64,000 bases of DNA from Dyadobacter sp. UC 10 (GTDB lineage: Bacteria > Bacteroidota > Bacteroidia > Cytophagales > Spirosomataceae): NCBI RefSeq assembly GCF_008369915.1, contig NZ_VSRN01000001.1, positions 682,001 to 746,000 of the forward strand. Direction: 5' to 3'. The translations under genes and the position numbers were made by a program. The notes under the pieces were generated by a model. The model was not told where the DNA came from. It searched no databases and was given only the letters and a program-made list of their open reading frames with translations. Of this stretch, positions 1 through 64,000 are shown piece by piece (the stretch's first letter is position 1; the number at the start of each line of letters is the position of its first letter).

Positions 1-2
1 GA

Positions 3-863
3 CAACTGATCGCGACGATAGAAAACCCGGACTTTATTCAGATACAGCAGGATTACCTCGAAACGCAGGGTAAACTGGAATATGCCCGGCTCGATTTGAA
101 CCGGCAGACTGAATTAAGCAAAGAGAATATCAATGCGCAGAAAATTCTGCAACTGGCTGCGGCGGAAGTAAAAACGCAGCAGGCGCGGCTGGCCGGTTTG
201 ACAGAACGGCTGAAAACGGCAGGTATCAGCCTGGCAGCACTCGAAAAGGGGACGATCAGTAATAAGGCCGCGATTTATGCACCGATCAGCGGATCGGTGA
301 CGACGGTGAATGTGAATATCGGTAAATATGTAAATCCGACAGACGTGATGTTTGAAATCGTGGATACGGACCACCTGCATGTAGAGCTTTCGGTTTTTGA
401 ACAGGATATTCCAAGACTGAAAATAGGCCAGCTGGTGCGGTTTACGGTAAGTAACAATCCTCAAAAAGAGCATCTGGCCAAAGTTTACCTGATCAACCAA
501 AAGATCAATGAGGACCGCACCGTACGCGTGCATTGTCATCTCGAAAAAGATGACCCCGGCCTTTTACCGCAGAACTTTGTAAAAGCGATGATCGAATCGG
601 GCGCGACGCAATTACCCGCACTTCCTGATCAGGCGATCGTCGATTTTGAAGGCAAATCTTACGTTTTCATCCAACAGAAAGAAGCAGGCCCTGAAATGCA
701 TTTCGAGATGAGGGAGGTAGTGAGAGGCATTTCGGAGAACGGTTTTACGCAGATTAAATCACCCGGAAGCAAGGAAATGCAGACCGCCCGCATTGTGATC
801 GGGGGAGCCTACGCATTGCTTTCCAAACTCAAAAATTCCGGAGAAGAAGGGCACGCTCATTAA
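3..863 (+). CDS. Efflux RND transporter periplasmic adaptor (CusB/CzcB-like), 5' truncated
   Basis: Periplasmic membrane-fusion subunit that would link an inner-membrane RND pump to an outer-membrane TolC-like channel. The frame is open from base 3, so the start lies outside the window; the in-frame TTG at 96 is only a Leu codon. Visible parts are the end of the alpha-helical hairpin (Gln/Lys/Leu-rich), a lipoyl/barrel segment with APISGSVTTVNVNIGKYV, and a beta-barrel segment with VDTDHLHVELSVFEQDIP. The protein ends in a short His tail (EEGHAH), common in metal-efflux adaptors of Bacteroidota. Divalent metal (Co/Zn/Cd or Cu) is inferred from family; the substrate cannot be read from the sequence. 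The pump genes would lie upstream, outside the window. Confidence 0.85.
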   Translation, partial: QLIATIENPDFIQIQQDYLETQGKLEYARLDLNRQTELSKENINAQKILQLAAAEVKTQQARLAGLTERLKTAGISLAALEKGTISNKAAIYAPISGSVTTVNVNIGKYVNPTDVMFEIVDTDHLHVELSVFEQDIPRLKIGQLVRFTVSNNPQKEHLAKVYLINQKINEDRTVRVHCHLEKDDPGLLPQNFVKAMIESGATQLPALPDQAIVDFEGKSYVFIQQKEAGPEMHFEMREVVRGISENGFTQIKSPGSKEMQTARIVIGGAYALLSKLKNSGEEGHAH

Positions 864-954
864 GTCACCAAAAGCTACTTTTTGGAATATTAGCGTCGCG
901 GCAGATAGTATGACTATAAGCATAAATAATTGAATCATTTGCAGAGTAAAATAG

Positions 955-996
955 ATGCGTTACAGGCTTGTTTAGGTCTGCAACGCATTATTTTCT
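955..996 (+). terminator. Hairpin, probable terminator after the efflux gene
   Basis: ATGCGTTACAG (955-965) pairs with CTGCAACGCAT (978-988) at 10 of 11 positions, with a 12-base loop and a T-rich stretch at 989-999. It sits 92 bases after the efflux adaptor and 40 bases before the SusC start, so it could end the efflux transcript or act as a leader hairpin for PUL 1. Confidence 0.5.
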
Positions 997-1027
997 TGGT
1001 ATTTACTCACTTAACTGATTCAAGCTT

Positions 1028-4000
1028 ATGGACAAAATCTTTACAGATCGGGTCTGCTTCCGCATGCGCAGGAGTACCCATGTTATTTTAGTTCTCCTGT
1101 TTGCGCTGGCGCCGTCTGCGCTGCTGGCCATGCACCCGCCAGGCGTTGGAAAAACGCCGTATTCGCCTGACGGTTTGGCTGACATTGTCGTCAAAGGAAC
1201 TGTTAAAGACCCGGACGAAGCTGTGCTTCCCGGTGTTAGTATTTTGGTGAAAGGCAGCAGCGTGGGAACCGTCACAGACAACGACGGTGTGTTCAGCATT
1301 AAAGTACCCGATGCGAACAGCACCCTGGTACTCAGTTACATCGGTTATGCAAAGCAGGAAATCATCGTAGGTAGCAGGACTGTGATCGATGTCGTGATGG
1401 AAGCCGATAACAAAGCCCTCGAAGAAGTGGTGGTGGTGGGCTACGGTACACAGGAAAAGGTAAATTTGACCGGCGCTGTGGGCGTAGCGGACGCTAAGCG
1501 ACTTCAAAACAGGCCTATTGCCTCTGTCGGCGAGGGTTTGCAGGGCGTGATCCCCAACCTGAACGTGAACGTGCGTAATGGTGACCCGTCGCAGCCCATT
1601 ACGTTTAACATCAGAGGTTACGAGTCGATCAATGGCGGTGCGCCGTTGGTGTTGGTCGACGGTGCGCCGATGGACCTGAACCGCATTAACCCCAACGATA
1701 TCGAGAACATCAGCGTACTGAAAGACGCCTCGGCGGCGGCGGTTTACGGTGCACGGGCTGCATTCGGGGTCGTGTTGGTGACTACGAAAAGCGGCAAAGC
1801 AGGTAAAATCAGCGTGAACCTGAGCACCCAGTTTTCGCTCGCGAAACCGATTTTTAATATGGACGTGGTGACCGATCCGTATGAATTCGTGCAGGCTCGG
1901 AATATCGCCAATATTCGCACAAGCGGCGTGCCGAGTTTCGACGACGACATGGTGGCCGGCACCAAGGCCTATTCCGAAAATCCGGCGACGGCACCGCAAT
2001 GGAAGGTGGTCAACGGTTCGCTGCGGTTTTACGGTTTTAACAACTACCAAAAAAGCATTATGACCGATTATGCGCCCACAAGCCAGCACGATGTGTCGGT
2101 TTCGGGTGGTAATGAAAAGTCAAAATTCTTTGCTTCGCTCGGGTATTTCTCGAAAGACGGATATCTGCGCGAAAAGGCCAAAAATGAGACATTCAAGCGT
2201 TACAACATTCTCTTGAAGGCTGATTTTCAGGTTAATAAATGGCTGTCACTGGATGAAAAGGTCATTTTCAACTCGACTAACAGCGACAAACCGCACTTTT
2301 ATAACTGGGATGTGAACATCAATTCCCTGGCGCGGGTATCGCCCATCCAACCCATTCAGTTTCCGGACCTGCCTTTTTATGTGACCGAAGGCGACCGTGA
2401 AAAATATGCACCTCATATCGGCAAGTATTTCGGAGGCACCAACTTTTTCCCATACCTGCTCAACGGGGGCCGCACGACTTACACGAACAACGATTTCTGG
2501 TTTACGCAAGGTCTGACATTGACACCGGTCGCCGGCCTGAAAATCCGTTCCGATTTTTCCTACAACATTTTTAACAGAATGTATCAGGATGTGCAGAGCA
2601 AAATTGAAATCGTGGATGCTAATTTGCTGGCTGCCAACCTGATCAGCAATGGTTTCAGTGGTGATGACTGGATAAGGACTGAAAACAACTACAACCAGTA
2701 TTATGTTTTCAATGCCTATGCCGAGTACAAATTACCGCTTCCTGCTGCGCATAACCTCACCGCAATGGTCGGTTTTAACCAGGAACGTGGTCTTAACCGC
2801 TACACCGGGGCACAAGCCAGAGGTCTTATTACGCCCCAGGTCACCGACATTAATGCGACCACCGGCGTACAGCAAACATTCGGATCCAAGGCACACACGG
2901 CATTGCGGGGTGCATTTTACCGGTTGAATTATATTTTCAAAGACCGTTATCTGATCGAACTGAACGGGCGCTATGACGGGACTTCCCGTTTTCCAAAAGA
3001 AGACCGCTTCGGGTTCTTTCCTTCTTTTTCTGCCGGCTGGCGGATCAGTCAGGAGGAATTCATGTCGTCCACTTCTTCCTGGCTCGACAACCTGAAAATC
3101 CGGGCTTCGTATGGAACACTTGGCAATCAGATCATTATGGATGCCAGCCGCAACCAGATCTACTATCCTTATATTGCTACCATGGGCACAGGCCAATCGC
3201 CCTACATGTTTACCAACGGAGCCATTCCATTCGTGTCGCCCGCCGGATTGGTAAGCCCAACCCTGACCTGGGAAACAGTTATTTCCAAAAATATCGGTTT
3301 GGATGTTACGATGCTGAAAGGGCGCCTCGACGCTTCGTTTGACCTTTTTACCCGCGATACCAAAGACATGTTGATGGACGTAAGCTATCCCGACATTCTT
3401 GGAACTGCCGCCCCAAAAGAGAATGCGGCCGACCTGCGAACCAAAGGCTGGGAGCTTTCCCTGACTTGGCGCGACAAGATCAAACGCGACTGGAACTACG
3501 ATGTAACCCTGGCCCTCTCGGACTGGACAGCCACAATCACCAAATACAATAATCCGACCGGCGCGATTGGCGGCAATAACTATTATGTAGGTCAGAAACT
3601 TGGTGAAATCTGGGGATATCAGACCGTAGGCATCTTTCAGTCTGCCGATGAAGTGGCAGCTGCGCCGAAACAAAACAACATCGGTGCCAACTGGCGGCCG
3701 GGCGACATTCAGTATGCCGATTTGAATGGCGACGGGGTGATCACCCAGGGCAATAACACATTGGCAAATCCGGGCGACCGCAAGATCATCGGTAACTCGA
3801 CGCCCCGCTACACGTTCGGTTTGAACGGCGGTATCAGTTATAAAAATGTGCGTCTGAGCCTTTTCTTACAGGGTATTGGTAAAAAAGATCACTGGCCCAC
3901 CTCGGACAACTGGACCTGGTTCTTCCCTTTCAATGCAGGTCATGTAGAGAAATATTACATTGCTGATTCGTGGAGCGAGACCAACCGCGACGCCTATTTT

Positions 4001-4288
4001 GCGGCACCGCACATTTCAACCAATGATAAAAAGAACGTTCAGACGCAGTCGCGATTCCTGCAAAATGCTGCCTATATCCGTCTGAAAAATATCAACCTGA
4101 GCTTCGACCTGCCTGCGGACCTGCTGAAAAAAGTCGGCATTGGCCGGGCACAGATTTTCGTAGCGGGTATGAACCTCTGGGAGTTTACCAAAATGCGAAA
4201 ACCACTTGATCCTGAGACCATTCAATCAGCAGCGATCGAGTATCCCATGCAACGCATCGGCACTTTGGGCTTAAATGTTTCTTTCTAA
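1028..4288 (+). CDS. SusC/RagA-like TonB-dependent outer-membrane receptor (PUL 1)
   Basis: Outer-membrane barrel that imports oligosaccharides with its SusD partner, powered by TonB. It has 1086 residues, usual for the family. Order: a basic N-terminus with a hydrophobic signal segment (about 18-36), a carboxypeptidase-regulatory-like domain (about 55-130, GTVKDPDEAVLPGVSILVKG), the conserved box EEVVVVGYGTQ (about 132-142), a plug domain with FNIRGYESINGG and VLKDASAAAVYGARA, then a beta-barrel ending in Phe. There is no STN domain, so it is not expected to signal to a FecR protein. SusD starts 12 bases downstream, so the two are co-transcribed. The start at 1028 gives a longer and more basic N-terminus than usual; a Met at codon 13 (1064) is an alternative. 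Confidence 0.93.
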   Translation: MDKIFTDRVCFRMRRSTHVILVLLFALAPSALLAMHPPGVGKTPYSPDGLADIVVKGTVKDPDEAVLPGVSILVKGSSVGTVTDNDGVFSIKVPDANSTLVLSYIGYAKQEIIVGSRTVIDVVMEADNKALEEVVVVGYGTQEKVNLTGAVGVADAKRLQNRPIASVGEGLQGVIPNLNVNVRNGDPSQPITFNIRGYESINGGAPLVLVDGAPMDLNRINPNDIENISVLKDASAAAVYGARAAFGVVLVTTKSGKAGKISVNLSTQFSLAKPIFNMDVVTDPYEFVQARNIANIRTSGVPSFDDDMVAGTKAYSENPATAPQWKVVNGSLRFYGFNNYQKSIMTDYAPTSQHDVSVSGGNEKSKFFASLGYFSKDGYLREKAKNETFKRYNILLKADFQVNKWLSLDEKVIFNSTNSDKPHFYNWDVNINSLARVSPIQPIQFPDLPFYVTEGDREKYAPHIGKYFGGTNFFPYLLNGGRTTYTNNDFWFTQGLTLTPVAGLKIRSDFSYNIFNRMYQDVQSKIEIVDANLLAANLISNGFSGDDWIRTENNYNQYYVFNAYAEYKLPLPAAHNLTAMVGFNQERGLNRYTGAQARGLITPQVTDINATTGVQQTFGSKAHTALRGAFYRLNYIFKDRYLIELNGRYDGTSRFPKEDRFGFFPSFSAGWRISQEEFMSSTSSWLDNLKIRASYGTLGNQIIMDASRNQIYYPYIATMGTGQSPYMFTNGAIPFVSPAGLVSPTLTWETVISKNIGLDVTMLKGRLDASFDLFTRDTKDMLMDVSYPDILGTAAPKENAADLRTKGWELSLTWRDKIKRDWNYDVTLALSDWTATITKYNNPTGAIGGNNYYVGQKLGEIWGYQTVGIFQSADEVAAAPKQNNIGANWRPGDIQYADLNGDGVITQGNNTLANPGDRKIIGNSTPRYTFGLNGGISYKNVRLSLFLQGIGKKDHWPTSDNWTWFFPFNAGHVEKYYIADSWSETNRDAYFAAPHISTNDKKNVQTQSRFLQNAAYIRLKNINLSFDLPADLLKKVGIGRAQIFVAGMNLWEFTKMRKPLDPETIQSAAIEYPMQRIGTLGLNVSF

Positions 4289-4300
4289 CCAGCTTTTACA

Positions 4301-6073
4301 ATGACAAAATATATCAAAATATCCATGCTTGCGGCGGCGCTGTTGATGAATGGCTGTAACGACGAATTCCTCGAACGCAAACCGCTCGACCGCGTCACCA
4401 ACGAAACTTTCTGGAACACGGAAAATGATCTGCGCGTGTACAACAACGGCCTGTACGACCTCGCCCGCAACGACGATAATGTGCCCATTATGATGGGGCA
4501 TTACCAGGGTTTCGAAAGCAACTGGGGCAGTATCTGGTTCCAGGACGAATTTGCCGACAATATGGCGCCCAAGCACGCGCGTCACGTTTTGTTTCAGCGA
4601 ATCAGATCGGGAAAACATACTGTTCCGGCGGGTGCGCAGGAGTTTGGCTATAAAGGATGGAACTTCGTCCGCGCAATCAATATCGGCCTGGCCAATTATA
4701 ATAAAGCTATCGTCGCCGACAATATCAAAGACCGTTACATCGCCGAGGCGAGGCTTTTCCGCGGCTGGTTCTATTCGGATAAAGTATCCAAGTTTGGCGA
4801 CGCTCCCTGGGTTGAAAAAGAGTTAAACACAACGTCGGAAGAGCTTTTTGCCGCCAGGATGCCGCGTGAGCAGGTGATGGACAAAGTTCTGGAAGACCTC
4901 AATTTTGCATCTGCCAAACTGCCTGACAGCTGGAATGACGGCAATGCGCCGGGCCGCCTCAACCGCTGGTGCGCGTTGTTGGTCAAATCGCGCGTTTGTT
5001 TGTTTGAAGGAACCTGGCGGAAATACCACGGCGGTACCGATCCCGAAAAATGGCTGACCGCCGCTGCTGAGGCCGCAAAGGAACTAATGGACAAGGGTCC
5101 CTACTCGCTGCACGTGACCGGCGACACGACTTCGGACTACAATGCCTACCACCGCATTCTGAACCTGGCAGGCAACAAAGAAGTGATGTACTGGCGCAAA
5201 TATCAGCTCGGCGTATATACTAACCACGTTCAGTCGTATTTTGAATATACCGGAGGCGCGAGCAAAAGTATGGTAGAAGATTACCTCTGCACGGATGGTT
5301 TGCCCATTACTTTGTCCAAACTCTACAAAGGCGACGACAAGATCGAGGATGTATTTGAAAACCGCGACCCTCGCCTGCGCCAGACGGTTTTGCACCCTGC
5401 CGACGCTGCAAAGTACAAGTATCACCTGGGCGACGGCCGCACTTATCCGCGTATTGTAGGCATGGCGGGCGGCTATACAACCGAAACCGGCTACCACATT
5501 ATCAAGCATTATAATGCAGATGATATGATCGGAAAAGCATTCGATACCGCTGAGTCTCCGGCGATTACACTGCGTTTCGGCGAAGCACTGCTGAATTATG
5601 CCGAGGCCAAAGCAGAGCTGAACACACTGACACAAGGCGACCTGGATATAACCATCAACAAGCTGCGCGACAGGGTGGGTATGCCTCATATGGTGCTTGG
5701 TAAAATTCCTGTGGACCCGCGCTATACCGGCGACGGCGTGTCCCCGCTGATCTCGGAAATCCGCCGCGAACGTCGTGTTGAGCTGTTTATGGAAGGTTTC
5801 AGATACAACGATATCAAGCGCTGGAAACAAGGTAAAAAGCTGCTCATTCCAACAATGGGAATGCGCTGGGACGCAGCTGCGCAGGCCAGATATCCGGGAG
5901 CGGTGATCAAAACGGCAGTAGATCCGGTGTCGCAAAAGACTTATATCGACGTTTACCAGGGCACCGACTGGGCTACGCCTGTTTTCGATGAAGCCAAGCA
6001 TTATCTGTGGCCAATTCCTTTGAACTCCCTGGCACAAAACCCGGCAATCAAGCAGAATCCCGGCTGGCAGTAA
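4301..6073 (+). CDS. SusD/RagB-like surface glycan-binding lipoprotein (PUL 1)
   Basis: Surface lipoprotein that caps the SusC barrel and binds glycan. It has 590 residues, with a short signal peptide and lipobox-like LMNGC (Cys about 19), followed by the typical ERKPLDRVTNETFW start of SusD proteins. The helical TPR-like core and a C-terminal region with LRFGEALLNYAEAKAEL and RRERRVELFMEGFRYNDIKRW are family hallmarks. The C-terminus (LWPIPLNSLAQNPAIKQNPG) is also typical. It lies 12 bases after SusC and belongs to the same transcript. Confidence 0.93.
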   Translation: MTKYIKISMLAAALLMNGCNDEFLERKPLDRVTNETFWNTENDLRVYNNGLYDLARNDDNVPIMMGHYQGFESNWGSIWFQDEFADNMAPKHARHVLFQRIRSGKHTVPAGAQEFGYKGWNFVRAINIGLANYNKAIVADNIKDRYIAEARLFRGWFYSDKVSKFGDAPWVEKELNTTSEELFAARMPREQVMDKVLEDLNFASAKLPDSWNDGNAPGRLNRWCALLVKSRVCLFEGTWRKYHGGTDPEKWLTAAAEAAKELMDKGPYSLHVTGDTTSDYNAYHRILNLAGNKEVMYWRKYQLGVYTNHVQSYFEYTGGASKSMVEDYLCTDGLPITLSKLYKGDDKIEDVFENRDPRLRQTVLHPADAAKYKYHLGDGRTYPRIVGMAGGYTTETGYHIIKHYNADDMIGKAFDTAESPAITLRFGEALLNYAEAKAELNTLTQGDLDITINKLRDRVGMPHMVLGKIPVDPRYTGDGVSPLISEIRRERRVELFMEGFRYNDIKRWKQGKKLLIPTMGMRWDAAAQARYPGAVIKTAVDPVSQKTYIDVYQGTDWATPVFDEAKHYLWPIPLNSLAQNPAIKQNPGWQ

Positions 6074-6077
6074 ATTT

Positions 6078-6245
6078 TTGCTGTTAGCTGTTAGCTTTTA
6101 GCTTTTAGCTTTTGGAGGAAGGGAGGATGGAGGAAAGGAGGATGGAGGATGGTTCCTTTTTCCTCCCTTCCCCCCCCTTTCTCCTTCATCCTTCCTCCCT
6201 TCCTCCTTCCTCCCTTTTCCCTTTTCCCTTTTCCCTTTTCCCCCT
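6078..6245. repeat. Low-complexity block: GCTNTTAGC repeats plus polypurine/polypyrimidine inverted repeat
   Basis: After the SusD stop come tandem copies of GCTGTTAGC and GCTTTTAGC (about 6081-6115). A nearly pure purine tract follows (GGAGGAAGGGAGGATGG units, about 6114-6151), then a nearly pure pyrimidine tract (about 6152-6245) with CCTTCCTCC and CCCTTTTCC units. The purine and pyrimidine tracts are partly complementary and could pair as a long imperfect hairpin. An open frame runs through the block into the next gene, but its translation is simple sequence and is unlikely to be real protein. Confidence 0.7.
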
Positions 6246-6258
6246 AAACCAAACCCCT

Positions 6259-8190
6259 ATGAAAAAACCAATTCTTTTACTCCCCCTATTTCTTCTTGCC
6301 TTAACGTTACAAGCCCAAATTACTCCACGCAATCTCCTCGCCAAAGCCTACCCACTCGATGCAGTTACGCAAATGCTGGTGGCGAAGGATCAGTGGAAAC
6401 CTTATCCTGCTACGCCCGACGCCTGGAAGCAGGCTGTGCCGGATACTACTTTGAGCCGGGTTGTAAAGGATGCCGAAAAGCTGATTGATTTCAAATTTGA
6501 GCCGATCCCCGCTTCGGTTTCGCTGGATTTTGTGCGTTCTGGCGATCGGTTGCGGCATTCGGGGATATCTTTCGGAAAAAGGAATGTGCTGATGAAGCTG
6601 ATTCTCGCTGAGAGTATCGAAGGAAAAGACCGTTTTACCGAAACCATTTTGAATGGGGTATGGTCGATTTGCGAGGAGAGTTTTTGGGGTGTTCCAGCGC
6701 ATATCAATGACACCGGTTTGCCCGATCCCGATAATCCTGTGGTCGATTTGTTCGCGGCGGAAACGGGCGCGTTGCTGGGTTTGGCGGATTATTTTATAGG
6801 TCAGAAATTTGACAAAATCAATCCACAGATCCGTAAAAGGATCTATTTTGAAACAAACCGGCGCTTTTTTGTACCCATGCTTACAAAAGGTGATACTTAC
6901 AAATACATGAGCAAAACCAGCCAGGTCAACAACTGGAATCCCTGGATCATGTCCAACTGGATTGCCGCGACGTTGCTGCTCGAACCGGACGAAAAGCGCC
7001 GGTCTGAAATGCTTCGGGGATCTATGCTCGGCCTCGACCGCTATATCAATAGTCTGGGCGCCGACGGCGGTTGCGATGAAGGCCCTAGCTACTGGTTTGC
7101 AGCTGGCGCCAGCGTGTATGATTGTCTTGAATTGCTGGCAGGTGCTACCAATTCGAAAATTGATATTTACCAGGAGGATATCATCAAAAAGATGGCCTCT
7201 TACGTCTACAAAACACATATCGACGGCCACTATTTCGTCAATTTCGCTGACGCCGACCCCAAACTCCGGCCCGACGGGTTGCTGCTGTACAGGCTGGGAA
7301 AGGCGGTAAAAGATGAGAAACTGGTTGAAATGGGGAAATGGGCATTCCAGAATTTCACTGCTGTGTCGACTTCCCCAGAAGGTTTTCACCGGCCAAGAAG
7401 AATCGAAAACCTCCTGACCATCAATCAGATCGACGGCGGAAAAATTTCGCTAACCCCTGTACAGGAGGCCTGGATAGGCGATATTCAGGTACTGACCGCC
7501 CGCGCCGGCGACGGACTTTTCCTGGCTACCCATGGCGGCCACAATGCGGAAAGCCATAACCATAATGACGTTGGTGATTTTATTATTTACGTAAAAGGCC
7601 AGCCTATGATCGTGGATGCGGGCAGAGGGAATTATACGGCCCGCACGTTTTCCAACAAGCGTTATGAGCTCTGGTTCACGCAATCTGAATACCATAATCT
7701 CCCGATCGTGAATGGTATTGGTCAGAAAGCAGGCCGGAAATTTGAGGCGACGGCTGTTAAAAGTAATGTCAACGGAAAAGAAGCAAGTCTGCAAATGGAC
7801 ATTGCCGCAGCCTACCCGCCGGAAGCGGGGATCACATCGTGGAAACGGCTGGTAGCTCTTAACCGGACCAAAAATCAGGTGGAGATCACGGAAGATTATG
7901 TGCTTAAATCGGAGCCAAAGTCCATTCAGGAAATATTTATGACGGTGTGCGATGTGGATTCTTCTGAACCCGGAAAAGTAAAGTTAAAAGGTGCCGGGAA
8001 TACCAGCCTGACTCTATCCTACGATCCGAAAATGTGGTCAGTATCAACTGAAAAACCTTCTACGGACGGCATGGAATATGAGAGTTTCAAAACCAAATGG
8101 GACAACAGGCCTGTCACCCGTATTGTACTGGACAGCAAGCAGTTGAAGCAAAATGGAAAACACCGCCTTGTATTTGATACCAAAGAGTAG
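6259..8190 (+). CDS. Heparinase II/III family polysaccharide lyase-like protein (PUL 1)
   Basis: Probable secreted lyase that cleaves uronic-acid-containing polysaccharide by beta-elimination. The chosen ATG (643 residues) is followed by a clean signal peptide (KKPILLLPLFLLALTLQAQ). The frame stays open to 6112, but that extension is low-complexity sequence. The N-terminal half (to about 390) has the look of an alpha/alpha toroid; the C-terminal half carries the heparinase II/III beta-sandwich with HGGHNAESHNHNDVGDFII and QSEYHNLPIVNG, whose His and Tyr residues are typical of the family. It sits between SusD and a CE15-type esterase, so it is part of PUL 1. The lyase family (PL12, 15, 17, 21 or other) cannot be decided by eye, nor can the substrate. 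Confidence 0.85.
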   Translation: MKKPILLLPLFLLALTLQAQITPRNLLAKAYPLDAVTQMLVAKDQWKPYPATPDAWKQAVPDTTLSRVVKDAEKLIDFKFEPIPASVSLDFVRSGDRLRHSGISFGKRNVLMKLILAESIEGKDRFTETILNGVWSICEESFWGVPAHINDTGLPDPDNPVVDLFAAETGALLGLADYFIGQKFDKINPQIRKRIYFETNRRFFVPMLTKGDTYKYMSKTSQVNNWNPWIMSNWIAATLLLEPDEKRRSEMLRGSMLGLDRYINSLGADGGCDEGPSYWFAAGASVYDCLELLAGATNSKIDIYQEDIIKKMASYVYKTHIDGHYFVNFADADPKLRPDGLLLYRLGKAVKDEKLVEMGKWAFQNFTAVSTSPEGFHRPRRIENLLTINQIDGGKISLTPVQEAWIGDIQVLTARAGDGLFLATHGGHNAESHNHNDVGDFIIYVKGQPMIVDAGRGNYTARTFSNKRYELWFTQSEYHNLPIVNGIGQKAGRKFEATAVKSNVNGKEASLQMDIAAAYPPEAGITSWKRLVALNRTKNQVEITEDYVLKSEPKSIQEIFMTVCDVDSSEPGKVKLKGAGNTSLTLSYDPKMWSVSTEKPSTDGMEYESFKTKWDNRPVTRIVLDSKQLKQNGKHRLVFDTKE

Positions 8191-8246
8191 CAACGCGCCA
8201 TGCTCAGGCTTTTCAGTGAATCATTAAACTTAAAGCATTCGTTCAG

Positions 8247-9533
8247 ATGAAAAAAATAGGATCAACCCTGCTGCTCGCGGCCCTCTCCTTTACGTCAAAT
8301 GCCCAGCAGGCGGCGAACCGGCCCACGATGGTAGCAGGGTTTCCTGTTAATTATTCCGAAGATTCAGCAGGCAACTACACGCTCCCCGACCTCCTGAAAT
8401 GCACCGACGGACAAGCCGTAACCAGCGCGAAGATCTGGACACAAAAGCGGCGGCCTGAATTGGTAAAGATGGTGGAGGAAATCCAATTCGGAAAAATGCC
8501 TCCGGCCCCCAAAGACCTGAAATTCAATGCTTTTGACAAAGGAACGCCTGCATTGAACGGTAAGGCAATTCGTAAACAGGTTACGGTGTATCTGACGAAA
8601 GACACCTCAGACCACAAAATGAATCTCCTGATTTACCTGCCTGCGGCTTCCAAAAAGCCGGTTCCGATGCTTTTGAATATCTCTTTTGCCGCATATAACC
8701 AAATCATTGACGACCAGGGATTGCTGGTTGGAAATATCTGGAAGGACGGAAAAAAGATAAAGGCGGATAAGCCGAGTGTCTTTGGAAAAATGGACGTCGA
8801 GCAATTTATGGACGCAGGAATCGGCTTTGCCACCGTGTATTACGGAGATATTGAACCGGATTTTAAAGACGGAATCAACTACGGGATCCGGAAGGAGTAT
8901 TTAAAACCGGGACAGACACAAACCGCTGATAACGAATGGGGTGCAATCGCAGCCTGGTCGTGGGGACTGAGCCGTGCGCTGGATTATTTTGAAACCGAAA
9001 AGCAGATCGATGCAAAACGCGTCGCATTGCAGGGAGCGTCGCGGCTCGGAAAGACCGTGCTTTGGGCGGGCATTCGTGACGAAAGGTTCAAGGTAGTGGT
9101 GGCCAGTATCTCGGGTGAAGGCGGGGCTGCACTGAGCCGCAGAAATTACGGAGAAACGATCCGTCACATCAGCGACCCTTCGAGGTACCTCTACCAATTT
9201 GCCCCCAATTATCACACCTTCGCAGAAAGGGTGAACGAAATGCCTTTCGATGCCCACGCCCTGGTAGCATTAATGGCACCGAGGCCCCTCCTGCTGCAAA
9301 CGGGCAGTACTGATTATTGGTCAGACCCGAAAGGCGAATACCTTTCCGCTGTCGCGGCGGCACCGGTTTATCAACTTTTCAACAAAAAAGGTCCGCAAAC
9401 GCCCCAAATGCCCGCTGCCGGGGATACCTCGCTGCTGTTGAACGAGCTGGGTTATTACATGCACGAAGGCGGCCACGGTGTACTGCCGGAGGACTGGAAG
9501 CATATTGTGAGCTATTTGAAGAAGTATTTGTGA
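8247..9533 (+). CDS. Glucuronoyl esterase-like alpha/beta hydrolase (CE15 type)
   Basis: Secreted serine esterase of 428 residues with signal peptide 1-19. The nucleophile elbow reads GASRLGK with Ser265, matching the G-x-S-R-x-G signature of carbohydrate esterase family 15, and a C-terminal GGHGV supplies the likely catalytic His410. CE15 enzymes hydrolyse 4-O-methyl-glucuronoyl esters, the link between glucuronoxylan and lignin. EWGAIAAWSWGLSRALDY and MAPRPLLLQTGSTDYW are also typical. It follows the lyase by 56 bases and is probably the last PUL 1 gene here. With a lyase next to it, de-esterification of uronates before chain cleavage is a reasonable inference. Confidence 0.82.
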   Translation: MKKIGSTLLLAALSFTSNAQQAANRPTMVAGFPVNYSEDSAGNYTLPDLLKCTDGQAVTSAKIWTQKRRPELVKMVEEIQFGKMPPAPKDLKFNAFDKGTPALNGKAIRKQVTVYLTKDTSDHKMNLLIYLPAASKKPVPMLLNISFAAYNQIIDDQGLLVGNIWKDGKKIKADKPSVFGKMDVEQFMDAGIGFATVYYGDIEPDFKDGINYGIRKEYLKPGQTQTADNEWGAIAAWSWGLSRALDYFETEKQIDAKRVALQGASRLGKTVLWAGIRDERFKVVVASISGEGGAALSRRNYGETIRHISDPSRYLYQFAPNYHTFAERVNEMPFDAHALVALMAPRPLLLQTGSTDYWSDPKGEYLSAVAAAPVYQLFNKKGPQTPQMPAAGDTSLLLNELGYYMHEGGHGVLPEDWKHIVSYLKKYL

Positions 9534-9649
9534 GGCGGCCGGGGTCGTTTCAGACCGCCATTTACGCAAAAGCACCCCGATAATGTCGTAACCACCACCG
9601 GTGCAACAGATTCAATCTCATGATATTTGTAAAAATAAAAGAGCAAATC

Positions 9650-10114
9650 ATGAGCGCACAGAAACTGACATTCAAAACTACCCTGTTGCTGGCAAAGAAA
9701 ACGGCGACCGGCATTCAGGTACCTGACGAGATCGTCGAAAAACTTGGCTCGGGCAAGCGCCCCCCGGTTAACGTGACGATCAACGATTACACTTATCCGA
9801 GTACGATTGCTGTAATGGGCGGGATGTTTATGCTACCGGTTAGTGCCGAAGTTCGCCAGAATGCAAAAGTCCAGGCCGGAGAAACGATCGAAGTGACGTT
9901 ACAACTCGATATGCAACCACGCGAAGTTACCTTACCCCACGATTTTCAAAAAGCATTGCACAGTAACCAGATGGCCAGGACATTCTTTGAAACACTTTCC
10001 AATAGCAACAAAAAGCGCTTCGTAATTCCGATCGAACAAGCCAAAACCGACGAGACGAGGAACAAGCGCATTGAAAAGGCAATTTCCGACCTGGAACAGG
10101 AGAAAAAAGTGTAG
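9650..10114 (+). CDS. DUF1905/YdeI-like (OmdA family) protein
   Basis: Small cytosolic protein of 154 residues from this start. An N-terminal DUF1905 beta-barrel-like domain (about 1-90, with VNVTINDYTYPSTIAVMGG) is followed by a helical YdeI/OmdA segment (SNQMARTFFETLSNSNKKRF, then an acidic and basic tail). Homologues have been annotated as bacteriocin-protection proteins, but the biochemical role is not established. An in-frame ATG at 9620 is possible; 9650 was preferred because MSAQKLTFKT is where family similarity begins. The stop lies 5 bases from the stop of the convergent sulfatase. Confidence 0.75.
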   Translation: MSAQKLTFKTTLLLAKKTATGIQVPDEIVEKLGSGKRPPVNVTINDYTYPSTIAVMGGMFMLPVSAEVRQNAKVQAGETIEVTLQLDMQPREVTLPHDFQKALHSNQMARTFFETLSNSNKKRFVIPIEQAKTDETRNKRIEKAISDLEQEKKV

Positions 10115-10119
10115 CCAGG

Positions 10120-11508
10120 TTACTTTACTGCTTTTTTAGCATAAACCTGATCGATCTCCGCGCCCGCATCGCCCTGCTGCTTCATCCATTTGTATAGCTC
10201 GCTCCGTAAATCCTCGATTTTCTTCTGATAAGCAGGATCACCGGCGAGATTATTGAGCTCAAAAGGATCTTTTTCCAAATCGAAAAATTCGACCGGCGGG
10301 CGGTTTTCGAAGCGGTCTGTCAGCTTTTTTGCAGCTGGGTTAGTTTCTGATTCTGCCACCCACGAGAACCAGACCGTATTGCGGTCCTGCCGCTCGCGGT
10401 TCATCATGAATTTATTATAGTATGGTTTATCCGCTGTCAGATTCAGGATTAGCTTGTAACGTTTATCGCGGATGCTGCGGATCGGATAAGGGTCTCCTTC
10501 GGGAATATTGTTATGAATTCCGTACGCATATTTTCTCTCGCCGGTACTTTTACCTAAAAGAACCGGCAAAATGCTTTTTCCATCCAAACCGTCGACCGCC
10601 TTTCCTCCCGCAAGGGCAATGAGGGTCGGGGTAATATCTTCGTACTGCGCAATTGCAGCTGTTTCCGTTGCGGGTTTCACTTTCCCGGGCCATTTCACGA
10701 TCATCGAGCTTTTTTGCCCGGCATCGTACAGATTCCATTTTGCTCCGGGAAACTGTGCGCCCTGCTCGCCCAGAAAGATCAGCACGGTATTCTTTTCCTG
10801 ACCCGTTTCTTTAAGTAAGCCGGAAATCTCCCCCACCTGATCGTCCAGCCGCCTGATCTCGGCAAGGTATTTTACGTACTGTCTCCGCGTTACCGGCGTA
10901 TCGACCCAGTCTTTCGGCAGGATCACATTTTCCGCTTTGAACTCAGTTGTATCCCCAACCGTCCACGGCGTATGCGGGTTAATGCTCATGACAAACAGGC
11001 AATAGGGTTTTTCAGAACCAGTCATGTATTTTTTCACATCGCTTAGCTGATATGCATCAGTTGGTGCGACACAGTTAGGTTCAAAACCTTCGATAATATC
11101 AAATGGAAATACGCTTTTGGGCTTGGTAACGTGGTCCTTGCCGGTCAACCCGACGCGGTATCCCAGGTCTGCAAGGTAATGTCCGACGCTTTTCAGATGA
11201 TCATAAACCGGCTTATGATTCTGAAAAGAACCATGTTTAACCGGGTAAAGTCCTGTAAAAAGCGAAGCGCGCGTGGGCACGCACATCGCTTCCGAAGCGA
11301 TCATATTGGAGAATTTTAATCCTTCCTTTGCCAATGCATCAATATGGACCGTTTTCAGATTCCGGCCTCCATAGCAGCTCAACTGCCGGCTGTCGAGGTC
11401 ATCGGCCATGATGATCATGATATTGGGTTTGGTGGTTTGGGCATGGGTGACGAACGCAGCCGGCAGAAGCAATAAACCCAGGTATCCTGCAATGATCGAT
11501 TTTCTCAT
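10120..11508 (-). CDS. Type I sulfatase (formylglycine-dependent), secreted
   Basis: Alkaline-phosphatase-superfamily sulfatase of 462 residues with signal peptide MRKSIIAGYLGLLLLPAAF. The start at 11508 was preferred over the ATG three codons upstream because it begins the signal peptide. Metal-binding MADDLD (Asp36/37) and the modification motif C76-V-P-T-R80 are visible; Cys76 would be converted to formylglycine by a sulfatase-maturating enzyme not found in this window. The TGKDH and NPHTPW segments fit N-sulfoglucosamine sulfohydrolase-like (S1_8-type) enzymes, but subfamily and substrate are uncertain. It is convergent with the YdeI-like gene and follows the OYE gene on the same strand. 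Confidence 0.9.
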   Translation of the reverse strand: MRKSIIAGYLGLLLLPAAFVTHAQTTKPNIMIIMADDLDSRQLSCYGGRNLKTVHIDALAKEGLKFSNMIASEAMCVPTRASLFTGLYPVKHGSFQNHKPVYDHLKSVGHYLADLGYRVGLTGKDHVTKPKSVFPFDIIEGFEPNCVAPTDAYQLSDVKKYMTGSEKPYCLFVMSINPHTPWTVGDTTEFKAENVILPKDWVDTPVTRRQYVKYLAEIRRLDDQVGEISGLLKETGQEKNTVLIFLGEQGAQFPGAKWNLYDAGQKSSMIVKWPGKVKPATETAAIAQYEDITPTLIALAGGKAVDGLDGKSILPVLLGKSTGERKYAYGIHNNIPEGDPYPIRSIRDKRYKLILNLTADKPYYNKFMMNRERQDRNTVWFSWVAESETNPAAKKLTDRFENRPPVEFFDLEKDPFELNNLAGDPAYQKKIEDLRSELYKWMKQQGDAGAEIDQVYAKKAVK

Positions 11509-11587
11509 AGTTTGCAAATTACTCTTATCGTAAGCCGCAAAATAAGAAGTTCCTGAACTAAATCTACCTTCTGACTAAGAATCAAAA

Positions 11588-12712
11588 CTAGGGTGCTACA
11601 TAGTTTCCTTTTGCATTTTCCCAATACTCCTCCGTATTCGTAAGTGTCAATTCCGGCCTGATCATTCCCGGCGCGAAGGAGAATACTTCTGCTCCTCTTC
11701 TGATTTTATCAGGGAAATCAGGATTTGCGATGGCAGCGCGGCCGATAGATACAAAGTCGGCGTGACCGGTTGACAGTAATTTTTCGGAGAGGTTCTGATC
11801 ATGCATACCGCCATTTGCGATTACCGGTACGCCTGTGAGCTGCCTGGCGATGGAATTGGATGAACTTCCGTCGGGATATTGACATTCCCGTGCCCATTTG
11901 CCCCCTTCCGCGGCAATATGAATATAGTCGGGATGGATTTTGGCAACTTCACTGAATACCGCGCGAGCTGTTTCTGCACCGCCTTCCCAGCGGTAAGCAA
12001 GATCATTGACCTTCCCCTCCGAGAACCGGATGCCTACAATGAAATCCGGCCGTACTATTTTCCTGATTTCCGTAAAAATCTCAGCAAGCAGCCGCAGGCG
12101 GTTCGAGACACTTCCACCGTAAGTATCTGTGCGCTTATTGGTATAAGGTGTGATAAACTGATCGAACAAATACCCGTTCGCCGCGTGAAGCTCTACGCCG
12201 TCAAAACCAGCTTCCTGCGCCAGCAATGCGGCTTTCACGAAACCTCTCTTGATTTTTTCCATGTCATTGACCCCCATTTCCCGTGGCAATGGATAAGGTT
12301 TTTCGTTCGTTTCAGGCTCCGGCGTATCCAGCGGCAGGATCGCCGACGGCGCGATCGTGTTTTCAAGAGACCGCGACAATGCGCCCGCATGCATTAACTG
12401 GGTTATAAACAAGACATCGGCGCGTTTCACTTCCTGTACAATTTCCTTCCAACCTGCCAGCTGCGTGGCGGTTACCAAACCAGGCTGATTCGGGTTGGCC
12501 TGACTATAAAGATCGTCTGTATAAATACCTTCGGTGACGATCATTCCAAAACCACCGCGCGCAAACGATGCATAATAATCGCGCATTTGTAACGTGGGGA
12601 CGCCGGTTGAATCGGCGCTGGTGCGGGTCATCGGGGCGACGACAAAACGATTGGAAAGCCTTTTGTTTTGAATATAATAGGCTTTAAATAAAGGTGATTG
12701 CTGCGTGTTCAT
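11588..12712 (-). CDS. Old Yellow Enzyme family NAD(P)H:flavin oxidoreductase
   Basis: FMN-dependent ene-reductase of 374 residues with a TIM-barrel fold. The N-terminus NRFVVAPMTRTSAD is the classic FMN-binding start, and VELHAANGYLFDQFITPYTNKRTDTYGGS holds the substrate-binding His and Asn and the OYE signature. The C-terminal GHADFVSIGRAAIANPDFP binds the FMN phosphate. No Fe-S-cluster extension is present, so it is a simple OYE. It reduces activated C=C bonds; the physiological substrate is unknown. The Crp/Fnr regulator is encoded 84 bases upstream on the same strand and is a plausible controller. Confidence 0.92.
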   Translation of the reverse strand: MNTQQSPLFKAYYIQNKRLSNRFVVAPMTRTSADSTGVPTLQMRDYYASFARGGFGMIVTEGIYTDDLYSQANPNQPGLVTATQLAGWKEIVQEVKRADVLFITQLMHAGALSRSLENTIAPSAILPLDTPEPETNEKPYPLPREMGVNDMEKIKRGFVKAALLAQEAGFDGVELHAANGYLFDQFITPYTNKRTDTYGGSVSNRLRLLAEIFTEIRKIVRPDFIVGIRFSEGKVNDLAYRWEGGAETARAVFSEVAKIHPDYIHIAAEGGKWARECQYPDGSSSNSIARQLTGVPVIANGGMHDQNLSEKLLSTGHADFVSIGRAAIANPDFPDKIRRGAEVFSFAPGMIRPELTLTNTEEYWENAKGNYVAP

Positions 12713-12796
12713 TGGATCTGTATTTTTTTATACAAATTTCAATGCGCACGGGCGTTGACGGGGAATAACTAATTTAAGAAAGGCCGTTAAACTAGT

Positions 12797-13399
12797 TTAA
12801 CTTTTCTGCTGGCCGGTGAGCGGCAATTTTCGGATCTTACTTAAAAAAACGGGCGTAATGCCCAGATAGGAAGCAATGTGCTTTTGCGGAAGCCGCTGTT
12901 CTATTCCTGGATATTTATACAAAAGTGCCTCATAACGTTCAGCCCCGGATAGCATGATTGCATTCAGTATCCGCTCATCCTGCGCAAGACAGGCATTTTC
13001 ATTCATAATCCGCCAAAACCGCTCGAAAACCGGAACCTGCCGGTAGAGTGTTTCAATAGCAGCTTTGTCCAGCTGTAACACCGTCGTTGGTTCCACGGCG
13101 ACAATATTCCTGGTTGCCGGAACTTCTCTCAAAAAACTCGCCGAATCGGAAATCCACCAATCTTCCATCGCGAAATGCAGCGTGAAATCATTGCCTTTCG
13201 AATCGACATAAAATGACCGCAAAAATCCCTTTGTTACGAAAGACTCAAACCGACAGACCTCGCCCTGCTGCACCAGGTATTGCCGGGACAATAGATGGCG
13301 GATCTTCACCAGCGATCGCACATATTCCTGCTCCTCCGCAGTGAGTGGAATGCGTTTCAAAAAATGATCAATAACAGGTTGAATATCTTTGTTCTGCAT
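12797..13399 (-). CDS. Crp/Fnr family transcriptional regulator
   Basis: 200-residue one-component regulator. An N-terminal cyclic-nucleotide-binding-type beta-barrel (about 20-125, with VQQGEVCRFESFVTKGFLRSFY and FAMEDWWISDSASFL) is followed by a short C-terminal helix-turn-helix (about 150-195, LPQKHIASYLGITPVFLSKIRK). The phosphate-binding cassette for cAMP is not evident, as is usual for the many Bacteroidota paralogues that often sit beside the redox enzyme they control. It lies between a TPR membrane protein (12 bases upstream) and the OYE gene, so OYE regulation is the first guess. Confidence 0.88.
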   Translation of the reverse strand: MQNKDIQPVIDHFLKRIPLTAEEQEYVRSLVKIRHLLSRQYLVQQGEVCRFESFVTKGFLRSFYVDSKGNDFTLHFAMEDWWISDSASFLREVPATRNIVAVEPTTVLQLDKAAIETLYRQVPVFERFWRIMNENACLAQDERILNAIMLSGAERYEALLYKYPGIEQRLPQKHIASYLGITPVFLSKIRKLPLTGQQKS

Positions 13400-13411
13400 T
13401 TGATAGTCGCT

Positions 13412-14284
13412 TTAATCCATACTAAGCGCCCTCTTCATAAACCCACCCAGGAAACTGGCGACGAATGTAAGGATTAATGAACCGTACAGACTGAAATTTT
13501 CCAATTCGGTTTCGCTGCTTGTTTCCGGCAATTCGGTGAAAAGAAAATACCCGCCCAGTACAAGCATACATTGCACCAATGCCAGAAACCAGCCTTTTCT
13601 GGGCTCCGCAAACCCGATCGCGATAGCGGCGCAAACCGCAACCAGGTAAGGAAGGTGCACACTCTCGGCCCGCTTTACCACGACCGTAAGTAAAACGCCT
13701 GTAAAAACGACCATGACGAGACTGGCGATGAGCTTTTTGTCCACAAATGGCGCCTGAATAGGTTCCGGGGTATTTTGCTGATTCGCTGATTTGTCTGAAA
13801 TCAACCTTTCTTCCACCAGATCCGCCTGCGCCTCGGCCTCCATCTGCAAAGCCACATAAGCCTGCGACCGCCAGTGGTAAGGTTTGGGCGAAGTTCCCTG
13901 CGCTTTTGAGACTGATTTAGTGAAATGCAAAAGTGCAGTTTTAGGATCGCCGTCTTCCAGAAATAACCGGCCCAATTCCAGATGCGCCTCGTACACATCG
14001 TCGTCGAGACTGACGGCGGTTTGCACAGCCTCATATGCCTCCTTCCTGTTTTTTAAGCCTTTTTGAGCAAGTCCGCGGTACAAGTGCGCAATGCTCGAGC
14101 GCCGGTTTTTCACAACCTGATCATTGCAATACCGGAATGCTCCTTCGAAATTTTGATCGCGGTACATTTCAATCCCGGCAGCAAATTCGCTCTCCTCTCT
14201 TTCAGATTTTGAGCGGAGGTCGGCGTAGTTGCGCAGGTAATAGATATAACCGAAAAAGGTAATAACAACGAGAACTTCAAGCAT
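13412..14284 (-). CDS. Membrane protein with TPR repeats
   Basis: About 290 residues from the chosen start MLEVLVVITFFGYIYY; a start 10 codons upstream at 14314 is possible. A first membrane segment is followed by a TPR-like helical region (about 30-140, with EMYRDQNFEGAFRYC and EAHLELGRLFLEDGDPKTAL) and then three hydrophobic segments (about 180-285) near LIASLVMVVFTGVLLTVVV and LVQCMLVLGGYFLF. The TPR part suggests protein binding; no enzyme motif is seen. The Crp/Fnr gene begins 12 bases after the stop, so the pair is probably co-transcribed. Confidence 0.7.
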   Translation of the reverse strand: MLEVLVVITFFGYIYYLRNYADLRSKSEREESEFAAGIEMYRDQNFEGAFRYCNDQVVKNRRSSIAHLYRGLAQKGLKNRKEAYEAVQTAVSLDDDVYEAHLELGRLFLEDGDPKTALLHFTKSVSKAQGTSPKPYHWRSQAYVALQMEAEAQADLVEERLISDKSANQQNTPEPIQAPFVDKKLIASLVMVVFTGVLLTVVVKRAESVHLPYLVAVCAAIAIGFAEPRKGWFLALVQCMLVLGGYFLFTELPETSSETELENFSLYGSLILTFVASFLGGFMKRALSMD

Positions 14285-14327
14285 TGTGCGGTCGACTAGT
14301 TCATTTCTACGCAATATAGTAACGGAT

Positions 14328-14367
14328 CAAAAAAAAGCGGCTGCCTCCGCTAACAGAGACAGCCGCT
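14328..14367 (-). terminator. Intrinsic terminator of the PUL 2 transcript
   Basis: On the minus strand AGCGGCTG (14367-14360) pairs with CAGCCGCT (14343-14336), with further CTC/GAG pairing inside, and is followed by a run of T (14335-14328). It starts 20 bases after the SusD stop and separates PUL 2 from the TPR gene. Confidence 0.88.
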
Positions 14368-14386
14368 AATATATCTTCTCAAAAAA

Positions 14387-15904
14387 TCAGTATCCCGGAT
14401 TTTGTGGTGCCAGGTTGGGATTGATCTGCAGCTCAGTCCGCGGGATCGGCATCAGATAATCGCGCTGTGCATTGAAGGTTGGGTGTGGTTCGAGGGAATT
14501 AGGCCCTTTAAAAACGACATCACCCAGTTTTCTGCGCTGGATATCGTACCAGCGCTTGTATTCGAAAGCCAGTTCCAGGCGTCTTTCTTCCATGATCAAA
14601 TCAATGAAAGCCTGCTTTGTCAACCCCGCAGTCACATTAGCCGGGAAGGCCGACGCGGTTCCCGCCCAGTTTCTGGCGCGCGCCCGGATCTCGTTCACAT
14701 AACCGATTGCCTCCGCCGTCGGCCCGTTCACTTCCGCCGACGCTTCTGCTGCCACGAGCAAAACTTCTGCGTAGCGCATGGCCGCATAGTTATGGTCGGA
14801 GTAGCGGCCTTCTGCATTCGAATTTCCCGCAAAACGTGCATACTTGGCAATATGCGGCCTTTTTGTATTCGGAAATTCCGTGTATGGTGCCAGTTTGCCG
14901 CCGATCAGGAGCGAATCGTCGAAACTTACATGCTTCCGGTAATCGCGTGCATCCCAGGTGTCGAACACTTTTTGCGAAGGTACGATCACGCTCCACCCGC
15001 TTCTGGGCGCATCGCCCCCGCGGACACCCGTCATTGGCGGCATAATGTCATCATTGGCACCGCCAGCTCCCGATTGCAGACCGAGAAAATCGATCGCAAA
15101 TATATGTTCCTTCATATTATTGGCCTGCGGGGCACGGAAAAGCGTCTGAAAATCCGCTTCCAGTCCGTAGCCAAATTTGTCCTTATTATCAATCACCCAT
15201 TTGGCTTCCGTGTAAGCTTTTGCGTAATCCTGCAAAGTCAGGTGAACGGTAGAAAGATACGCGGCGGCCGTCCCTTTCGTCGGGCGGCTCCTTACGTCGG
15301 CGGGCTGCTTTTCGGGCAACCATTGTTTGGCAAACTCAAAATCCGCAATAATTCCAGTGTAAACCGTCGCCGCGGGTGTTCTCGTCAGCTGCTTTACCGA
15401 TTCAGGATTATTGATAAAGAAATCAATATAGGGCACATCCCCAAAAACCCGTACGAGGTGGAAATAGGCAAATGCGCGTACAAACCTCGCCTCTGCAATA
15501 AGCGGATTAATTTCCGCTTCGGCCAGGCCCAGCTGCTCTGCACCGGCAATCGCCGCATTGGACGCGCTGATCACCTGGTACCAGTATGGCCAGAACTGAT
15601 TGACCATGTTATTGTTGTCGTCCATATTGAAGTCGTTGACCTGCTGCCGCTCCGCCGGCGTACCCCGGTCACCGATATCGCTCATATCGTCACGCAGCAT
15701 CAGCGCCGACACGAACTGGCGACCGTACAACCGCTCAGAGGCGATCCATCCATAAGCCCCGAATACAGCCGTTTCTACGTCTTTGGCACTTTTAAACATG
15801 GCCTCGGGAGCTAGCAAACCAATTGGCTTCTCATTCAGGTCGGCGCAGCTCAGCAGCATGGCCGGCAACAAAAAAAGGAAGCATCTCCTGATATATATTT
15901 TCAT
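14387..15904 (-). CDS. SusD/RagB-like surface glycan-binding lipoprotein (PUL 2)
   Basis: 505-residue SusD homologue. Signal peptide with lipobox MLLSC (Cys about 20), then ADLNEKPIGLLAPEAMF as in the family. Core and C-terminal hallmarks are AMRYAEVLLVAAEASAEV, MEERRLELAFEYKRWYDIQRR and the end LMPIPRTELQINPNLAPQNPGY. It is 28 bases downstream of the STN-type SusC, so the two form the uptake pair controlled by the FecR/sigma genes. Ligand unknown. Confidence 0.93.
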   Translation of the reverse strand: MKIYIRRCFLFLLPAMLLSCADLNEKPIGLLAPEAMFKSAKDVETAVFGAYGWIASERLYGRQFVSALMLRDDMSDIGDRGTPAERQQVNDFNMDDNNNMVNQFWPYWYQVISASNAAIAGAEQLGLAEAEINPLIAEARFVRAFAYFHLVRVFGDVPYIDFFINNPESVKQLTRTPAATVYTGIIADFEFAKQWLPEKQPADVRSRPTKGTAAAYLSTVHLTLQDYAKAYTEAKWVIDNKDKFGYGLEADFQTLFRAPQANNMKEHIFAIDFLGLQSGAGGANDDIMPPMTGVRGGDAPRSGWSVIVPSQKVFDTWDARDYRKHVSFDDSLLIGGKLAPYTEFPNTKRPHIAKYARFAGNSNAEGRYSDHNYAAMRYAEVLLVAAEASAEVNGPTAEAIGYVNEIRARARNWAGTASAFPANVTAGLTKQAFIDLIMEERRLELAFEYKRWYDIQRRKLGDVVFKGPNSLEPHPTFNAQRDYLMPIPRTELQINPNLAPQNPGY

Positions 15905-15932
15905 TGTAATTTCTGATTAATAGGGTTTTAGA

Positions 15933-18900
15933 CTAAAATCCGATATTTAAACCGACGGTGTAAGATTTGGCGTTTGGATAACTTGCGTAATCCAGCCCAA
16001 GGTTGCGGTTACCGTCCGTATCCCCTTCCGAAGAGTAATTCACTTCCGGATCATAACCTTTGTATTTGGTGAATGTCAGGATATTCTGGGCGCTCACGTA
16101 AACCCGCAGCTTTGTCAGACGAACCTTCTCCAATACCGGACGGGGCAGATTGTAGCCCAGCGCCAGGTTTTTCAACCTCACAAAACTTCCGTCATACACC
16201 CAGCGGGTAGAAACCCTTCTGGTACGGCCGGTCATCGCTTTCGGGATATTCGTATTGGTATTGGTTGGCGTCCAGCGGTTTAATGCATCGGTCGTCGCAT
16301 TATTGATCCCCGACAGCAAATTCAGTTCCATAAGCGTATAACTCAGGAGGTCATTGCCTTGCGAAGCCTGGAAGAATGCATTCAGGTCAAAACCCTTGTA
16401 GCTGAAATCGTTATTAAGCCCCCAGGTAAATTTCGGGTGCGGATTTCCGATGATAGTCCGGTCGTCGCTGTTGAGCTGGCCGTCGGGCTCGCCGGTCAAT
16501 TTTCCGTTTGCATCTTTTTTACCATTGATGTCCCTGAATTTCTCTCCGCCCGCAGCCACTTCGAAACCGCCGCCCGGGATGAAATTGTCATTTTGCTGAT
16601 AAACGCCGTCATACAACCAGCCGTAGAAACTTCCTACCGGCTCGCCCTCGCGCAATATCTGTGTCTGACCAAGCCCTACCATATGTCCTGGCGCCGAGTT
16701 GTAAAAAATGTCGGTACCGTTCGGCAGTTTCAGCACTTTGTTCCGGTTCATTGAGAAATTAAGGTCCGTGCTCCATTTGAAATTTCCGTTCAGGTTGCGC
16801 GAGTTCAGCGTTACTTCAAAACCTTTGTTCTCAACAGTACCGATATTCTGTAGCTGGTCTGTGTAACCGGAATACTGAGGCAGCGGAACACTGAACAACA
16901 GATCGTTGGTCACGCGGCGATAGTAGTCGAGCACGAGGTTTAGCCGGTTGTTGAATAAACTGATATCGGTACCTACGTCAAACTGCGTGGTCGTTTCCCA
17001 GGTCAGGTCGTCGTTGGCAACGGTAGTCGGGCGAACTGCATTCACGGCCACGCCATTGATTACCGTATACACATTCGAGAACCGCGCCATGGTCTGGTAA
17101 GGCCCGATCGCCTGGTTACCCGTTAACCCATAGCTGGCACGCCATTTCCACTGACTGATCGCCCGCACGTTTTCCATAAAAGGCTCGCTCGACATTTTCC
17201 AGGCAAATGCACCCGAAGGGAACATGGCCCACTTATGGTTTTTGCTAAAATTGGATGAGCCGTCGCGGCGGATATTGGCTGTAAACAGGTAACGATCCGA
17301 AAGCGAATAGGTAACCCGGCCATAGAGCGAAGCAAGCTGCCACTCGGTCAGACCGGAAGTAGGACTTTGCCAAACCGAAGAGCCGCCCAGGTTCCAGAAC
17401 GAAACCGCATCGGTAATAAACGATTGCCCTACACCCTCCCAAAATTCACTTGATGAAGTCTGGTAAGAATAGCCCGCCATCACCGACAGATCATGCTTTG
17501 TTCCGATTTTTTTGTTGTAAACCAGGTAGTTCTCGTTCAGGAGCAAAGTACTTTTTGTCCCTCTCACCGAAGCCCTGCCGCCGATATTCCGACCGTCGTT
17601 CAACGTGCTGGGCAGGTAATTGCCAGCGCGGCCGCTGTTGGTTGTGGCGCCAAGCGTTACCCTCAGTTTCAGATCGTCGAGAATGTTGTATTCCGCAAAA
17701 AGGTTACCCTGGATCCGGTCATTCAACGACTGGTTTTCGAGCTGTGTCGCGATTGCATACGGGTTATCGATCGGGTCATTCAATCTCGCCACTGTAAAAC
17801 GTCCGTTCGCGTCGCGGATCGGCTGGTCGGGCTCGAACTTGAATGCAGCAGCCACTACGCCGGGGGTTAGTCCCGAAGAGCCTTCCTGCGTTTTGGACTG
17901 ATCGCGGGACACCCGCTGCGCAAACATATTCAATCCGAATTTGAGTCTTTTCGACGCCTGGATATCGATGTTGCTCGTCACCGAAAACCGGTTGTATCCC
18001 GAGTTAATAATGATCCCTTTATGATCGTAAAGCGCACCGGAAACATAGTATTTCACCGCATCATTTCCACCTGCGAGCGAAAGCTGGTAATTCTGTATCC
18101 CGCCTTTTCTGAAAATCTGGTCCTGCCAGTCGGTATTCCCGCCTGCCGAAACCACATTGGGCCGCGCCTCCTGCACATAGCTCAGAAACTGGTCCGCATT
18201 GAGCAGGTTAAGCCTGTTGATCTCTTCCTGCGACGAAAACGAAGTATTGAACTCGATCCTCGGTTTACCCGAAACACCTTTTTTAGTCGTAACCATAATG
18301 ACCCCATTTGCCCCGCGGGATCCATAAATCGCCGTGGCGGAAGCATCTTTCAATACTTCAATAGACGCAATATCTTCCGGAGGCGGCAGCGCGCCGCCTA
18401 CAAACCCGTCGACTACATAAATCGGGTCGCTGCTGGCATTAATGGAACTGCTTCCGCGCACACGCACCTTAAAAGTAGAACCCGGCTCGCCATTGTTCGC
18501 CTGGATCTGCACCCCCGCTGCGCGGCCCTGCAATGCCTGTACAGTTCCAAGCGCTGGATAAGCTGTGATTTCCTCTGCCTTAATGGAAGATACGGAGCCG
18601 GTTACGTCGCTTTTTTTCACCGTTCCATAGCCTACCACCACCACTTCTTCCAGTGATTTGTCATCTGTTTTCAGGCTGATATTTACTTCTGTCTGATTAC
18701 CGACTTTGATTTCCTGCGAGATGTAGCCGACAAAACTGAAAACGAGCGTCGCGTTGGCGTCGGGTACCTGGATTGAATAGCTGCCGTCGGTCCCCGTGGA
18801 CGTTCCTACCTGTGTTCCTTTCAGCAAGATGTTCACACCGGGCAGCGGGTCAGAATTCTGTGCGTCGGTCACTTTTCCTTTCACAGTGAGATCGGCAATA

Positions 18901-19316
18901 CCCTGCGGAGTGACTCCTGCCGGTTCGGAAACCGCTCCCGTTTCGCGGGCTTTTGCTCCGGGTTTTATAACGATATTCTTTCCCCTGACCTCAAATACTA
19001 ATCCCTGAGGCGTCAAAACGGCATCTAATACCTCAGAAAGCGGCATATCCCGGGCGGATAAAGAAATCTTGCGCCCGGCCTGAATAAGCTTCGAGCTGAA
19101 CACGAACCGCACGTCGGCTTGCTTTTCGATCTGCTGTAAAACCCGCGAGATCTGTTCACCGCTGGCATTCACGGTTACCTTTTTGGCCAGTAACTCCTGT
19201 GCCCTGACTTCAACCGCAGCTGCGGTACCTGCAAAGCAGACAGCCAACACTACCTGTAATAGACTTATCCTCATGAATATCAGCAATTGATGCCGGAGAT
19301 AAACCGGTTTTTCCAT
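15933..19316 (-). CDS. SusC-like TonB-dependent transducer with N-terminal STN domain (PUL 2)
   Basis: 1127-residue outer-membrane receptor that both imports glycan and signals to the anti-sigma factor. Start chosen at MEKPVYLRHQLL, which directly precedes the signal segment; the frame is open 28 codons further upstream without signal-peptide character. Order: signal peptide (to about 40), STN domain (about 45-115, with VTVNASGEQISRVLQQIEKQ), carboxypeptidase-regulatory-like domain (about 145-225), EEVVVVGYGTVKKSDVTGSV box, plug with ALQGRAAGVQIQANNGEPG and VLKDASATAIYGSRGANG, then a beta-barrel ending in Phe. The STN domain fits the FecR gene 129 bases upstream: substrate binding outside would release the ECF sigma factor inside. 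Confidence 0.94.
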   Translation of the reverse strand: MEKPVYLRHQLLIFMRISLLQVVLAVCFAGTAAAVEVRAQELLAKKVTVNASGEQISRVLQQIEKQADVRFVFSSKLIQAGRKISLSARDMPLSEVLDAVLTPQGLVFEVRGKNIVIKPGAKARETGAVSEPAGVTPQGIADLTVKGKVTDAQNSDPLPGVNILLKGTQVGTSTGTDGSYSIQVPDANATLVFSFVGYISQEIKVGNQTEVNISLKTDDKSLEEVVVVGYGTVKKSDVTGSVSSIKAEEITAYPALGTVQALQGRAAGVQIQANNGEPGSTFKVRVRGSSSINASSDPIYVVDGFVGGALPPPEDIASIEVLKDASATAIYGSRGANGVIMVTTKKGVSGKPRIEFNTSFSSQEEINRLNLLNADQFLSYVQEARPNVVSAGGNTDWQDQIFRKGGIQNYQLSLAGGNDAVKYYVSGALYDHKGIIINSGYNRFSVTSNIDIQASKRLKFGLNMFAQRVSRDQSKTQEGSSGLTPGVVAAAFKFEPDQPIRDANGRFTVARLNDPIDNPYAIATQLENQSLNDRIQGNLFAEYNILDDLKLRVTLGATTNSGRAGNYLPSTLNDGRNIGGRASVRGTKSTLLLNENYLVYNKKIGTKHDLSVMAGYSYQTSSSEFWEGVGQSFITDAVSFWNLGGSSVWQSPTSGLTEWQLASLYGRVTYSLSDRYLFTANIRRDGSSNFSKNHKWAMFPSGAFAWKMSSEPFMENVRAISQWKWRASYGLTGNQAIGPYQTMARFSNVYTVINGVAVNAVRPTTVANDDLTWETTTQFDVGTDISLFNNRLNLVLDYYRRVTNDLLFSVPLPQYSGYTDQLQNIGTVENKGFEVTLNSRNLNGNFKWSTDLNFSMNRNKVLKLPNGTDIFYNSAPGHMVGLGQTQILREGEPVGSFYGWLYDGVYQQNDNFIPGGGFEVAAGGEKFRDINGKKDANGKLTGEPDGQLNSDDRTIIGNPHPKFTWGLNNDFSYKGFDLNAFFQASQGNDLLSYTLMELNLLSGINNATTDALNRWTPTNTNTNIPKAMTGRTRRVSTRWVYDGSFVRLKNLALGYNLPRPVLEKVRLTKLRVYVSAQNILTFTKYKGYDPEVNYSSEGDTDGNRNLGLDYASYPNAKSYTVGLNIGF

Positions 19317-19411
19317 AGTTTTGAAAGGTTTTTGTTTAGTGTTAAGACTGGCAATAAACTCCCCGCGTGCGCTTCCGGGAACGACTGGCCTGCGCAACAC
19401 AGGGTGATTCC

Positions 19412-19439
19412 GGCCGGTGATGCTCCAACATCACCGGCC
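19412..19439 (-). promoter_or_regulatory. Perfect 11-bp hairpin between fecR-like and susC-like genes
   Basis: GGCCGGTGATG (19412-19422) and CATCACCGGCC (19429-19439) are perfectly complementary around a six-base loop. It begins 7 bases after the FecR stop and ends 96 bases before the SusC start. There is no T-run on the minus strand, so it is more likely an RNA-processing or stability element than a terminator. Confidence 0.6.
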
Positions 19440-19445
19440 ATTTCT

Positions 19446-20546
19446 TTACTTATCCTGGCAACCCTTTCCTTCGACAATAATCCGCCCATCTATTACTTCA
19501 TATTTCGCTCCGACTGCATTGCAGACGAGGTCAAGTTTTTCATAGAGGGACAAATCGGTCAGCGTGGCGGTTACCGGGCAATCTTTCATAATATTCTCAT
19601 CGAAAATGATCTCTATACCATAGGCTTTTTGCAGGGTTTTAAAAATTTCAGAAACAGGAAAGTCTTCGAATTTGAAATCCGGGGATATATGCTCCGAGGT
19701 AATAGGAACGGGATTAGGAACAAGTGTTTTAGTCATTTTCGCGGTTTCACGCGCCACAACAATACGCTGATTGGGTTCGATCACCACCCCGGAGAGCTCG
19801 TTGCCGGCCGGGAGATTTTGTATTTGCGCAGATTCAGCAGTAAATACGGCCACCCGCCCGGTCTTGACCTCCACGGAAACATCTTTTTCATCCGAAAAAG
19901 ACCTTACGTGAAAACTGGTACCGAGCACTTTCGTGACAATTTCATCGGCATACACATAAAAGGGACGGTTGGCCTGCCTGGTAATATCAAAAAATGCACT
20001 GCCCGAAAGGATCACTTCTCTCTTACCTGCGGCAAATTGATCCGGAAAACTGAGCTTACTTCCGGGATCAAGCAGTACGGAGCTGCTGTCGGGTAACTGA
20101 ATGCGCATTACCTTGTCCGTCACATTCTGCACTTCTCTCAGTTCTGTTTCGGCTGCTGAGACGAGCTGCTCGTAACGCACCGGTCTTTTATCGTATTTAT
20201 TAAATAACCAGGCGATTCCCATCACTAAAATAACCGAGCAGGCGGCCAACAGCCAGCGTGACCCTGAGAACACAGCGCCGGTAGCTGCCTTATCCAGCCG
20301 CTCATCAAACTGGTCCATGATCCTCGAAACTGCCCTCTCCTTTTCGAGGGGCGGAAGCTTTACGGAACCCGGCCCTAATGCCAGGACGAGTTCGCGGGCT
20401 TGAAAAACCGTTTCGGCTTTTGTGGGATTTTCGCGGAGCCAGGTTTCCCATTTGGTCTGATCTTCCCGTGTGGGCCGCAGTACCCAGTTACGGAATGCAT
20501 CGTCCCAAACGAAATCTTCAACCGAGAAAGACAGGTAACTATCCAT
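19446..20546 (-). CDS. FecR-family anti-sigma factor (PUL 2)
   Basis: 366-residue inner-membrane regulator. The N-terminal cytoplasmic part (about 1-95) would hold the ECF sigma factor; one membrane segment follows (about 97-115, WLLAACSVILVMGIAWLF); the periplasmic FecR domain (about 130-235, MRIQLPDSSSVLLDPGSKLSFP) and a C-terminal DUF4974/STN-contacting domain (about 280-360, FPVSEIFKTLQKAYGIEIIFDE) complete it. It lies 74 bases downstream of the sigma-factor gene and upstream of the STN-type SusC, the standard order for a trans-envelope relay in Bacteroidota. Confidence 0.93.
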   Translation of the reverse strand: MDSYLSFSVEDFVWDDAFRNWVLRPTREDQTKWETWLRENPTKAETVFQARELVLALGPGSVKLPPLEKERAVSRIMDQFDERLDKAATGAVFSGSRWLLAACSVILVMGIAWLFNKYDKRPVRYEQLVSAAETELREVQNVTDKVMRIQLPDSSSVLLDPGSKLSFPDQFAAGKREVILSGSAFFDITRQANRPFYVYADEIVTKVLGTSFHVRSFSDEKDVSVEVKTGRVAVFTAESAQIQNLPAGNELSGVVIEPNQRIVVARETAKMTKTLVPNPVPITSEHISPDFKFEDFPVSEIFKTLQKAYGIEIIFDENIMKDCPVTATLTDLSLYEKLDLVCNAVGAKYEVIDGRIIVEGKGCQDK

Positions 20547-20620
20547 GTTTCATGCGTATCTTTTCAAATACCATTAGACATTACCCGGAATCCGATACTG
20601 TATTATTCGGACTTTTTTTA

Positions 20621-21244
20621 TTAAAAAATTATTTTGTCTGAAAACAGACCGGGCAGGATGAGGGAAATAATCGGCTTCCACTGGGTTTTGAGCCATTTGA
20701 AAGCGGTCTGAAGCAAATTGGATACGGACTGGGGGCGGATTTCCATCATATAAGCGATTTCATCCCTTTCCAGATTCTCGAAAAAGCGCAGGTACACGAC
20801 TTCTTTTTGTCTTTTGGGCAACCCGTTCATCAGCGAAGCCATCTGATCGCCGATACTTCTGGTATACTCGGATTGGATCAGGCAATCCTCTGCACTAAAC
20901 TCGACGTCGAAATCGGCCGACTCCATCACCGGATCGCCGGACAAAAGCCAGCGCTGACGGTTTCCGAGCCTGTTCAGCCGCCTGCGAAGGGATGCGAGCA
21001 GATAGGCTTTGGGGGGAATATCCTGATTTAAAACATGCCTTTTTTCGAGTATTTCAAGAAATACATCCTGGATCGCATCTTTCACCAGCTCCGTATCCTT
21101 GTTGAACTTATGACCATATTGAAACATCAGGTCGTAGGTTGTTTCGAGCAGTTGTTGAAAGGAACTCCTGTCTCCCGCCAGCGCCAGGTACCAGAGGTGC
21201 GCGACCTCATCTTCCTCGATGGCGTTAAGGGAAAAAGTTTTCAT
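20621..21244 (-). CDS. ECF-type RNA polymerase sigma factor (PUL 2)
   Basis: 207-residue sigma-70 family protein lacking regions 1 and 3. Region 2 (about 20-90) contains YDLMFQYGHKFNKDTELVKDAIQDVFLEI; region 4 (about 130-185) contains MNGLPKRQKEVVYLRFFENLERDEIAYMM and a helix for -35 recognition. This is the FecI-like group of Bacteroidota, kept inactive by the neighbouring FecR-type protein and expected to drive the SusC/SusD genes downstream. The last residues are hydrophobic (PIISLILPGLF), common in this group. Confidence 0.93.
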   Translation of the reverse strand: MKTFSLNAIEEDEVAHLWYLALAGDRSSFQQLLETTYDLMFQYGHKFNKDTELVKDAIQDVFLEILEKRHVLNQDIPPKAYLLASLRRRLNRLGNRQRWLLSGDPVMESADFDVEFSAEDCLIQSEYTRSIGDQMASLMNGLPKRQKEVVYLRFFENLERDEIAYMMEIRPQSVSNLLQTAFKWLKTQWKPIISLILPGLFSDKIIF

Positions 21245-21331
21245 TTCAGGATCGTAGTGTCTTCCTGTTCAAAGACAAAAAACCCTGAAATGTACCCTTA
21301 TTTTCTTCCTGCTTTTCGATTGAGAATACAT

Positions 21332-21368
21332 AAAATGGCCTGCCGCATTGATTACACGCGGCAGGCCA
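21332..21368 (-). terminator. Intrinsic terminator of the isomerase-like gene
   Basis: An 11-bp perfect stem: TGGCCTGCCGC (21336-21346) with GCGGCAGGCCA (21358-21368). On the minus strand it is followed by TTTTATG. It lies 20 bases after the stop at 21388. Confidence 0.85.
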
Positions 21369-21387
21369 TACGGAAGTTTCGGGTTTG

Positions 21388-22362
21388 TCAGGCGGTGAAA
21401 GTAAATGCTTTTCTCAGCAGTTCCAGACTTTTTGGAACAGATGTTTTGGGGTCTTCCTTCCCTTCCATTTCGAGCGAAACAAAACCTTTATAATTCGCTT
21501 TTTCGAAAATTTTCCCGATCCTGGTATAATCCATTTCCTTATCATAAAATGTACCGCCGCCGAAATAGGTTTTAGCCTGTACGATCGTGGCGTAGGGAGC
21601 TAGCTTTTCCAGGCCTGCATAAGGCTCACCGACAAAATTGCCCGTGTCCACATTCAGTCCCATAGAAGGCGAGCTTTTCAAGGCATTATACATTCTCAGC
21701 AGGTAGTCGATATTGGATGATAATCCCCAGTGATTTTCCAGTGCAAGTACAATACCTTCTTTTTCAGCATATTGAAGACACTCCCCCATTCCGTCAATCG
21801 TCCATTTGATACCGTCCTCATCCGTATATCCTTCAATCGGTGGTTCTACGCCGTGGGTATAATAGTCTGTCTGTCTCTTATTTTTGACCGTCCCCCAGGA
21901 GCCGGTATTCATCCGCACGCAGGGAATACCCATTTGCGACGCCATATTGATGCATTTGTAGGTATGCTCAATATCCGCCTTGCGTTTGGCGACATCTGGC
22001 TGCAAAAAGTTCTGGTGAATTGAGAGTAGCGGCAGCGCCATGCCGTTGTCAAAGGCAATGCGCTTCAATTTATTCTGATAGACGACCGTATCTTCTTCCA
22101 TGGACCGGTGCAGGATCTCCACCCCGTCAAACCCAAGGCGGGCTGCGTCTTCGATCACGTTTTTAATTGGATACTTCGGACCTGACAGTGGCCAGTAGGA
22201 ATAGGTCGAAACGGCAATCGGCAGGCGTCGCGTTACTGCAGGCTTTACTGCGGCAGTTACTTCTGCCAGCGATCCGGTAAGCAGCGCGGAACCGAGCACA
22301 GCCGATTTTTTCAGCCAGTCCCGTCTTGAACCCGCACTTTCTGATGCGTCAAAATCTTTCAT
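21388..22362 (-). CDS. Sugar phosphate isomerase/epimerase-like TIM-barrel protein with Tat-type leader
   Basis: 324 residues from the chosen start MKDFDASESAGSRRDWLKK; 16 extra codons upstream lack signal character. SRRDWLKKSAVLGSALLTGSL looks like a twin-arginine (Tat) leader, so the protein is probably exported folded. The mature part is an AP-endonuclease-2/xylose-isomerase-like barrel with GFDGVEILHR, GIVLALENHWG, MGLNVDTGNFVG and GFVSLEMEG, which would supply Glu, Asp and His metal ligands. Such exported barrels are frequent near PULs of Cytophagales; the substrate is unknown. Confidence 0.85.
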   Translation of the reverse strand: MKDFDASESAGSRRDWLKKSAVLGSALLTGSLAEVTAAVKPAVTRRLPIAVSTYSYWPLSGPKYPIKNVIEDAARLGFDGVEILHRSMEEDTVVYQNKLKRIAFDNGMALPLLSIHQNFLQPDVAKRKADIEHTYKCINMASQMGIPCVRMNTGSWGTVKNKRQTDYYTHGVEPPIEGYTDEDGIKWTIDGMGECLQYAEKEGIVLALENHWGLSSNIDYLLRMYNALKSSPSMGLNVDTGNFVGEPYAGLEKLAPYATIVQAKTYFGGGTFYDKEMDYTRIGKIFEKANYKGFVSLEMEGKEDPKTSVPKSLELLRKAFTFTA

Positions 22363-22509
22363 AGTAGATGGTAAAAGGTTAGTAAATGGAATAGCCCTGC
22401 GTATGGGCATGTATGGAAATCAGCTTAATATACAAAGCAAATTTTCAAAGACACTACCCCGTGCTAAGCTTGCCTTTTTTTTACAAAAACCCCTTCACCA
22501 AATCCCATT

Positions 22510-23112
22510 TCATTTAATAAGCCCTTCTGCGAAAGCCTGCCACTGGATTTTGGAAAAAATTTCCTTCCCGAAAAATCCTGTGACAGCATTCCGGATCTTA
22601 TCGATGAAATTTTCCGCTTCCTCATTTTCTTCCAGATTGCGGTCGTAAATGCCGGCTGTAACCGTTTGGAATTCTCTTGTAATCGTGAATGTGCTGGTCG
22701 ATTTTTCAGAGTAAAAATGCGCCGGAGCCTGTTCATCGGAGGTAGGCGCAGCCACCGGCCGCACACGGATAGCGAGGCTTTGCACATCCTGCGTTTCAAA
22801 ATTTTTAACCTGCTCTATCCTTACCCAGTCGAATCCTTCCGCGGCCCTGGTGCCGGGGCCGGGTACATCAATCCGGATCAGCAAGCCTTTTTCCGCCATT
22901 TGCGTCACAGGGTTTCCGGCTGCGTCCATTAATGCAAAATTTCCGGCGCCTCCCAGGTTGCCCCAGCTGTTCACGTCCAGCAGCCTTTCCTTTGCAACGC
23001 GGTAAAGCGCGGCGGCTTGTTCGGCCGAAACGAAATCCCTTTTGCTTTCTGCATTGACGACAGCTCCTTCCTCATTTTCGGGAACCGCGCCGGTGTAGTT
23101 TTTCTCGTCCAT
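22510..23112 (-). CDS. Conserved hypothetical protein, function unknown
   Basis: 200 residues from start MDEKNYTGAVPENEEGAV; the frame is open a further 29 codons but that stretch overlaps the promoter region of the divergent dehydrogenase. No signal peptide or membrane segment. Visible are an acidic N-terminus, an Ala-rich helical part (SAEQAAALYRVAKERLLDVNSWGNLG), a beta-rich middle (LLIRIDVPGPGTRAAEGFDWVRIEQV) and an amphipathic C-terminal helix rich in Phe and Trp. I do not recognise a domain. Confidence 0.65.
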   Translation of the reverse strand: MDEKNYTGAVPENEEGAVVNAESKRDFVSAEQAAALYRVAKERLLDVNSWGNLGGAGNFALMDAAGNPVTQMAEKGLLIRIDVPGPGTRAAEGFDWVRIEQVKNFETQDVQSLAIRVRPVAAPTSDEQAPAHFYSEKSTSTFTITREFQTVTAGIYDRNLEENEEAENFIDKIRNAVTGFFGKEIFSKIQWQAFAEGLIK

Positions 23113-23227
23113 TATTTCCGTTCTTTTATTGTAGAGTTGGCCGGACACAAAAAGAAATATGCCAGCGCCAGGTGGCACGGTTTTTAACTCTACACGCATT
23201 CTAAATCAACAAACAACACGGAAGATC

Positions 23228-24031
23228 ATGGAAAATACAGGAAAATATGCCCTGATAACGGGCGCGACAAGTGGGATCGGATTGGAATTGGCCAAACTGT
23301 TTGCAAAAGACGGGTATAACCTCGTGATCACGGCAAGGGATGAAACCGAGTTGCATGAAACCGCCGGGTTGCTGGAACAGAATGGCATTTCGGTCGTCAC
23401 GATCGCGAAAGATCTGTTTGACCGTGAGCAGGCATTTTCACTATACGCCGAAGTGAAGCAGCGCGACATTGAAATTGACGTGCTGGTCAACAATGCAGGA
23501 CAGGGAGTTTACGGAAAGTTTGATCAGACTGATATCGATCGCGAATTACAGATCATCGACCTCAACATCAGCTCACTGGTCATCCTGACCAAATGCTTCC
23601 TGACAGACATGGTAGCCAGAAACTCTGGCAAAATTTTAAACCTGGCATCCATCGCAAGCAAGGTACCCGGCCCGTGGCAGGCTGTTTACCATGGTACCAA
23701 AGCATTCGTCCTATCCTTTTCGGAGGCCGTCAGGGAAGAAGTGAAAGATACCGGGATTACCGTGACCGCATTGATGCCCGGCGTAACCGATACTGACTTT
23801 TTCAATAAGGCAGATATGCAGGACAGCAAGGCCGTGCAGGACGAAAGCGCCAAAGCTGACCCGGCCGACGTGGCTCTGGATGGTTATAAGGCTTTAATGG
23901 CCGGCGACGATAAAGTTATTTCGGGGTTGAAAAACAAACTGCAAATGGCCATGTCGGCTGTGACGCCCGACAGTATTGCTGCGAAGCAAATGAACGAGCA
24001 GCAAAAGCCAGTCGATAAAGACGATATTTAA
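23228..24031 (+). CDS. Short-chain dehydrogenase/reductase (SDR)
   Basis: 267-residue classical SDR. The nucleotide-binding TGATSGIG (residues 11-18), NNAG (about 85-88), the catalytic Ser in NLASIASKVP and the Y-x-x-x-K motif in YHGTK are all present. Start chosen at MENTGKYALITG. It resembles the DltE/YqjQ-like group of general oxidoreductases; the substrate is unknown. The last 60 residues are helical and charged, longer than in minimal SDRs. It is divergent from the unknown gene upstream and has its own terminator. Confidence 0.92.
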   Translation: MENTGKYALITGATSGIGLELAKLFAKDGYNLVITARDETELHETAGLLEQNGISVVTIAKDLFDREQAFSLYAEVKQRDIEIDVLVNNAGQGVYGKFDQTDIDRELQIIDLNISSLVILTKCFLTDMVARNSGKILNLASIASKVPGPWQAVYHGTKAFVLSFSEAVREEVKDTGITVTALMPGVTDTDFFNKADMQDSKAVQDESAKADPADVALDGYKALMAGDDKVISGLKNKLQMAMSAVTPDSIAAKQMNEQQKPVDKDDI

Positions 24032-24044
24032 CAAAATGAAAAGC

Positions 24045-24076
24045 GAGGCCGGTTCAGAAGATCGGCCTCATTTTTT
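24045..24076 (+). terminator. Intrinsic terminator after the SDR gene
   Basis: GAGGCCG (24045-24051) pairs with CGGCCTC (24063-24069), followed by ATTTTTT (24070-24076). It lies 13 bases after the SDR stop. Confidence 0.88.
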
Positions 24077-24233
24077 GTTCGTGCTTTATCAGCAAAACAG
24101 GTGTGTGTGTATTACGCAACTGCCGCGTATCTGACACATTTTCTAAGAAAAAATCACCATAAGATCCTTAGTTAAAATCAGTTAAATTTTCATCATTGAT
24201 AATTAAGTCGACTACCTTCCCGAAAAGACAGAT

Positions 24234-24554
24234 ATGCGACGACTGAATATCCTATTGATTTTGTATAAACAACTATGGCCTATAACCACAGCCACCTCCC
24301 TGCTTATGTGGGTACTGGCTGGTTACCCATCCCTCTCATCAGATAAGTTCGCTGCTTTCGTTGTGACCTTTATGTGGCTTCGGAGTTTCTGCCAATTGCT
24401 GATCTGGTATCTTTTTCGGTCATTCAATCCAAAAGGCTTTGTCTTTTACCATCATTTTGGATTATCGGAGATTCAGCTTGCGTTTGCGGTATACCTGCTA
24501 GATCTTTTAACTTTTGCACTATGGATCCTTTTAACAAGTCTGATCGCGATGTGA
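24234..24554 (+). CDS. Small membrane protein partnered with an ABC ATPase
   Basis: 106 residues with three likely membrane segments (about 12-30, 40-60 and 80-104). No known domain is recognised. Its end overlaps the start of the ABC ATPase gene by 34 bases, which indicates translational coupling and suggests the membrane part of a very small ABC system. Such a short protein cannot by itself be a usual permease; it may form oligomers or need another subunit. Since the ATPase gene is frameshifted, the system may be inactive here. Confidence 0.6.
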   Translation: MRRLNILLILYKQLWPITTATSLLMWVLAGYPSLSSDKFAAFVVTFMWLRSFCQLLIWYLFRSFNPKGFVFYHHFGLSEIQLAFAVYLLDLLTFALWILLTSLIAM

Positions 24555-25206
24555 CGATTTTGGAAGTTGATAGTATTTTGCTCGAGTACAAGCATCGTAA
24601 AATTCTTCAAAATATTTATTTGCGAGTCCAAAAGGGAGAAATTATCGGTCTCCTGGGCAGAAACGGAAGTGGCAAATCGAGTTTGCTAGAAGTGATATAT
24701 GGCATTCGAGCCGCACAAAATTGCTCCGTCAGAGTAGATAATAACTTCATAAGCAACGCTACCGCCACAAGGATTTGATGGCCTATTTGCCGCAGAAACC
24801 GTTTGTTCCCGGCCATTTAGAAGTCAAGAAAGCATTCATGCTTTATAAATCTCAGATCTGCGAAGCGCTCAACTATTTTCCTGAGGTTGAGCAATTGCTG
24901 TCTCTTCGTTTTGACCAGTTATCTGGTGGTCAGCAGCGTTTGATCGAAACTATAATGGTTATTTCATCTCCTTCATCATTTATTATTTTGGATGAGCCTT
25001 TTTCAAATGTTATGCCCCTCCATATTGAAACAGTCAAAGCTTGGCTTTCGGTACTAAAAAGGAGTAAAGGTATTCTGGTAACAGATCACTATTATCGAGA
25101 TGTACTAACCATTAGCGATTATATTTATTTACTAAACATGGACGGGCGAACCATTAAATTAACAGAGCCAATCAAGCAATTGAAAGACTTTGGTTATACA
25201 AATTAG
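24521..25206 (+). pseudogene. ABC transporter ATP-binding protein, single frameshift
   Basis: The first part reads MDPFNKSDRDVTILEVDSIL with Walker A GRNGSGKSS and stops at 24776-24778. The rest continues in the next frame from about 24745, with the Q-loop region MAYLPQKPF, signature LSGGQQR, Walker B FIILDEP and switch His in VTDH. Adding one A within ATAAGC near 24751 would give a continuous FIKQRYRHKDLMAYLPQ. The joined protein would be about 228 residues, a complete small nucleotide-binding domain. Every catalytic motif is intact apart from the frameshift, so the break is recent, a sequencing error, or a recoding site. An internal TTG at 24775 could start a fragment lacking Walker A. Confidence 0.8.
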
Positions 25207-25234
25207 GATTTGCCGAAACCATGCCATAAAGTTT

Positions 25235-25810
25235 TCATCTGGTTTGTGAGTCATGCATGGTTAAAGTTTTGCGACAGCAGCTACCCGTTTTGCCCTTGCT
25301 TCGTAGCCAGGGTTTTAGCAGTTTCGTGATATTCGGCATGACGATCCAGGTTAATATCCCCACCATGCAGGTAGCGATTATCAATGCCAGTAGTACGGGG
25401 GTAGATCTTTTATCAAGAGCCCGACGGTGAATTGCAGAAATAAACTCATGGGAAAAACGCCGCACAAAGTCGCAACTGCCATTTTCCAGCGCCGCGGTGG
25501 AACAGGTGCCCGGAACCATGCTTCCAGACCGGTAAGCTGCCGGTAATTCAGCGATTCAGTCAATGTAGACGCGAAAGCTTCCCAATCACTGAAAAGTTGT
25601 GAATTGTAAAATGCGTCGCGTTCGGCCTCATCTTAAAGGTTCGGAGAATACCAATTTCCCGGCTGTCGTCGCGCGGCAGCGTCGTAATCATTCCTGCACC
25701 TTCACGCCCCTGTGCAAAAAAGATTCTCCCAGAAACCGGCGAAGTGCCTCTTTGAATTCCTCTTGTTTTCCCGGAAGAACTCTCCGCGCAATGGCGACGT
25801 GTACAGGCAT
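25235..25810 (-). pseudogene. Antibiotic biosynthesis monooxygenase-type membrane protein, degraded
   Basis: Reading the minus strand in three frames rebuilds one protein. It starts MPVHVAIARRVLPGKQEEF (ABM fold) up to GVKVQE and a stop; the next frame gives MITTLPRDDSREIGILRTF; a further shift gives EAERDAFYNSQLFSDWEAF and continues through WFRAPVPPRRWKMAVATLCG; the last shift, near 25400, leads to LLALIIATCMVGILTWIVMP. At least three frameshifts are needed, so this is a true pseudogene unless the assembly is poor here. The family joins a dimeric alpha/beta-barrel ABM domain to two C-terminal membrane helices; its function is poorly known. Confidence 0.78.
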
Positions 25811-25955
25811 CGTATCTTGCTTTTCTGTCAGATTGAGTTTAGAACCACAATATAACAAGGCAGAATATTCTTCTTCCAAAAATTAGTTTATTGGGCCGAC
25901 ACTGCTTTAACTTTAAAAATCTGCACAAAACAAGCAGATTTAACACTCCGAATTT

Positions 25956-27464
25956 ATGACGAAAGCGAATGCTCTACTATGTGGTTTCATCGTTCTAAAA
26001 TTTGCACTTCAATATTTATTGATCATCCCTGAATACGATCTGCATCGCGATGAATACCTGCATCTGGATCAGGCAAATCATCTCGCCTGGGGTTATCTTT
26101 CGGTCCCACCAGTCACTTCCTGGATCGCTACCCTGATCAAGTGGCTTGGAAATGGCGTTTTCTGGGTACGTTTCTTTCCCGCGCTATGCGGTGTATTGAC
26201 CATGCTGGTGGTTTGGAAAACAGTCGAGACCTTAAAAGGCAGTTTATACGCCTGCGCCCTCGCCGCTACCTGTACATTATTTTCTGCTCTGATGCGATTG
26301 AATCAGCTTTTCCAGCCAAATTCAGTCGACGTGCTGTGTTGGACAACGCTCTATTTCATTCTGATCAAATACATTCAGTCGGGAAAATCGAAGTGGCTGT
26401 ACCTGTTCGCGGTCATTTTTGCTTTTGGATTTTTAAATAAATACAATGTTGCTTTCCTGATTGTAGGGTTACTTCCTTCCATTTTACTAACCAAACACCG
26501 CCAGCTTTTAGTTACCCGTCCATTCCTCGTTGCCGTGTTAATTGGTTTGATATTGATCTCGCCGAATCTGCTCTGGCAATACCAAAACGACTTCCCCGTA
26601 TTTCACCATATGAAAGAACTGGCCGAAACGCAACTTGTCAATATGAGCCGGGCCGACTTTTTCAAAGAGCAATTTTTATACTTCGTCGGCGCTATGATCG
26701 TGCTAATTCCGGGATGGTACGCATTGCTGGTCTACAAACCATTTGAGGCATATCGTCTCTTCTTTTTTTCGATCGTCTTTACGTTGTCGGTGTTCGTTTT
26801 TCTGAGGGCGAAAGGATACTACGCGATCGGTATTTATCCGGTCTATATTGCATTTGGGGCTGTTTTTGTTTCAGTTAAATTAAAACCGGTTTGGCTGCGT
26901 GCTGCATTTATCATTATCCCGGTGACGATCTTTATTCCCGTCGCAATGGTAGCCTTTCCCAATCAAACTCCCGAGCAGATCGTCAAAAATGCAAAGCGTT
27001 TCAAAAATGCCGGATTACTGCGTTGGGAGGACGGGAAAGACCACGAAATTCCGCAGGATTTTGCAGATATGATTGGCTGGAAAGAGCTGGCCGAAAAGGT
27101 CGACGCCGCCTACGCCAGCTCGCCCGATCCCGGCAATACACTGGTTCTCTGTGATAATTACGGACAGGCAGGCGCCATTAATTACTATACGAAAAAAGGA
27201 ATCGACGCGGTGACTTTCAATGCAGATTATGTAAACTGGTTTGACCTCAGTAAGAGATATAAGCACGTGGTCAGGGTCAAAAATGCGTGGGAAAGGGAGG
27301 CGGAGATAGAAGAAACGTCGCCTCTTTTCACACAAGCGATTATCACGGACTCTATTACCAACCGGTATGCAAGAGAACGCGGCGCCACAATCTTTTTGTT
27401 TCTGGATGCCAAAGTCGATATCAACGGCAGGCTGGCAAAAGAAATCGAAGAAAGTCGCTGGTAA
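25956..27464 (+). CDS. Family 39 glycosyltransferase-like integral membrane protein
   Basis: 502 residues with about ten membrane segments in the first 330 residues and a soluble C-terminal domain (about 335-502). The first loop after TM1 carries YDLHRDEYLHLDQANHLAWG, with the acidic Asp-Glu pair that serves as catalytic base in GT39/ArnT-type enzymes. These transfer a sugar from a polyprenyl-phosphate donor to protein or lipid on the periplasmic side. Acceptor and sugar are unknown. The gene stands alone, downstream of the pseudogene patch and upstream of REP-like hairpins. Confidence 0.85.
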   Translation: MTKANALLCGFIVLKFALQYLLIIPEYDLHRDEYLHLDQANHLAWGYLSVPPVTSWIATLIKWLGNGVFWVRFFPALCGVLTMLVVWKTVETLKGSLYACALAATCTLFSALMRLNQLFQPNSVDVLCWTTLYFILIKYIQSGKSKWLYLFAVIFAFGFLNKYNVAFLIVGLLPSILLTKHRQLLVTRPFLVAVLIGLILISPNLLWQYQNDFPVFHHMKELAETQLVNMSRADFFKEQFLYFVGAMIVLIPGWYALLVYKPFEAYRLFFFSIVFTLSVFVFLRAKGYYAIGIYPVYIAFGAVFVSVKLKPVWLRAAFIIIPVTIFIPVAMVAFPNQTPEQIVKNAKRFKNAGLLRWEDGKDHEIPQDFADMIGWKELAEKVDAAYASSPDPGNTLVLCDNYGQAGAINYYTKKGIDAVTFNADYVNWFDLSKRYKHVVRVKNAWEREAEIEETSPLFTQAIITDSITNRYARERGATIFLFLDAKVDINGRLAKEIEESRW

Positions 27465-27477
27465 AAAAAGCAAAGTC

Positions 27478-27566
27478 ATCGCGCTTCAGCGCGAATGAAA
27501 TCCCTCAATTGCCCCGGGCTTCAGCCCGAAATAAAATCCCTCAATTGCCCCGGGCTTCAGCCCGGG
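27478..27566. repeat. Three REP-like hairpins with TTCA loops, including a 31-bp direct repeat
   Basis: Between convergent genes lie three hairpins: CGCGCTTCAGCGCG (27480-27493), CCGGGCTTCAGCCCG (27514-27528) and CCCCGGGCTTCAGCCCGGGG (27548-27567). The second and third are parts of a 31-bp direct repeat at 27498-27528 and 27534-27564. The loop TTCA is constant while the stem bases change in pairs. This looks like a REP family; it may also act as a bidirectional terminator or 3'-end stabiliser for both flanking genes. Confidence 0.8.
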
Positions 27567-27576
27567 GATTCAAAGA

Positions 27577-27732
27577 TTATTTGAAATTGTTTCTTTTTGT
27601 TAAAAGGGAAAGTGGCCAGAATGCGGCGGTTACAATCGCCCGGGTCCAATCCGGCTTTTCCGGATTAGCTCTCACAGCTTTTACACAATACCAGATCAAC
27701 AAAATGCCTGCTAGAATCAGCGCCACTGCCAT
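27577..27732 (-). CDS. Small membrane protein of 51 residues, function unknown
   Basis: An ATG at 27732, preceded by an in-frame TGA, opens a 51-residue frame ending in TAA at 27577. It starts MAVALILAGILLIWYCVKAV, a clear membrane helix, then RANPEKPDWTRAIVTAAFWP with a second short hydrophobic stretch and a basic end (KRNNFK). Composition (Trp in both segments, positive C-terminus) looks like real protein. It is convergent with the GT39 gene, with the REP-like hairpins in between. No family recognised. Confidence 0.55.
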   Translation of the reverse strand: MAVALILAGILLIWYCVKAVRANPEKPDWTRAIVTAAFWPLSLLTKRNNFK

Positions 27733-27798
27733 GGGATTTCATTTTAAGATTTTTGGAAAGATATTTGTATACAAAGCGTACCACTAATATAACAAATC

Positions 27799-28029
27799 GT
27801 GCCACAACGACAGCTCACCGGCCTCCAAAAGCGAGCCTCCAAATACATCGACAAAGCGATCAGCTATAAAGTCCGCCCGGGCGAGGTCATAGAAGGCTAC
27901 TTCTCAGGCTTCGATGAAAAAAACATCGACCGCGCTGTAATACAGATGTCTAATGCTGCGGATACAACAACGCTGCCGCTGATGACGGTTGTGAATTATT
28001 TTGAGGGGGTTGAGGATGAGGAGGTTTGA
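27799..28029 (+). CDS. Small conserved-looking hypothetical protein (GTG start)
   Basis: 76 residues from GTG at 27799, the first start after an in-frame TAA at 27790. The sequence is charged and shows no membrane segment: TGLQKRASKYIDKAISYKV, then GEVIEGYFSGFDEKNIDRAV and an acidic tail. Codon use looks normal. No domain recognised; a small cytosolic protein. Confidence 0.5.
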   Translation: MPQRQLTGLQKRASKYIDKAISYKVRPGEVIEGYFSGFDEKNIDRAVIQMSNAADTTTLPLMTVVNYFEGVEDEEV

Positions 28030-28089
28030 AGGGAAACCCCAATAGGTCTCGTAAGCTCGAACATCTGTAAGCCGAGCGCACTCTCAATT

Positions 28090-28175
28090 TTACCAATTGA
28101 TTTCCAAAACTTCAGCTTCCTCCAGTGCCTGGATAGAAAACAGAGAGGTTTGTTGATGCAGCATAGCAGAATATG
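28090..28175 (-). pseudogene. Possible remnant of a Crp/Fnr cyclic-nucleotide-binding domain
   Basis: In one minus-strand frame this stretch reads SAMLHQQTSLFSIQALEEAE followed by VLEINW and a stop. SFLxQQPS...xIQALEDxEVLxI is the familiar end of the effector domain of Crp/Fnr regulators in Bacteroidota. No start, DNA-binding domain or full barrel is attached. An 84-residue frame (28250-27996) covers the same DNA in another phase and may be chance. It is a likely gene relic beside the ECF sigma gene. Confidence 0.35.
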
Positions 28176-28252
28176 CTGCAAGTCACCCTGTTCGCTTTCA
28201 GGAATACTCATGTCGGTGAGTAAATACTGTATTTGCTTCGGTTCATTCATTC

Positions 28253-29485
28253 TTAGTGCTTAATTCTCATCAATATACCTATTTCCTTTTCGATAAACCG
28301 TCTTTCGAAAGCATTGACCGGGCAGGAAAGTGCTTTTTTGTAGCTTGCCAAAGCATGTTCAGTATCATTCCTATCCGCATGCATTTTTGCCCAGAAACAA
28401 TGGAGCAAATGGTAGTTACGAAAAAACCGGTTCGCATGCAGCAGACTTAAAATTTCAATTGCAGCGGCTTCATTTCCGCCAAAATACAGAGCAGCGGCTT
28501 GTCCTATTTTTGTGAACGGCGACGAATTAAATGCCACAAGTTTCTCGTAAAGCGACGCGATACCCTGCCAGTCGGTTTCCTGAAACCTACCCGCGTGCAT
28601 ATGTTTGTAAGCTATCGCCGCTTCGAGCTGCCACGCGCTGGCGACGGAAGATTCCTTTTGAGAAAGCAACAGGTAATGATTGGCCACGACGATCATTTCC
28701 CGGTTCCAGCGCCTGCGGTCCTGCCCGGCAAGTGCAGTCAGTTCGTCGAGCTGGTCAGTTCTCGATTCCGCCCTTGCCAGATTGTATAACAACAACGCAT
28801 ACAATGCTTTAACCTCTCCATTGGCTACAATATTCATCTTCATCATTTCCTGTAAAAGACTCAATGTATCTTCGCAAAGCTGCTCGTCGGTGAGCGTGCC
28901 CTTCTCGGAAAGCTGGTACCCTGCCGTAAACATCACATACAGTACTTTGAGCGCCATTCTTATCTTTTGTTCATCAGGGTTACCTACTGATTCCGCTACC
29001 ATAAAATCACTGCGTGATTGTTCCACACGCCAGCGATAAAGCGTTTTTGAAATGGTATCCTCCCCGGAAGCAAGCAGTGCCGCAATATGTTTTGTTTTTA
29101 AACCGCAGACATATTTCAATACCACCACCAGCTGCACCCTGGGCGGATAGGCAGGCTGTAAACAGGAAAAAAGCACGCGCAGCAGATCGCGGTCGCTGGT
29201 CAGCAACTGATCGGCAGCAATTTGATCAACTGCCGGATATTGCTTGCGCTTTTCTTTTTTTAAATGATTATAGGCAAGGTTTCTGATCGTTGCAAAAAGC
29301 CACGCGTCGGGTTGTTCAGGTACAGCATCGCGCCATTTATCCACCGCGATTGCGAACGCCTCCTGCACAATATCCTCCGAAACAGAGAGCTCTTCAATAC
29401 CGGTATGATACATCAACACCGCGACCATTTTACCAAAAAGGCTGCGGTGAAGCTCAGAAAGCAAATTGGCAATGTCCGCGGTCAC
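28253..29485 (-). CDS. ECF42-type RNA polymerase sigma factor with C-terminal extension
   Basis: 410 residues, about twice the size of a normal ECF factor. Sigma region 2 (about 15-75, with SEDIVQEAFAIAVDKW and PDAWLFATIRNLAYNHLKKE) and region 4 (about 105-160, VVVLKYVCGLKTKHIAALLASGEDTISKTL) are followed by a long helical DUF6596-type domain (about 185-405, with TDEQLCEDTLSLLQEM and TDWQGIASLYEKLVAF). This arrangement, with a YCII/DGPF-domain gene directly upstream, is the ECF42 group, which has no classical anti-sigma factor. The start overlaps the partner's stop by four bases (ATGA). Confidence 0.92.
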   Translation of the reverse strand: MTADIANLLSELHRSLFGKMVAVLMYHTGIEELSVSEDIVQEAFAIAVDKWRDAVPEQPDAWLFATIRNLAYNHLKKEKRKQYPAVDQIAADQLLTSDRDLLRVLFSCLQPAYPPRVQLVVVLKYVCGLKTKHIAALLASGEDTISKTLYRWRVEQSRSDFMVAESVGNPDEQKIRMALKVLYVMFTAGYQLSEKGTLTDEQLCEDTLSLLQEMMKMNIVANGEVKALYALLLYNLARAESRTDQLDELTALAGQDRRRWNREMIVVANHYLLLSQKESSVASAWQLEAAIAYKHMHAGRFQETDWQGIASLYEKLVAFNSSPFTKIGQAAALYFGGNEAAAIEILSLLHANRFFRNYHLLHCFWAKMHADRNDTEHALASYKKALSCPVNAFERRFIEKEIGILMRIKH

Positions 29486-29832
29486 GGTTCCTGGTGTATT
29501 TCCATAATCGGACGTACCTCAATGCTGATTTTATCCTGAATAATATGCGGGCACTGTGCGGCAATTGCTGCGGCTTGCTGCAGACTTTCAGCCTGGATCA
29601 TCAGATAACCACTTATCCCTTCCTTGGCGTCCATCAGCAGCCCGTCGGTTTCGACCTGCTTTCCAACCATCCTGTATTCATTTTCAAGCGGCTCGCCGGC
29701 TATGAAAGTATCGAACCGGACCAGTTCTTCGACCCAGCTGTTCATTTCGGCGATATCTTGCTGTATTTCTTCCTCCGACATTTGCGAAAGCCGGGTAATG
29801 TCCTCACGGATAAGCAATAGAAACTTTTTCAT
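29482..29832 (-). CDS. YCII/DGPF-domain protein, partner of the ECF42 sigma factor
   Basis: 116-residue cytosolic protein from the chosen start MKKFLLLIREDITRL; the frame is open 16 codons further upstream. It has the ferredoxin-like alpha/beta fold of the YCII family: an N-terminal beta-strand, helix SEEEIQQDIAEMNSWVEEL, then GYLMIQAESLQQAAAIAAQ and IEVRPIME. These proteins regularly sit beside ECF42 sigma factors and are thought to belong to their regulon or control; a direct mechanism is not established. Translationally coupled to the sigma factor by an ATGA overlap. Confidence 0.85.
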   Translation of the reverse strand: MKKFLLLIREDITRLSQMSEEEIQQDIAEMNSWVEELVRFDTFIAGEPLENEYRMVGKQVETDGLLMDAKEGISGYLMIQAESLQQAAAIAAQCPHIIQDKISIEVRPIMEIHQEP

Positions 29833-29967
29833 ACTTTGGATTTTATGATATAGTATATCACCGACGCTTTTTCCGGACAAGTTTCAGAAATAAATTTTAC
29901 TACCACCGCTAAAATAACGGATTGGGGTTTAAAAATCCCGGCCGCAGTGGCGGGCCGGGACATTCAT

Positions 29968-30366
29968 TTATAGCGAAGCCGCGCCTGCCGCCGCCACTTC
30001 GTGATCATCGTCCACCGTACTTCCGCTCACACCTATTGCGCCGATAATCTCCCCGCCGGAATTTTTTATAACCACACCGCCCGGAAAGGTGATGAGCCCT
30101 CCATTGGAATGCTCAATGTTAAACAGCGGCTGGCCAGGCTGTACCAGCGGGCTCAGCTCGGCGGTGTCCATAGTGAACCAGACAGCCGTTTTTGCTTTTT
30201 TCAAAGCAATATCAACCGACCCCAGCCAGGCACCGTCCATTCGTGCGAAAGCCACCATATTGGCCCCGGTATCAACCACACAAATATTCATTTTTGTGTT
30301 AATCTCCGCAGCTTTTGCTTTTGCAGATGCAATGATAGCTTCCGCCTGCTCCAATTTAATGTTCAT
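29968..30366 (-). CDS. GlcG/HbpS family (DUF336) protein
   Basis: 132 residues covering the whole family domain: helix AEAIIASAKAKAAEINTKMN, the strand ICVVDTGANMVAFARMDGAW, PLFNIEHSNGGLITFPGGV and IGAIGVSGSTVDDDHEVAAA. Relatives bind haem or act in cobalamin or glycolate gene clusters; none of those partners is next to it, so the role is open. No signal peptide, so it should be cytosolic. It is a single gene flanked by a 350-base gap. Confidence 0.85.
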   Translation of the reverse strand: MNIKLEQAEAIIASAKAKAAEINTKMNICVVDTGANMVAFARMDGAWLGSVDIALKKAKTAVWFTMDTAELSPLVQPGQPLFNIEHSNGGLITFPGGVVIKNSGGEIIGAIGVSGSTVDDDHEVAAAGAASL

Positions 30367-30718
30367 GATCTTCCCGGTTTAAATGTTTAGATAAATCGAT
30401 TATCTCCCTGCAATCTATTGATTACAAGGATTAAAAACAGTTATCGTAAAAAGACCATACCTTAATCACAAAGCGCCTGATACGTCAATGGGTAAAGACC
30501 CGTCGAATTCAATTTCCTTAGTAATGTCAAAAGGCTATTTTACTGTAAATAATCAGATCACCGACATTTCACATTCTCACCAAACGGCGCATGCGACTAC
30601 ATCAATACAAAAACTACGATTGAATGACGGGTGATACCGGCCAGGGCACGGCAAGTTTCCGCTCTCACGAACGCAGCCACATCGCAAAAGTGGAAAGCAA
30701 ACCTGAGATCTGCGTTTG
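30367..30718. other. Intergenic region without a recognisable gene
   Basis: Upstream region of the GlcG-type gene and downstream region of the MacB-like gene. The part near 30370-30450 is AT-rich and could carry the GlcG promoter. A chance frame on the minus strand (30597-30833) runs into the permease gene and shows no family likeness. No clear terminator found. Confidence 0.5.
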
Positions 30719-33082
30719 TTATTCGCTTCGCAGACTTTTCACCGGATCCATCAATGCTGCCCGGATGCTCTGGTAGCTGATGGTAATTAGGGCCACCGCA
30801 AGTGCCATTCCGCCCGCAGCAGCAAACATCCACCAGGAAATGCTGATTTTGTAAGCAAAATCCTGTAACCAGCTGTTCATGCCGTACCAGGCGATTGGTA
30901 TTGCGATCACGATAGCGATCAGAATAAGCCGGATAAAATCTTTCGCAAGAAGGCTGACAATAGCAGGCACGCTCGATCCCAGCACTTTTCGGACTCCGAT
31001 CTCGCGGGTGCGAACTTGCGCAGTGTATGCTGCCAAACCGAACAGTCCGAGACAGGATATTATAATTGCAATACCGGCAAAAAGATTAAATAAGGTGCCG
31101 CTCTGCTGTTCGGATCTGTACAGATCATTAAATGCCTGGTCTAAAAAGGTATACGAAAACTCAAAATCTCCATTGTACTTTTTCCACGAACGTTCCGCAG
31201 CTGCAATAGCTTTCTCTGCGTCATTGCCGGTTGTTTTAATGTAAATCTGGTTGGCATGATCCGCATTGTAATAAAATACAGCCGGGTCGATACTTTTTCT
31301 CATTGAAGTAGTGTGAAAATCTTTCACTACGCCGATGATCGTACCTTCCAGGTCCCATATCTTAAACCGTTTTCCAATCGGGTCTTTCATCCGGCTGGCT
31401 CTAACGGCGGTTTCATTCAATATAAAATGGGTAGAATCAGATACAGAACCCGTAAACCCCTGCCCTTCAACCAGCTGCATTTTAAAGAATGACAAAAAAT
31501 CCTTCTCGATCGCCATCGGGCGGATCATCATCGTTTCCCCCTTTTCCTTTCCGTCCCAGTCGCTACTGCCCGTCTGACTGCCGATCCGGACAATATTACT
31601 ACCTGCCCGGGTCACGGCCGTAATGCCCGGCTGATTGAGCAGATCCGCTTTCACTGCCTCGAAATGCTCACCCATACTTCGCATATTGAAGGATAACACG
31701 TGGTTTTTATCGTATCCCAATGCTTTGGAATGAATGTAGTCAAGCTGGGTACTGATCACAAAGGTGCCTATAATCAGGATCACGGATACCGCGAACTGCG
31801 TAACTACAAGCACTTTACGCATTGCGACATCGCTGATCTTAGCCGAAGCTTTGCCTTTGAAAGCCCTGAGCGGCTCGAAAGACGACAGAAGAATCGCCGG
31901 GTAAATGCTCGAAACGGTCAGTGTCCCCATAAGTGTAAGCCCGATTACCTTCCAGATTTGAATATTGGTAAAATCAAAAACGAGCTGTTTGCCGGATAGC
32001 TGGTTGTAAAGTGGCAGCAAAGAATAAATAAGCACCACCGCGACCGTTGATGCAATTACAAAAACGAGTGCTGTTTCAATAATGAATTGCAGAAAGAGCT
32101 GCTTCCGCGCCGCGCCGACGATTTTGCGCATACTTACTTCCTTCGATCGCAGCATCGAGCGGGCAGTTGAAAGATTAATGTAATTAATACAGGCAATTCC
32201 CAGGATAAGCAACGCGATCACGACAAACATCCGCACGGTTTCAATACCCCCATTCGATCCATCGGCCTGATAAAGATGTTTTTTCGTAAGCGGGTGCAAC
32301 AGGTAAGTCAGGTCGGTGTCGTCCGGTTTGTTGCGTAAATGAATATCGCGGAGCTTATCCGCCAGGCCCGCTACTATCGTGCCGGGTTGCAGTAAAAAAT
32401 AGGTACTGTAATTGAACTCGTGGAAGTCATTGTTCTCATTCCGCCCCTGACCGCTGCCGTATCTATTGCGGAACAGTTTTCCGATCGGCAGAAAAAGATC
32501 GCCCTGAATTGTTGAGTTTTTCGGAAAATCCTTCACCACGCCGCTCACTGTGAAGCTGACCCGATCATTTGCATTCAAAATCTTACCAATCGGATCCTCA
32601 TTTCCAAAGTATTTTTTCGCCGTGGTCTCGGTTAGCACAATGGTATTGTCATCGGTAAAAGGGCGGCCTTCATCCCCTTTGACCAGCTTGAAATCGAATA
32701 CCGAAAACAGCGACGGATCCGCGAAAAGTGAATTCGTCTCGTTGAAAACCTTGTCTTTATACCTGAATAAAGTATAGGAGTCATTGTACGACAGCCGCAC
32801 CGCGCCTTTGATCTCCGGCAGCTCATTTTTTCCCTGTGTGGCAATGGGCGCGACTGTCGTAGTCCAGATCTGCTTGCTGGATCCCGTCCCTACCAGATTT
32901 TCGAGTTTATAGATATGGTCGGCTTGCTTGTGGAACCGGTCAAAACTCAGTTCATCCTGCACCCAGAGCAGGATCAGTATACCGACACTCAGCCCGAGTG
33001 TAAGCCCCGTACCATTGATAAGCGAATAGAATTTGCTCTTTAACAGGTTGCGCCAGGCGATTTTGAAGTAGTTGCTGATCAT
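30719..33082 (-). CDS. MacB/FtsX-family ABC transporter permease
   Basis: 787 residues from the chosen start MISNYFKIAWRNLLKSKFYS; the 35 codons upstream do not resemble the family. The first membrane helix (about 20-40) is followed by a large MacB-type periplasmic domain, three FtsX helices (about 285-430), a second N-terminal-like membrane segment (about 435-460), a second periplasmic domain and a final three-helix FtsX domain with RTREIGVRKVLGSSVPAIV. This tandem layout is typical of the many Bacteroidota permeases that work with a separate ATPase as mechanotransmission systems for efflux or lipoprotein-linked stress. No ATPase gene is adjacent. Confidence 0.93.
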   Translation of the reverse strand: MISNYFKIAWRNLLKSKFYSLINGTGLTLGLSVGILILLWVQDELSFDRFHKQADHIYKLENLVGTGSSKQIWTTTVAPIATQGKNELPEIKGAVRLSYNDSYTLFRYKDKVFNETNSLFADPSLFSVFDFKLVKGDEGRPFTDDNTIVLTETTAKKYFGNEDPIGKILNANDRVSFTVSGVVKDFPKNSTIQGDLFLPIGKLFRNRYGSGQGRNENNDFHEFNYSTYFLLQPGTIVAGLADKLRDIHLRNKPDDTDLTYLLHPLTKKHLYQADGSNGGIETVRMFVVIALLILGIACINYINLSTARSMLRSKEVSMRKIVGAARKQLFLQFIIETALVFVIASTVAVVLIYSLLPLYNQLSGKQLVFDFTNIQIWKVIGLTLMGTLTVSSIYPAILLSSFEPLRAFKGKASAKISDVAMRKVLVVTQFAVSVILIIGTFVISTQLDYIHSKALGYDKNHVLSFNMRSMGEHFEAVKADLLNQPGITAVTRAGSNIVRIGSQTGSSDWDGKEKGETMMIRPMAIEKDFLSFFKMQLVEGQGFTGSVSDSTHFILNETAVRASRMKDPIGKRFKIWDLEGTIIGVVKDFHTTSMRKSIDPAVFYYNADHANQIYIKTTGNDAEKAIAAAERSWKKYNGDFEFSYTFLDQAFNDLYRSEQQSGTLFNLFAGIAIIISCLGLFGLAAYTAQVRTREIGVRKVLGSSVPAIVSLLAKDFIRLILIAIVIAIPIAWYGMNSWLQDFAYKISISWWMFAAAGGMALAVALITISYQSIRAALMDPVKSLRSE

Positions 33083-33418
33083 GAGCTGATTAATATTAGA
33101 ATTGAAGGAAAAATCCCTGCGAAGATTCAATTTATATAAGCCCAAAAAAGCATGTGCCATGAAAGCAGAATGCTGTGCACCGCTCATAATCAGTTGAATA
33201 GAGAATGAAGCATCCTGTCGCTTTGTCCGGTATCGAACAAATCACGTTCGGCTATGGACGAGGCAAAATTTGACTGACTGAACCATGTATATCAATTTCA
33301 CAACATAAGCCCGAAGACTTAAACCAAAAACGAAAATATTAGTAAATAAAAGAAAGTAATAATCACATTTTAATACAAAAATCATTAAAATTGCAATACT
33401 ATTTCCTGAATTACGACT
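33083..33418. other. Divergent promoter region, AT-rich
   Basis: Separates the permease (minus) from the PA14 protein (plus). The second half (about 33300-33415) is strongly AT-rich and probably holds promoters in both directions, but no exact TAnnTTTG element could be assigned. No gene seen. Confidence 0.45.
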
Positions 33419-35197
33419 ATGCTGGTAAGGATTAAATCAATCTTGAAATTTTCAAAAGCACTGCTGACGATTTGGCTATTGCTGTTTCATGCAGCTGCAA
33501 ATGCGCAAACGATTGGTCTTCCGGCAACCGACATACCGCTGGCCGATCTCAGTAGTTTTCAGAAAATCAATGGAACCGGCTGGCACATTGCGGGAAACCT
33601 TATTGCCAGGCGGAATGAGGCCGGGAACCTTAAATCTCAACCCGGGCAGGGCATTTTGATTTACCAGCCCGAAAACAAATTGCCTTCTGAATTGCTATCC
33701 AATGTAATACACGGAGATATCGACCTGGAAATGGACTTCCTGCTTTCGAAAGGGGCTGCTTTTGAGATTGTGTTTCAAAATAAATATCCGGTGAAAATTC
33801 AGGATTCGTGGCTCAAAAAGGAAGGTCCGGCTCACAAGGCACCGGGCTTGTGGCAGCACATCGCGATCCATTTCAGGGCCGCAAAATTCGACGCATCCGG
33901 CAAGAAAATCAGTGATGCCAGGTTTGAGCGCATATTGCTGAATGGTCAGCCGGTGCAGCTGCCTAAGCTTTCGTCCACACAATCAGTCGATGCTGCATTT
34001 GCGATCAAAGGCTCCGATAAAGCATTTGCAATCAAAAAATTACAGTACAAGACGTATGCGAATAACCGGATCAGCGTGTCGGGAATGACTTTCAAAGTAT
34101 ACCCCGGTTTACACAAAAACCCCGACACCCTTGCCAGCCTGAAACCCCGGCGCACGGGCAGTACCGATACCATTTCACACCGCGTCGGCGACCGTAAGTC
34201 GCAGCTGGTCATCGACGGAACAATCGATATCCCTGCCGAGGGCACATATCTTTTCAAGCTGACAGCCGGAGGCGGCGCCTGGTTATTTATTGACGGCAAA
34301 CTGGTGATCAGCAATCGCGGCTCGCGGGATTTTGAGAAGGCATTTTACAATGAAGCTGCATTAAAAAAGGGTAAGTTTCCATTCAGGATCGTCTATTCCA
34401 ATTCGGATGAATGCCTCGTACTGCATTACGAAGGCCCGCAGATTCCATGGCAGTCGCTGACCACGCCAGCTTCTGTAAGGCTGAGTGAACGTTTTGATCC
34501 GCTGGAATATCAAGTGAGCAGCAAACCTGCTATGCAGCGCGGATTTATGATGCATCAAAATAAAGTAAATCCATACGTAGCCGCGATTGCACTGCCAGCT
34601 CGTATCGCTGAAAAACCCGTCCCCGGCAACAACTACGCCTTCGACCTGCGCAAGTACAATCTCCTCGCTGCCTGGCACGGGAAGTTCATCGACGTTTCCA
34701 ATATGTGGACGGAAAGGGGTGAAAAGCAGCTGGAAATACCGCTGGGAGCAAAAATGGAATTTTCAGGAAAGCCGCTTGTTGCCATACTGGCCAACGCAAA
34801 CGATACCTGGCCGGATTCTGTGGCCACGACCGACGGCGTTTACGCAGACAGAGGTTACCGGTTGGACAAAGCAGGTATTCCCGCCTATTTCTACACATTA
34901 AAAGGAAACAAGGTCCAGGATGTGCTCACTAATCTGCCGGGAAACGACGGCCTGGCCAGAAAGCTCACGATCAGCAACAGCAGCAGCAAACTATATGTGC
35001 TCCTCGCCGAGGGGACAAAGATCGAGCAGCTGGAAAGCGGCAGCTACGCGATCGACGACAAAAATTATTACCTCGAAAAACTCAGTTGCGGCGATATCAA
35101 GCCGCTTGTGAGGAAAGATAAAAATGTGGAACAACTCATTCTGGAGTTGCCGAAAACAGATCAGTCAGTTCAAATCAGTTATCAGATCGTATGGTAG
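33419..35197 (+). CDS. Secreted PA14-domain protein with an N-terminal LamG-like domain
   Basis: 592 residues with signal peptide about 1-29 (TIWLLLFHAAANAQ). Residues about 35-215 look like the DUF1080/3-keto-disaccharide hydrolase jelly-roll (INGTGWHIAGNLIARRNEAG, GDIDLEMDFLLSKGAAFEIV, HKAPGLWQHIAIHFRAAKFD). Residues about 225-345 form a PA14 domain (GTYLFKLTAGGGAWLFIDGK, FPFRIVYSNSDECLVLHYEG). The rest (about 370-592) is an unassigned beta-rich region also seen in such proteins. PA14 domains bind carbohydrate, so a glycan-binding or processing role is inferred. It overlaps the next gene by seven bases. Confidence 0.75.
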   Translation: MLVRIKSILKFSKALLTIWLLLFHAAANAQTIGLPATDIPLADLSSFQKINGTGWHIAGNLIARRNEAGNLKSQPGQGILIYQPENKLPSELLSNVIHGDIDLEMDFLLSKGAAFEIVFQNKYPVKIQDSWLKKEGPAHKAPGLWQHIAIHFRAAKFDASGKKISDARFERILLNGQPVQLPKLSSTQSVDAAFAIKGSDKAFAIKKLQYKTYANNRISVSGMTFKVYPGLHKNPDTLASLKPRRTGSTDTISHRVGDRKSQLVIDGTIDIPAEGTYLFKLTAGGGAWLFIDGKLVISNRGSRDFEKAFYNEAALKKGKFPFRIVYSNSDECLVLHYEGPQIPWQSLTTPASVRLSERFDPLEYQVSSKPAMQRGFMMHQNKVNPYVAAIALPARIAEKPVPGNNYAFDLRKYNLLAAWHGKFIDVSNMWTERGEKQLEIPLGAKMEFSGKPLVAILANANDTWPDSVATTDGVYADRGYRLDKAGIPAYFYTLKGNKVQDVLTNLPGNDGLARKLTISNSSSKLYVLLAEGTKIEQLESGSYAIDDKNYYLEKLSCGDIKPLVRKDKNVEQLILELPKTDQSVQISYQIVW

Positions 35198-37152
35198 TGC
35201 AGTGGAATGTTGTATTGACGCTCGTCGCTTTATTTTTTGCGACAAATGCAGCGGCGCAAGATGCTGCTAACCAGGCAGAAAGCCCGTTTTACAAAATCTC
35301 AACTATCCCTATTCCCGACAGCGTGAAGCTGGAAGTGGGCGGACTGGCTTTTAACGAAAAAGACCAGCTCGGGGTAGCCACACGCAGGGGCGAGATTTGG
35401 GTGATCGATGATCCTTATCAAAAGAAAAGCAAAAAGCCCCGGTATTCCCTCTTCGCAAACGGATTGCACGAGCCGCTTTGGCTCGCGTATAAAAACGGTG
35501 CTTATTATACGACGCAAAGATCAGAGCTGACTAAAATTTCAGACAGCGACCGCGACGGGCAGGCTGATTTATACAAAACCGTCTATTCCTGGCCGATTTC
35601 CGGCAATTACCACGAGTATTCGTACGGACCTTTACTATTGCCCAATGGAGATATGCTGGTGACGCTCAACCTTTCCTGGGTTGGCCGGGGCGAAAGTCTG
35701 ACCAAGTGGCGCGGCTGGATGTTGAAGATCAAGGAAAATGGCGAAATGACGCCTTTCGCCACGGGAATGCGTTCGCCCGCCGCATTCGGGCTGGATGCAA
35801 ACGGAGAAATATTTTTTGCCGAAAATCAGGGCGACTGGATCGGCTCGGGCAGGATCACGCATTTGAAACAGGGAGATTTTGCAGGTCACCCGGCGGGTTT
35901 GAAATGGTCAGCGGAACCGGGTTCGCCCATCCAGCTCAAAAGGTCTGATTTCAAGGATTCCATTGGCATTCTCTACGACTATGCCAAAGGGAAACCCAAT
36001 TTTAAAGTACCGACGATCTGGTTTCCGCACACGGTCATGGGCATTTCCACCGCTGCGATACTGTCTATCAACTCAGATCAGTTCGGCCCTTTCAAGGGGC
36101 AACTATTGGTTGGCGACCAGGGACATAGCAAAATTATGCGGGCGTTCCTGGAAAAAGTAAACGGCGTATACCAGGGAGCGTGCTTTCCGTTTCGGGAAGG
36201 GTTTTCATCGGGGATATTGCGCATGGCCTGGGGAAGCGATCAGTCGCTTTTTGTGGGCATGACCAGTCGCGGCTGGGCTGCCACGGGCAAGGAACCTTAC
36301 GGCTTGCAACGACTCACCTGGACGGGTAAAATGCCGATGGAAATTGCTGCGATGCGGATCACAAAGACCGGCTTTGAACTCGAATTCACCAAGCCTGTCA
36401 AACGCGATATCGCCGCCCGGCCAGACCAATATCAAATGACTGGATTTACTTATAGTTACCACAAAAAATACGGCAGCCCGGTCATCAACCAGGCAGCCTG
36501 CAAGGTTACAAAAGCCGATGTTTCGGAAGACGGACTGAAGGTAAAGCTAACAGTTGCCGGGCTGCGCGAAGGGTATATTCATGAATTAAAAATAAATGGA
36601 GTTACTTCTGCGGAAGGTGACGCGATTTTGCACCCGCAGGCTTATTACACGATCAATGCGTTCCCAGAAGGCACCGCGCACCAACACCACCATATGGCGG
36701 AAACGGACACGAACAAGGAGGCAGCCGGCTGCGGAAACGACCCTTCCAAATCGGTGAGCGAGCAACCTGCCAGCTGGAACGGCGGGCCGGACATTACGAT
36801 TGCAATGGCCACCAAACCAGGGCTAAAATTTGATAAGGAGCTACTTGAAGTAACAGCCGGCAGCAAAGTGAAGCTGACCTTCAATAACAATGACGATATG
36901 CTTCATAATCTGGTGATTACCCAGCCCGGAAAGGGGGACGAAGTAGGGCAAAAAGCCATGGATATGGGACTTACCGGGACCAATGCAGGTTACATCCCAG
37001 AGACGCCCGATGTACTATTTCACACCTGCCTGATCCAGCCGGAAGCCTCCCAAAGCGTTTATTTCACAGCGCCCAAGCCGGGCGATTACCCTTTTATTTG
37101 CAGCTTTCCAGGGCATTCATTTGTAATGAAAGGAATACTGAGAGTACGGTAA
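35191..37152 (+). CDS. Beta-propeller dehydrogenase-like protein fused to an azurin-type copper domain
   Basis: 653 residues with signal peptide about 1-22. Residues about 30-390 form a sugar-dehydrogenase-like propeller of the planctomycete/PVC type (VGGLAFNEKDQLGVATRRGE, GMRSPAAFGLDANGEIFFAE, LLVGDQGHSKIMRAFLEKV). A beta-domain (about 390-490), a His-rich linker (HQHHHM) and a cupredoxin (about 525-653) follow. The copper ligands His572, Cys637, His642 and Met646 are all present, with the azurin spacing C-x4-H-x3-M, so a blue copper site is expected. No c-type haem CxxCH motif is present. The start overlaps the previous stop, so the two proteins are co-made; an extracytoplasmic oxidation with the copper domain as electron carrier is inferred. 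Confidence 0.82.
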   Translation: MVVQWNVVLTLVALFFATNAAAQDAANQAESPFYKISTIPIPDSVKLEVGGLAFNEKDQLGVATRRGEIWVIDDPYQKKSKKPRYSLFANGLHEPLWLAYKNGAYYTTQRSELTKISDSDRDGQADLYKTVYSWPISGNYHEYSYGPLLLPNGDMLVTLNLSWVGRGESLTKWRGWMLKIKENGEMTPFATGMRSPAAFGLDANGEIFFAENQGDWIGSGRITHLKQGDFAGHPAGLKWSAEPGSPIQLKRSDFKDSIGILYDYAKGKPNFKVPTIWFPHTVMGISTAAILSINSDQFGPFKGQLLVGDQGHSKIMRAFLEKVNGVYQGACFPFREGFSSGILRMAWGSDQSLFVGMTSRGWAATGKEPYGLQRLTWTGKMPMEIAAMRITKTGFELEFTKPVKRDIAARPDQYQMTGFTYSYHKKYGSPVINQAACKVTKADVSEDGLKVKLTVAGLREGYIHELKINGVTSAEGDAILHPQAYYTINAFPEGTAHQHHHMAETDTNKEAAGCGNDPSKSVSEQPASWNGGPDITIAMATKPGLKFDKELLEVTAGSKVKLTFNNNDDMLHNLVITQPGKGDEVGQKAMDMGLTGTNAGYIPETPDVLFHTCLIQPEASQSVYFTAPKPGDYPFICSFPGHSFVMKGILRVR

Positions 37153-37164
37153 ACTGACGATTTA

Positions 37165-38175
37165 TCAGAAAGAGTTTCGGTCGATGAGGCGGCAGGGATT
37201 TCTGATGTGATCGTTGCCCCGCCGGACAATCATTTTCGCCATCGACCTCCCCATTTTCTGAAAATCGGTGGAAATCGTGGCGATGCCCTCCCCTATTACG
37301 TCCTTAAACGGCGTTTCATTATAGGAAATAATGCCGAAATCCCTGCCCGCCTGCATGCCGTACAAGCGTGCCTGCCGTACCATATCCACCAGATCGTAAT
37401 CGTCAAAAATGATATACAGCACGCCTTTTTCAGGCTTTTTGCCTTTTGAATGCAAGGTAATCGCATTCGCTAATCCATAGGTTTCACAAAACTTTTGAAA
37501 ACCACGATCGCTATATGCCGAGTTATAGTATCGCTCGCCAGAAACCATCACGATCTTATCGTATTTCCTCACCTTTTCAATGTAGGAACTCAGTGCATCG
37601 AATATGTCTTCCTCAAAATACTGACAAACCGAGGGATACTTTTGACCCCATTCCTGATATCCCATATCCAGAATGTACAGCTTGTCGGAAGGCAGTTTCC
37701 GCATCGAAACCTCGACGGCCGGGTCGGCGATGGGCATGATAATGTATTCCGTGTACCTGCCGGCGCTCTTTTCCACCAGCGTATTAAAAACCTCGATATT
37801 GTTGTGGTGAAAGTAAATATCCACCGTCCCCTTATCGCCCAGGCTGTCTTTCAGGCTGTTATAGATCTCCTCTTTGTAGGCAGTAAAAATATTGAACAGT
37901 ACAAAAATATTATGGCGCGATTGCGTGTCCGAGCTGGCGACGAAAAAGCCTTTGTATTTCACCGAAGAAATCACCCCGGTCCTTTTTAAATGTTCAAAAG
38001 CCTGCACGACCGTCTTCTGCGCCAGCCCGGTATGCTCGCTTACTTCACCCACGGAGGGGATTTTATCACCAATACTGAGCTGGTTCGTATCGATCGCATG
38101 GATCACCGAGTTAATCACCTGCCGGTATTTGGGAACCGGTGAATTGGGGTCCATTTTGATTAAAAAATCCATCAT
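37165..38175 (-). CDS. GntR-type transcriptional regulator with LacI-like sugar-sensing domain
   Basis: 336 residues. A winged helix (about 10-75, VPKYRQVINSVIHAIDTNQL and AQKTVVQAFEHLKRTGVISS) is joined to a periplasmic-binding-protein fold (about 88-330, YTEYIIMPIADPAV, FGIISYNETPFKDVIGEGIA). This fusion is a common sugar-responsive regulator in Bacteroidota. It lies 35 bases beyond the hydrolase gene of PUL 3 on the same strand and is probably its regulator. It ends 12 bases from the convergent propeller gene. An extra Met precedes the likely start; either is possible. Confidence 0.9.
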   Translation of the reverse strand: MMDFLIKMDPNSPVPKYRQVINSVIHAIDTNQLSIGDKIPSVGEVSEHTGLAQKTVVQAFEHLKRTGVISSVKYKGFFVASSDTQSRHNIFVLFNIFTAYKEEIYNSLKDSLGDKGTVDIYFHHNNIEVFNTLVEKSAGRYTEYIIMPIADPAVEVSMRKLPSDKLYILDMGYQEWGQKYPSVCQYFEEDIFDALSSYIEKVRKYDKIVMVSGERYYNSAYSDRGFQKFCETYGLANAITLHSKGKKPEKGVLYIIFDDYDLVDMVRQARLYGMQAGRDFGIISYNETPFKDVIGEGIATISTDFQKMGRSMAKMIVRRGNDHIRNPCRLIDRNSF

Positions 38176-38210
38176 ACTTGAACATCGGGTCTACTTTTTC
38201 GGGGCTAAAT

Positions 38211-40967
38211 TTATTCAAATAACCAGTCAATATTCCGCGCCCCGCCATCATTTCCCATCGCGGCAGCGTGCGGCTTGATCTCGGTGTTGCCGTCGATAAA
38301 CCCGAGAACCGTAAAAATCCCTTTTCCAGGCACCAGCGTATGGTTACCGGCGGGAAATGTGTAAGCATGCACATTCATATTCGGCAGGCCCTGGGCAGTA
38401 AGCGCCGCAGTAATTTTCGCTTCCGCCTGACCAAAATCGTTTCCACTCGCATCCGTTTCCAGGTTCGGCACAGCGAGATACGGTTTTTCCTTCGACTGGA
38501 AATAGCCTACCAGCACTTTCACAGGCGTTTTGGTTGAAAACGAAATTGCAGCCTGCTTTTCCGCCAATTCACCTGCATTCAGCCTCACTGCACGCAGCGC
38601 CGAAAGCTCCTCCGCAACAGCCGTGATCTTTGATTCGCGATCTGAAAAAAGCTGCTCTCCTTTCGCCAATGTAAACATTTCGGCATTTTTGTCATTTAAC
38701 GTCACATCAACCGGCGTCAGTTTTGCAACCAGTTCGTCCGCACTTTTTCCGCTTTCCAGCAATGCCAGGTTCTTTTTAAACTGCTTCAATTCTTCCTCAT
38801 AAAACGGCAGCAGCTCAACCCACGTTTTATTCTTCCCATCATTTCCACCCACCGGAACGCGCCGCTGCGCAGTTTGCATGCTATTTGCATACAGATAAGT
38901 ATCCTTTGTCAGAGCTGCCAGCTCTTTGAAATGCGCCACACTTTTTTCCAGATGCGGCACTGCGTTTTTCAAGTCGGTTATATTTTTCGAATGGTTATAT
39001 TTCAAAACCAGCTCCGCCGCCTGCACTTTTTCCGAGAAAAAATCGGCAAGTGCCCGGTGGCAGTACATATCATTTCTGATCCGCCGGAATTCTTCCTTTT
39101 CTTTTTTCACAAACGGCTGAGCGCGGTCGATCGCCTCTACCGAAAGCTTTCCATGCTGCACTACCTCCCTGATAATCTGCTCAGGTGTCTCACCGATGTG
39201 CTTCTCACCTTTCACATTTTTCTCAACATATTCGGTCAAAGTCTCGCCCTCCGGACCATCGGAATTATACAGCTCGGGCCACACGCGGTACTTTTTCGGA
39301 TTCACCAGCTGGCTCATCGTCATACCCAGCGTGAGCGTTTGCCGGTTTCCATTCGTGATCCCAAACCGCCGCAGCAACTTGGGCGTAATTTCTCCCGCCT
39401 GCTCGTAAGCTTCCAGTATATCGCCTCCCTGATTTTGGGTACCAAATGTCTTATCCAGCTCGTCAGACCAATATTTCACTTCCTCACTGCGGTCCCTGCG
39501 GCAGTTCCATGCATAGCGCGCCCAGGCCTTGTACCACACCCAATCGCGATCTATCTGCAACTGGCGAGGCGTAATATTGTCTGCGGTGTAGGGCCAGTCC
39601 CAGTAGGAAGCTTCGGGGTAAATGTGCAGTCCGTTCGCTCCGTGGATGTCGTGCATGGCCTGCACACTTTTTTGGATAAAATCGGCCGATCCATAACGGA
39701 AAGGTTCCAGGTTCGCCAGAATATGCACATTTTCAATATGAATAGAACCCAGCTCGCTCATTTCCCGGTGCATTTTCGCCCACGGCCCGCGCGGCTGGTA
39801 GGTTGTCAAAGCCTCGCCGTTGTACTTGTTCATGGTGTACAAACTTTTGTAAATAGGCAATGAAGCCTTCATCACCATTTGCGGGTTGGTATCGTGGCCT
39901 CTCAGCACAATTGGCGGCTGTATATCTGTTTTCAATGCAGCCAGCCCGTCTTTTACACCCGGGATAATCGTTTTCGTAAACCATTCCACGTCCGTGTCAT
40001 CACCCTCCATCGCCTCGCCCAATGTGATCAGCAGACCTACATTCGGATATTTCTCAACAAATGCCGCGATCGATTTCCGGGTATAATCCGAGATCAGCGG
40101 CGTGATAGGACGTTTCCTGTCCTGCGTTTTGATATTGTGTTTTTCGGCAAATGGTTTTGAAACAATGATATTGTAAAACATCTGGATCACCCAGATCCCC
40201 CGCTTGTCCGCTTCTTTGGTAAGGAAGCTAAATATTTCTTCGTTTTTCCTGAATGTCTCCTCATCTACTTCCAGCGCGTAAGGATAATCTTTCAGCTTTA
40301 CCAATGAGGCAAAAGGATGTCCATTCCACAGATACAGCGAATTCATCCGGTTATCCACCAGCATATCCAGGTACTTGATCCACAATGCTTTATCATATAG
40401 CCACGGGAAATTTTCGGGTGTATAAGGGTACTCGTATACCGTCCTGCCCGGCAGGTAAACCGGCTTTTGAATACCGATACAAGCGCCGCGCATCACCATT
40501 TCGGGCTGGTCTTTTACAGCCAACTGCCCGGGCAATTTTCCCGTCTGCTTAATTCTTTCTGCCAAATCCAGACAGCCGTATAGCGCGCCGGAAGCGTCGG
40601 CGCCGGCGATCACTGTTTGGTTTCCATTTGTATTTAAAATATACCCTTCCTTACCAGGCCTCGAAGCGCCTGGTTTTGCCAGGATTTTTTGAATATCCGG
40701 CTGATCCAATAGCCCAATGAAAAGCTGCTTTCCGGTAGCTTTTTTAACCGATTTTCCAGAACTTACTTCATAACCTGCCGCAGTTAATGCTTGTTTCAGG
40801 CGGCTTACTCCGAAATCAATCCTAGCGTTTTTTTCTCCTGCCAAAACAATCCCGATCGTCTCTTTCGCAGCTGCATCGGATTTTGCACAAACCGTTTGAT
40901 GCAAACCCAGACTCAAAAAAACCGCCAGCAGGCACAGGTAACCTTTCCTTAATTCAATCACTTTCAT
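38211..40967 (-). CDS. Large secreted glycoside hydrolase-like protein, possible alpha-uronidase (PUL 3)
   Basis: 918 residues from the start MKVIELRKGYLCLLAVFL, which is the signal peptide; 14 upstream codons overlap the preceding gene. Residues about 30-165 resemble the zincin-like N-terminal domain found before GH20/GH67-type barrels (ADASGALYGCLDLAERIKQ). Residues about 170-520 look like a TIM barrel (YLDMLVDNRMNSLYLWNGHP, LLITLGEAMEGDDTDVEW, NVHILANLEPFRYGSADF). A helical region (about 560-750) and a C-terminal beta part follow. The overall build recalls alpha-glucuronidases and alpha-galacturonidases (GH67, GH115, GH138), GH138 being my weak preference. The gene follows the fucosidase by 11 bases. 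Confidence 0.65.
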   Translation of the reverse strand: MKVIELRKGYLCLLAVFLSLGLHQTVCAKSDAAAKETIGIVLAGEKNARIDFGVSRLKQALTAAGYEVSSGKSVKKATGKQLFIGLLDQPDIQKILAKPGASRPGKEGYILNTNGNQTVIAGADASGALYGCLDLAERIKQTGKLPGQLAVKDQPEMVMRGACIGIQKPVYLPGRTVYEYPYTPENFPWLYDKALWIKYLDMLVDNRMNSLYLWNGHPFASLVKLKDYPYALEVDEETFRKNEEIFSFLTKEADKRGIWVIQMFYNIIVSKPFAEKHNIKTQDRKRPITPLISDYTRKSIAAFVEKYPNVGLLITLGEAMEGDDTDVEWFTKTIIPGVKDGLAALKTDIQPPIVLRGHDTNPQMVMKASLPIYKSLYTMNKYNGEALTTYQPRGPWAKMHREMSELGSIHIENVHILANLEPFRYGSADFIQKSVQAMHDIHGANGLHIYPEASYWDWPYTADNITPRQLQIDRDWVWYKAWARYAWNCRRDRSEEVKYWSDELDKTFGTQNQGGDILEAYEQAGEITPKLLRRFGITNGNRQTLTLGMTMSQLVNPKKYRVWPELYNSDGPEGETLTEYVEKNVKGEKHIGETPEQIIREVVQHGKLSVEAIDRAQPFVKKEKEEFRRIRNDMYCHRALADFFSEKVQAAELVLKYNHSKNITDLKNAVPHLEKSVAHFKELAALTKDTYLYANSMQTAQRRVPVGGNDGKNKTWVELLPFYEEELKQFKKNLALLESGKSADELVAKLTPVDVTLNDKNAEMFTLAKGEQLFSDRESKITAVAEELSALRAVRLNAGELAEKQAAISFSTKTPVKVLVGYFQSKEKPYLAVPNLETDASGNDFGQAEAKITAALTAQGLPNMNVHAYTFPAGNHTLVPGKGIFTVLGFIDGNTEIKPHAAAMGNDGGARNIDWLFE

Positions 40968-40977
40968 ATTCAGCAGG

Positions 40978-42402
40978 TTATTCGGTTTCAATTTTAAAAA
41001 CATAAGCAATGTCAGAAGGTACGCGTGTTTTGGCGGGAACCGTCAGTTTCAATCCGCCGGCAGAAACCTGGCTTTCGCATTTCACCAGATTTTTCAACCC
41101 CAGCAAATTCACACTTTTCAGTTTCCCCGGCAGCGATTTTGCATTCAATTCTGCGAGTGTAACAGCTGTGCCCGCTTCCGGCCATTCGAGGAAGATCGCG
41201 TAGATCGTTTTGCCTTTTTGAGTGTAAAAAACCTGCTGCTTTCCAGCCGTGGTTTCTCCAAATACCGAAAACGGCCGCGTTTCGTACAGCGACTCGCCGA
41301 AGGACCACATCCAGCGGCCGACTTTGTACACTACTTCTTTCTGTTCCTCAGGAAAAGTCCCGTCGGCGCGCGGCGACAGGTTCAAAAGCATTTGCCCATT
41401 CTTGCTCACCACCTCCACCAGCGTATGGATAATTTCCTTCGCCGGGCGGATTTCCATACCGTCGGTATAGCCCCATGAATACGATAGCCCGGTACCGATC
41501 GAGTAATCGCAAAGCCAGGGTTTTGCGATGATTTTGTCGGGGTTGGAGTTTTCGTGATCTTCCATGCCCACGCCCGCAGGCAGGTCTTCACCTTTATAGG
41601 TCACGATCACATCCTGCTTCCGCTTGTCGGCTTCGTTGAAATAGTGCGCGAGGTATTTTTGAATGTTCTGGGTCGGAACCTGTTCCAGCCAGGCGTCGTG
41701 GTAGATCACATCCGGGTGATATTTATCGATCAGCTCCGTGCATTTGTCCATCCACATTTTTTCCCACTCCGCCTTATTCATCGTGGAACCGTACAATTTG
41801 GCATATTTCGGGTCACTCCCTGCCCAACCGGGCTTCATTTTGACATTGGTGTAATTAAGTTCGTGGTGGAGAGAGGTAAAAAACTTCATCCCGCGCTTCC
41901 TGATCGACTTTTCCAATTCTCCCACTACATCGCGTTTGGGCCCCATATCCTTCGCATTAAACGGGGTAAGGTCGCTGTCCCACATCGCAAATCCATCGTG
42001 GTGCTCAGCCACCGGCCCTGCGAAGCGCGCGCCACCTTTTACAAAAAGATCCGCCCATTCTTCGGCATCGAACTTTTCGCCTTTGAACATCGGGATAAAA
42101 TCGTGGTAGTCAAACTTTTCCAGCGGTCCGTAAAGCGCCAGGTGTCGCTTGTAAGTCCCCAGCTTTGAATAGTCCGGGCTGTCGTTGTGCATGTGCTGAA
42201 TGTAATGCTCATTGTTGTAAGCAGGCACCGCATACACACCCCAGTGACAGTAAATCCCGAATTTCGCATCGCGCATCCATTCCGGCACTTCCTGGTGCTT
42301 TTCCAGAGATTGCCAGTTTGCCTGGTATGCCTGCTGCGCAAATGCTTTTGAGGTTAATAACAATAATGTAAAAAGGAGTGTGATTCTCGAAAAATAATGC
42401 AT
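40978..42402 (-). CDS. GH29 alpha-L-fucosidase, secreted (PUL 3)
   Basis: 474 residues with signal peptide about 1-22. The family-29 barrel is clear: WMRDAKFGIYCHWGVYAVPA near the start, FAGPVAEHHDGFAMWDSDLT, RGMKFFTSLHHELNYT and PDVIYHDAWLEQVP, where the Asp is the likely nucleophile. NGQMLLNLSPRADGTFPEEQ is the usual end of the barrel, followed by a beta-sandwich. It releases terminal alpha-linked fucose with retention. Genes for SusC/SusD lie just upstream and the uronidase-like enzyme just downstream, which fits a fucose-decorated, uronate-containing glycan. Confidence 0.93.
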   Translation of the reverse strand: MHYFSRITLLFTLLLLTSKAFAQQAYQANWQSLEKHQEVPEWMRDAKFGIYCHWGVYAVPAYNNEHYIQHMHNDSPDYSKLGTYKRHLALYGPLEKFDYHDFIPMFKGEKFDAEEWADLFVKGGARFAGPVAEHHDGFAMWDSDLTPFNAKDMGPKRDVVGELEKSIRKRGMKFFTSLHHELNYTNVKMKPGWAGSDPKYAKLYGSTMNKAEWEKMWMDKCTELIDKYHPDVIYHDAWLEQVPTQNIQKYLAHYFNEADKRKQDVIVTYKGEDLPAGVGMEDHENSNPDKIIAKPWLCDYSIGTGLSYSWGYTDGMEIRPAKEIIHTLVEVVSKNGQMLLNLSPRADGTFPEEQKEVVYKVGRWMWSFGESLYETRPFSVFGETTAGKQQVFYTQKGKTIYAIFLEWPEAGTAVTLAELNAKSLPGKLKSVNLLGLKNLVKCESQVSAGGLKLTVPAKTRVPSDIAYVFKIETE

Positions 42403-42423
42403 TGGATTTCAATTGGTTGTGTA

Positions 42424-42451
42424 AAAAGCCAGGCGGCATTAACGCCGCCTG
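42424..42451 (-). terminator. Hairpin with T-run between SusD and the fucosidase
   Basis: CAGGCGGC (42430-42437) pairs with GCCGCCTG (42444-42451); on the minus strand it is followed by GCTTTTT (42429-42423). It lies 11 bases after the SusD stop and before the fucosidase, so it should reduce transcription of the enzyme genes relative to SusC/SusD. Confidence 0.82.
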
Positions 42452-42462
42452 ACGAATTTTTA

Positions 42463-44013
42463 TTACTGATTATCAGGATTTTGAACAAGTGCCGGATTTG
42501 AATCCAGATCGAAAACAGGGATCTTCCAAAGGAACTTGCTGGTAGGCGTATAAAGCAGATCGGTATATAGAAATGTCTTGTTTTTGACACCGTAAGCAAT
42601 CTCTTCCTGCACTGCTTTGCCGATGCGATTGGTGCGGATACCATCATAGTAAACCTGACCTTCGCCGATAAATTCCCAGCACCTTTCCTTGTAAACAGCC
42701 TCGCTAAACTGCGCCTTCGACAAGCCGGTCAAGGCCGGCAATTTCGCCCGCGTTCTCACCTTATTTAACGCCTCAAGAGCAGCCGGCGTCGGTCCGCTGA
42801 GTTCGTTGACAGCCTCGGCGTAATTGAGCAATACCTCCGCGTAGCGCATAGCATACACATTCGCGCCCGGCAGTCCGAGTGAAGCGGATTCGCCGCTGCG
42901 GTCGAAATATTTGAGATTACCAGGCCCGGCAGAAGGCCAGCCTTTGGCGCCCGGATAGTTGCCCTGATCGGATTCCAGCCACGTGATCGTGCTGCCATTG
43001 ACCAGCTTCACTTCTGTCAGGAAAGTAGCCGCTTTGCGCGCATCGAGCGCTGAAAACGAGTTATAAGCGGTAAAGGAAGGCCCGTGCCGGTGAAACATAT
43101 ACGAGCCCAGACTGGCGTCGGTGATATTGATCCCGCCATTGATATGCAGCTGGTTATCCTCGCCATTTTTATTCCCGAATTGAATTTCAAATATCGATTC
43201 CTGCCCATTTTTCGCTTTCACATTCCACCAGTACCACAGGTTTTTGAACTCCGGTTCCAGGTTATATTCCTTCGAATTCATTACCATTTCGGAATACTTC
43301 CGGCTTTCTTCAAAAAACGCAGGCGTGTTCGTCAGGGTTGCGCGGTACAGATATGCCTTTCCAAGAAACGACAATGCCGCCCCCTTGCTCGCACGCCACA
43401 ACTCACTGCCCAGCGCCGATTTTTCAGGCAGGTTATCCGCTGCATATTTCAGGTCTTCGAGCAGGTAATTGAAGGTTTCCTCGCTCGTTTTTCTCGGAAT
43501 TTCAAGTCCCTCCAATCCTTCCGTAAAGGTTTCAGGAATGGCCGCGCCGCCGTAAAGCCGTACGAGATTGAAATAGGTAAGCCCGCGGATAAAGCGCGCT
43601 TCGGCGAACATCCGGTTTTTTAAAGCTTCGTCCATTTCAATATCCTTTCCCCGGCCCAGCACCACATTGGCCGCATTGATGATCTCATAGCTGCCTCTCC
43701 ACTTCGAAATGGAGGTACTCGCATTATTCACATCGGCCCACACATTGTACAAATGCGGATTATCCTTCGTCCGCGCCGGTGCACCGAGTTCAGACATGGA
43801 TTCCAGGATCATAAAATAGTTGATCGAACCTCTTCCGTAATGGTTTTGATAAGATGCATAAACGCCCGTCAATGCTTTATTCAGGTCTTCTGCATTGCGG
43901 TAAAAGCTTTGCGGCGAAACGAACGTGTAAGGTTTTTCAGTCAGATCCGAGCAGCCCGAAAAGGCGAGCGTTAATAAAATCAGGGACGTATATTTTGAAA
44001 GTATCGTTTTCAT
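42463..44013 (-). CDS. SusD/RagB-like surface glycan-binding lipoprotein (PUL 3)
   Basis: 516-residue SusD homologue. Signal peptide with lipobox FSGC (Cys about 21), then SDLTEKPYTFVSPQSFYRNA. Hallmarks are YAMRYAEVLLNYAEAVNELS, YKERCWEFIGEGQVYYDGIR and the end FDLDSNPALVQNPDNQ. It follows the SusC gene by 19 bases. Confidence 0.93.
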   Translation of the reverse strand: MKTILSKYTSLILLTLAFSGCSDLTEKPYTFVSPQSFYRNAEDLNKALTGVYASYQNHYGRGSINYFMILESMSELGAPARTKDNPHLYNVWADVNNASTSISKWRGSYEIINAANVVLGRGKDIEMDEALKNRMFAEARFIRGLTYFNLVRLYGGAAIPETFTEGLEGLEIPRKTSEETFNYLLEDLKYAADNLPEKSALGSELWRASKGAALSFLGKAYLYRATLTNTPAFFEESRKYSEMVMNSKEYNLEPEFKNLWYWWNVKAKNGQESIFEIQFGNKNGEDNQLHINGGINITDASLGSYMFHRHGPSFTAYNSFSALDARKAATFLTEVKLVNGSTITWLESDQGNYPGAKGWPSAGPGNLKYFDRSGESASLGLPGANVYAMRYAEVLLNYAEAVNELSGPTPAALEALNKVRTRAKLPALTGLSKAQFSEAVYKERCWEFIGEGQVYYDGIRTNRIGKAVQEEIAYGVKNKTFLYTDLLYTPTSKFLWKIPVFDLDSNPALVQNPDNQ

Positions 44014-44032
44014 ATCTGTTTGATTTTTTCGG

Positions 44033-47008
44033 TTAAAAATTGGCGTTCAGTCCAAAGATCAGCGCCTTCGCCAGCGGGAAGTCGTAATTTCCGTTCTCTG
44101 GATTGTATCCCCGGAAATTGGTGAAGCTTATGTAGTTCTGCGCATTGGCGTATACATTGATCCCCGAAAACCATTTCGTTTTGAACAGAGAAGGATTCAA
44201 TGCATAATTCAGGCGGATGTTTTTGACCATAAAATAATTACGTCCCCCGTTCGTGCGGTCAGAAAGATAAACCTCCTTCGCGCCTGCTTTGGGAAAAGTA
44301 CCGCCCGGATTTTCAGGGCTCCACATCCGGTCGTAGGCATATTTGGAAGGAATGTAGTTTCGGTTCTGGATCTGATTTTCGCCGTAAAGCAGGTAATCCG
44401 TGCTCGTGGAAGCGATATTCGTCGCGCCTTGTCCGAGGATATCCAGCCTGAAACTTTTCCACTCTACATTCGTCGTAATGCCATAATAAAAGTTGGGCTG
44501 CTGCGTGCCGATCATTTTATAATCGTCCTCATTAATGCTCTTGTCGCCGTTTTTGTTGACATACATTTCAGCACCAATCTCCGCAAAAGGCTGGTAAGCT
44601 TTCACCGCCTCCACTTCTCCCTGCGTTTTGATAATTCCGGCCGACTCGCGCGCCCAGACGCCGTTAACCGGTTGCCCGACGATCAGAAACTGGGCAACAC
44701 CCTGGTTGTCAGCCAGCCGGATACGATTTACGTCTCCATACAATGCCACCACCTCGTTTTTGTTCTTCGTCACATTTCCGCCCAGGCTCCATTTCACCGG
44801 ACCTTCCAGAATCCGTGCATTCATGGTAATTTCAAGACCTCGGTTCTCTACTTCGCCGATATTCTGCAACATGCTTGTAAAGCCCGAAGTCGTCGGGATC
44901 GGCACGTTGTAAAGCAGGTTGGTGGTATTCCGTTTGTAATAATCCACCGAAATATCCAGCCGGTCGTTCCAGAGACCAATGTCAATTCCTGCGTCGTATT
45001 GTGTGGTTTTCTCCCATTTCAGGTTCGGGTTTCCAAGTCCTTCGAGGAAGCCGAGCATCAGCTCATTGTTATAAATGTAATTGATCGCGTTCAGGCTCGG
45101 GAGCGACATATAGTTGCCGATTTCCTGGTTACCCGTCTGTCCGTAACTGGCGCGGAGTTTCAGGTTTGAGATCGATTTTACATTTTTCAAGAAACCTTCT
45201 TCAATCACCTTCCAGCCCAATCCGATCGAAGGGAAAAAGCCCCATTTATTATTTGTTCCAAAACGCGAAGACCCGTCATACCTGCCCGTCGCTGTCAGTA
45301 AGTACCTGTCTTTGAACGCATACGAAGCACGACCGGTCCAGGAAATGAGCTTACTGGAATATTTGTTGGACTTCGGTAAATCGAGGTTTTTGGCTATTGA
45401 AATATTGTCAATCCCTGTGAGGTCTGTCGGGAAACCGCTGCCGGAAACCGAAAGATCGGTATACTGATATTCCTGATACGAATAGACCCCGTTTACGCTC
45501 AGATTATGCTGGTTCCAGGTATTCTGATAGGTCAATACGTTCTCATTGATCAGCGTTTGCGCCTGCGTGTGGAGCTGGCTTCCGATCCCGCCCGAGTTAC
45601 GGCCTGCACTGTGTTTCGATGTGGCGTAGTAAAAATTGCGCGAGCCCGACACGTCTGCGCCTGCATTGGTGCGGAAACTCAAATGCGGTGTGATCTTGAA
45701 TTCGGCGTAAATATCTCCCAGAATCCTGTTGGTAGTAGTTTGATCGGTTTTTTCGTTGGCATCAGCCACAGGATTCCAGCGACCTTCTACAAATGCCGCA
45801 TGCTGCGGGTCGTCGGCAGCGAAGTAAAAACTGCCGTCTGCATTTCTGACAGGCATTGTGGGCCAGCCAAACCGGAAAATGTTAGTCGGCGCACCCGGAT
45901 TTATGTCCTGCACCGAGCGGTTCAATTGCAAATGAGTGCCTACGCTCAGCCATTTTGTGAATTTATGGTCCAGATTTGTCCGAATTGAATACCTTTTAAA
46001 ACCCGCGTCGTGAAGCAATCCGTCCTGCGAAAAAAGGCCTGCCGACAGCAGATAACGCGTATCCGCATTGCCTCCGTCGAATGTCAGCGTATAATCCTGG
46101 ATAGGCGCGCGGCCTTTGATGATCGCTTTCTGCCAGTCGGTATCGTGCGCCGGGGCGGGTTTCGCTTCGGAATAAACCGGCTTGCCGGTCTGGTTTAAAT
46201 AGGCTGCATTGATGAAATTCACAAACTCATCCCGGTTGATCATTTTCACAAGTCTAGCCGGCGATTGAATGCCGTAGTAAGACGAAAATGAAAAGTTCTT
46301 CTTCCCTACTGCCCCTTTCTTGGTAGTCACCATGATCACCCCGTTCGCGCCGCGCGAGCCATAAATCGCCGCCGAAGATGCATCTTTCAGGATCTCAACC
46401 GACTCAATATCATTGGAATTGATATCATTCATATTCCCATTGACGAGCGGAAAACCGTCGAGCACAATGAGCGGGTTATTGCTCGCATTGATCGAACCTA
46501 CGCCGCGAATCCGGATTACCGGCTGCGCACCGGGCTGATTATCAGTAGAAACCGACACCCCGGCGGCCCGCCCCTGCAAAGCCTGGGTTACATTTGGCGC
46601 GGCTACGGCTTTCAGTTCCGCCGGCTTCACCTGACTGATCGCGCCGGTTAGGTCACTCTTCTTTTTGGTACCGTAACCCACCACTACCACCTCTTCAAGA
46701 GACTTGTTGTCAATTTCGAGCACCACGTCCAGCCGGGTCTGGTTACCAGCCTGAACTTCCTTCGAAGCGTACCCTATATAACTGAATACCAGCACAGGTT
46801 CACTTGCATTGGCCTGCACGGAATAAAGTCCCGCTGCGTCTGTAGACGTTCCGATCTGTGTGCCTTTCACGACTACACTCACCCCTACCAGCACCTCGCC
46901 GGTCGAGCCGGTCACTTTCCCCGAGATTTCCTGCGCGTAGCTTTCGCCCACGCTAAAAAACACCACAACCAAAAAGGTCGGTACCAGCCATTTTGTAATG
47001 AATTCCAT
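44033..47008 (-). CDS. SusC-like TonB-dependent outer-membrane receptor (PUL 3)
   Basis: 991 residues. Signal peptide about 1-25, carboxypeptidase-regulatory-like domain (about 28-105, GKVTGSTGEVLVGVSVVVKG), box EEVVVVGYGTKKKSDLTGAI, plug with ALQGRAAGVSVSTDNQPGA and ILKDASSAAIYGSRGANG, and a beta-barrel ending LNANF. No STN domain, so control should come from the GntR regulator and not from a FecR relay. First gene of the PUL 3 transcript. Confidence 0.94.
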   Translation of the reverse strand: MEFITKWLVPTFLVVVFFSVGESYAQEISGKVTGSTGEVLVGVSVVVKGTQIGTSTDAAGLYSVQANASEPVLVFSYIGYASKEVQAGNQTRLDVVLEIDNKSLEEVVVVGYGTKKKSDLTGAISQVKPAELKAVAAPNVTQALQGRAAGVSVSTDNQPGAQPVIRIRGVGSINASNNPLIVLDGFPLVNGNMNDINSNDIESVEILKDASSAAIYGSRGANGVIMVTTKKGAVGKKNFSFSSYYGIQSPARLVKMINRDEFVNFINAAYLNQTGKPVYSEAKPAPAHDTDWQKAIIKGRAPIQDYTLTFDGGNADTRYLLSAGLFSQDGLLHDAGFKRYSIRTNLDHKFTKWLSVGTHLQLNRSVQDINPGAPTNIFRFGWPTMPVRNADGSFYFAADDPQHAAFVEGRWNPVADANEKTDQTTTNRILGDIYAEFKITPHLSFRTNAGADVSGSRNFYYATSKHSAGRNSGGIGSQLHTQAQTLINENVLTYQNTWNQHNLSVNGVYSYQEYQYTDLSVSGSGFPTDLTGIDNISIAKNLDLPKSNKYSSKLISWTGRASYAFKDRYLLTATGRYDGSSRFGTNNKWGFFPSIGLGWKVIEEGFLKNVKSISNLKLRASYGQTGNQEIGNYMSLPSLNAINYIYNNELMLGFLEGLGNPNLKWEKTTQYDAGIDIGLWNDRLDISVDYYKRNTTNLLYNVPIPTTSGFTSMLQNIGEVENRGLEITMNARILEGPVKWSLGGNVTKNKNEVVALYGDVNRIRLADNQGVAQFLIVGQPVNGVWARESAGIIKTQGEVEAVKAYQPFAEIGAEMYVNKNGDKSINEDDYKMIGTQQPNFYYGITTNVEWKSFRLDILGQGATNIASTSTDYLLYGENQIQNRNYIPSKYAYDRMWSPENPGGTFPKAGAKEVYLSDRTNGGRNYFMVKNIRLNYALNPSLFKTKWFSGINVYANAQNYISFTNFRGYNPENGNYDFPLAKALIFGLNANF

Positions 47009-47312
47009 AAGCGCCCGATGTTTAGATGAATAGCTTCATTGCCTAGCAGATTTCGGGAACTACCAAAAATCTAACTATTTATCAGCATAAGCCTATTCGT
47101 CTCAATCTATACTACACTATGGGATAATAAATTTTCATTTTTTTTCGATTAGCTACTTTTTCTTTTCTTATTTAATCAGTTTCGATGATTTACAAAAAAA
47201 ACACTTCATTTATCTCAGAGCGGATATCCCTGAAATTTTCCTAAAAATCCAGGGCGAAAGGCATAGTCCCAACTCAGGTCGGGATATTTGTTTACATTAA
47301 CGAAAAAAAACG
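47009..47312. other. Divergent promoter region upstream of PUL 3
   Basis: 304 bases between PUL 3 and the VOC gene, AT-rich around 47090-47210. On the minus strand TAGATTTTTGG near 47062-47072 resembles the Bacteroidota -7 element imperfectly. A GntR-type operator may be here, but no clear palindrome was found. Confidence 0.4.
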
Positions 47313-47678
47313 ATGAACCACAGCGCACTGTCAATCAGGCCCTTTATCGGAGCAAAGGATTTTGAAGTATCCAGAAGCTTTTACCGTGATCTCGGCTTTG
47401 AGGAAACCGTATTGAAAGACAACTTTTCGGTCTTCAAATTCAACCAGCTAGCCTTTTATTTACAGGATTATTATATAAAGGACTGGATAGATAACAGCAT
47501 GATCTTCGTGGAAGTGGACGATGTGGACCGTTATTTCAACGATTTGCTGACGCTCGACCTGCCGGGAAAATACGAAGGCGTGCGGTTAACGCCAATCCGG
47601 ACGGATTACTGGGGCAGAGAGTGCTTCCTGCATGATCCGTCCGGTATTCTGTGGCATTTCGGTCAATTCAATAAATAG
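47313..47678 (+). CDS. VOC-superfamily (glyoxalase/bleomycin-resistance-like) protein
   Basis: 121 residues with the paired beta-alpha-beta-beta-beta modules of the VOC fold: SIRPFIGAKDFEVSRSFYRD then GFEETV, and IFVEVDDVDRYFNDLL with ECFLHDPSGILWHFGQFN. The final GILWHFGQ resembles bleomycin-resistance-type members. Metal or substrate unknown; cytosolic. It is monocistronic and convergent with an unknown protein. Confidence 0.83.
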   Translation: MNHSALSIRPFIGAKDFEVSRSFYRDLGFEETVLKDNFSVFKFNQLAFYLQDYYIKDWIDNSMIFVEVDDVDRYFNDLLTLDLPGKYEGVRLTPIRTDYWGRECFLHDPSGILWHFGQFNK

Positions 47679-47717
47679 GTATCAGATCGAATTGTCAAAA
47701 AGATTCGTGGAAATCAA

Positions 47718-47755
47718 CCTGGCGGGAAATTTAATAAGCAAAATGTCCCGCCAGG
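47718..47755. terminator. Inverted repeat between convergent genes
   Basis: CCTGGCGGGA (47718-47727) and TCCCGCCAGG (47746-47755) pair perfectly around an 18-base loop, 40 bases after the VOC stop and 52 bases from the opposite stop. No T-run follows on either strand, so termination would be weak or factor-assisted. Confidence 0.5.
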
Positions 47756-47806
47756 ATCTTTGGCCGGTATATTCACGTCGGTGCTGTCTGCAAGCTCGCG
47801 AAGGAC

Positions 47807-48493
47807 TTACTCAGCGTCTTCTTCTTCGGGGTCCGGGATGATGGCAGCCTGGTAACTGTCGGCATATTTGATTTCTTCCAGCCAGTAAGCAGAGCTGACA
47901 ATATCGTAGGTTACTGAGTTTTCGTCCCGCGAGACGGTTTCCAGCTTCCACAAAATGTCTTTTGCCTCTTCAAACTTCCCGCCTTCCAGCTGATCTGTGA
48001 AAAGGCGGCGGATCAGGCTTCGGTCGGACATTCCTTCTGCCAGTATCCTGACGATCGCAGGCGCGGCATTTTCATCCAGCGCTGAGATATCGCCGGTGAT
48101 ACTGATCTGAAAATGAACAGCTTCACCACGCGGAAATTTCCCATTGTAAGCCTGGTAAAGCAGCTGTGTCGCACGGAATAAATCGGGGTGCAGGGACAGC
48201 TCAGGATATTCCTCCCATAGTTTTTCTGTCAATATTTCGTGTGAAAGGTTCTCGATCTGGCCTTCTGTCAGCCGACCGTCAATCACATAATCGAGAACAA
48301 TTTTCGCTGCTTCTTCGGGCTCGAAATCTGTGAGCGACATCATGCACATCTCTTTCAGTTCCCCATCCTTGATTTCCTGTGGATTATCGTAATCCATACT
48401 GTTCAGCAGATTTACATAGTCAGTTCCCGACCACGCATCTGGTAATTCCTGTATCTGCTCAAATGATAAAACCTTTACTTCAATTTGGCTCAT
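47807..48493 (-). CDS. Hypothetical acidic protein, function unknown
   Basis: 228 residues from MSQIEVKVLSFEQIQELPDA; the frame is open 23 codons upstream without likeness to protein. Very acidic throughout, no signal peptide or membrane segment. Helical segments include DFEPEEAAKIVLDYVIDGRL and EGQIENLSHEILTEKLWEEY; the end is DPEEEDAE. No domain recognised; relatives are expected in other Cytophagales. Confidence 0.65.
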   Translation of the reverse strand: MSQIEVKVLSFEQIQELPDAWSGTDYVNLLNSMDYDNPQEIKDGELKEMCMMSLTDFEPEEAAKIVLDYVIDGRLTEGQIENLSHEILTEKLWEEYPELSLHPDLFRATQLLYQAYNGKFPRGEAVHFQISITGDISALDENAAPAIVRILAEGMSDRSLIRRLFTDQLEGGKFEEAKDILWKLETVSRDENSVTYDIVSSAYWLEEIKYADSYQAAIIPDPEEEDAE

Positions 48494-48939
48494 GCTTTCG
48501 TTTGTAATGCGCAGTGGCTCCTGCGCGTAGCTTTTGATAATGATCCTGGCTAGTAAAAGCATGCCACCCAGTTTTGCAGCGTGCTACTAAAGCAAAAATA
48601 ATTGCAAACAGCGACTTGCAGCAAGCTTTCTACAAATAGAAAAATTACCGGTAACAACCTAAAATATTCAGCAACCATAAATGCACTACCGCGGCAACCA
48701 GCAACATATATAAGTATCTGAATATAAAAACGTTAATACTTTAATGATATTTAAAATATCACATTATTGATTATAATAATATCAATTTACTTGCATTAAT
48801 GAAACCTTTTTTCGAAGTTTGAGACCAACAAAATCATTTCTACACACCAGAAGAAAGCACTGTGACAGCAAATCAAAAACCATCACTTTTTAAAGAAATC
48901 AGGAAGAAGTAGTTAAAACAAAAAAGCGGGTACGGGGAG
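48494..48939. other. AT-rich intergenic region with a short palindrome
   Basis: 446 bases between divergent genes. TGATATTT (48745-48752) and AAATATCA (48754-48761) form a perfect palindrome around one base, in a long AT-rich stretch (about 48690-48800) that likely contains promoters. No gene or RNA family recognised. Confidence 0.45.
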
Positions 48940-49539
48940 ATGGAACAATTCAAATTATTCAACGATAGGGAGCATCTTTCGCTTCCGAAACATTTAATGG
49001 ATTACGTGCCTGATTTTTTTGATAAAAAGGCAAGTGACTTGTATCTGAAAACATTCGTCCTCACTACCCCCTGGCAGCAAACCAAAGTGGTGATGTATGA
49101 AAAAGAAGTACTGACGCCGCGGCTTTCTGCCTGGTTTGGTGATCGTCCGATGGTAAAAGGCGACCGCAGACCGCCTATTGCGTGGACAGAAGAATTATGG
49201 CAGATTAAAACGAAAGTGGAGGACTACACCGGAATGATTTTCAATGGTGTGTTGCTCAACTATTACCGCAACGAAAAGGATTCTGTCGCCTGGCATAGCG
49301 ACAAGGATACCATTTCCGGCATGAAAACAGAAATCGCTTCCGTGAGCTTCGGGCAGGCTCGAAATTTTGATTTCCGGAATAAGAAAGACCACCGCCAGCA
49401 ATATTCGCTCCAACTGCAGAATGGTTCATTGCTGCTCATGAAAGGCGATTTACAAAGGTTTTGGGAACACCGCGTCGCAAAATCGACCAAACCGATGAAC
49501 GCACGGATCAATCTGACCTTCCGGAAAATCCTGCATTAA
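48940..49539 (+). CDS. alkB: AlkB-like alkylated-DNA repair dioxygenase
   Basis: 199 residues covering the 2-oxoglutarate/Fe(II) dioxygenase domain. The iron ligands His119, Asp121 (WHSDKD) and His177 (WEHRV) and the 2-oxoglutarate-binding Arg189 in ARINLTFR, with Arg195, are all present. FNGVLLNYYRNEKDSVAWHS is the substrate-lid region of the family. It removes methyl groups from damaged bases such as 1-methyladenine. Length and motifs fit the ALKBH2/3-like branch common in Bacteroidota. Confidence 0.92.
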   Translation: MEQFKLFNDREHLSLPKHLMDYVPDFFDKKASDLYLKTFVLTTPWQQTKVVMYEKEVLTPRLSAWFGDRPMVKGDRRPPIAWTEELWQIKTKVEDYTGMIFNGVLLNYYRNEKDSVAWHSDKDTISGMKTEIASVSFGQARNFDFRNKKDHRQQYSLQLQNGSLLLMKGDLQRFWEHRVAKSTKPMNARINLTFRKILH

Positions 49540-49550
49540 TGTCCGTCGAT

Positions 49551-49584
49551 GTCGCATCCTACAAATATTACGTCGCGATGCGAC
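49551..49584. repeat. Inverted repeat after alkB, possible intergenic repeat family
   Basis: GTCGCATC (49551-49558) and GATGCGAC (49577-49584) pair across an 18-base loop, 11 bases after the alkB stop. T-rich sequence follows about ten bases later (49591-49605). It may be a terminator or a dispersed repeat. Confidence 0.5.
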
Positions 49585-49660
49585 TTGGTGTCTTTTTGGA
49601 TTTTGGTGCATTTGGAATATATAAGTTGTGTGCTGGTGATCCAGCTGTATGAAACAGATA

Positions 49661-49708
49661 ACCAATAGCTAACAGCCAACAGCTAAAAGCCGACAGCCAA
49701 AATCCAAC
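49661..49708. repeat. Tandem GCTAACAGC-type repeat, reverse of the one at 6.1 kb
   Basis: Units TAGCTAACAGC, CAACAGCTAAAAGC and CGACAGCCAAAATCC follow one another. They are the reverse complement of the GCTGTTAGC/GCTTTTAGC units after the PUL 1 SusD gene, so the same repeat occurs twice in the window in opposite orientation. Confidence 0.6.
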
Positions 49709-49771
49709 ACCCGTCCCAGTTGCTGCCTGCTGTAATATTATGTAAGTTGGAATCTGAAACGATCCTGACTT

Positions 49772-50545
49772 ATGAGTGAAACCAAATTTAACATAGCCGT
49801 ATTGATCGATGGGGACAATGCGCAGGCCAAATTGATGAAGGAAACTCTGGAAGAGGTTTCCAAATATGGGAAGGCAACTATTCGACGCATTTACGGTGAC
49901 TGGACTACGCAATACATGAACAGCTGGAAGGAAATCGTGAACCAGCATTCAATAAGTCCGATCCAGAAATTTTCCTATACAACAGGCAAAAACTCAACCG
50001 ACAGCTCGCTCATCATTGATGCAATGGACATTCTGCACAGCAAAAGCGTAGAAGGGTTTTGCATTGTTTCCAGCGACAGCGATTATACCGGACTGGCGAA
50101 AAGGATCCGGGAAGAAGGACTTTTTGTGATGGGAATCGGGCGGAAAAATACACCGATCGCATTCGTGAATTCCTGCGAGATATTCACATTCAGCGAAAAC
50201 CTCGTGGCTGAACTTGAAACGACTGCAGAAGAACCCGAGCCGCTGAAAGTGGATGTTACCCCGAGGGAAATCATAAAAAAAGAGCCGAAAAAGCAGGAGA
50301 CCAAACGCAGATACCCGAAGATCGATATGAACATCATTGATAAGGCATTTGAAATTTCCGCTAATGAGGAAGAAGAAGCATTCATTTCTAAAATAGGCAC
50401 CTCGCTCCGTAAAATCGACCCCAGTTTTGACTCCAGAACGTATGGCTTCAAGACATTGACCTCACTTTTCAAGAGCCTGGATAAATATAAAATCGTCAAA
50501 AATGACGTAAATGGCCTGAACCATCCGCTGGTAAAGCTGAAATAA
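49772..50545 (+). CDS. LabA-like NYN-domain protein with C-terminal LOTUS/OST-HTH domain
   Basis: 257 residues. The N-terminal NYN (PIN-like) nuclease domain (about 5-150) starts NIAVLIDGDNAQAKLMKETL, with Asp13 and Asp15, and contains VSSDSDYTGLAKRIREEG with further acidic residues, so an active metal-dependent RNase is likely. A charged linker (about 155-185) leads to a LOTUS/OST-HTH domain (about 186-257, NEEEEAFISKIGTSLRKIDP), which in relatives binds RNA. The combination suggests RNA turnover; the target is unknown. Confidence 0.88.
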   Translation: MSETKFNIAVLIDGDNAQAKLMKETLEEVSKYGKATIRRIYGDWTTQYMNSWKEIVNQHSISPIQKFSYTTGKNSTDSSLIIDAMDILHSKSVEGFCIVSSDSDYTGLAKRIREEGLFVMGIGRKNTPIAFVNSCEIFTFSENLVAELETTAEEPEPLKVDVTPREIIKKEPKKQETKRRYPKIDMNIIDKAFEISANEEEEAFISKIGTSLRKIDPSFDSRTYGFKTLTSLFKSLDKYKIVKNDVNGLNHPLVKLK

Positions 50546-50578
50546 CAGAAGATAAATTTTACTGATAACCGATTGGCC

Positions 50579-50872
50579 ATGATTCACATCACGCAATTCG
50601 TTTACGTCCGCGAAGGAAAGGAGGACATTTTTCATGCGTTTGAAGCGCAGGTTTTACCCCTCCTCCAACGCCATGGTGGCAAACTTCTGATGCGGATCAG
50701 GCCGGACCCTACGGATTTCATTGCCGGCGAACTCGATCCTCCTTACGAAATCCACCTCGTGCGCTTCGAAGATGAAGCCGGATTGCAGGCTTACGGCAAC
50801 GACGAAGAGCGGCAAAAGTTGCTCAGCATGAAGGACGAATCGGTAAGGAGCGTGATCATGGTGAAAGGGTAA
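50579..50872 (+). CDS. Small DUF1330/dimeric alpha-beta-barrel protein
   Basis: 97 residues from ATG at 50579 (a TTG two codons earlier is less likely). Fold signs are MIHITQFVYVREGKEDIFHA then VLPLLQRHGGKLLMRIRP and YEIHLVRFEDEAGLQAY, as in YciI/DUF1330-type dimeric barrels. No catalytic residue can be assigned. It follows the NYN gene by 33 bases and could share its transcript. Confidence 0.68.
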   Translation: MIHITQFVYVREGKEDIFHAFEAQVLPLLQRHGGKLLMRIRPDPTDFIAGELDPPYEIHLVRFEDEAGLQAYGNDEERQKLLSMKDESVRSVIMVKG

Positions 50873-51175
50873 ACAATGCCAAGCAATCCGCAAAAGAATG
50901 CCTGGCTTCGTTTCAACTCAACTAAAGACTCTGGCTAAGCTACTATTAACGCATGTAACACTGAACGTAACATGCCTACTGGATTTTCATATCACATCTC
51001 TGCATCTGCATGCATCTGTATTTTGCCGCGTACAATCACATCCAAACTCATTGTACAAAAGCAAAAGCTAATAATTCGCGATAATATACATCCTGATAAA
51101 AGTTAGTCACCGAAGAATAATCGCATTGCTATACTTTGTGCCGGGCTTTTGATTTTCATATTCAACTAATCAGTT
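50873..51175. other. Intergenic region with no recognised gene
   Basis: 303 bases. GCATGTAAC (50951-50959) and GTAACATGC (50967-50975) form an imperfect inverted repeat, and CTGCATCTGCATGCATCTG (about 51000-51018) holds repeated TGCATC units. A TATACTTTG near 51128 resembles a -7 element with one extra base, about 40 bases before the SIMPL-like gene. Confidence 0.4.
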
Positions 51176-52156
51176 ATGAGTATGAAAAAATACATGGTTG
51201 CAGCTGCCCTCATTTTGCCTTGTAGTATTCTAAAAATCAATGCGCAGGTTTCCGGGAGTGCTAATCCCGAAATGGGAAATGCGCAATACAGTGCAGCAAA
51301 ATCAAACCCTGCCTCGGCTGCCCGTTTTTCGGGAGACAATTCAAATGATAGTACGGTCACAGTTTCTGTAAAAGGATTATTGAACCTGATACCAGACACT
51401 TACGTGGCTACTTTTAACATTTTGCAAACTGCCGAAACGGCGGAAATGACCGAGCAGTTGATGCGGGACCGGATCAATAAATTCAAAGCAAAGCTTGCTG
51501 GCTCGGGTGTTGATGTCAAAGATATGCACGTCGACATGATCTCGTTTGTTCCCAAATACGACATCCAAACTGAAAACAGGCTGTTCAGCAAAACGTATAA
51601 TGAGATTCCGGCTGGTTTTGAAATGCAGAAGAATTTGAACATTCGCTACCACAAAGCGGAACAGCTGGATGATTTCGTCACGCTCGCCGCGCAGGCGGAG
51701 ATTTATGATCTGGTGAAAGTGGATTGCTTCCATTCAAACATGGAGACCTTCAAGGACAGCCTGCGAGCCAGGTGCCTTGCTGAACTGAAAGGCAAGCTAA
51801 AATCGTACGAAGCATTGAATCTGAAACTCGACACGCTTCGGAAAACGATCGGGGAAGAGTTCAACACCATTTCACCTGCTTCGCGTTATTACAGCTACCA
51901 GGCTTTTTCGCGAGCTTCAACCAAAGCATTCAGGAAAAACGGATCGCAAAACAATGTAAATGAGACAGAAAAGACTATATCGCGATATTATATGCCCCTG
52001 GCTTTGGAAAGTTTCGATATGACAATAAATCCGGTGATCCTTGAACCAGTGATCCAGCTTACGTTACAAGTTTCCGTAAAATATCATTTAAGATCTTTGA
52101 GTCGATATTATCTGATCACACCTGTCGGGGAGAGTAAGAAGTTGATACTGAAATAG
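51176..52156 (+). CDS. Secreted SIMPL-domain (DUF541)-like protein
   Basis: 326 residues with signal peptide about 1-23 (MKKYMVAAALILPCSILKI). After a Ser/Asn-rich linker comes a SIMPL-like domain (about 58-295) that begins TVTVSVKGLLNLIPDTYVAT and has RINKFKAKLAGSGVDVKDMH, as in this family. SIMPL proteins are periplasmic or outer-membrane beta-rich proteins of unclear function, often linked to stress tolerance. A start two codons later (51182) is equally possible. Confidence 0.7.
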   Translation: MSMKKYMVAAALILPCSILKINAQVSGSANPEMGNAQYSAAKSNPASAARFSGDNSNDSTVTVSVKGLLNLIPDTYVATFNILQTAETAEMTEQLMRDRINKFKAKLAGSGVDVKDMHVDMISFVPKYDIQTENRLFSKTYNEIPAGFEMQKNLNIRYHKAEQLDDFVTLAAQAEIYDLVKVDCFHSNMETFKDSLRARCLAELKGKLKSYEALNLKLDTLRKTIGEEFNTISPASRYYSYQAFSRASTKAFRKNGSQNNVNETEKTISRYYMPLALESFDMTINPVILEPVIQLTLQVSVKYHLRSLSRYYLITPVGESKKLILK

Positions 52157-52236
52157 ATTAACTTCCTTTGCGACAAGTTTCTGCACCGTCTGTCTTTTGT
52201 TTGATTTAATATCTCAAAATGATTTTCCACAAATTA

Positions 52237-52288
52237 CTTGTGTAAGTAAATACTTACGCGTACTATTGTGTAAGCAAATACTTACACG
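52237..52288 (+). promoter_or_regulatory. Promoter with two palindromic ArsR operators (operon A)
   Basis: Operator 1: GTGTAAG-N6-CTTACGC (52240-52259). Operator 2: GTGTAAG-N6-CTTACAC (52268-52287, perfect 7-bp arms). Centres are 28 bases apart. CTTG (52237-52240), 20 bases, then TACTATTG (52261-52268) resembles the Bacteroidota TTTG-N20-TAnnTTTG promoter with one mismatch in each box. Operator 1 lies between the boxes, operator 2 covers the likely start of transcription, and the ATG follows at 52291. Confidence 0.82.
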
Positions 52289-52290
52289 TT

Positions 52291-52650
52291 ATGTCAATCG
52301 AAGCGAGAAGGGACGTTTTTCAGGCTATTTCAGACCCTACCAGGCGGCAGATTATTAATCTGATCGCGAAGAAATCCATGAACCTGAATGCGATTGCCGA
52401 TAATTTTGAAATCAGCAGGCCGGCTATTTCCCAACATATTAAGATCCTTACCGAATGCGGAATGGTGGTGGTGAGACAGGAAGGGCGCGAGCGGTTTTGT
52501 GAGGCAAAACTGGATAGCTTGAAGGAGGTTTCGAATTGGGTAGATCAATACAAACAGTTCTGGAACCAGCAATTCGATTCGCTGGAAAGCTACCTGGGCA
52601 AAATTCAGGCAAATAACCAATCCAATAACAATCAATCAAACGACAAATAA
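52291..52650 (+). CDS. ArsR-family transcriptional regulator (operon A)
   Basis: 119-residue winged-helix repressor: VFQAISDPTRRQIINLIAKK at the start, helix-turn-helix MNLNAIADNFEISRPAISQH then IKILTECGMVV and wing RQEGRERFCEA. No Cys pair for metal binding is present, so it belongs to the ArsR group that is paired with AHSA1/SRPBCC genes and does not look like a metal sensor. The C-terminus is Asn/Gln-rich. It is preceded by two palindromes that are surely its own operators and followed after one base by the AHSA1 gene. Confidence 0.92.
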   Translation: MSIEARRDVFQAISDPTRRQIINLIAKKSMNLNAIADNFEISRPAISQHIKILTECGMVVVRQEGRERFCEAKLDSLKEVSNWVDQYKQFWNQQFDSLESYLGKIQANNQSNNNQSNDK

Positions 52651-52651
52651 G

Positions 52652-53164
52652 ATGGAAGAGCAAACAGAAAAAAAAGCAGGTTTAAAAATCGTGCGCGAGT
52701 TCAAAGCACCTAAGACATTGGTTTTCGACGCATTTGCATCACCGGATGCGTTCGCACAATGGTGGGGACCGGCTGGCAGTCGGCTTACCGTAGAAAGTTT
52801 CGATTTCAAGCCCGGCGGCAAAACGCACTACAAAATGGATGGTAATGGCCACGTGATGTGGGGGTTATTTCAATACAAAAATATCCAGCGCGCCGACCTT
52901 CTCGAATTCATCAACTCTTTTGCCGACGCAGATGGAAACATCATCACGTCGCCCTTCCCTATGGATTTCCCGTTAGAGGTTTTAAATAAAATTACGCTGG
53001 AAGAAAACGAAGGAATCACAACCCTGACGATCCAGGGGCGCCCTATCAACGCAACTCCTGCCCAGGAGGACACTTACTTTTCAATCATGGACAGCATGCA
53101 GCAGGGCTTCGGCGGTACGTTTGATCAGCTGGAAGCTTATTTGGAAAAAAGCCAGGCGCAGTAA
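52652..53164 (+). CDS. AHSA1/SRPBCC-domain protein (operon A)
   Basis: 170 residues in one START-like (SRPBCC) domain: LKIVREFKAPKTLVFDAFAS then FAQWWGPAGSRLTVESFDFK and GGTFDQLEAYLEKSQAQ. This fold binds hydrophobic ligands in a deep cavity; relatives are called activators of Hsp90 ATPase only by similarity. The ATG comes two bases after the ArsR stop. The protein may bind the small molecule to which the regulator system responds (inference). Confidence 0.9.
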   Translation: MEEQTEKKAGLKIVREFKAPKTLVFDAFASPDAFAQWWGPAGSRLTVESFDFKPGGKTHYKMDGNGHVMWGLFQYKNIQRADLLEFINSFADADGNIITSPFPMDFPLEVLNKITLEENEGITTLTIQGRPINATPAQEDTYFSIMDSMQQGFGGTFDQLEAYLEKSQAQ

Positions 53165-53445
53165 TCCAAAACCGGGTTAGCTTAACAGTTCAGGATTTGA
53201 GAAATTCTTTTGAAATCGGGTTATTTTCGATAAAGATTTTCTTTTCCTGAGCTTGTTATAACAACAATGCACCAGTCTTATTTGGGATTTGTCCCCTATG
53301 ACCTTCGAGTTTTATGGCTGGAAAGTGAGTTTGTATTCGACATGGTCAGGAAAGAAAAAGCAGGGTAAGGAAAAAACTGAATGCGTTTTTAGCTAATTTG
53401 AAACCGTTTCATTCCGCGCTGTTTGCGCAGTTATCCTTTAAGTAA

Positions 53446-54330
53446 ATGATCAAGCCACTTTACTCCTGCCTCTGGTTCGCATTTTTCTCACTTTCTTTTT
53501 TTGTTTCAAAAGCCCAGCTAATCTCTGATTCCCTGCTCATTGAAGGCAGGCAACGCGTTTTTGTTTACGATAAATCTGTAAAAACAAAACCTGGCGCCAG
53601 TCTGGTTTTTGTCATGCATGGTTCGGGAGGTGAGCCGAGGGGGCTTGTGCCAAAAGCGGCTAAGTTACAGGCGCGGGCAGAAGCTGAAAATGTAGTACTG
53701 GTGTATCCCGCGGGCTATAAGAGGTATTGGAATGAATGCCGCAAGGCCTCTACTGCTCTTGCAAATACAGAGAATGTGAACGAAGAGGCCTTCTTCTCGG
53801 CTATGATCGATTATTTCTCTAAACTGTATAAGATCAACAAAGCAAATGTGTTTGCGACAGGTTTTTCGGGCGGCGGGCATATGTCGTACAAGCTGGCGCT
53901 GACTATGCCGGGCAAAATCAAAGCGATCTCCGCGATCGTTGCCAATATGCCTACCGAAGAAAATATGGATTGCACACCCATGCATGTACCCTTGCCCGTG
54001 ATGATCACCAATGGTACTGCGGATGAAACGAATCCTTACAATGGTGGTGAAGTCAAAACGTCGGGAGTAACGTTGGGCACTGTACGTCCCACGGAAGAGT
54101 CCTTTCAATATTGGGCAAAACTCGATGGATACAGCGGCCCACCAGCGAAATCAATGTTCCCCGACGCGAATCCCAACAACAATATTACCGTCGAAAAATA
54201 CACTTACGCTCAAAAAGGAAAACCGGAAGTGACGCTGTTAAAAGTGGTGAACGGAAAGCACGAATTTGTAACGGACTTCGACATGTTCGAAGAATCCTGG
54301 GCGTTTTTCAAGCGGCAGATCAAGAAGTGA
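53446..54330 (+). CDS. Secreted esterase of the PHB-depolymerase/CE1-like (LpqC) group
   Basis: 294 residues with signal peptide about 1-23. The alpha/beta-hydrolase core shows SLVFVMHGSGGEPRG (oxyanion region), VFATGFSGGGHMSYKLAL with the nucleophile Ser in G-x-S-x-G, the acid in MITNGTADETNPY and the His in NGKHEF. These enzymes hydrolyse feruloyl or acetyl esters on polysaccharide or short polyesters. It stands alone between the AHSA1 operon and a convergent AhpD-like gene. Confidence 0.85.
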   Translation: MIKPLYSCLWFAFFSLSFFVSKAQLISDSLLIEGRQRVFVYDKSVKTKPGASLVFVMHGSGGEPRGLVPKAAKLQARAEAENVVLVYPAGYKRYWNECRKASTALANTENVNEEAFFSAMIDYFSKLYKINKANVFATGFSGGGHMSYKLALTMPGKIKAISAIVANMPTEENMDCTPMHVPLPVMITNGTADETNPYNGGEVKTSGVTLGTVRPTEESFQYWAKLDGYSGPPAKSMFPDANPNNNITVEKYTYAQKGKPEVTLLKVVNGKHEFVTDFDMFEESWAFFKRQIKK

Positions 54331-54345
54331 TGTAATGCATCCTTC

Positions 54346-54717
54346 TCAATAAACCACCCCGCTTTTGTCCTCTCCGCCCGCCTTGCTTTCTTCTTCGAAC
54401 ATCCGCATGGCCATTAACCCATTCCCAACTGCACCGCCTGCGCGGATTGCGGCGGCGATGAATACCGTTTCGCCGATCTCCTCTTTGGTCGCACCGGCCT
54501 GCGCGGCCTTTTTAATGTGAGATTCAATGCAATAAGAGCATTGAGTCGTAAGTGCAACCGCCACCGACATCAGCTCCCTGTACTTGACCGGGATCACTCC
54601 GTCTGCCCGCTCTGCGGTATGTTTCAGATTAAAGAATGCAGCCGCCTCCTTGCGGGCGGCATTCACCAGACTATCTACATATTCACGGTCCTTCGGAGTT
54701 TGAAATTCAGTCGCCAT
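54346..54717 (-). CDS. Carboxymuconolactone decarboxylase-like (AhpD-type) protein
   Basis: 123 residues from ATG at 54717. The AhpD-type redox motif C60-S-Y-C63 with His67 (TTQCSYCIESH) is present in the middle of the helical CMD domain, preceded by PVKYRELMSVAVAL and followed by GATKEEIGETVFIAAAIRAG. AhpD-like proteins act as peroxidase partners; a true decarboxylase role is unlikely with the CxxC motif. Convergent with the esterase, 15 bases apart. Confidence 0.88.
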   Translation of the reverse strand: MATEFQTPKDREYVDSLVNAARKEAAAFFNLKHTAERADGVIPVKYRELMSVAVALTTQCSYCIESHIKKAAQAGATKEEIGETVFIAAAIRAGGAVGNGLMAMRMFEEESKAGGEDKSGVVY

Positions 54718-54742
54718 AAGATTTGACAAGATTGTTCTTAAA

Positions 54743-55048
54743 TCAAAGTTCGGGGCTGGGAATTTTACTGTTTTTTAGCAGTATATCTGTCCCCGGGGCA
54801 GCAATAGAATCCTGTAGCTCGGGAATGCGCAGACCTGAATCGGGTGACATTTCCTGATCCGGAACCACGTAGATCTGATCCTCCGGGTAATTGGGCAACA
54901 ATTTCGGGGTTACTTCATACTCAACAGGTACTTCAAACTCGCAGATCACTGTTTCAGGATCGGATCGCAGCGAAACAACGTAATGCACCCCAAGAAGTGC
55001 TGTAAAGAAACACACTACTACCAGGGTAATCTTTGCCATTTTCTTCAT
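54743..55048 (-). CDS. Small membrane-anchored or secreted hypothetical protein
   Basis: 101 residues beginning with a signal or membrane segment (KKMAKITLVVVCFFTALLGV). The remainder is a proline-rich acidic stretch (PVEYEVTPKLLPNYPEDQIY and LRIPELQDSIAAPGTD) without catalytic motif. It may be anchored in the inner membrane with the tail outside. No family recognised. Confidence 0.55.
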   Translation of the reverse strand: MKKMAKITLVVVCFFTALLGVHYVVSLRSDPETVICEFEVPVEYEVTPKLLPNYPEDQIYVVPDQEMSPDSGLRIPELQDSIAAPGTDILLKNSKIPSPEL

Positions 55049-55062
55049 AAAAGCAGAATTAT

Positions 55063-55087
55063 TAATATATAATAAAATTATATATTA
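55063..55087. promoter_or_regulatory. Perfect AT palindrome upstream of the small membrane protein
   Basis: TAATATATAAT (55063-55073) and ATTATATATTA (55077-55087) pair perfectly with a three-base loop. It is 15 bases upstream of the minus-strand start at 55048, where a regulator or RNA hairpin could act; being pure A/T it may also be an easily melted promoter. Confidence 0.45.
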
Positions 55088-55180
55088 TAGGCGTTATTCC
55101 AAAAGATCAGACCATATTTTTAATCAATTAAATGGTGAAAACTGAGGGTATAAAAATAGTCCGGATTCATTATTTTCGAG

Positions 55181-55188
55181 TAAATTTG
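55181..55188 (+). promoter_or_regulatory. Putative -7 element for the thioredoxin-like/kinase operon
   Basis: TAAATTTG matches TAnnTTTG exactly, 50 bases before the ATG at 55239. No clear TTTG was seen 19-21 bases upstream, so this is provisional. Confidence 0.4.
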
Positions 55189-55238
55189 ACATTAAGGATA
55201 ACATAGTTAATCAACATGACCACAGAAACTTCTACCCG

Positions 55239-55838
55239 ATGATTAGAATAGCCCTGGTAACCGCCTGGCTCTCATTTTTGCTATCCATGGTCGGAGCGTT
55301 GTTCTGGTATCATGATTGGGTATATCAACTTCCCACGCCGGTACCCCGAGATTACGTGCCCGTAGCAACGGGGACGAAAATCAATCTGGACCAAAAGCTG
55401 CCAAATCACGACGGGAAGCCTGTCTTACTGCATTTCTATAATCCGGATTGTCCTTGCTCGCGGTTTAATAAAAGCCACTTTCAATCGCTTGTCCGCTCTT
55501 TCAGCGGCGACGTAAGGTTTATGGTAGTGGTACTTTCTGACAAAAAATTCACTGTCGACGACATTCAGGACAAGATCGGTCTGGACATTCCGGTCAGTTT
55601 CGACCAGTCGCTCGCCACCCAATGCGGCGTGTATTCAACGCCTCAGGCTGCACTGATTGACACAGATCATAGGTTATATTATCGCGGCAATTACAACGCC
55701 AGCCGCTACTGTACGGACGAACAAACTGCTTTCGCAAAAATTGCCCTGGAAGGTCTTCTCCAAAATGAGTCGTTGCCAATCCTGGACAGGAAGGCACTTA
55801 CGTCCTACGGATGCACCATGCCGGTCTGCAAAAATTAA
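55239..55838 (+). CDS. Thioredoxin-like (DUF6436-type) membrane-anchored protein with CxC motif
   Basis: 199 residues. An N-terminal membrane anchor (about 5-25) is followed by a thioredoxin/AhpC-like domain (about 45-180): DGKPVLLHFYNPDCPCSRFN with the motif C-P-C in the active-site position, then FMVVVLSDKKF and TPQAALIDTDHRLYYRGNYN. The cis-Pro of Trx folds is seen in STPQAALID. The pattern fits periplasmic thiol-disulfide proteins, but C-x-C instead of C-x-x-C leaves open reductase or isomerase activity. Twelve bases separate it from the hybrid kinase, so the two are surely co-transcribed. Confidence 0.8.
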   Translation: MIRIALVTAWLSFLLSMVGALFWYHDWVYQLPTPVPRDYVPVATGTKINLDQKLPNHDGKPVLLHFYNPDCPCSRFNKSHFQSLVRSFSGDVRFMVVVLSDKKFTVDDIQDKIGLDIPVSFDQSLATQCGVYSTPQAALIDTDHRLYYRGNYNASRYCTDEQTAFAKIALEGLLQNESLPILDRKALTSYGCTMPVCKN

Positions 55839-55850
55839 AACCCCAATAAA

Positions 55851-58109
55851 ATGATATTGGAAACAAGAGACGCTTCGCCCAACCAGCCGGTTGGTAATTT
55901 TCTTTCCGGGATCAAAGAGCGATCCGACCATCTGATGAATTTGTTCCTGCCCGGTTATTTCCTGATCGGCCTGATTCTGGCGGCATTTTATGACACCTGG
56001 TTTATCGCTGTTGGCGTGGGCGGAACATTACTCATTGCTTACTATTCCATCAAGTTCGCCCTGCCGAATTCCGACCTCTACCAATACGTTCTGAGTACGG
56101 CCCTGGGGATTTTTATGGCGCAGTTCATTTATCAGATGCATGGGCTGTTCGAAATGCACTTTTTTGCATTCATAGGCAGTGCCGTGCTGATCACCTATCA
56201 GAAATGGAAACTGCAGGTTCCTATTATGGTTGTAGTGCTGGTACATCATGCCGTTTTCGGGTATCTGCAAAACACCGGTCTCACTGAAATTTATTTTACC
56301 AGGCTCTCTTATTTCGACCTGCTGACCTTCACGATCCATATTCTGCTCGCAGCAGCGATCTTCTTTATTTGCGGACTATGGTCCTACATGCTGAACAAAT
56401 TTTATAAAATGCATATTGACCAGACCATGCAGATGGCTGAGCTGCAAAAAGAAGTACAACTTTCACTGGTGCGTAAACAGAATGAAGAAATTCAGAAAAG
56501 AGCAAACGACCGCCTTCGCCAAAGTAATGCAGAATTAGAAAAAGCACGTCAGGAAGCCGATAAAGCCAACCAGGCGAAAAGTGTTTTCCTCGCTACGATG
56601 AGCCACGAAATACGCACACCGATGAACGGCGTAATCGGAATGGCGGCCCTGCTGCAGGAAACGAAACTGTCGGAAGAACAGCGCATGTTTACTGAAACAA
56701 TCGCTACCTGCGGAGAAACGCTTATCAACGTGATCAACGATATTCTTGATTTTTCAAAGATCGAATCCGGCAACCTTGAACTTGAAAACGAGGACTTCAA
56801 CCTGCGGCAAAATATTGAGGACGTACTGGATATTTTTGGAGGAAAAGCCGCCAAACTCGGCCTTGACCTTGTATACCAGATTGATGAACATATTCCAGCG
56901 CAGGTAGTCGGTGACCAGCTTCGGCTGCGGCAGATCCTGATCAATCTGATAGGTAATGCGATGAAATTTACCGAACAGGGCGAGGTTTGCGTTTTTGTAA
57001 CCCAGGAAAAAACAGGCGCCGACGGCAGCCTGCAATTGCGGTTTGATGTGCGCGACACAGGAATAGGCATTTCCAAAGACAAAATGAACCGGCTTTTTAA
57101 AGCATTTTCACAAGTCGATTCTTCAACCACCCGCAAATACGGCGGTTCCGGGCTGGGACTCGCTATTTCTGAAAAACTTGTAAAGTTAATGGGGGGCGAA
57201 ATCATGGTGACCAGCGAAATTGACAAGGGATCCACATTCTCATTTACTTTCAAAACCACGGAGGGCACCAGGGAACTCCCGTCTTACACTGACCACGATA
57301 TGGACGAGCATCGGGGTAAAAAGGTACTTTTGGTAGATGACAATGCGACCAACCTGGCCATACTGAAACGCCAGATGCAGAACTGGAAACTGGAACCGAT
57401 GCTTGCAGCCTCCGGCGCTGAGGCACTGGAAATACTATTCAGTAACCAGGAAATCGATCTGGTGATCACCGATATGCAGATGCCGGCCATGGATGGCGTT
57501 ACGCTGGGAGCAAATATCCGTCGTTATACGCCCGAAACACCTATTATCCTGCTTAGTTCTATTGGGGAAGAATTAAAAGACAAGCACCGGCAGCTATTCT
57601 CTTCCGTGCTCTCGAAGCCAATCCGTCAGCACATTCTGAGCACCCACATCATGAATGCGTTGCAGAAAAAATTCCTTCAGAAAACGGAACACGCGACGCA
57701 AAACAAGCTTTCAACTGAATTCTCGAAACGCTATCCGCTGGAAATGCTGGTGGCGGAAGACAACAAGATCAATCAGCACGTGATTGTCCGGATCCTGCAA
57801 AAGCTGGGCTACGAACCCGACATCGCCAAAGACGGACAGGAAGCTTTGCAAGCATCCAATCACAAAAACTATGATCTCATTCTGATGGATATGCAAATGC
57901 CGGTCATGGACGGAATCGAAGCGACGCACCTGATACGCAAAACTCTTGTACATCAGCCAGTTATAGTCGCTCTGACTGCCAATGCACTGGAAGGGACACA
58001 GCAGCAATGCCTGGACGCCGGTATGGACGATTACCTCAGCAAGCCAATCAAATTGGAGGAGCTGATGTCTAAAATCAGAAAATGGGCACGTGAGAGTGTG
58101 AAAAGCTGA
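55851..58109 (+). CDS. Hybrid sensor histidine kinase with two receiver domains
   Basis: 752 residues. An N-terminal membrane region with about six helices (about 25-185) has no recognised sensor module. A coiled coil (about 190-240) leads to the HisKA domain with the phosphate-accepting His252 ([11 protein letters not shown]), HATPase_c (about 350-475, [19 protein letters not shown] and GGSGLGLAI), receiver 1 (about 490-600, Asp541 in [11 protein letters not shown]) and receiver 2 (about 625-745, Asp680 in [11 protein letters not shown]). Both phospho-acceptor Asp are kept. No Hpt domain is fused, so a separate one is needed. Its link with the thioredoxin-like protein suggests sensing of redox state (inference). 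Confidence 0.93.
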
Positions 58110-58144
58110 CTTGAAATTTTCCCGACATTTTTTTTTCAGAAAAA

Positions 58145-58192
58145 TTTGCGCAACTATAAAGTTGCGCCTATATTTGCAACCATAACATTGCA
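58145..58192 (+). promoter_or_regulatory. Promoter with two palindromic ArsR operators (operon B)
   Basis: TTTG (58145-58148), 20 bases, TATATTTG (58169-58176): an exact match to TTTG-N20-TAnnTTTG. Operator 1 GCGCAAC-N6-GTTGCGC (58148-58167, perfect 7-bp arms) fills the spacer. Operator 2 TGCAAC-N6-ATTGCA (58175-58192, one mismatch) covers the expected transcription start. Centres are 26 bases apart. The geometry is that of operon A with a different half-site sequence. ATG at 58196. Confidence 0.85.
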
Positions 58193-58195
58193 CTT

Positions 58196-58534
58196 ATGCC
58201 TAAAGAAATCAGGAGAGACGTATTTCAAGCCATCGCAGACCCTACAAGGAGAGCTATCCTAAGTTTAATCGCATTACAGGCTATGACACCCAATGCATTG
58301 GCTGAGCATTTTGATACCAGCAGACAGGCGGTTTCAAAACATATTAAAATATTGACCGAATGCCAGCTCGTAACCCAACAACTTTCTGGCAGGGAAATTT
58401 TGTATCATTTTAACGCAAAGCAAATGAAGGAGGTAGATCAGTGGCTGCAACAATTCAAAAAGCTTTGGGAAGATCGTTTTAGTCAGCTAGACCAGGTATT
58501 ACTTAACTTAAAACCAGACGATTATGAAAAGTAA
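58196..58534 (+). CDS. ArsR-family transcriptional regulator (operon B)
   Basis: 112-residue paralogue of the regulator at 52291: [20 protein letters not shown], helix-turn-helix [20 protein letters not shown] then [11 protein letters not shown] and a wing [11 protein letters not shown]. The recognition helix differs (TSRQAVSKH against ISRPAISQH), as do the operators. No metal-binding Cys. The AHSA1 gene begins inside its end (11-base overlap). Confidence 0.92.
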
Positions 58535-59024
58535 TGTTTTGATGAATTTCAGTATCGACAAGGAAAACAAGAAGATTAAAGTAGAAAGGGAATTTGATGC
58601 GCCGGTGGCCAGGGTGTGGCCTGCCTGGACTGAAAAAGAACTGCTTGACCAATGGTGGGCGCCCAAACCCTGGAAAGCCAGGACCAAAACAATGGATTTC
58701 AGAGAAGGAGGGCACTGGTTATATGCAATGGTAGGTCCCGAAGGTGAAGAACATTGGGCTCGTGCGGATTACCAAAAAATCTCACCGCTCCGGTCATTTA
58801 CAGCCAAAGACGCATTTTCCGATGCCGATGGAAATGTAAATGAATCTATGCCGGTCTCAACCTGGGAGAATACATTCAAGGAAGAATCGAGCAAGACACT
58901 TGTCTTTGTTGATATCACATTTGATAACGTGTCCGATATGGAACAACAGCTGGAAATGGGCTTCAAAGAAGGTTTCGAAATGGGGCTGTCCAACCTGGAT
59001 GAGTTACTGGCTGCACAGAAGTAA
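58524..59024 (+). CDS. AHSA1/SRPBCC-domain protein (operon B)
   Basis: 166 residues in one SRPBCC domain: [20 protein letters not shown] then [40 protein letters not shown] and [16 protein letters not shown]. Close to the operon A protein in length and organisation. The start overlaps the regulator gene; a later Met (58542) is possible. It ends before a strong bidirectional terminator. Confidence 0.9.
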
Positions 59025-59043
59025 TACCTTCTGTAATGATATT

Positions 59044-59086
59044 AAAACTGCTTCAAAGCGGCTTTCATGCACTTTGAAGCAGTTTT
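59044..59086. terminator. Bidirectional intrinsic terminator
   Basis: AAAACTGCTTCAAAG (59044-59058) and CTTTGAAGCAGTTTT (59072-59086) pair perfectly (15 bp, loop 13). The outer A and T runs serve both strands, ending operon B and the convergent hydrolase gene. Confidence 0.92.
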
Positions 59087-60814
59087 TCATTTTCCGGAGG
59101 CTTTTAATTTTTCAGCGAAATCCTCAGGTAACTTTTGAAAACGCAGGTTAATGACCCGGCCATTTGTCATTTTCATTCCGGTAATGCTGCCTGATTCGTC
59201 CCTTACCATATCGATCTGCTGGACCCACCACCAGGGAGCCTGCAGACGATCTTTACTCACAACCCTCAAATCCGCTTCCCCGTGATGAACATGTACCAGT
59301 TTGAGTGTATCTCCTTTTAACTTAATGTGGTAAAATGTTTCAAGCTCCGGGCTATAATATCTTCCTACAAACTGTTCGCGGGAAACCGTTTCCGGAGCTC
59401 GCGACTCCACGCGGGTAGCGGGGTGATTTCCATTCTGATGCAGCGTAATGCGAGTCACCTGACCTTGTTTTGGCCGGTGAAAAGTAACCGAAGCGTCCAC
59501 TACTTTCAGAAAAAAGGTTGAATCGGAGGAAGGAAACATTGGAAACCATGGCTGCCCGGTACCCTGGGTTAAATATTTATCGCCCTCTTTTTTAAAAGTC
59601 ATCACGAAATCGGGCGCTTCCGTCAATGCATAAGAACCGGCATATTGGTTGAATAATGCGGAGTCAAATTTGACCTCTGTTTTTGAAACAACCGCACCCT
59701 TATCAGCAGCCTTTTCTTGCTTAATGAACGGAGCAAGATATAGGCTTGCGACCGCAAATGCCTTTTGTGGCGGGTTAAATTCTGCCTGGTTACTCAATAC
59801 GATAAATCCGTAATCTTCTTTTGGAAAGTAGGATAAATGCGCCCGAAAGCCGGCATCAGCGCCATCGTGGCCATAGTAATCCAGTCCTTTATACTTGCCA
59901 TGGATTAGTCCCGAAGCATAAGGTAATGTATCGCCCTTTGTTAGCCTGCCCCGTTCCAGCATTTGTTTCATTGTAGCTCTTGTCCCTACCTGTGGCGAAC
60001 TGAAATTGTTGATCCACAATGCCAGATCATTAACGGTTGTAAATAAGCTGGTCGCACCTACATTTCCGTAGCTCAGTATGCTTTTGCTGAACATCGTCGG
60101 CCCGAAAGTGCCGGGGGTACGGTGAAAAGAATAGGCCCGGCCTTTCACGATCTTTTCCTGGTTGTCGTAAAACTGGGTATTCTTCATGCCCAGCTGTTTG
60201 AAAACGTTGCGCTCCATCCAATAGTCAAAAGGTTGTTTGGTAACCCGGCTTACAACTTCCGCCAGCAGCGTGTAGCCCGTATTACAATAGGCGTAAGCTG
60301 AACCCGGCTCAAAATTCAGGTCTTTCTGGCGGGTGACGAGATTGAAAACATGTTGCCTGGTGATCACATCGTCGAGCTGCCAGCCTGCCATCGCCAGCAA
60401 ATTCCATTGATCGCGCAAGCCGCTGGTGTGGTGGATGAGGTGTCGGATCGTAATCGTTTTTCCAAAGTCGGGCACTTCCGGGATATGCTTGCGGATATCG
60501 TCGTCGAGCGACAACTTTCCTTGCTCTGCAAGGAGTACAATGGCAAAATCAGTAAACTGCTTCGAAACCGAAGCGACATGAAAAATAGTCTCAGGTGTGA
60601 TCTTTGCGCCCGTTTCGAGATCGGCTTCTCCAAAACCTTTGGCATAGATGAGCTTACCTTTATGAACAACCCCAACGGCCGCGCCCGGCATACCCGGCTT
60701 ATTCCATTCGGCAAAAACAGAATCTATTTTTGCCGACGGCACGGGACTTTGCGCCAGAACAGAAATCTGGTATATAGACAGAATCAAAGCACAGAGTGGT
60801 AAGTGTAATTTCAT
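59087..60814 (-). CDS. Beta-lactamase-family (class C-like) serine hydrolase, secreted
   Basis: 575 residues with signal peptide about 1-21. The penicillin-binding-protein fold shows the nucleophile motif S82-V-S-K85, the second motif YCN (in YAYCNTGYTLLAEV) and a later HDGADAGF that replaces the KTG motif. Residues about 400-575 are a beta-rich extra domain (PDFVMTFKKEGDKYLTQGTG) found in esterase or peptidase members and not in true beta-lactamases. Antibiotic resistance should not be assumed. Divergent from the S41 peptidase. Confidence 0.9.
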   Translation of the reverse strand: MKLHLPLCALILSIYQISVLAQSPVPSAKIDSVFAEWNKPGMPGAAVGVVHKGKLIYAKGFGEADLETGAKITPETIFHVASVSKQFTDFAIVLLAEQGKLSLDDDIRKHIPEVPDFGKTITIRHLIHHTSGLRDQWNLLAMAGWQLDDVITRQHVFNLVTRQKDLNFEPGSAYAYCNTGYTLLAEVVSRVTKQPFDYWMERNVFKQLGMKNTQFYDNQEKIVKGRAYSFHRTPGTFGPTMFSKSILSYGNVGATSLFTTVNDLALWINNFSSPQVGTRATMKQMLERGRLTKGDTLPYASGLIHGKYKGLDYYGHDGADAGFRAHLSYFPKEDYGFIVLSNQAEFNPPQKAFAVASLYLAPFIKQEKAADKGAVVSKTEVKFDSALFNQYAGSYALTEAPDFVMTFKKEGDKYLTQGTGQPWFPMFPSSDSTFFLKVVDASVTFHRPKQGQVTRITLHQNGNHPATRVESRAPETVSREQFVGRYYSPELETFYHIKLKGDTLKLVHVHHGEADLRVVSKDRLQAPWWWVQQIDMVRDESGSITGMKMTNGRVINLRFQKLPEDFAEKLKASGK

Positions 60815-60965
60815 TGCAGCGAGTAAGTCTTGATTTTGAGCGTATTGGGCTGATAAAGTACGAATTTACCAAACTTGTTCTCTTATGTCCAGTGTTAAAT
60901 ATTAAAAGGTGATTTGGTATAACAATAGCCCGGCAGGCTTTATAAATCAAACCACGGTGACTTCC

Positions 60966-63194
60966 ATGAAAAAAAATTTAATCGTCCTCACATTCCTCTG
61001 CCTCCCTTTTCTCTCCGCAGCCCAGGAACAACCGGCCGCAACCGATTTCAATCTCGACTTTGAGAAAAAAACGCCCGGACAAACCCTGCCCGATAAATGG
61101 ATTCAGTGGGGAACGGGTTATCAGCTTTTTACTGACAGCACGGAGAAGCACAACGGCAAAAACGCAGTGCTGATAAAAGCGCCGTCTCCTATCCCGCCAG
61201 GCAAGTTCGGTTGTGTTGCAACCACTATACCGGCAGCTTATTCAGGTAAAGAAATCGAGCTGAGGGGTTATCTGAAATTCAAAGATGTAACGAGCGGCTG
61301 GGTAGGATTGGTGATGCAGATCGACGGAAATACCGGCACACTGCAACTGAATAATATGCAAAAAGAAGGCATTCGAGGGACGGCGGACTGGAAAGAATAC
61401 CACATCAAACTGCCATACCCCCGCAGTGCCGCGAAAATACATGTAGGCGCGCTGACTACCGGGCCAGGTGAACTGTGGGTGGATGATCTGGAATTATTGA
61501 TTGACGGTAAGCCATTTTACGAAGCACCTGCCAAACAACCGTTTGCGGCTGAGCTCGATAAGGAGTTTGACAAAGGCTCCAATATCGTCATCGATAACTT
61601 GACCCCGGCACTCGTTGCGGATTTGTCCGATCTGGGCAAATTATGGGGCTTTCTCAAATATTATCATCCGGCTGTAAAACACGGCAATCATAACTGGGAT
61701 TACGCGCTTTTCAGGATTTTGCCCCAACTGACAAATGCAAAATCAAAAGTTGCAAAAGAGAAGGCTTTATATCAATGGATCAAAAAACTGGGGCCTGTCC
61801 AACCAGGTACTGCACAGCCGGATATAGCAGACGCAAAATTAAAACCTACGCTGGAATGGCTCTCGAATCCTTCGATTGGAAAAGAACTGCGGGCTTTGCT
61901 CGATACGATTAAAAATGCACAAAAAACAGACGAAAGCTATTATATCGGACAGTATCCGGGAGTCGGAAACCCTGAATTCAAGAATGAACACCCCTACCCG
62001 CAAATGCAGTATTCCGACTCAGGTTACAGGCTGCTTGGCTTGTACCGGTACTGGAATATGATCGAATATTTTTTCCCTTATAAATACCTGATCAAAGAAG
62101 ACTGGCAGGCAGTTTTGACTGAATTTATACCCAAATTCATCAAGGCAACCGACGAAACTTCTTACAAACTGGCAGCACTCGAACTGATCGGCAAAGTGCA
62201 GGACACACATGCTAATGTGTATAATCAACAGGGGGCGCTTAACAGGTATTTTGGGGAGAAATACGCCCCGGCGCAGCTTACTTTTATCGAAAACAAGCCG
62301 GTAGTGACGGACTATTACAATGCGGCGCTTGGTGAAAAATCGGGACTAAAAATCGGGGATATTGTTGAAAAGATCAATGGAAAAACGATTGCGCAACTGA
62401 TTAAGGAAAAACTGCCCTACTCACCGGCGTCCAACTATCCCACCCAGCTCAGAGTACTGGCCTCCAACCTGTTACGAACCAATGACTCTACCATTTCTGT
62501 AAGCATCAGGCGGAACGATAAGGTTCAGGATCTTACCGTCCCGGCATTTGGCACAAACCAGGTCAATATCTACGCGAATTACAATAAGACGGACACCTGT
62601 TTTAAAATGATCAACCCGGATATTGCCTATTTGTATCCCGGAAAATGGAAAAACGCTTACATGTCAAAACTCACTCCTGAGATCTCCAAAAGCAAAGGTC
62701 TTATTATTGATATGAGGTGCTACCCTTCTGATTTCATGGTTTTTAGCTTTGGACCATATCTGCTCCCTGAGGCAAAACCTTTCGTTAAATTCACAATAGG
62801 AAGCATTCAATCTCCCGGAATATTCACTTTTACCCCAAACCTGAGCATCGGTAGGTCCAACCCGGAATATTACAAAGGGAAAATCATCCTGATCATCAAC
62901 GAAAACACCCAAAGTCAGGCGGAATATACTTCAATGACATTCAAAACCGCCCCGAATATCACTGTAATCGGTAGTACCACTGCCGGGGCAGACGGAAACC
63001 TTTCGGCCATTGTTCTCCCCGGAAATATCCGCACCGGCATCAGCGGGGTCGGCATTTATTACCCCGACGGAAAAGAGACCCAGCAAGTAGGAATTGTGCC
63101 GGATCTGGAAGTAAAACCCACTATTCAAGGCATTACAGCAGGGAAAGACGAATTGCTCGACAAAGCGGTGATGTTGCTTTCTGAGAGTAAATAG
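60966..63194 (+). CDS. S41-family C-terminal-processing-like peptidase, secreted
   Basis: 742 residues with signal peptide MKKNLIVLTFLCLPFLSAAQ; 19 codons upstream were left out since they precede it. Order: a jelly-roll carbohydrate-binding-like domain (about 25-185), a helical domain (about 210-430), a PDZ-like segment (about 435-530, KSGLKIGDIVEKINGKTI) and the S41 catalytic core (about 550-742) with the likely catalytic Ser in ENTQSQAEY. The N-terminal domain suggests binding of surface polymer. No partner is seen; a terminator follows. Confidence 0.87.
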   Translation: MKKNLIVLTFLCLPFLSAAQEQPAATDFNLDFEKKTPGQTLPDKWIQWGTGYQLFTDSTEKHNGKNAVLIKAPSPIPPGKFGCVATTIPAAYSGKEIELRGYLKFKDVTSGWVGLVMQIDGNTGTLQLNNMQKEGIRGTADWKEYHIKLPYPRSAAKIHVGALTTGPGELWVDDLELLIDGKPFYEAPAKQPFAAELDKEFDKGSNIVIDNLTPALVADLSDLGKLWGFLKYYHPAVKHGNHNWDYALFRILPQLTNAKSKVAKEKALYQWIKKLGPVQPGTAQPDIADAKLKPTLEWLSNPSIGKELRALLDTIKNAQKTDESYYIGQYPGVGNPEFKNEHPYPQMQYSDSGYRLLGLYRYWNMIEYFFPYKYLIKEDWQAVLTEFIPKFIKATDETSYKLAALELIGKVQDTHANVYNQQGALNRYFGEKYAPAQLTFIENKPVVTDYYNAALGEKSGLKIGDIVEKINGKTIAQLIKEKLPYSPASNYPTQLRVLASNLLRTNDSTISVSIRRNDKVQDLTVPAFGTNQVNIYANYNKTDTCFKMINPDIAYLYPGKWKNAYMSKLTPEISKSKGLIIDMRCYPSDFMVFSFGPYLLPEAKPFVKFTIGSIQSPGIFTFTPNLSIGRSNPEYYKGKIILIINENTQSQAEYTSMTFKTAPNITVIGSTTAGADGNLSAIVLPGNIRTGISGVGIYYPDGKETQQVGIVPDLEVKPTIQGITAGKDELLDKAVMLLSESK

Positions 63195-63211
63195 CTAATT
63201 TGCACATCAAC

Positions 63212-63246
63212 AAAAAAGCACCGGAAGTACGATCCGGTGCTTTTTT
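63212..63246. terminator. Bidirectional intrinsic terminator
   Basis: AAAAAAGCACCGGA (63212-63225) and TCCGGTGCTTTTTT (63233-63246) are perfectly complementary with a seven-base loop, between convergent stops at 63194 and 63260. Confidence 0.95.
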
Positions 63247-63259
63247 GTAAGTCAAACGA

Positions 63260-64000
63260 TCAGTTTGCAGGCGTTACCACATAGGTTTTGCCTGCTTCGG
63301 TCTGAAAATCTTTCAGGACACCTACGGGAAGTTTCTCTACTGCCCCTGTTCGGTTTTTTTCGGGATTGATAAAAGAAAACAATGCGTTCGGGTTTGCATT
63401 GGAAGCTGTTTTCGCCGCTGCACCTTTTACTATGGTTTCTTCGTTCGTCCTGATCCTGCAATTTCCGCCCAGCGCCGATTTCACAGTCGCGGTTTTTAAC
63501 TTACCACCTGCCCATTCCATATCTATTTCAAAACCGCCCCTTGCTTTTAAACCGGTAATTTTACCGTCGGGCCAGGCTTTCGGCAATGCGGGCAAAAGAT
63601 GTATTTCACCGGCGTGACTCTGCACAAGCATTTCGGCAATTCCAGCAGTACCTCCAAAATTTCCATCGATCTGAAACGGAGGGCAGGCGTCGAACATATT
63701 GGGGTACAAGCCTCCTTTTCCCTGCAAAGCCGGGTCGTTTTCCTTGACCAGTGTGATCAGGTTGGTAAGCAAAGTATGTGCTTTGTCACCATTGAGCAGG
63801 CGCGCGTGGATATTAATCTTCCAGCCCATTGCCCAACCCGTTCCCGAATCGCCGCGGCGCTCCATGGATTTGGCGACGGCCGCATTCAGGGTTGGATTGG
63901 TAAACCGGTTGATCTGGTTCGAGGGATGCAAAGCGTACAAATGTGAAATGTGGCGATGCTCTTTTTCCCCATCCTCAAAATCAAACTGCCACTCCTGCAA
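63260..64000 (-). CDS. GH95-family alpha-L-fucosidase, C-terminal part (5' cut by window end)
   Basis: The last 246 residues of a larger enzyme (family members have about 800). The catalytic barrel end is clear: EKEHRHISHLYALHPSNQIN, RRGDSGTGWAMGWKINIHAR with the catalytic Asp region, and FDACPPFQIDGNFGGTAGIA. The C-terminal beta-domain follows (LLPALPKAWPDGKITGLKAR). GH95 enzymes hydrolyse alpha-1,2-linked fucose (some act on galactose) with inversion. The gene starts beyond 64000; its first codon here is a Leu TTG and not a start. It adds a second fucosidase to the GH29 of PUL 3. Confidence 0.93.
   Translation of the reverse strand: MQEWQFDFEDGEKEHRHISHLYALHPSNQINRFTNPTLNAAVAKSMERRGDSGTGWAMGWKINIHARLLNGDKAHTLLTNLITLVKENDPALQGKGGLYPNMFDACPPFQIDGNFGGTAGIAEMLVQSHAGEIHLLPALPKAWPDGKITGLKARGGFEIDMEWAGGKLKTATVKSALGGNCRIRTNEETIVKGAAAKTASNANPNALFSFINPEKNRTGAVEKLPVGVLKDFQTEAGKTYVVTPAN

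Follow-up and report, generated by a model that had tools for sequence, protein, structure and literature searches.

Bacteria commonly carry ArsR-type repressors, many of which lack a known operator. Operons in which an ArsR-like regulator is paired with an AHSA1 protein are themselves already known: the ArsR-COG3832 (Aha1) two-gene module was described in 2009 (PMC2701414), and the available part of that account reports an ArsR-like regulator beside AHSA1/COG3832, multiple copies per genome and no metal-binding motif. In contrast to the present analysis, the same part is without operator, promoter architecture or residue-to-base code. The ArsR/SmtB proteins NolR and RexT share the winged-helix ArsR fold and contact bases mainly through helix 4; in NolR the base-contacting residue Gln56, which touches A or T, maps onto residue 43 of the regulators discussed here when the ranges are taken as ungapped (PMC8960804, as far as its text was available). 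Unlike the present set, NolR and RexT are treated there as single regulators that respond to other signals, with no family-wide code, and their operators, (A/T)TTAG-N9-A(T/A) and ATTCG-N15-CGAAT, also differ.

A published ArsR recognition code was not found in the open-access literature. Correlation between protein and DNA has reportedly been analysed in a similar manner for other families, namely IclR, MerR and GntR (PMC8222616, PMC5045206, PMC4494728). One of these studies, PMC8222616, likewise relates HTH residues to motif bases by mutual information, but for another family, and the word ArsR appears once in the text available. The accessible parts of PMC6555750 and PMC4486848 hold nothing that relates helix residues to operator letters. 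SdpR regulators (NCBIfam NF033789) are likewise small ArsR-like autorepressors; the present regulators score 65.0 (A) and 71.9 bits (B) against this model, under its curated cut-off of 100, and the SdpR record L358 differs in that SdpI, not AHSA1, then follows.

The DNA analysed, hereafter the window, is a stretch of 64,000 nt from Dyadobacter sp. UC 10. The sequence-only reading had described two paralogous ArsR + AHSA1 operons in it, and both gene pairs were found, with regulators that are 46% identical. Each ArsR gene is directly beside a PF08327 gene, and the genome carries five ArsR-AHSA1 operons, A and B among them. A and B lie 5.9 kb apart. Bacteroidota promoters have the consensus TTTG (-33) and TAnnTTTG (-7), about 20 bp apart. 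The features of the two operons are, in window coordinates:

52237..52240, + strand: -33-like box CTTG of operon A, one mismatch to consensus
52240..52259, no strand: palindrome 1 of A (predicted operator), half-sites GTAAG/GTAAG, 6/7 arm pairs match
52261..52268, + strand: -7-like box TACTATTG of operon A, one base off TAnnTTTG
52268..52287, no strand: palindrome 2 of A (predicted operator), half-sites GTAAG/GTAAG, 7/7 arm pairs match
52291..52650, + strand: ArsR-family regulator A, Pfam HTH_5 48.6 bits, NCBIfam NF033788 74.9 bits (cut-off 55)
52417..52455, + strand: recognition helix of A, residues 43-55 (RPAISQHIKILTE), a helix in the AlphaFold2 model
52652..53164, + strand: AHSA1 (COG3832-like) protein A, Pfam PF08327 63.1 bits
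58145..58148, + strand: -33-like box TTTG of operon B, exact to consensus
58148..58167, no strand: palindrome 1 of B (predicted operator), half-sites GCAAC/GCAAC, 7/7 arm pairs match
58169..58176, + strand: -7-like box TATATTTG of operon B, exact to TAnnTTTG
58174..58193, no strand: palindrome 2 of B (predicted operator), half-sites GCAAC/GCAAT, weak, 5/7 arm pairs (TTGCAAC/ATTGCAC)
58196..58534, + strand: ArsR-family regulator B, Pfam HTH_20 47.9 bits, NF033788 72.6 bits
58322..58360, + strand: recognition helix of B, residues 43-55, by ungapped alignment to A
58524..59024, + strand: AHSA1 (COG3832-like) protein B, Pfam PF08327 74.2 bits

Both regulators contain the ArsR-type winged-helix domain, with HTH_5 or HTH_20 above the Pfam cut-offs and NF033788 above its own. 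The AlphaFold2 model of regulator A (mean pLDDT 90.2) places the recognition helix at residues 43-55, with residue 43 at its start, and its fold matches 3f6o, 7p6f, NolR and CzrA. Metal-binding ArsR/SmtB members are described as carrying a Cys in alpha3 or DXHX10HXXE/H in alpha5 (PMC8960804, available part); in the sequences of A and B the alpha3 region lacks Cys, and the last helix has neither Cys nor His. We also note that the metal-binding motif is not obligatory for every ArsR/SmtB member. The AHSA1 partners are putative ligand-binding proteins, judged at the level of the family.

Both promoters show a -33-like box, 20 bases and a -7-like box, and the final base of the -33 box is in both cases also the opening base of palindrome 1, as first described. 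Of the geometry once called identical only the similarity stands, since the palindromes are spaced 28 bp start to start in A versus 26 bp in B. Two tandem palindromes are present at each promoter, the second of B being weak. Palindrome 2 shares the final base of the -7 box in A, and the final three bases of that box in B. Several details had to be amended: the gap between palindrome 1 and the -7 box is 1 base, not 2, palindrome 2 ends 3 bases (A) or 2 bases (B) before the ATG, not 4, and the helices had been swapped, ISRPAISQH belonging to A (GTGTAAG) and TSRQAVSKH to B (GCGCAAC). Among relatives with spacing 26, the G of TTG opens palindrome 1 in 195/209 and TAnnTTTG stands at the same offset in 180/209. 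The window holds 14 positions with a perfect 7+6+7 palindrome, and each of the two promoters contains one of them. Genome-wide counts are 7 for GTAAGN6CTTAC (backward control 8), of which two form the tandem pair upstream of A, and 3 for GCAACN6GTTGC (backward control 4), of which one lies upstream of B; exact half-site palindromes elsewhere in the genome, counted as exact matches only, do not exceed the backward control and so give no sign of a wider regulon.

Such palindromes could also be RNA leader hairpins or promoter elements and not operators, as the short leader contains palindrome 2 and the palindromes share bases with the boxes. Palindrome 1, however, precedes the -7 box and would therefore stay untranscribed, and the palindrome letters track the helix residues of the adjacent protein, a match that RNA folding does not need; we regard this explanation as scarcely credible.

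The evidence for operators comes from comparison across Bacteroidota, in which recognition-helix residues covary with operator half-sites more strongly than the sequence-only reading had stated. From 347 hits, 312 unique regulators remained after dropping duplicates and those with less than 90 nt upstream. Operators were called irrespective of the letters that fill b2, b4 and b5, although the caller favours symmetry and is tied to G1 and A3; two palindromes above the 99% shuffle threshold were found for 281/312 regulators, on which the tree and count tables were built, and no operator was called for 31/312. An AHSA1-like ORF follows 290/310 regulators with enough flanking DNA, and 271/279 of those that also have a called operator. 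This set strongly indicates that the half-site 5'-G-b2-A-b4-b5 follows three helix residues, with residue 44 setting b2, residue 45 setting b4 and residue 48 setting b5. Counted by half-site, P44 (without R51 and without Y/A47) has T at b2 in 467/528 and Q44 without R51 has C in 363/380; A45 has A at b4 in 872/880 and T45 has G in 206/208; Q48 and L48 have G at b5 in 125/128 and 67/68, and K48 with A45 has C in 579/644.

Mutual information, computed for 95 protein columns over 84 cluster representatives and given in bits over shuffles, ranks residue 44 first for b2 (1.02, next column 0.45), residue 45 first for b4 (0.40, next 0.35) and residue 48 first for b5 (0.80, next 0.23). Residue 48 has a weaker link (0.29 bits) to spacer position 6, which adjoins b5, and the arm and flank positions -1, 0, 7 and 8 reach at most 0.15 bits. 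A pattern of this kind might reflect shared ancestry only, without contact between helix and palindrome: the regulator adjoins its operator, the two are inherited together, and each clade would thus keep a helix and a palindrome peculiar to it. Related genomes do supply many of the 281 operators, and two columns that lie outside the helix, 32 and 33, are informative as well. Nevertheless, the signal is mostly limited to b2, b4 and b5 and the three helix columns, and on a helix-free tree the changes recur on the same branches in both directions: 12 times for 44 and b2 (0.78 expected), 13 times for 48 and b5 (1.64 expected) and twice for 45 and b4 (0.05 expected). All nine P/Q changes at 44 accompany T/C in the coded direction, and 2 of the 13 changes at 48 are contrary to the rule (K to N with C to G). 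Matched pairs that differ at 48 only differ at b5 in 51/55, and those that differ at 44 only differ at b2 in 69/70, versus 118/2751 (b5) and 162/2751 (b2) for pairs with equal determinants; at residue 45, 13/19 matched pairs have different b4 bases. Together with the prediction of half-sites in new genomes described below, this makes common descent alone a very improbable explanation.

Some parts of the code are less sharp than others. For 45 and b4, column 33 is nearly as informative, and the tree holds two events only. N48 is weak, as T stands at b5 in 14/24 half-sites when residue 45 is A and in 0/8 when it is G, and P44 K48 operators frequently have A at b2 in one half-site. A fully letter-blind caller exceeded its 99% null for 178/312, and 12 of these calls probably fell on wrong palindromes; its calls fit the first rule at b2 in 156/172, at b5 in 130/175 and at b4 in 161/172.

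Prediction was assessed on regulators from which any protein identical to a training one had been removed. In the first held-out set the first rule gave b2 correctly in 134/170 and b5 in 131/169, and this poorer result led to additions for R51 and T45. The refined rule was fixed before a new search, in which 8 regulators were removed as already seen and 80 remained. For these unseen regulators it predicted the half-site in full in 61/64 called operators, and in 58/61 from genomes new to the sampling, L386, L396 and L405 being from previously sampled genomes; in 30 of the 61 new-genome operators the rule allows two letters at some base. Where it names a single letter throughout, 29/31 are right; shuffling gives 11.4 on average and 20 at most. 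The operator was uncalled for 16/80 regulators of the later set (16/77 in new genomes), and 4 of these 16 show no palindrome by eye. Outside Bacteroidota the code fits in part, with 27/38 (b5) and 22/32 (b2) half-sites in accord at loci some of which are not AHSA1 pairs; the palindrome is absent at 5/25 such loci, again not all AHSA1 pairs. Whether an ArsR winged-helix code extends beyond Bacteroidota, with residue 43 reading base 1 (R G, Q A, L/F/V T), 44 base 2, 45 base 4 and 48 base 5, is a question we would answer with a cautious yes, at slightly better than even chances.

The sequence-only reading had derived A and B from one duplication, followed by joint change of regulator and operator into two switches insulated from each other. 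Their 5.9-kb separation and differing half-sites would agree with that, but the genome has five such operons, not two, and the helix-free tree puts each closer to another paralogue of its own genome (A-L001 1.35, B-L009 1.10) than to each other (A-B 2.10). A single duplication giving A and B was rejected on the strength of this tree. Both regulator types are also present in other genomes of the genus, and the majority half-site of B, GCAAC, recurs at the operon at genome position 1471806, which leaves the scenario as a whole quite improbable. As to insulation, the prediction sets A apart from the other four operons; B shares its half-site, so cross-binding between B and the 1471806 operon is predicted. 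Equal half-sites within one genome make up 8/106 pairs (permutation p 0.087; 25 genomes picked for several paralogues, 22 with at least 2 called operators, locus-to-genome table compiled by hand), which amounts to a trend only towards avoidance.

Taken from the palindromes, boxes, operon structure, code and repeated co-changes found in these sequences, A and B are very likely self-controlled ArsR-COG3832 (AHSA1) switches whose operator is set by the helix code. An ArsR dimer would read the two tandem palindromes, each 5'-G-b2-A-b4-b5-N6 with its mirror image, and since these overlie both boxes (-33 and -7) as well as the start region, its binding would block its own promoter. A signal would free the promoter, and ArsR and AHSA1 would then be made together. 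The contacts are predicted to lie at the start of the recognition helix, where residue 44 would read b2 (P for T, Q for C), residue 45 b4 (A for A, T for G) and residue 48 b5 (K/R for C, Q/L for G, and N/V partly for T, in few cases); regulator A (P44, A45, Q48) would thus read GTAAG and regulator B (Q44, A45, K48) GCAAC. The pair may also be a toxin-antitoxin-like module, with AHSA1 as toxin and ArsR as antitoxin-repressor, which is compatible with the code; it is a two-gene operon with several copies per genome, and Makarova and colleagues listed the pair among candidate systems (PMC2701414). The available text of the same paper favours an antibiotic-resistance role and reports the pair as enriched on chromosomes, and we consider a toxin-antitoxin function unlikely.

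Across this widespread type of two-gene operon, the helix predicts the palindrome ahead of its own gene almost letter by letter, and related switches in one cell may therefore be distinguishable. With three helix residues pointing to a half-site, operator prediction, regulon search and paralogue cross-talk become directly testable, and the targets of a repressor may be readable from sequence alone. The family offers a natural repressor set with different addresses on one scaffold and one promoter layout, in which regulator-operator co-evolution appears as repeated, reversible steps. If the broader code is true, four helix residues would suffice to read the operators of many orphan ArsR-AHSA1 switches, and repressors insulated from one another could be selected at will.

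Two operons in which an ArsR regulator gene precedes an AHSA1 gene were found where the sequence-only reading had placed them, in a genome of 6.9 Mb. The features concerned are as follows.

49772-50545: NYN-domain protein with an OST-HTH/LOTUS domain
52291-53164, + strand: operon A, ArsR regulator and AHSA1 protein
55851-58109, + strand: membrane-bound hybrid histidine kinase with two receiver domains
58196-59024, + strand: operon B, ArsR regulator and AHSA1 protein

Each promoter contains two 20-bp palindromes besides the described -33-like and -7-like boxes, which are separated by 20 bases. The geometry had been called identical, but the palindromes of A start 28 bp apart and those of B 26 bp, the second palindrome of B is weak (5/7 arm pairs matching), and the distance from palindrome to ATG is 3 (A) or 2 bases (B) instead of 4; the recognition helices of A and B had been listed the wrong way round. 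Regulator A shares 92% identity with a regulator of Dyadobacter sp. Leaf189, and the genome is probably Dyadobacter-like. The kinase gene stops 35 nt short of the -33 box of B, so that read-through into B is possible.

The view of A and B as one duplicated pair is not supported. The genome contains 14 AHSA1 matches and five members of this ArsR subfamily, all of which precede an AHSA1 gene. In a tree from which the helix columns were excluded, a distance of 2.10 separates A from B, and each lies nearer to another paralogue of the same genome. With the half-site written as 5'-G-b2-A-b4-b5 towards the six-base centre, four to an operator, the majority half-sites are GTAAG in A, GCAAC in B, and GTAAC, GTAGT or GTAGC, and GCAAC in the other operons L001, L009 and L005, respectively. 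Single deviating half-sites occur in B, L001, L009 and L005.

Relatives collected from public genome contigs (best 80 of 579) and whole genomes comprised 344 loci with 347 regulator hits, 312 of them unique by protein and upstream DNA. Operators were called by anchoring at half-site positions 1 and 3 and rewarding symmetry, with the letters at 2, 4 and 5 ignored, so G1 and A3 are constant partly by construction. For 281/312 regulators, two palindromes exceeded the 99% shuffle level, and in these operators the half-site tracks the recognition helix with few exceptions, which bears out the proposed covariation. SRPA-S-Q-H goes with GTAAG, SRPA-S-K-H with GTAAC, SRPA-S-N-H with GTAAT (two cases), SRQA-S-K-H mostly with GCAAC, SRQA-S-L-H with GCAAG, ARPT-S-K-H with GTAGT or GTAGC, and SRQT-S-K-H with GCAGT. 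Residues 44, 45 and 48 (numbered as in regulator A) thereby predict b2, b4 and b5.

Across 84 representatives sharing <75% identity outside the helix, mutual information was computed for 95 protein columns; residue 44 ranks first for b2, 48 for b5 and 45 for b4, the last with column 33 close behind. The excess stays within 0.15 bits at arm positions -1, 0, 7 and 8 and reaches 0.29 with residue 48 at position 6. By parsimony on the helix-free tree, 44 changes 15 times and b2 29 times, and they share 12 branches (0.78 expected); 48 and b5 change 27 and 34 times, sharing 13 (1.64 expected), two of which contradict the rule by pairing K to N with C to G; and 45 and b4 change 10 and 3 times, sharing 2 (0.05 expected). 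In disjoint matched pairs differing at one determinant only, which are not independent events, b2 differs in 69/70 for residue 44, b5 in 51/55 for 48 and b4 in 13/19 for 45; among 14 pairs listed for the last, Ala/Ser pairs differ in 1/6. Among pairs whose determinants agree, b2 differs in 162/2751 and b5 in 118/2751.

Applied to later-fetched loci, the first rule was right for b2 in 134/170, b4 in 163/164 and b5 in 131/169, against permuted maxima of 87, 119 and 114. After its misses the rule was extended in two ways: A is accepted at b2 when R51 is present, and T at b5 when T45 occurs together with K48. The refined rule was fixed before the phylum search that supplied 80 unseen regulators, 64 of them with a called operator, and gave the whole half-site correctly in 61/64, or in 58/61 called operators from 77 regulators when only newly sampled genomes are counted. 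Predictions of one letter throughout were right in 29/31 (shuffled-operator mean 11.4, maximum 20). By eye, ten of the 16 uncalled loci have a palindrome of the type expected (L399, L414, L419, L422, L433, L436, L437, L441, L442, L466), two have a partial one (L450, L458) and four have none (L412, L432, L448, L457). In L414, L419, L433, L441 and L442 there seems to be just one palindrome, close to the start codon and built from GTAAC, the half-site predicted for them; this hints at a promoter variant with one site.

Several assignments are less uniform. N48 with P44 gives T at b5 in 8/8 half-sites (two operators) and with Q44 mixed letters (six operators); the V48 assignment is based on two operators. 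Regulators with Q44 and R51, such as L193, L211 and L238, show A, C, C, A at base 2 across the four half-sites in 30/39 operators, and in 7/9 of the later set. The outer GAAAC and inner GCAAC are mirrored about the -7 box as a pair of hetero-palindromes. The pattern occurs in only 2/6 clusters at 75% identity and may therefore reflect inheritance within one clade. We also note that P44 K48 operators have A at base 2 of the right half of palindrome 1 in 33/64, the other three half-sites having mostly T.

Outside Bacteroidota, 25 plasmid regulators of Pseudomonadota, Actinomycetota and Bacillota were hand-picked among 60 listed of 554 records; not all are AHSA1 pairs (e.g. L348, L358, L365, L367) and several records are unannotated. 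A script took the single best palindrome, 13/25 loci having been inspected beforehand, and found none in 5/25. The remaining half-sites fit the code at b5 in 27/38 and at b2 in 22/32. SRPAISRH of Streptomyces clavuligerus has GTAAC, matching Bacteroidota with the same helix. The b5 misses are L345, L355, L361, L362, L366 and half of L358; the b2 misses are L348, L355, L361, L366 and L367. Compared post hoc across these sequences, base 1 seems to track residue 43 (R with G, Q with A, L/F/V with T), Q43 accompanying ATAAG in L351, L352 and L370; L345, L355, L366 and L367 are exceptions.

A Spirosoma oryzicola plasmid (L357) carries an ArsR-SRPBCC pair with two such palindromes. The text of PMC2701414 describes the ArsR-COG3832 pair as undetected in plasmids, while its own later table gives 13.

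The predicted model of regulator A (mean pLDDT 90.2) places the helix at 43-55 and matches ArsR structures including NolR. According to PMC8960804, helix 4 of NolR makes most base contacts and Gln56 touches A or T; by aligned ranges, assumed ungapped, Gln56 corresponds to residue 43. PMC8222616 counts Arg-G, Asn-A, Gln-A and Lys-G among the contacts of highest specificity. The pairings K48-C and N48-T, in which the complementary strand offers G and A, respectively, agree with this, as do R43-G and Q43-A. The proline-T and glutamine-C pairings are less classical. Just past the helix, residue 56 (52456-52458 in A) is cysteine in 298/312 regulators, and in 213/227 among loci numbered 100 or above, which were fetched without a Cys-containing motif; Cys70 is present in 152/312. 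Cys56 could be a thiol sensor site.

PMC2701414 reported the ArsR-COG3832 pair in 2009 as a two-gene module that is widespread, has undergone expansions and lacks metal motifs. Residue-base correlation is an established method for the IclR, MerR and GntR families. Among the matches listed in the open literature, outside which most subscription papers lie, no ArsR recognition code or ArsR-AHSA1 operator appeared.

In relatives with a spacing of 26 bp, the final G of TTG coincides with the opening base of palindrome 1 in 195/209, and TAnnTTTG stands at a fixed offset in 180/209. Operator and promoter thus share bases, and a bound ArsR dimer should shut out RNA polymerase. With their centres 26 bp apart, some two and a half helical turns, the two dimers would sit on opposite faces of the DNA. 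An AHSA1-like ORF follows the regulator in 290/310 loci with enough DNA. Derepression would yield as product an AHSA1 protein, whose superfold is associated with the binding of large hydrophobic compounds (PMC2577659).
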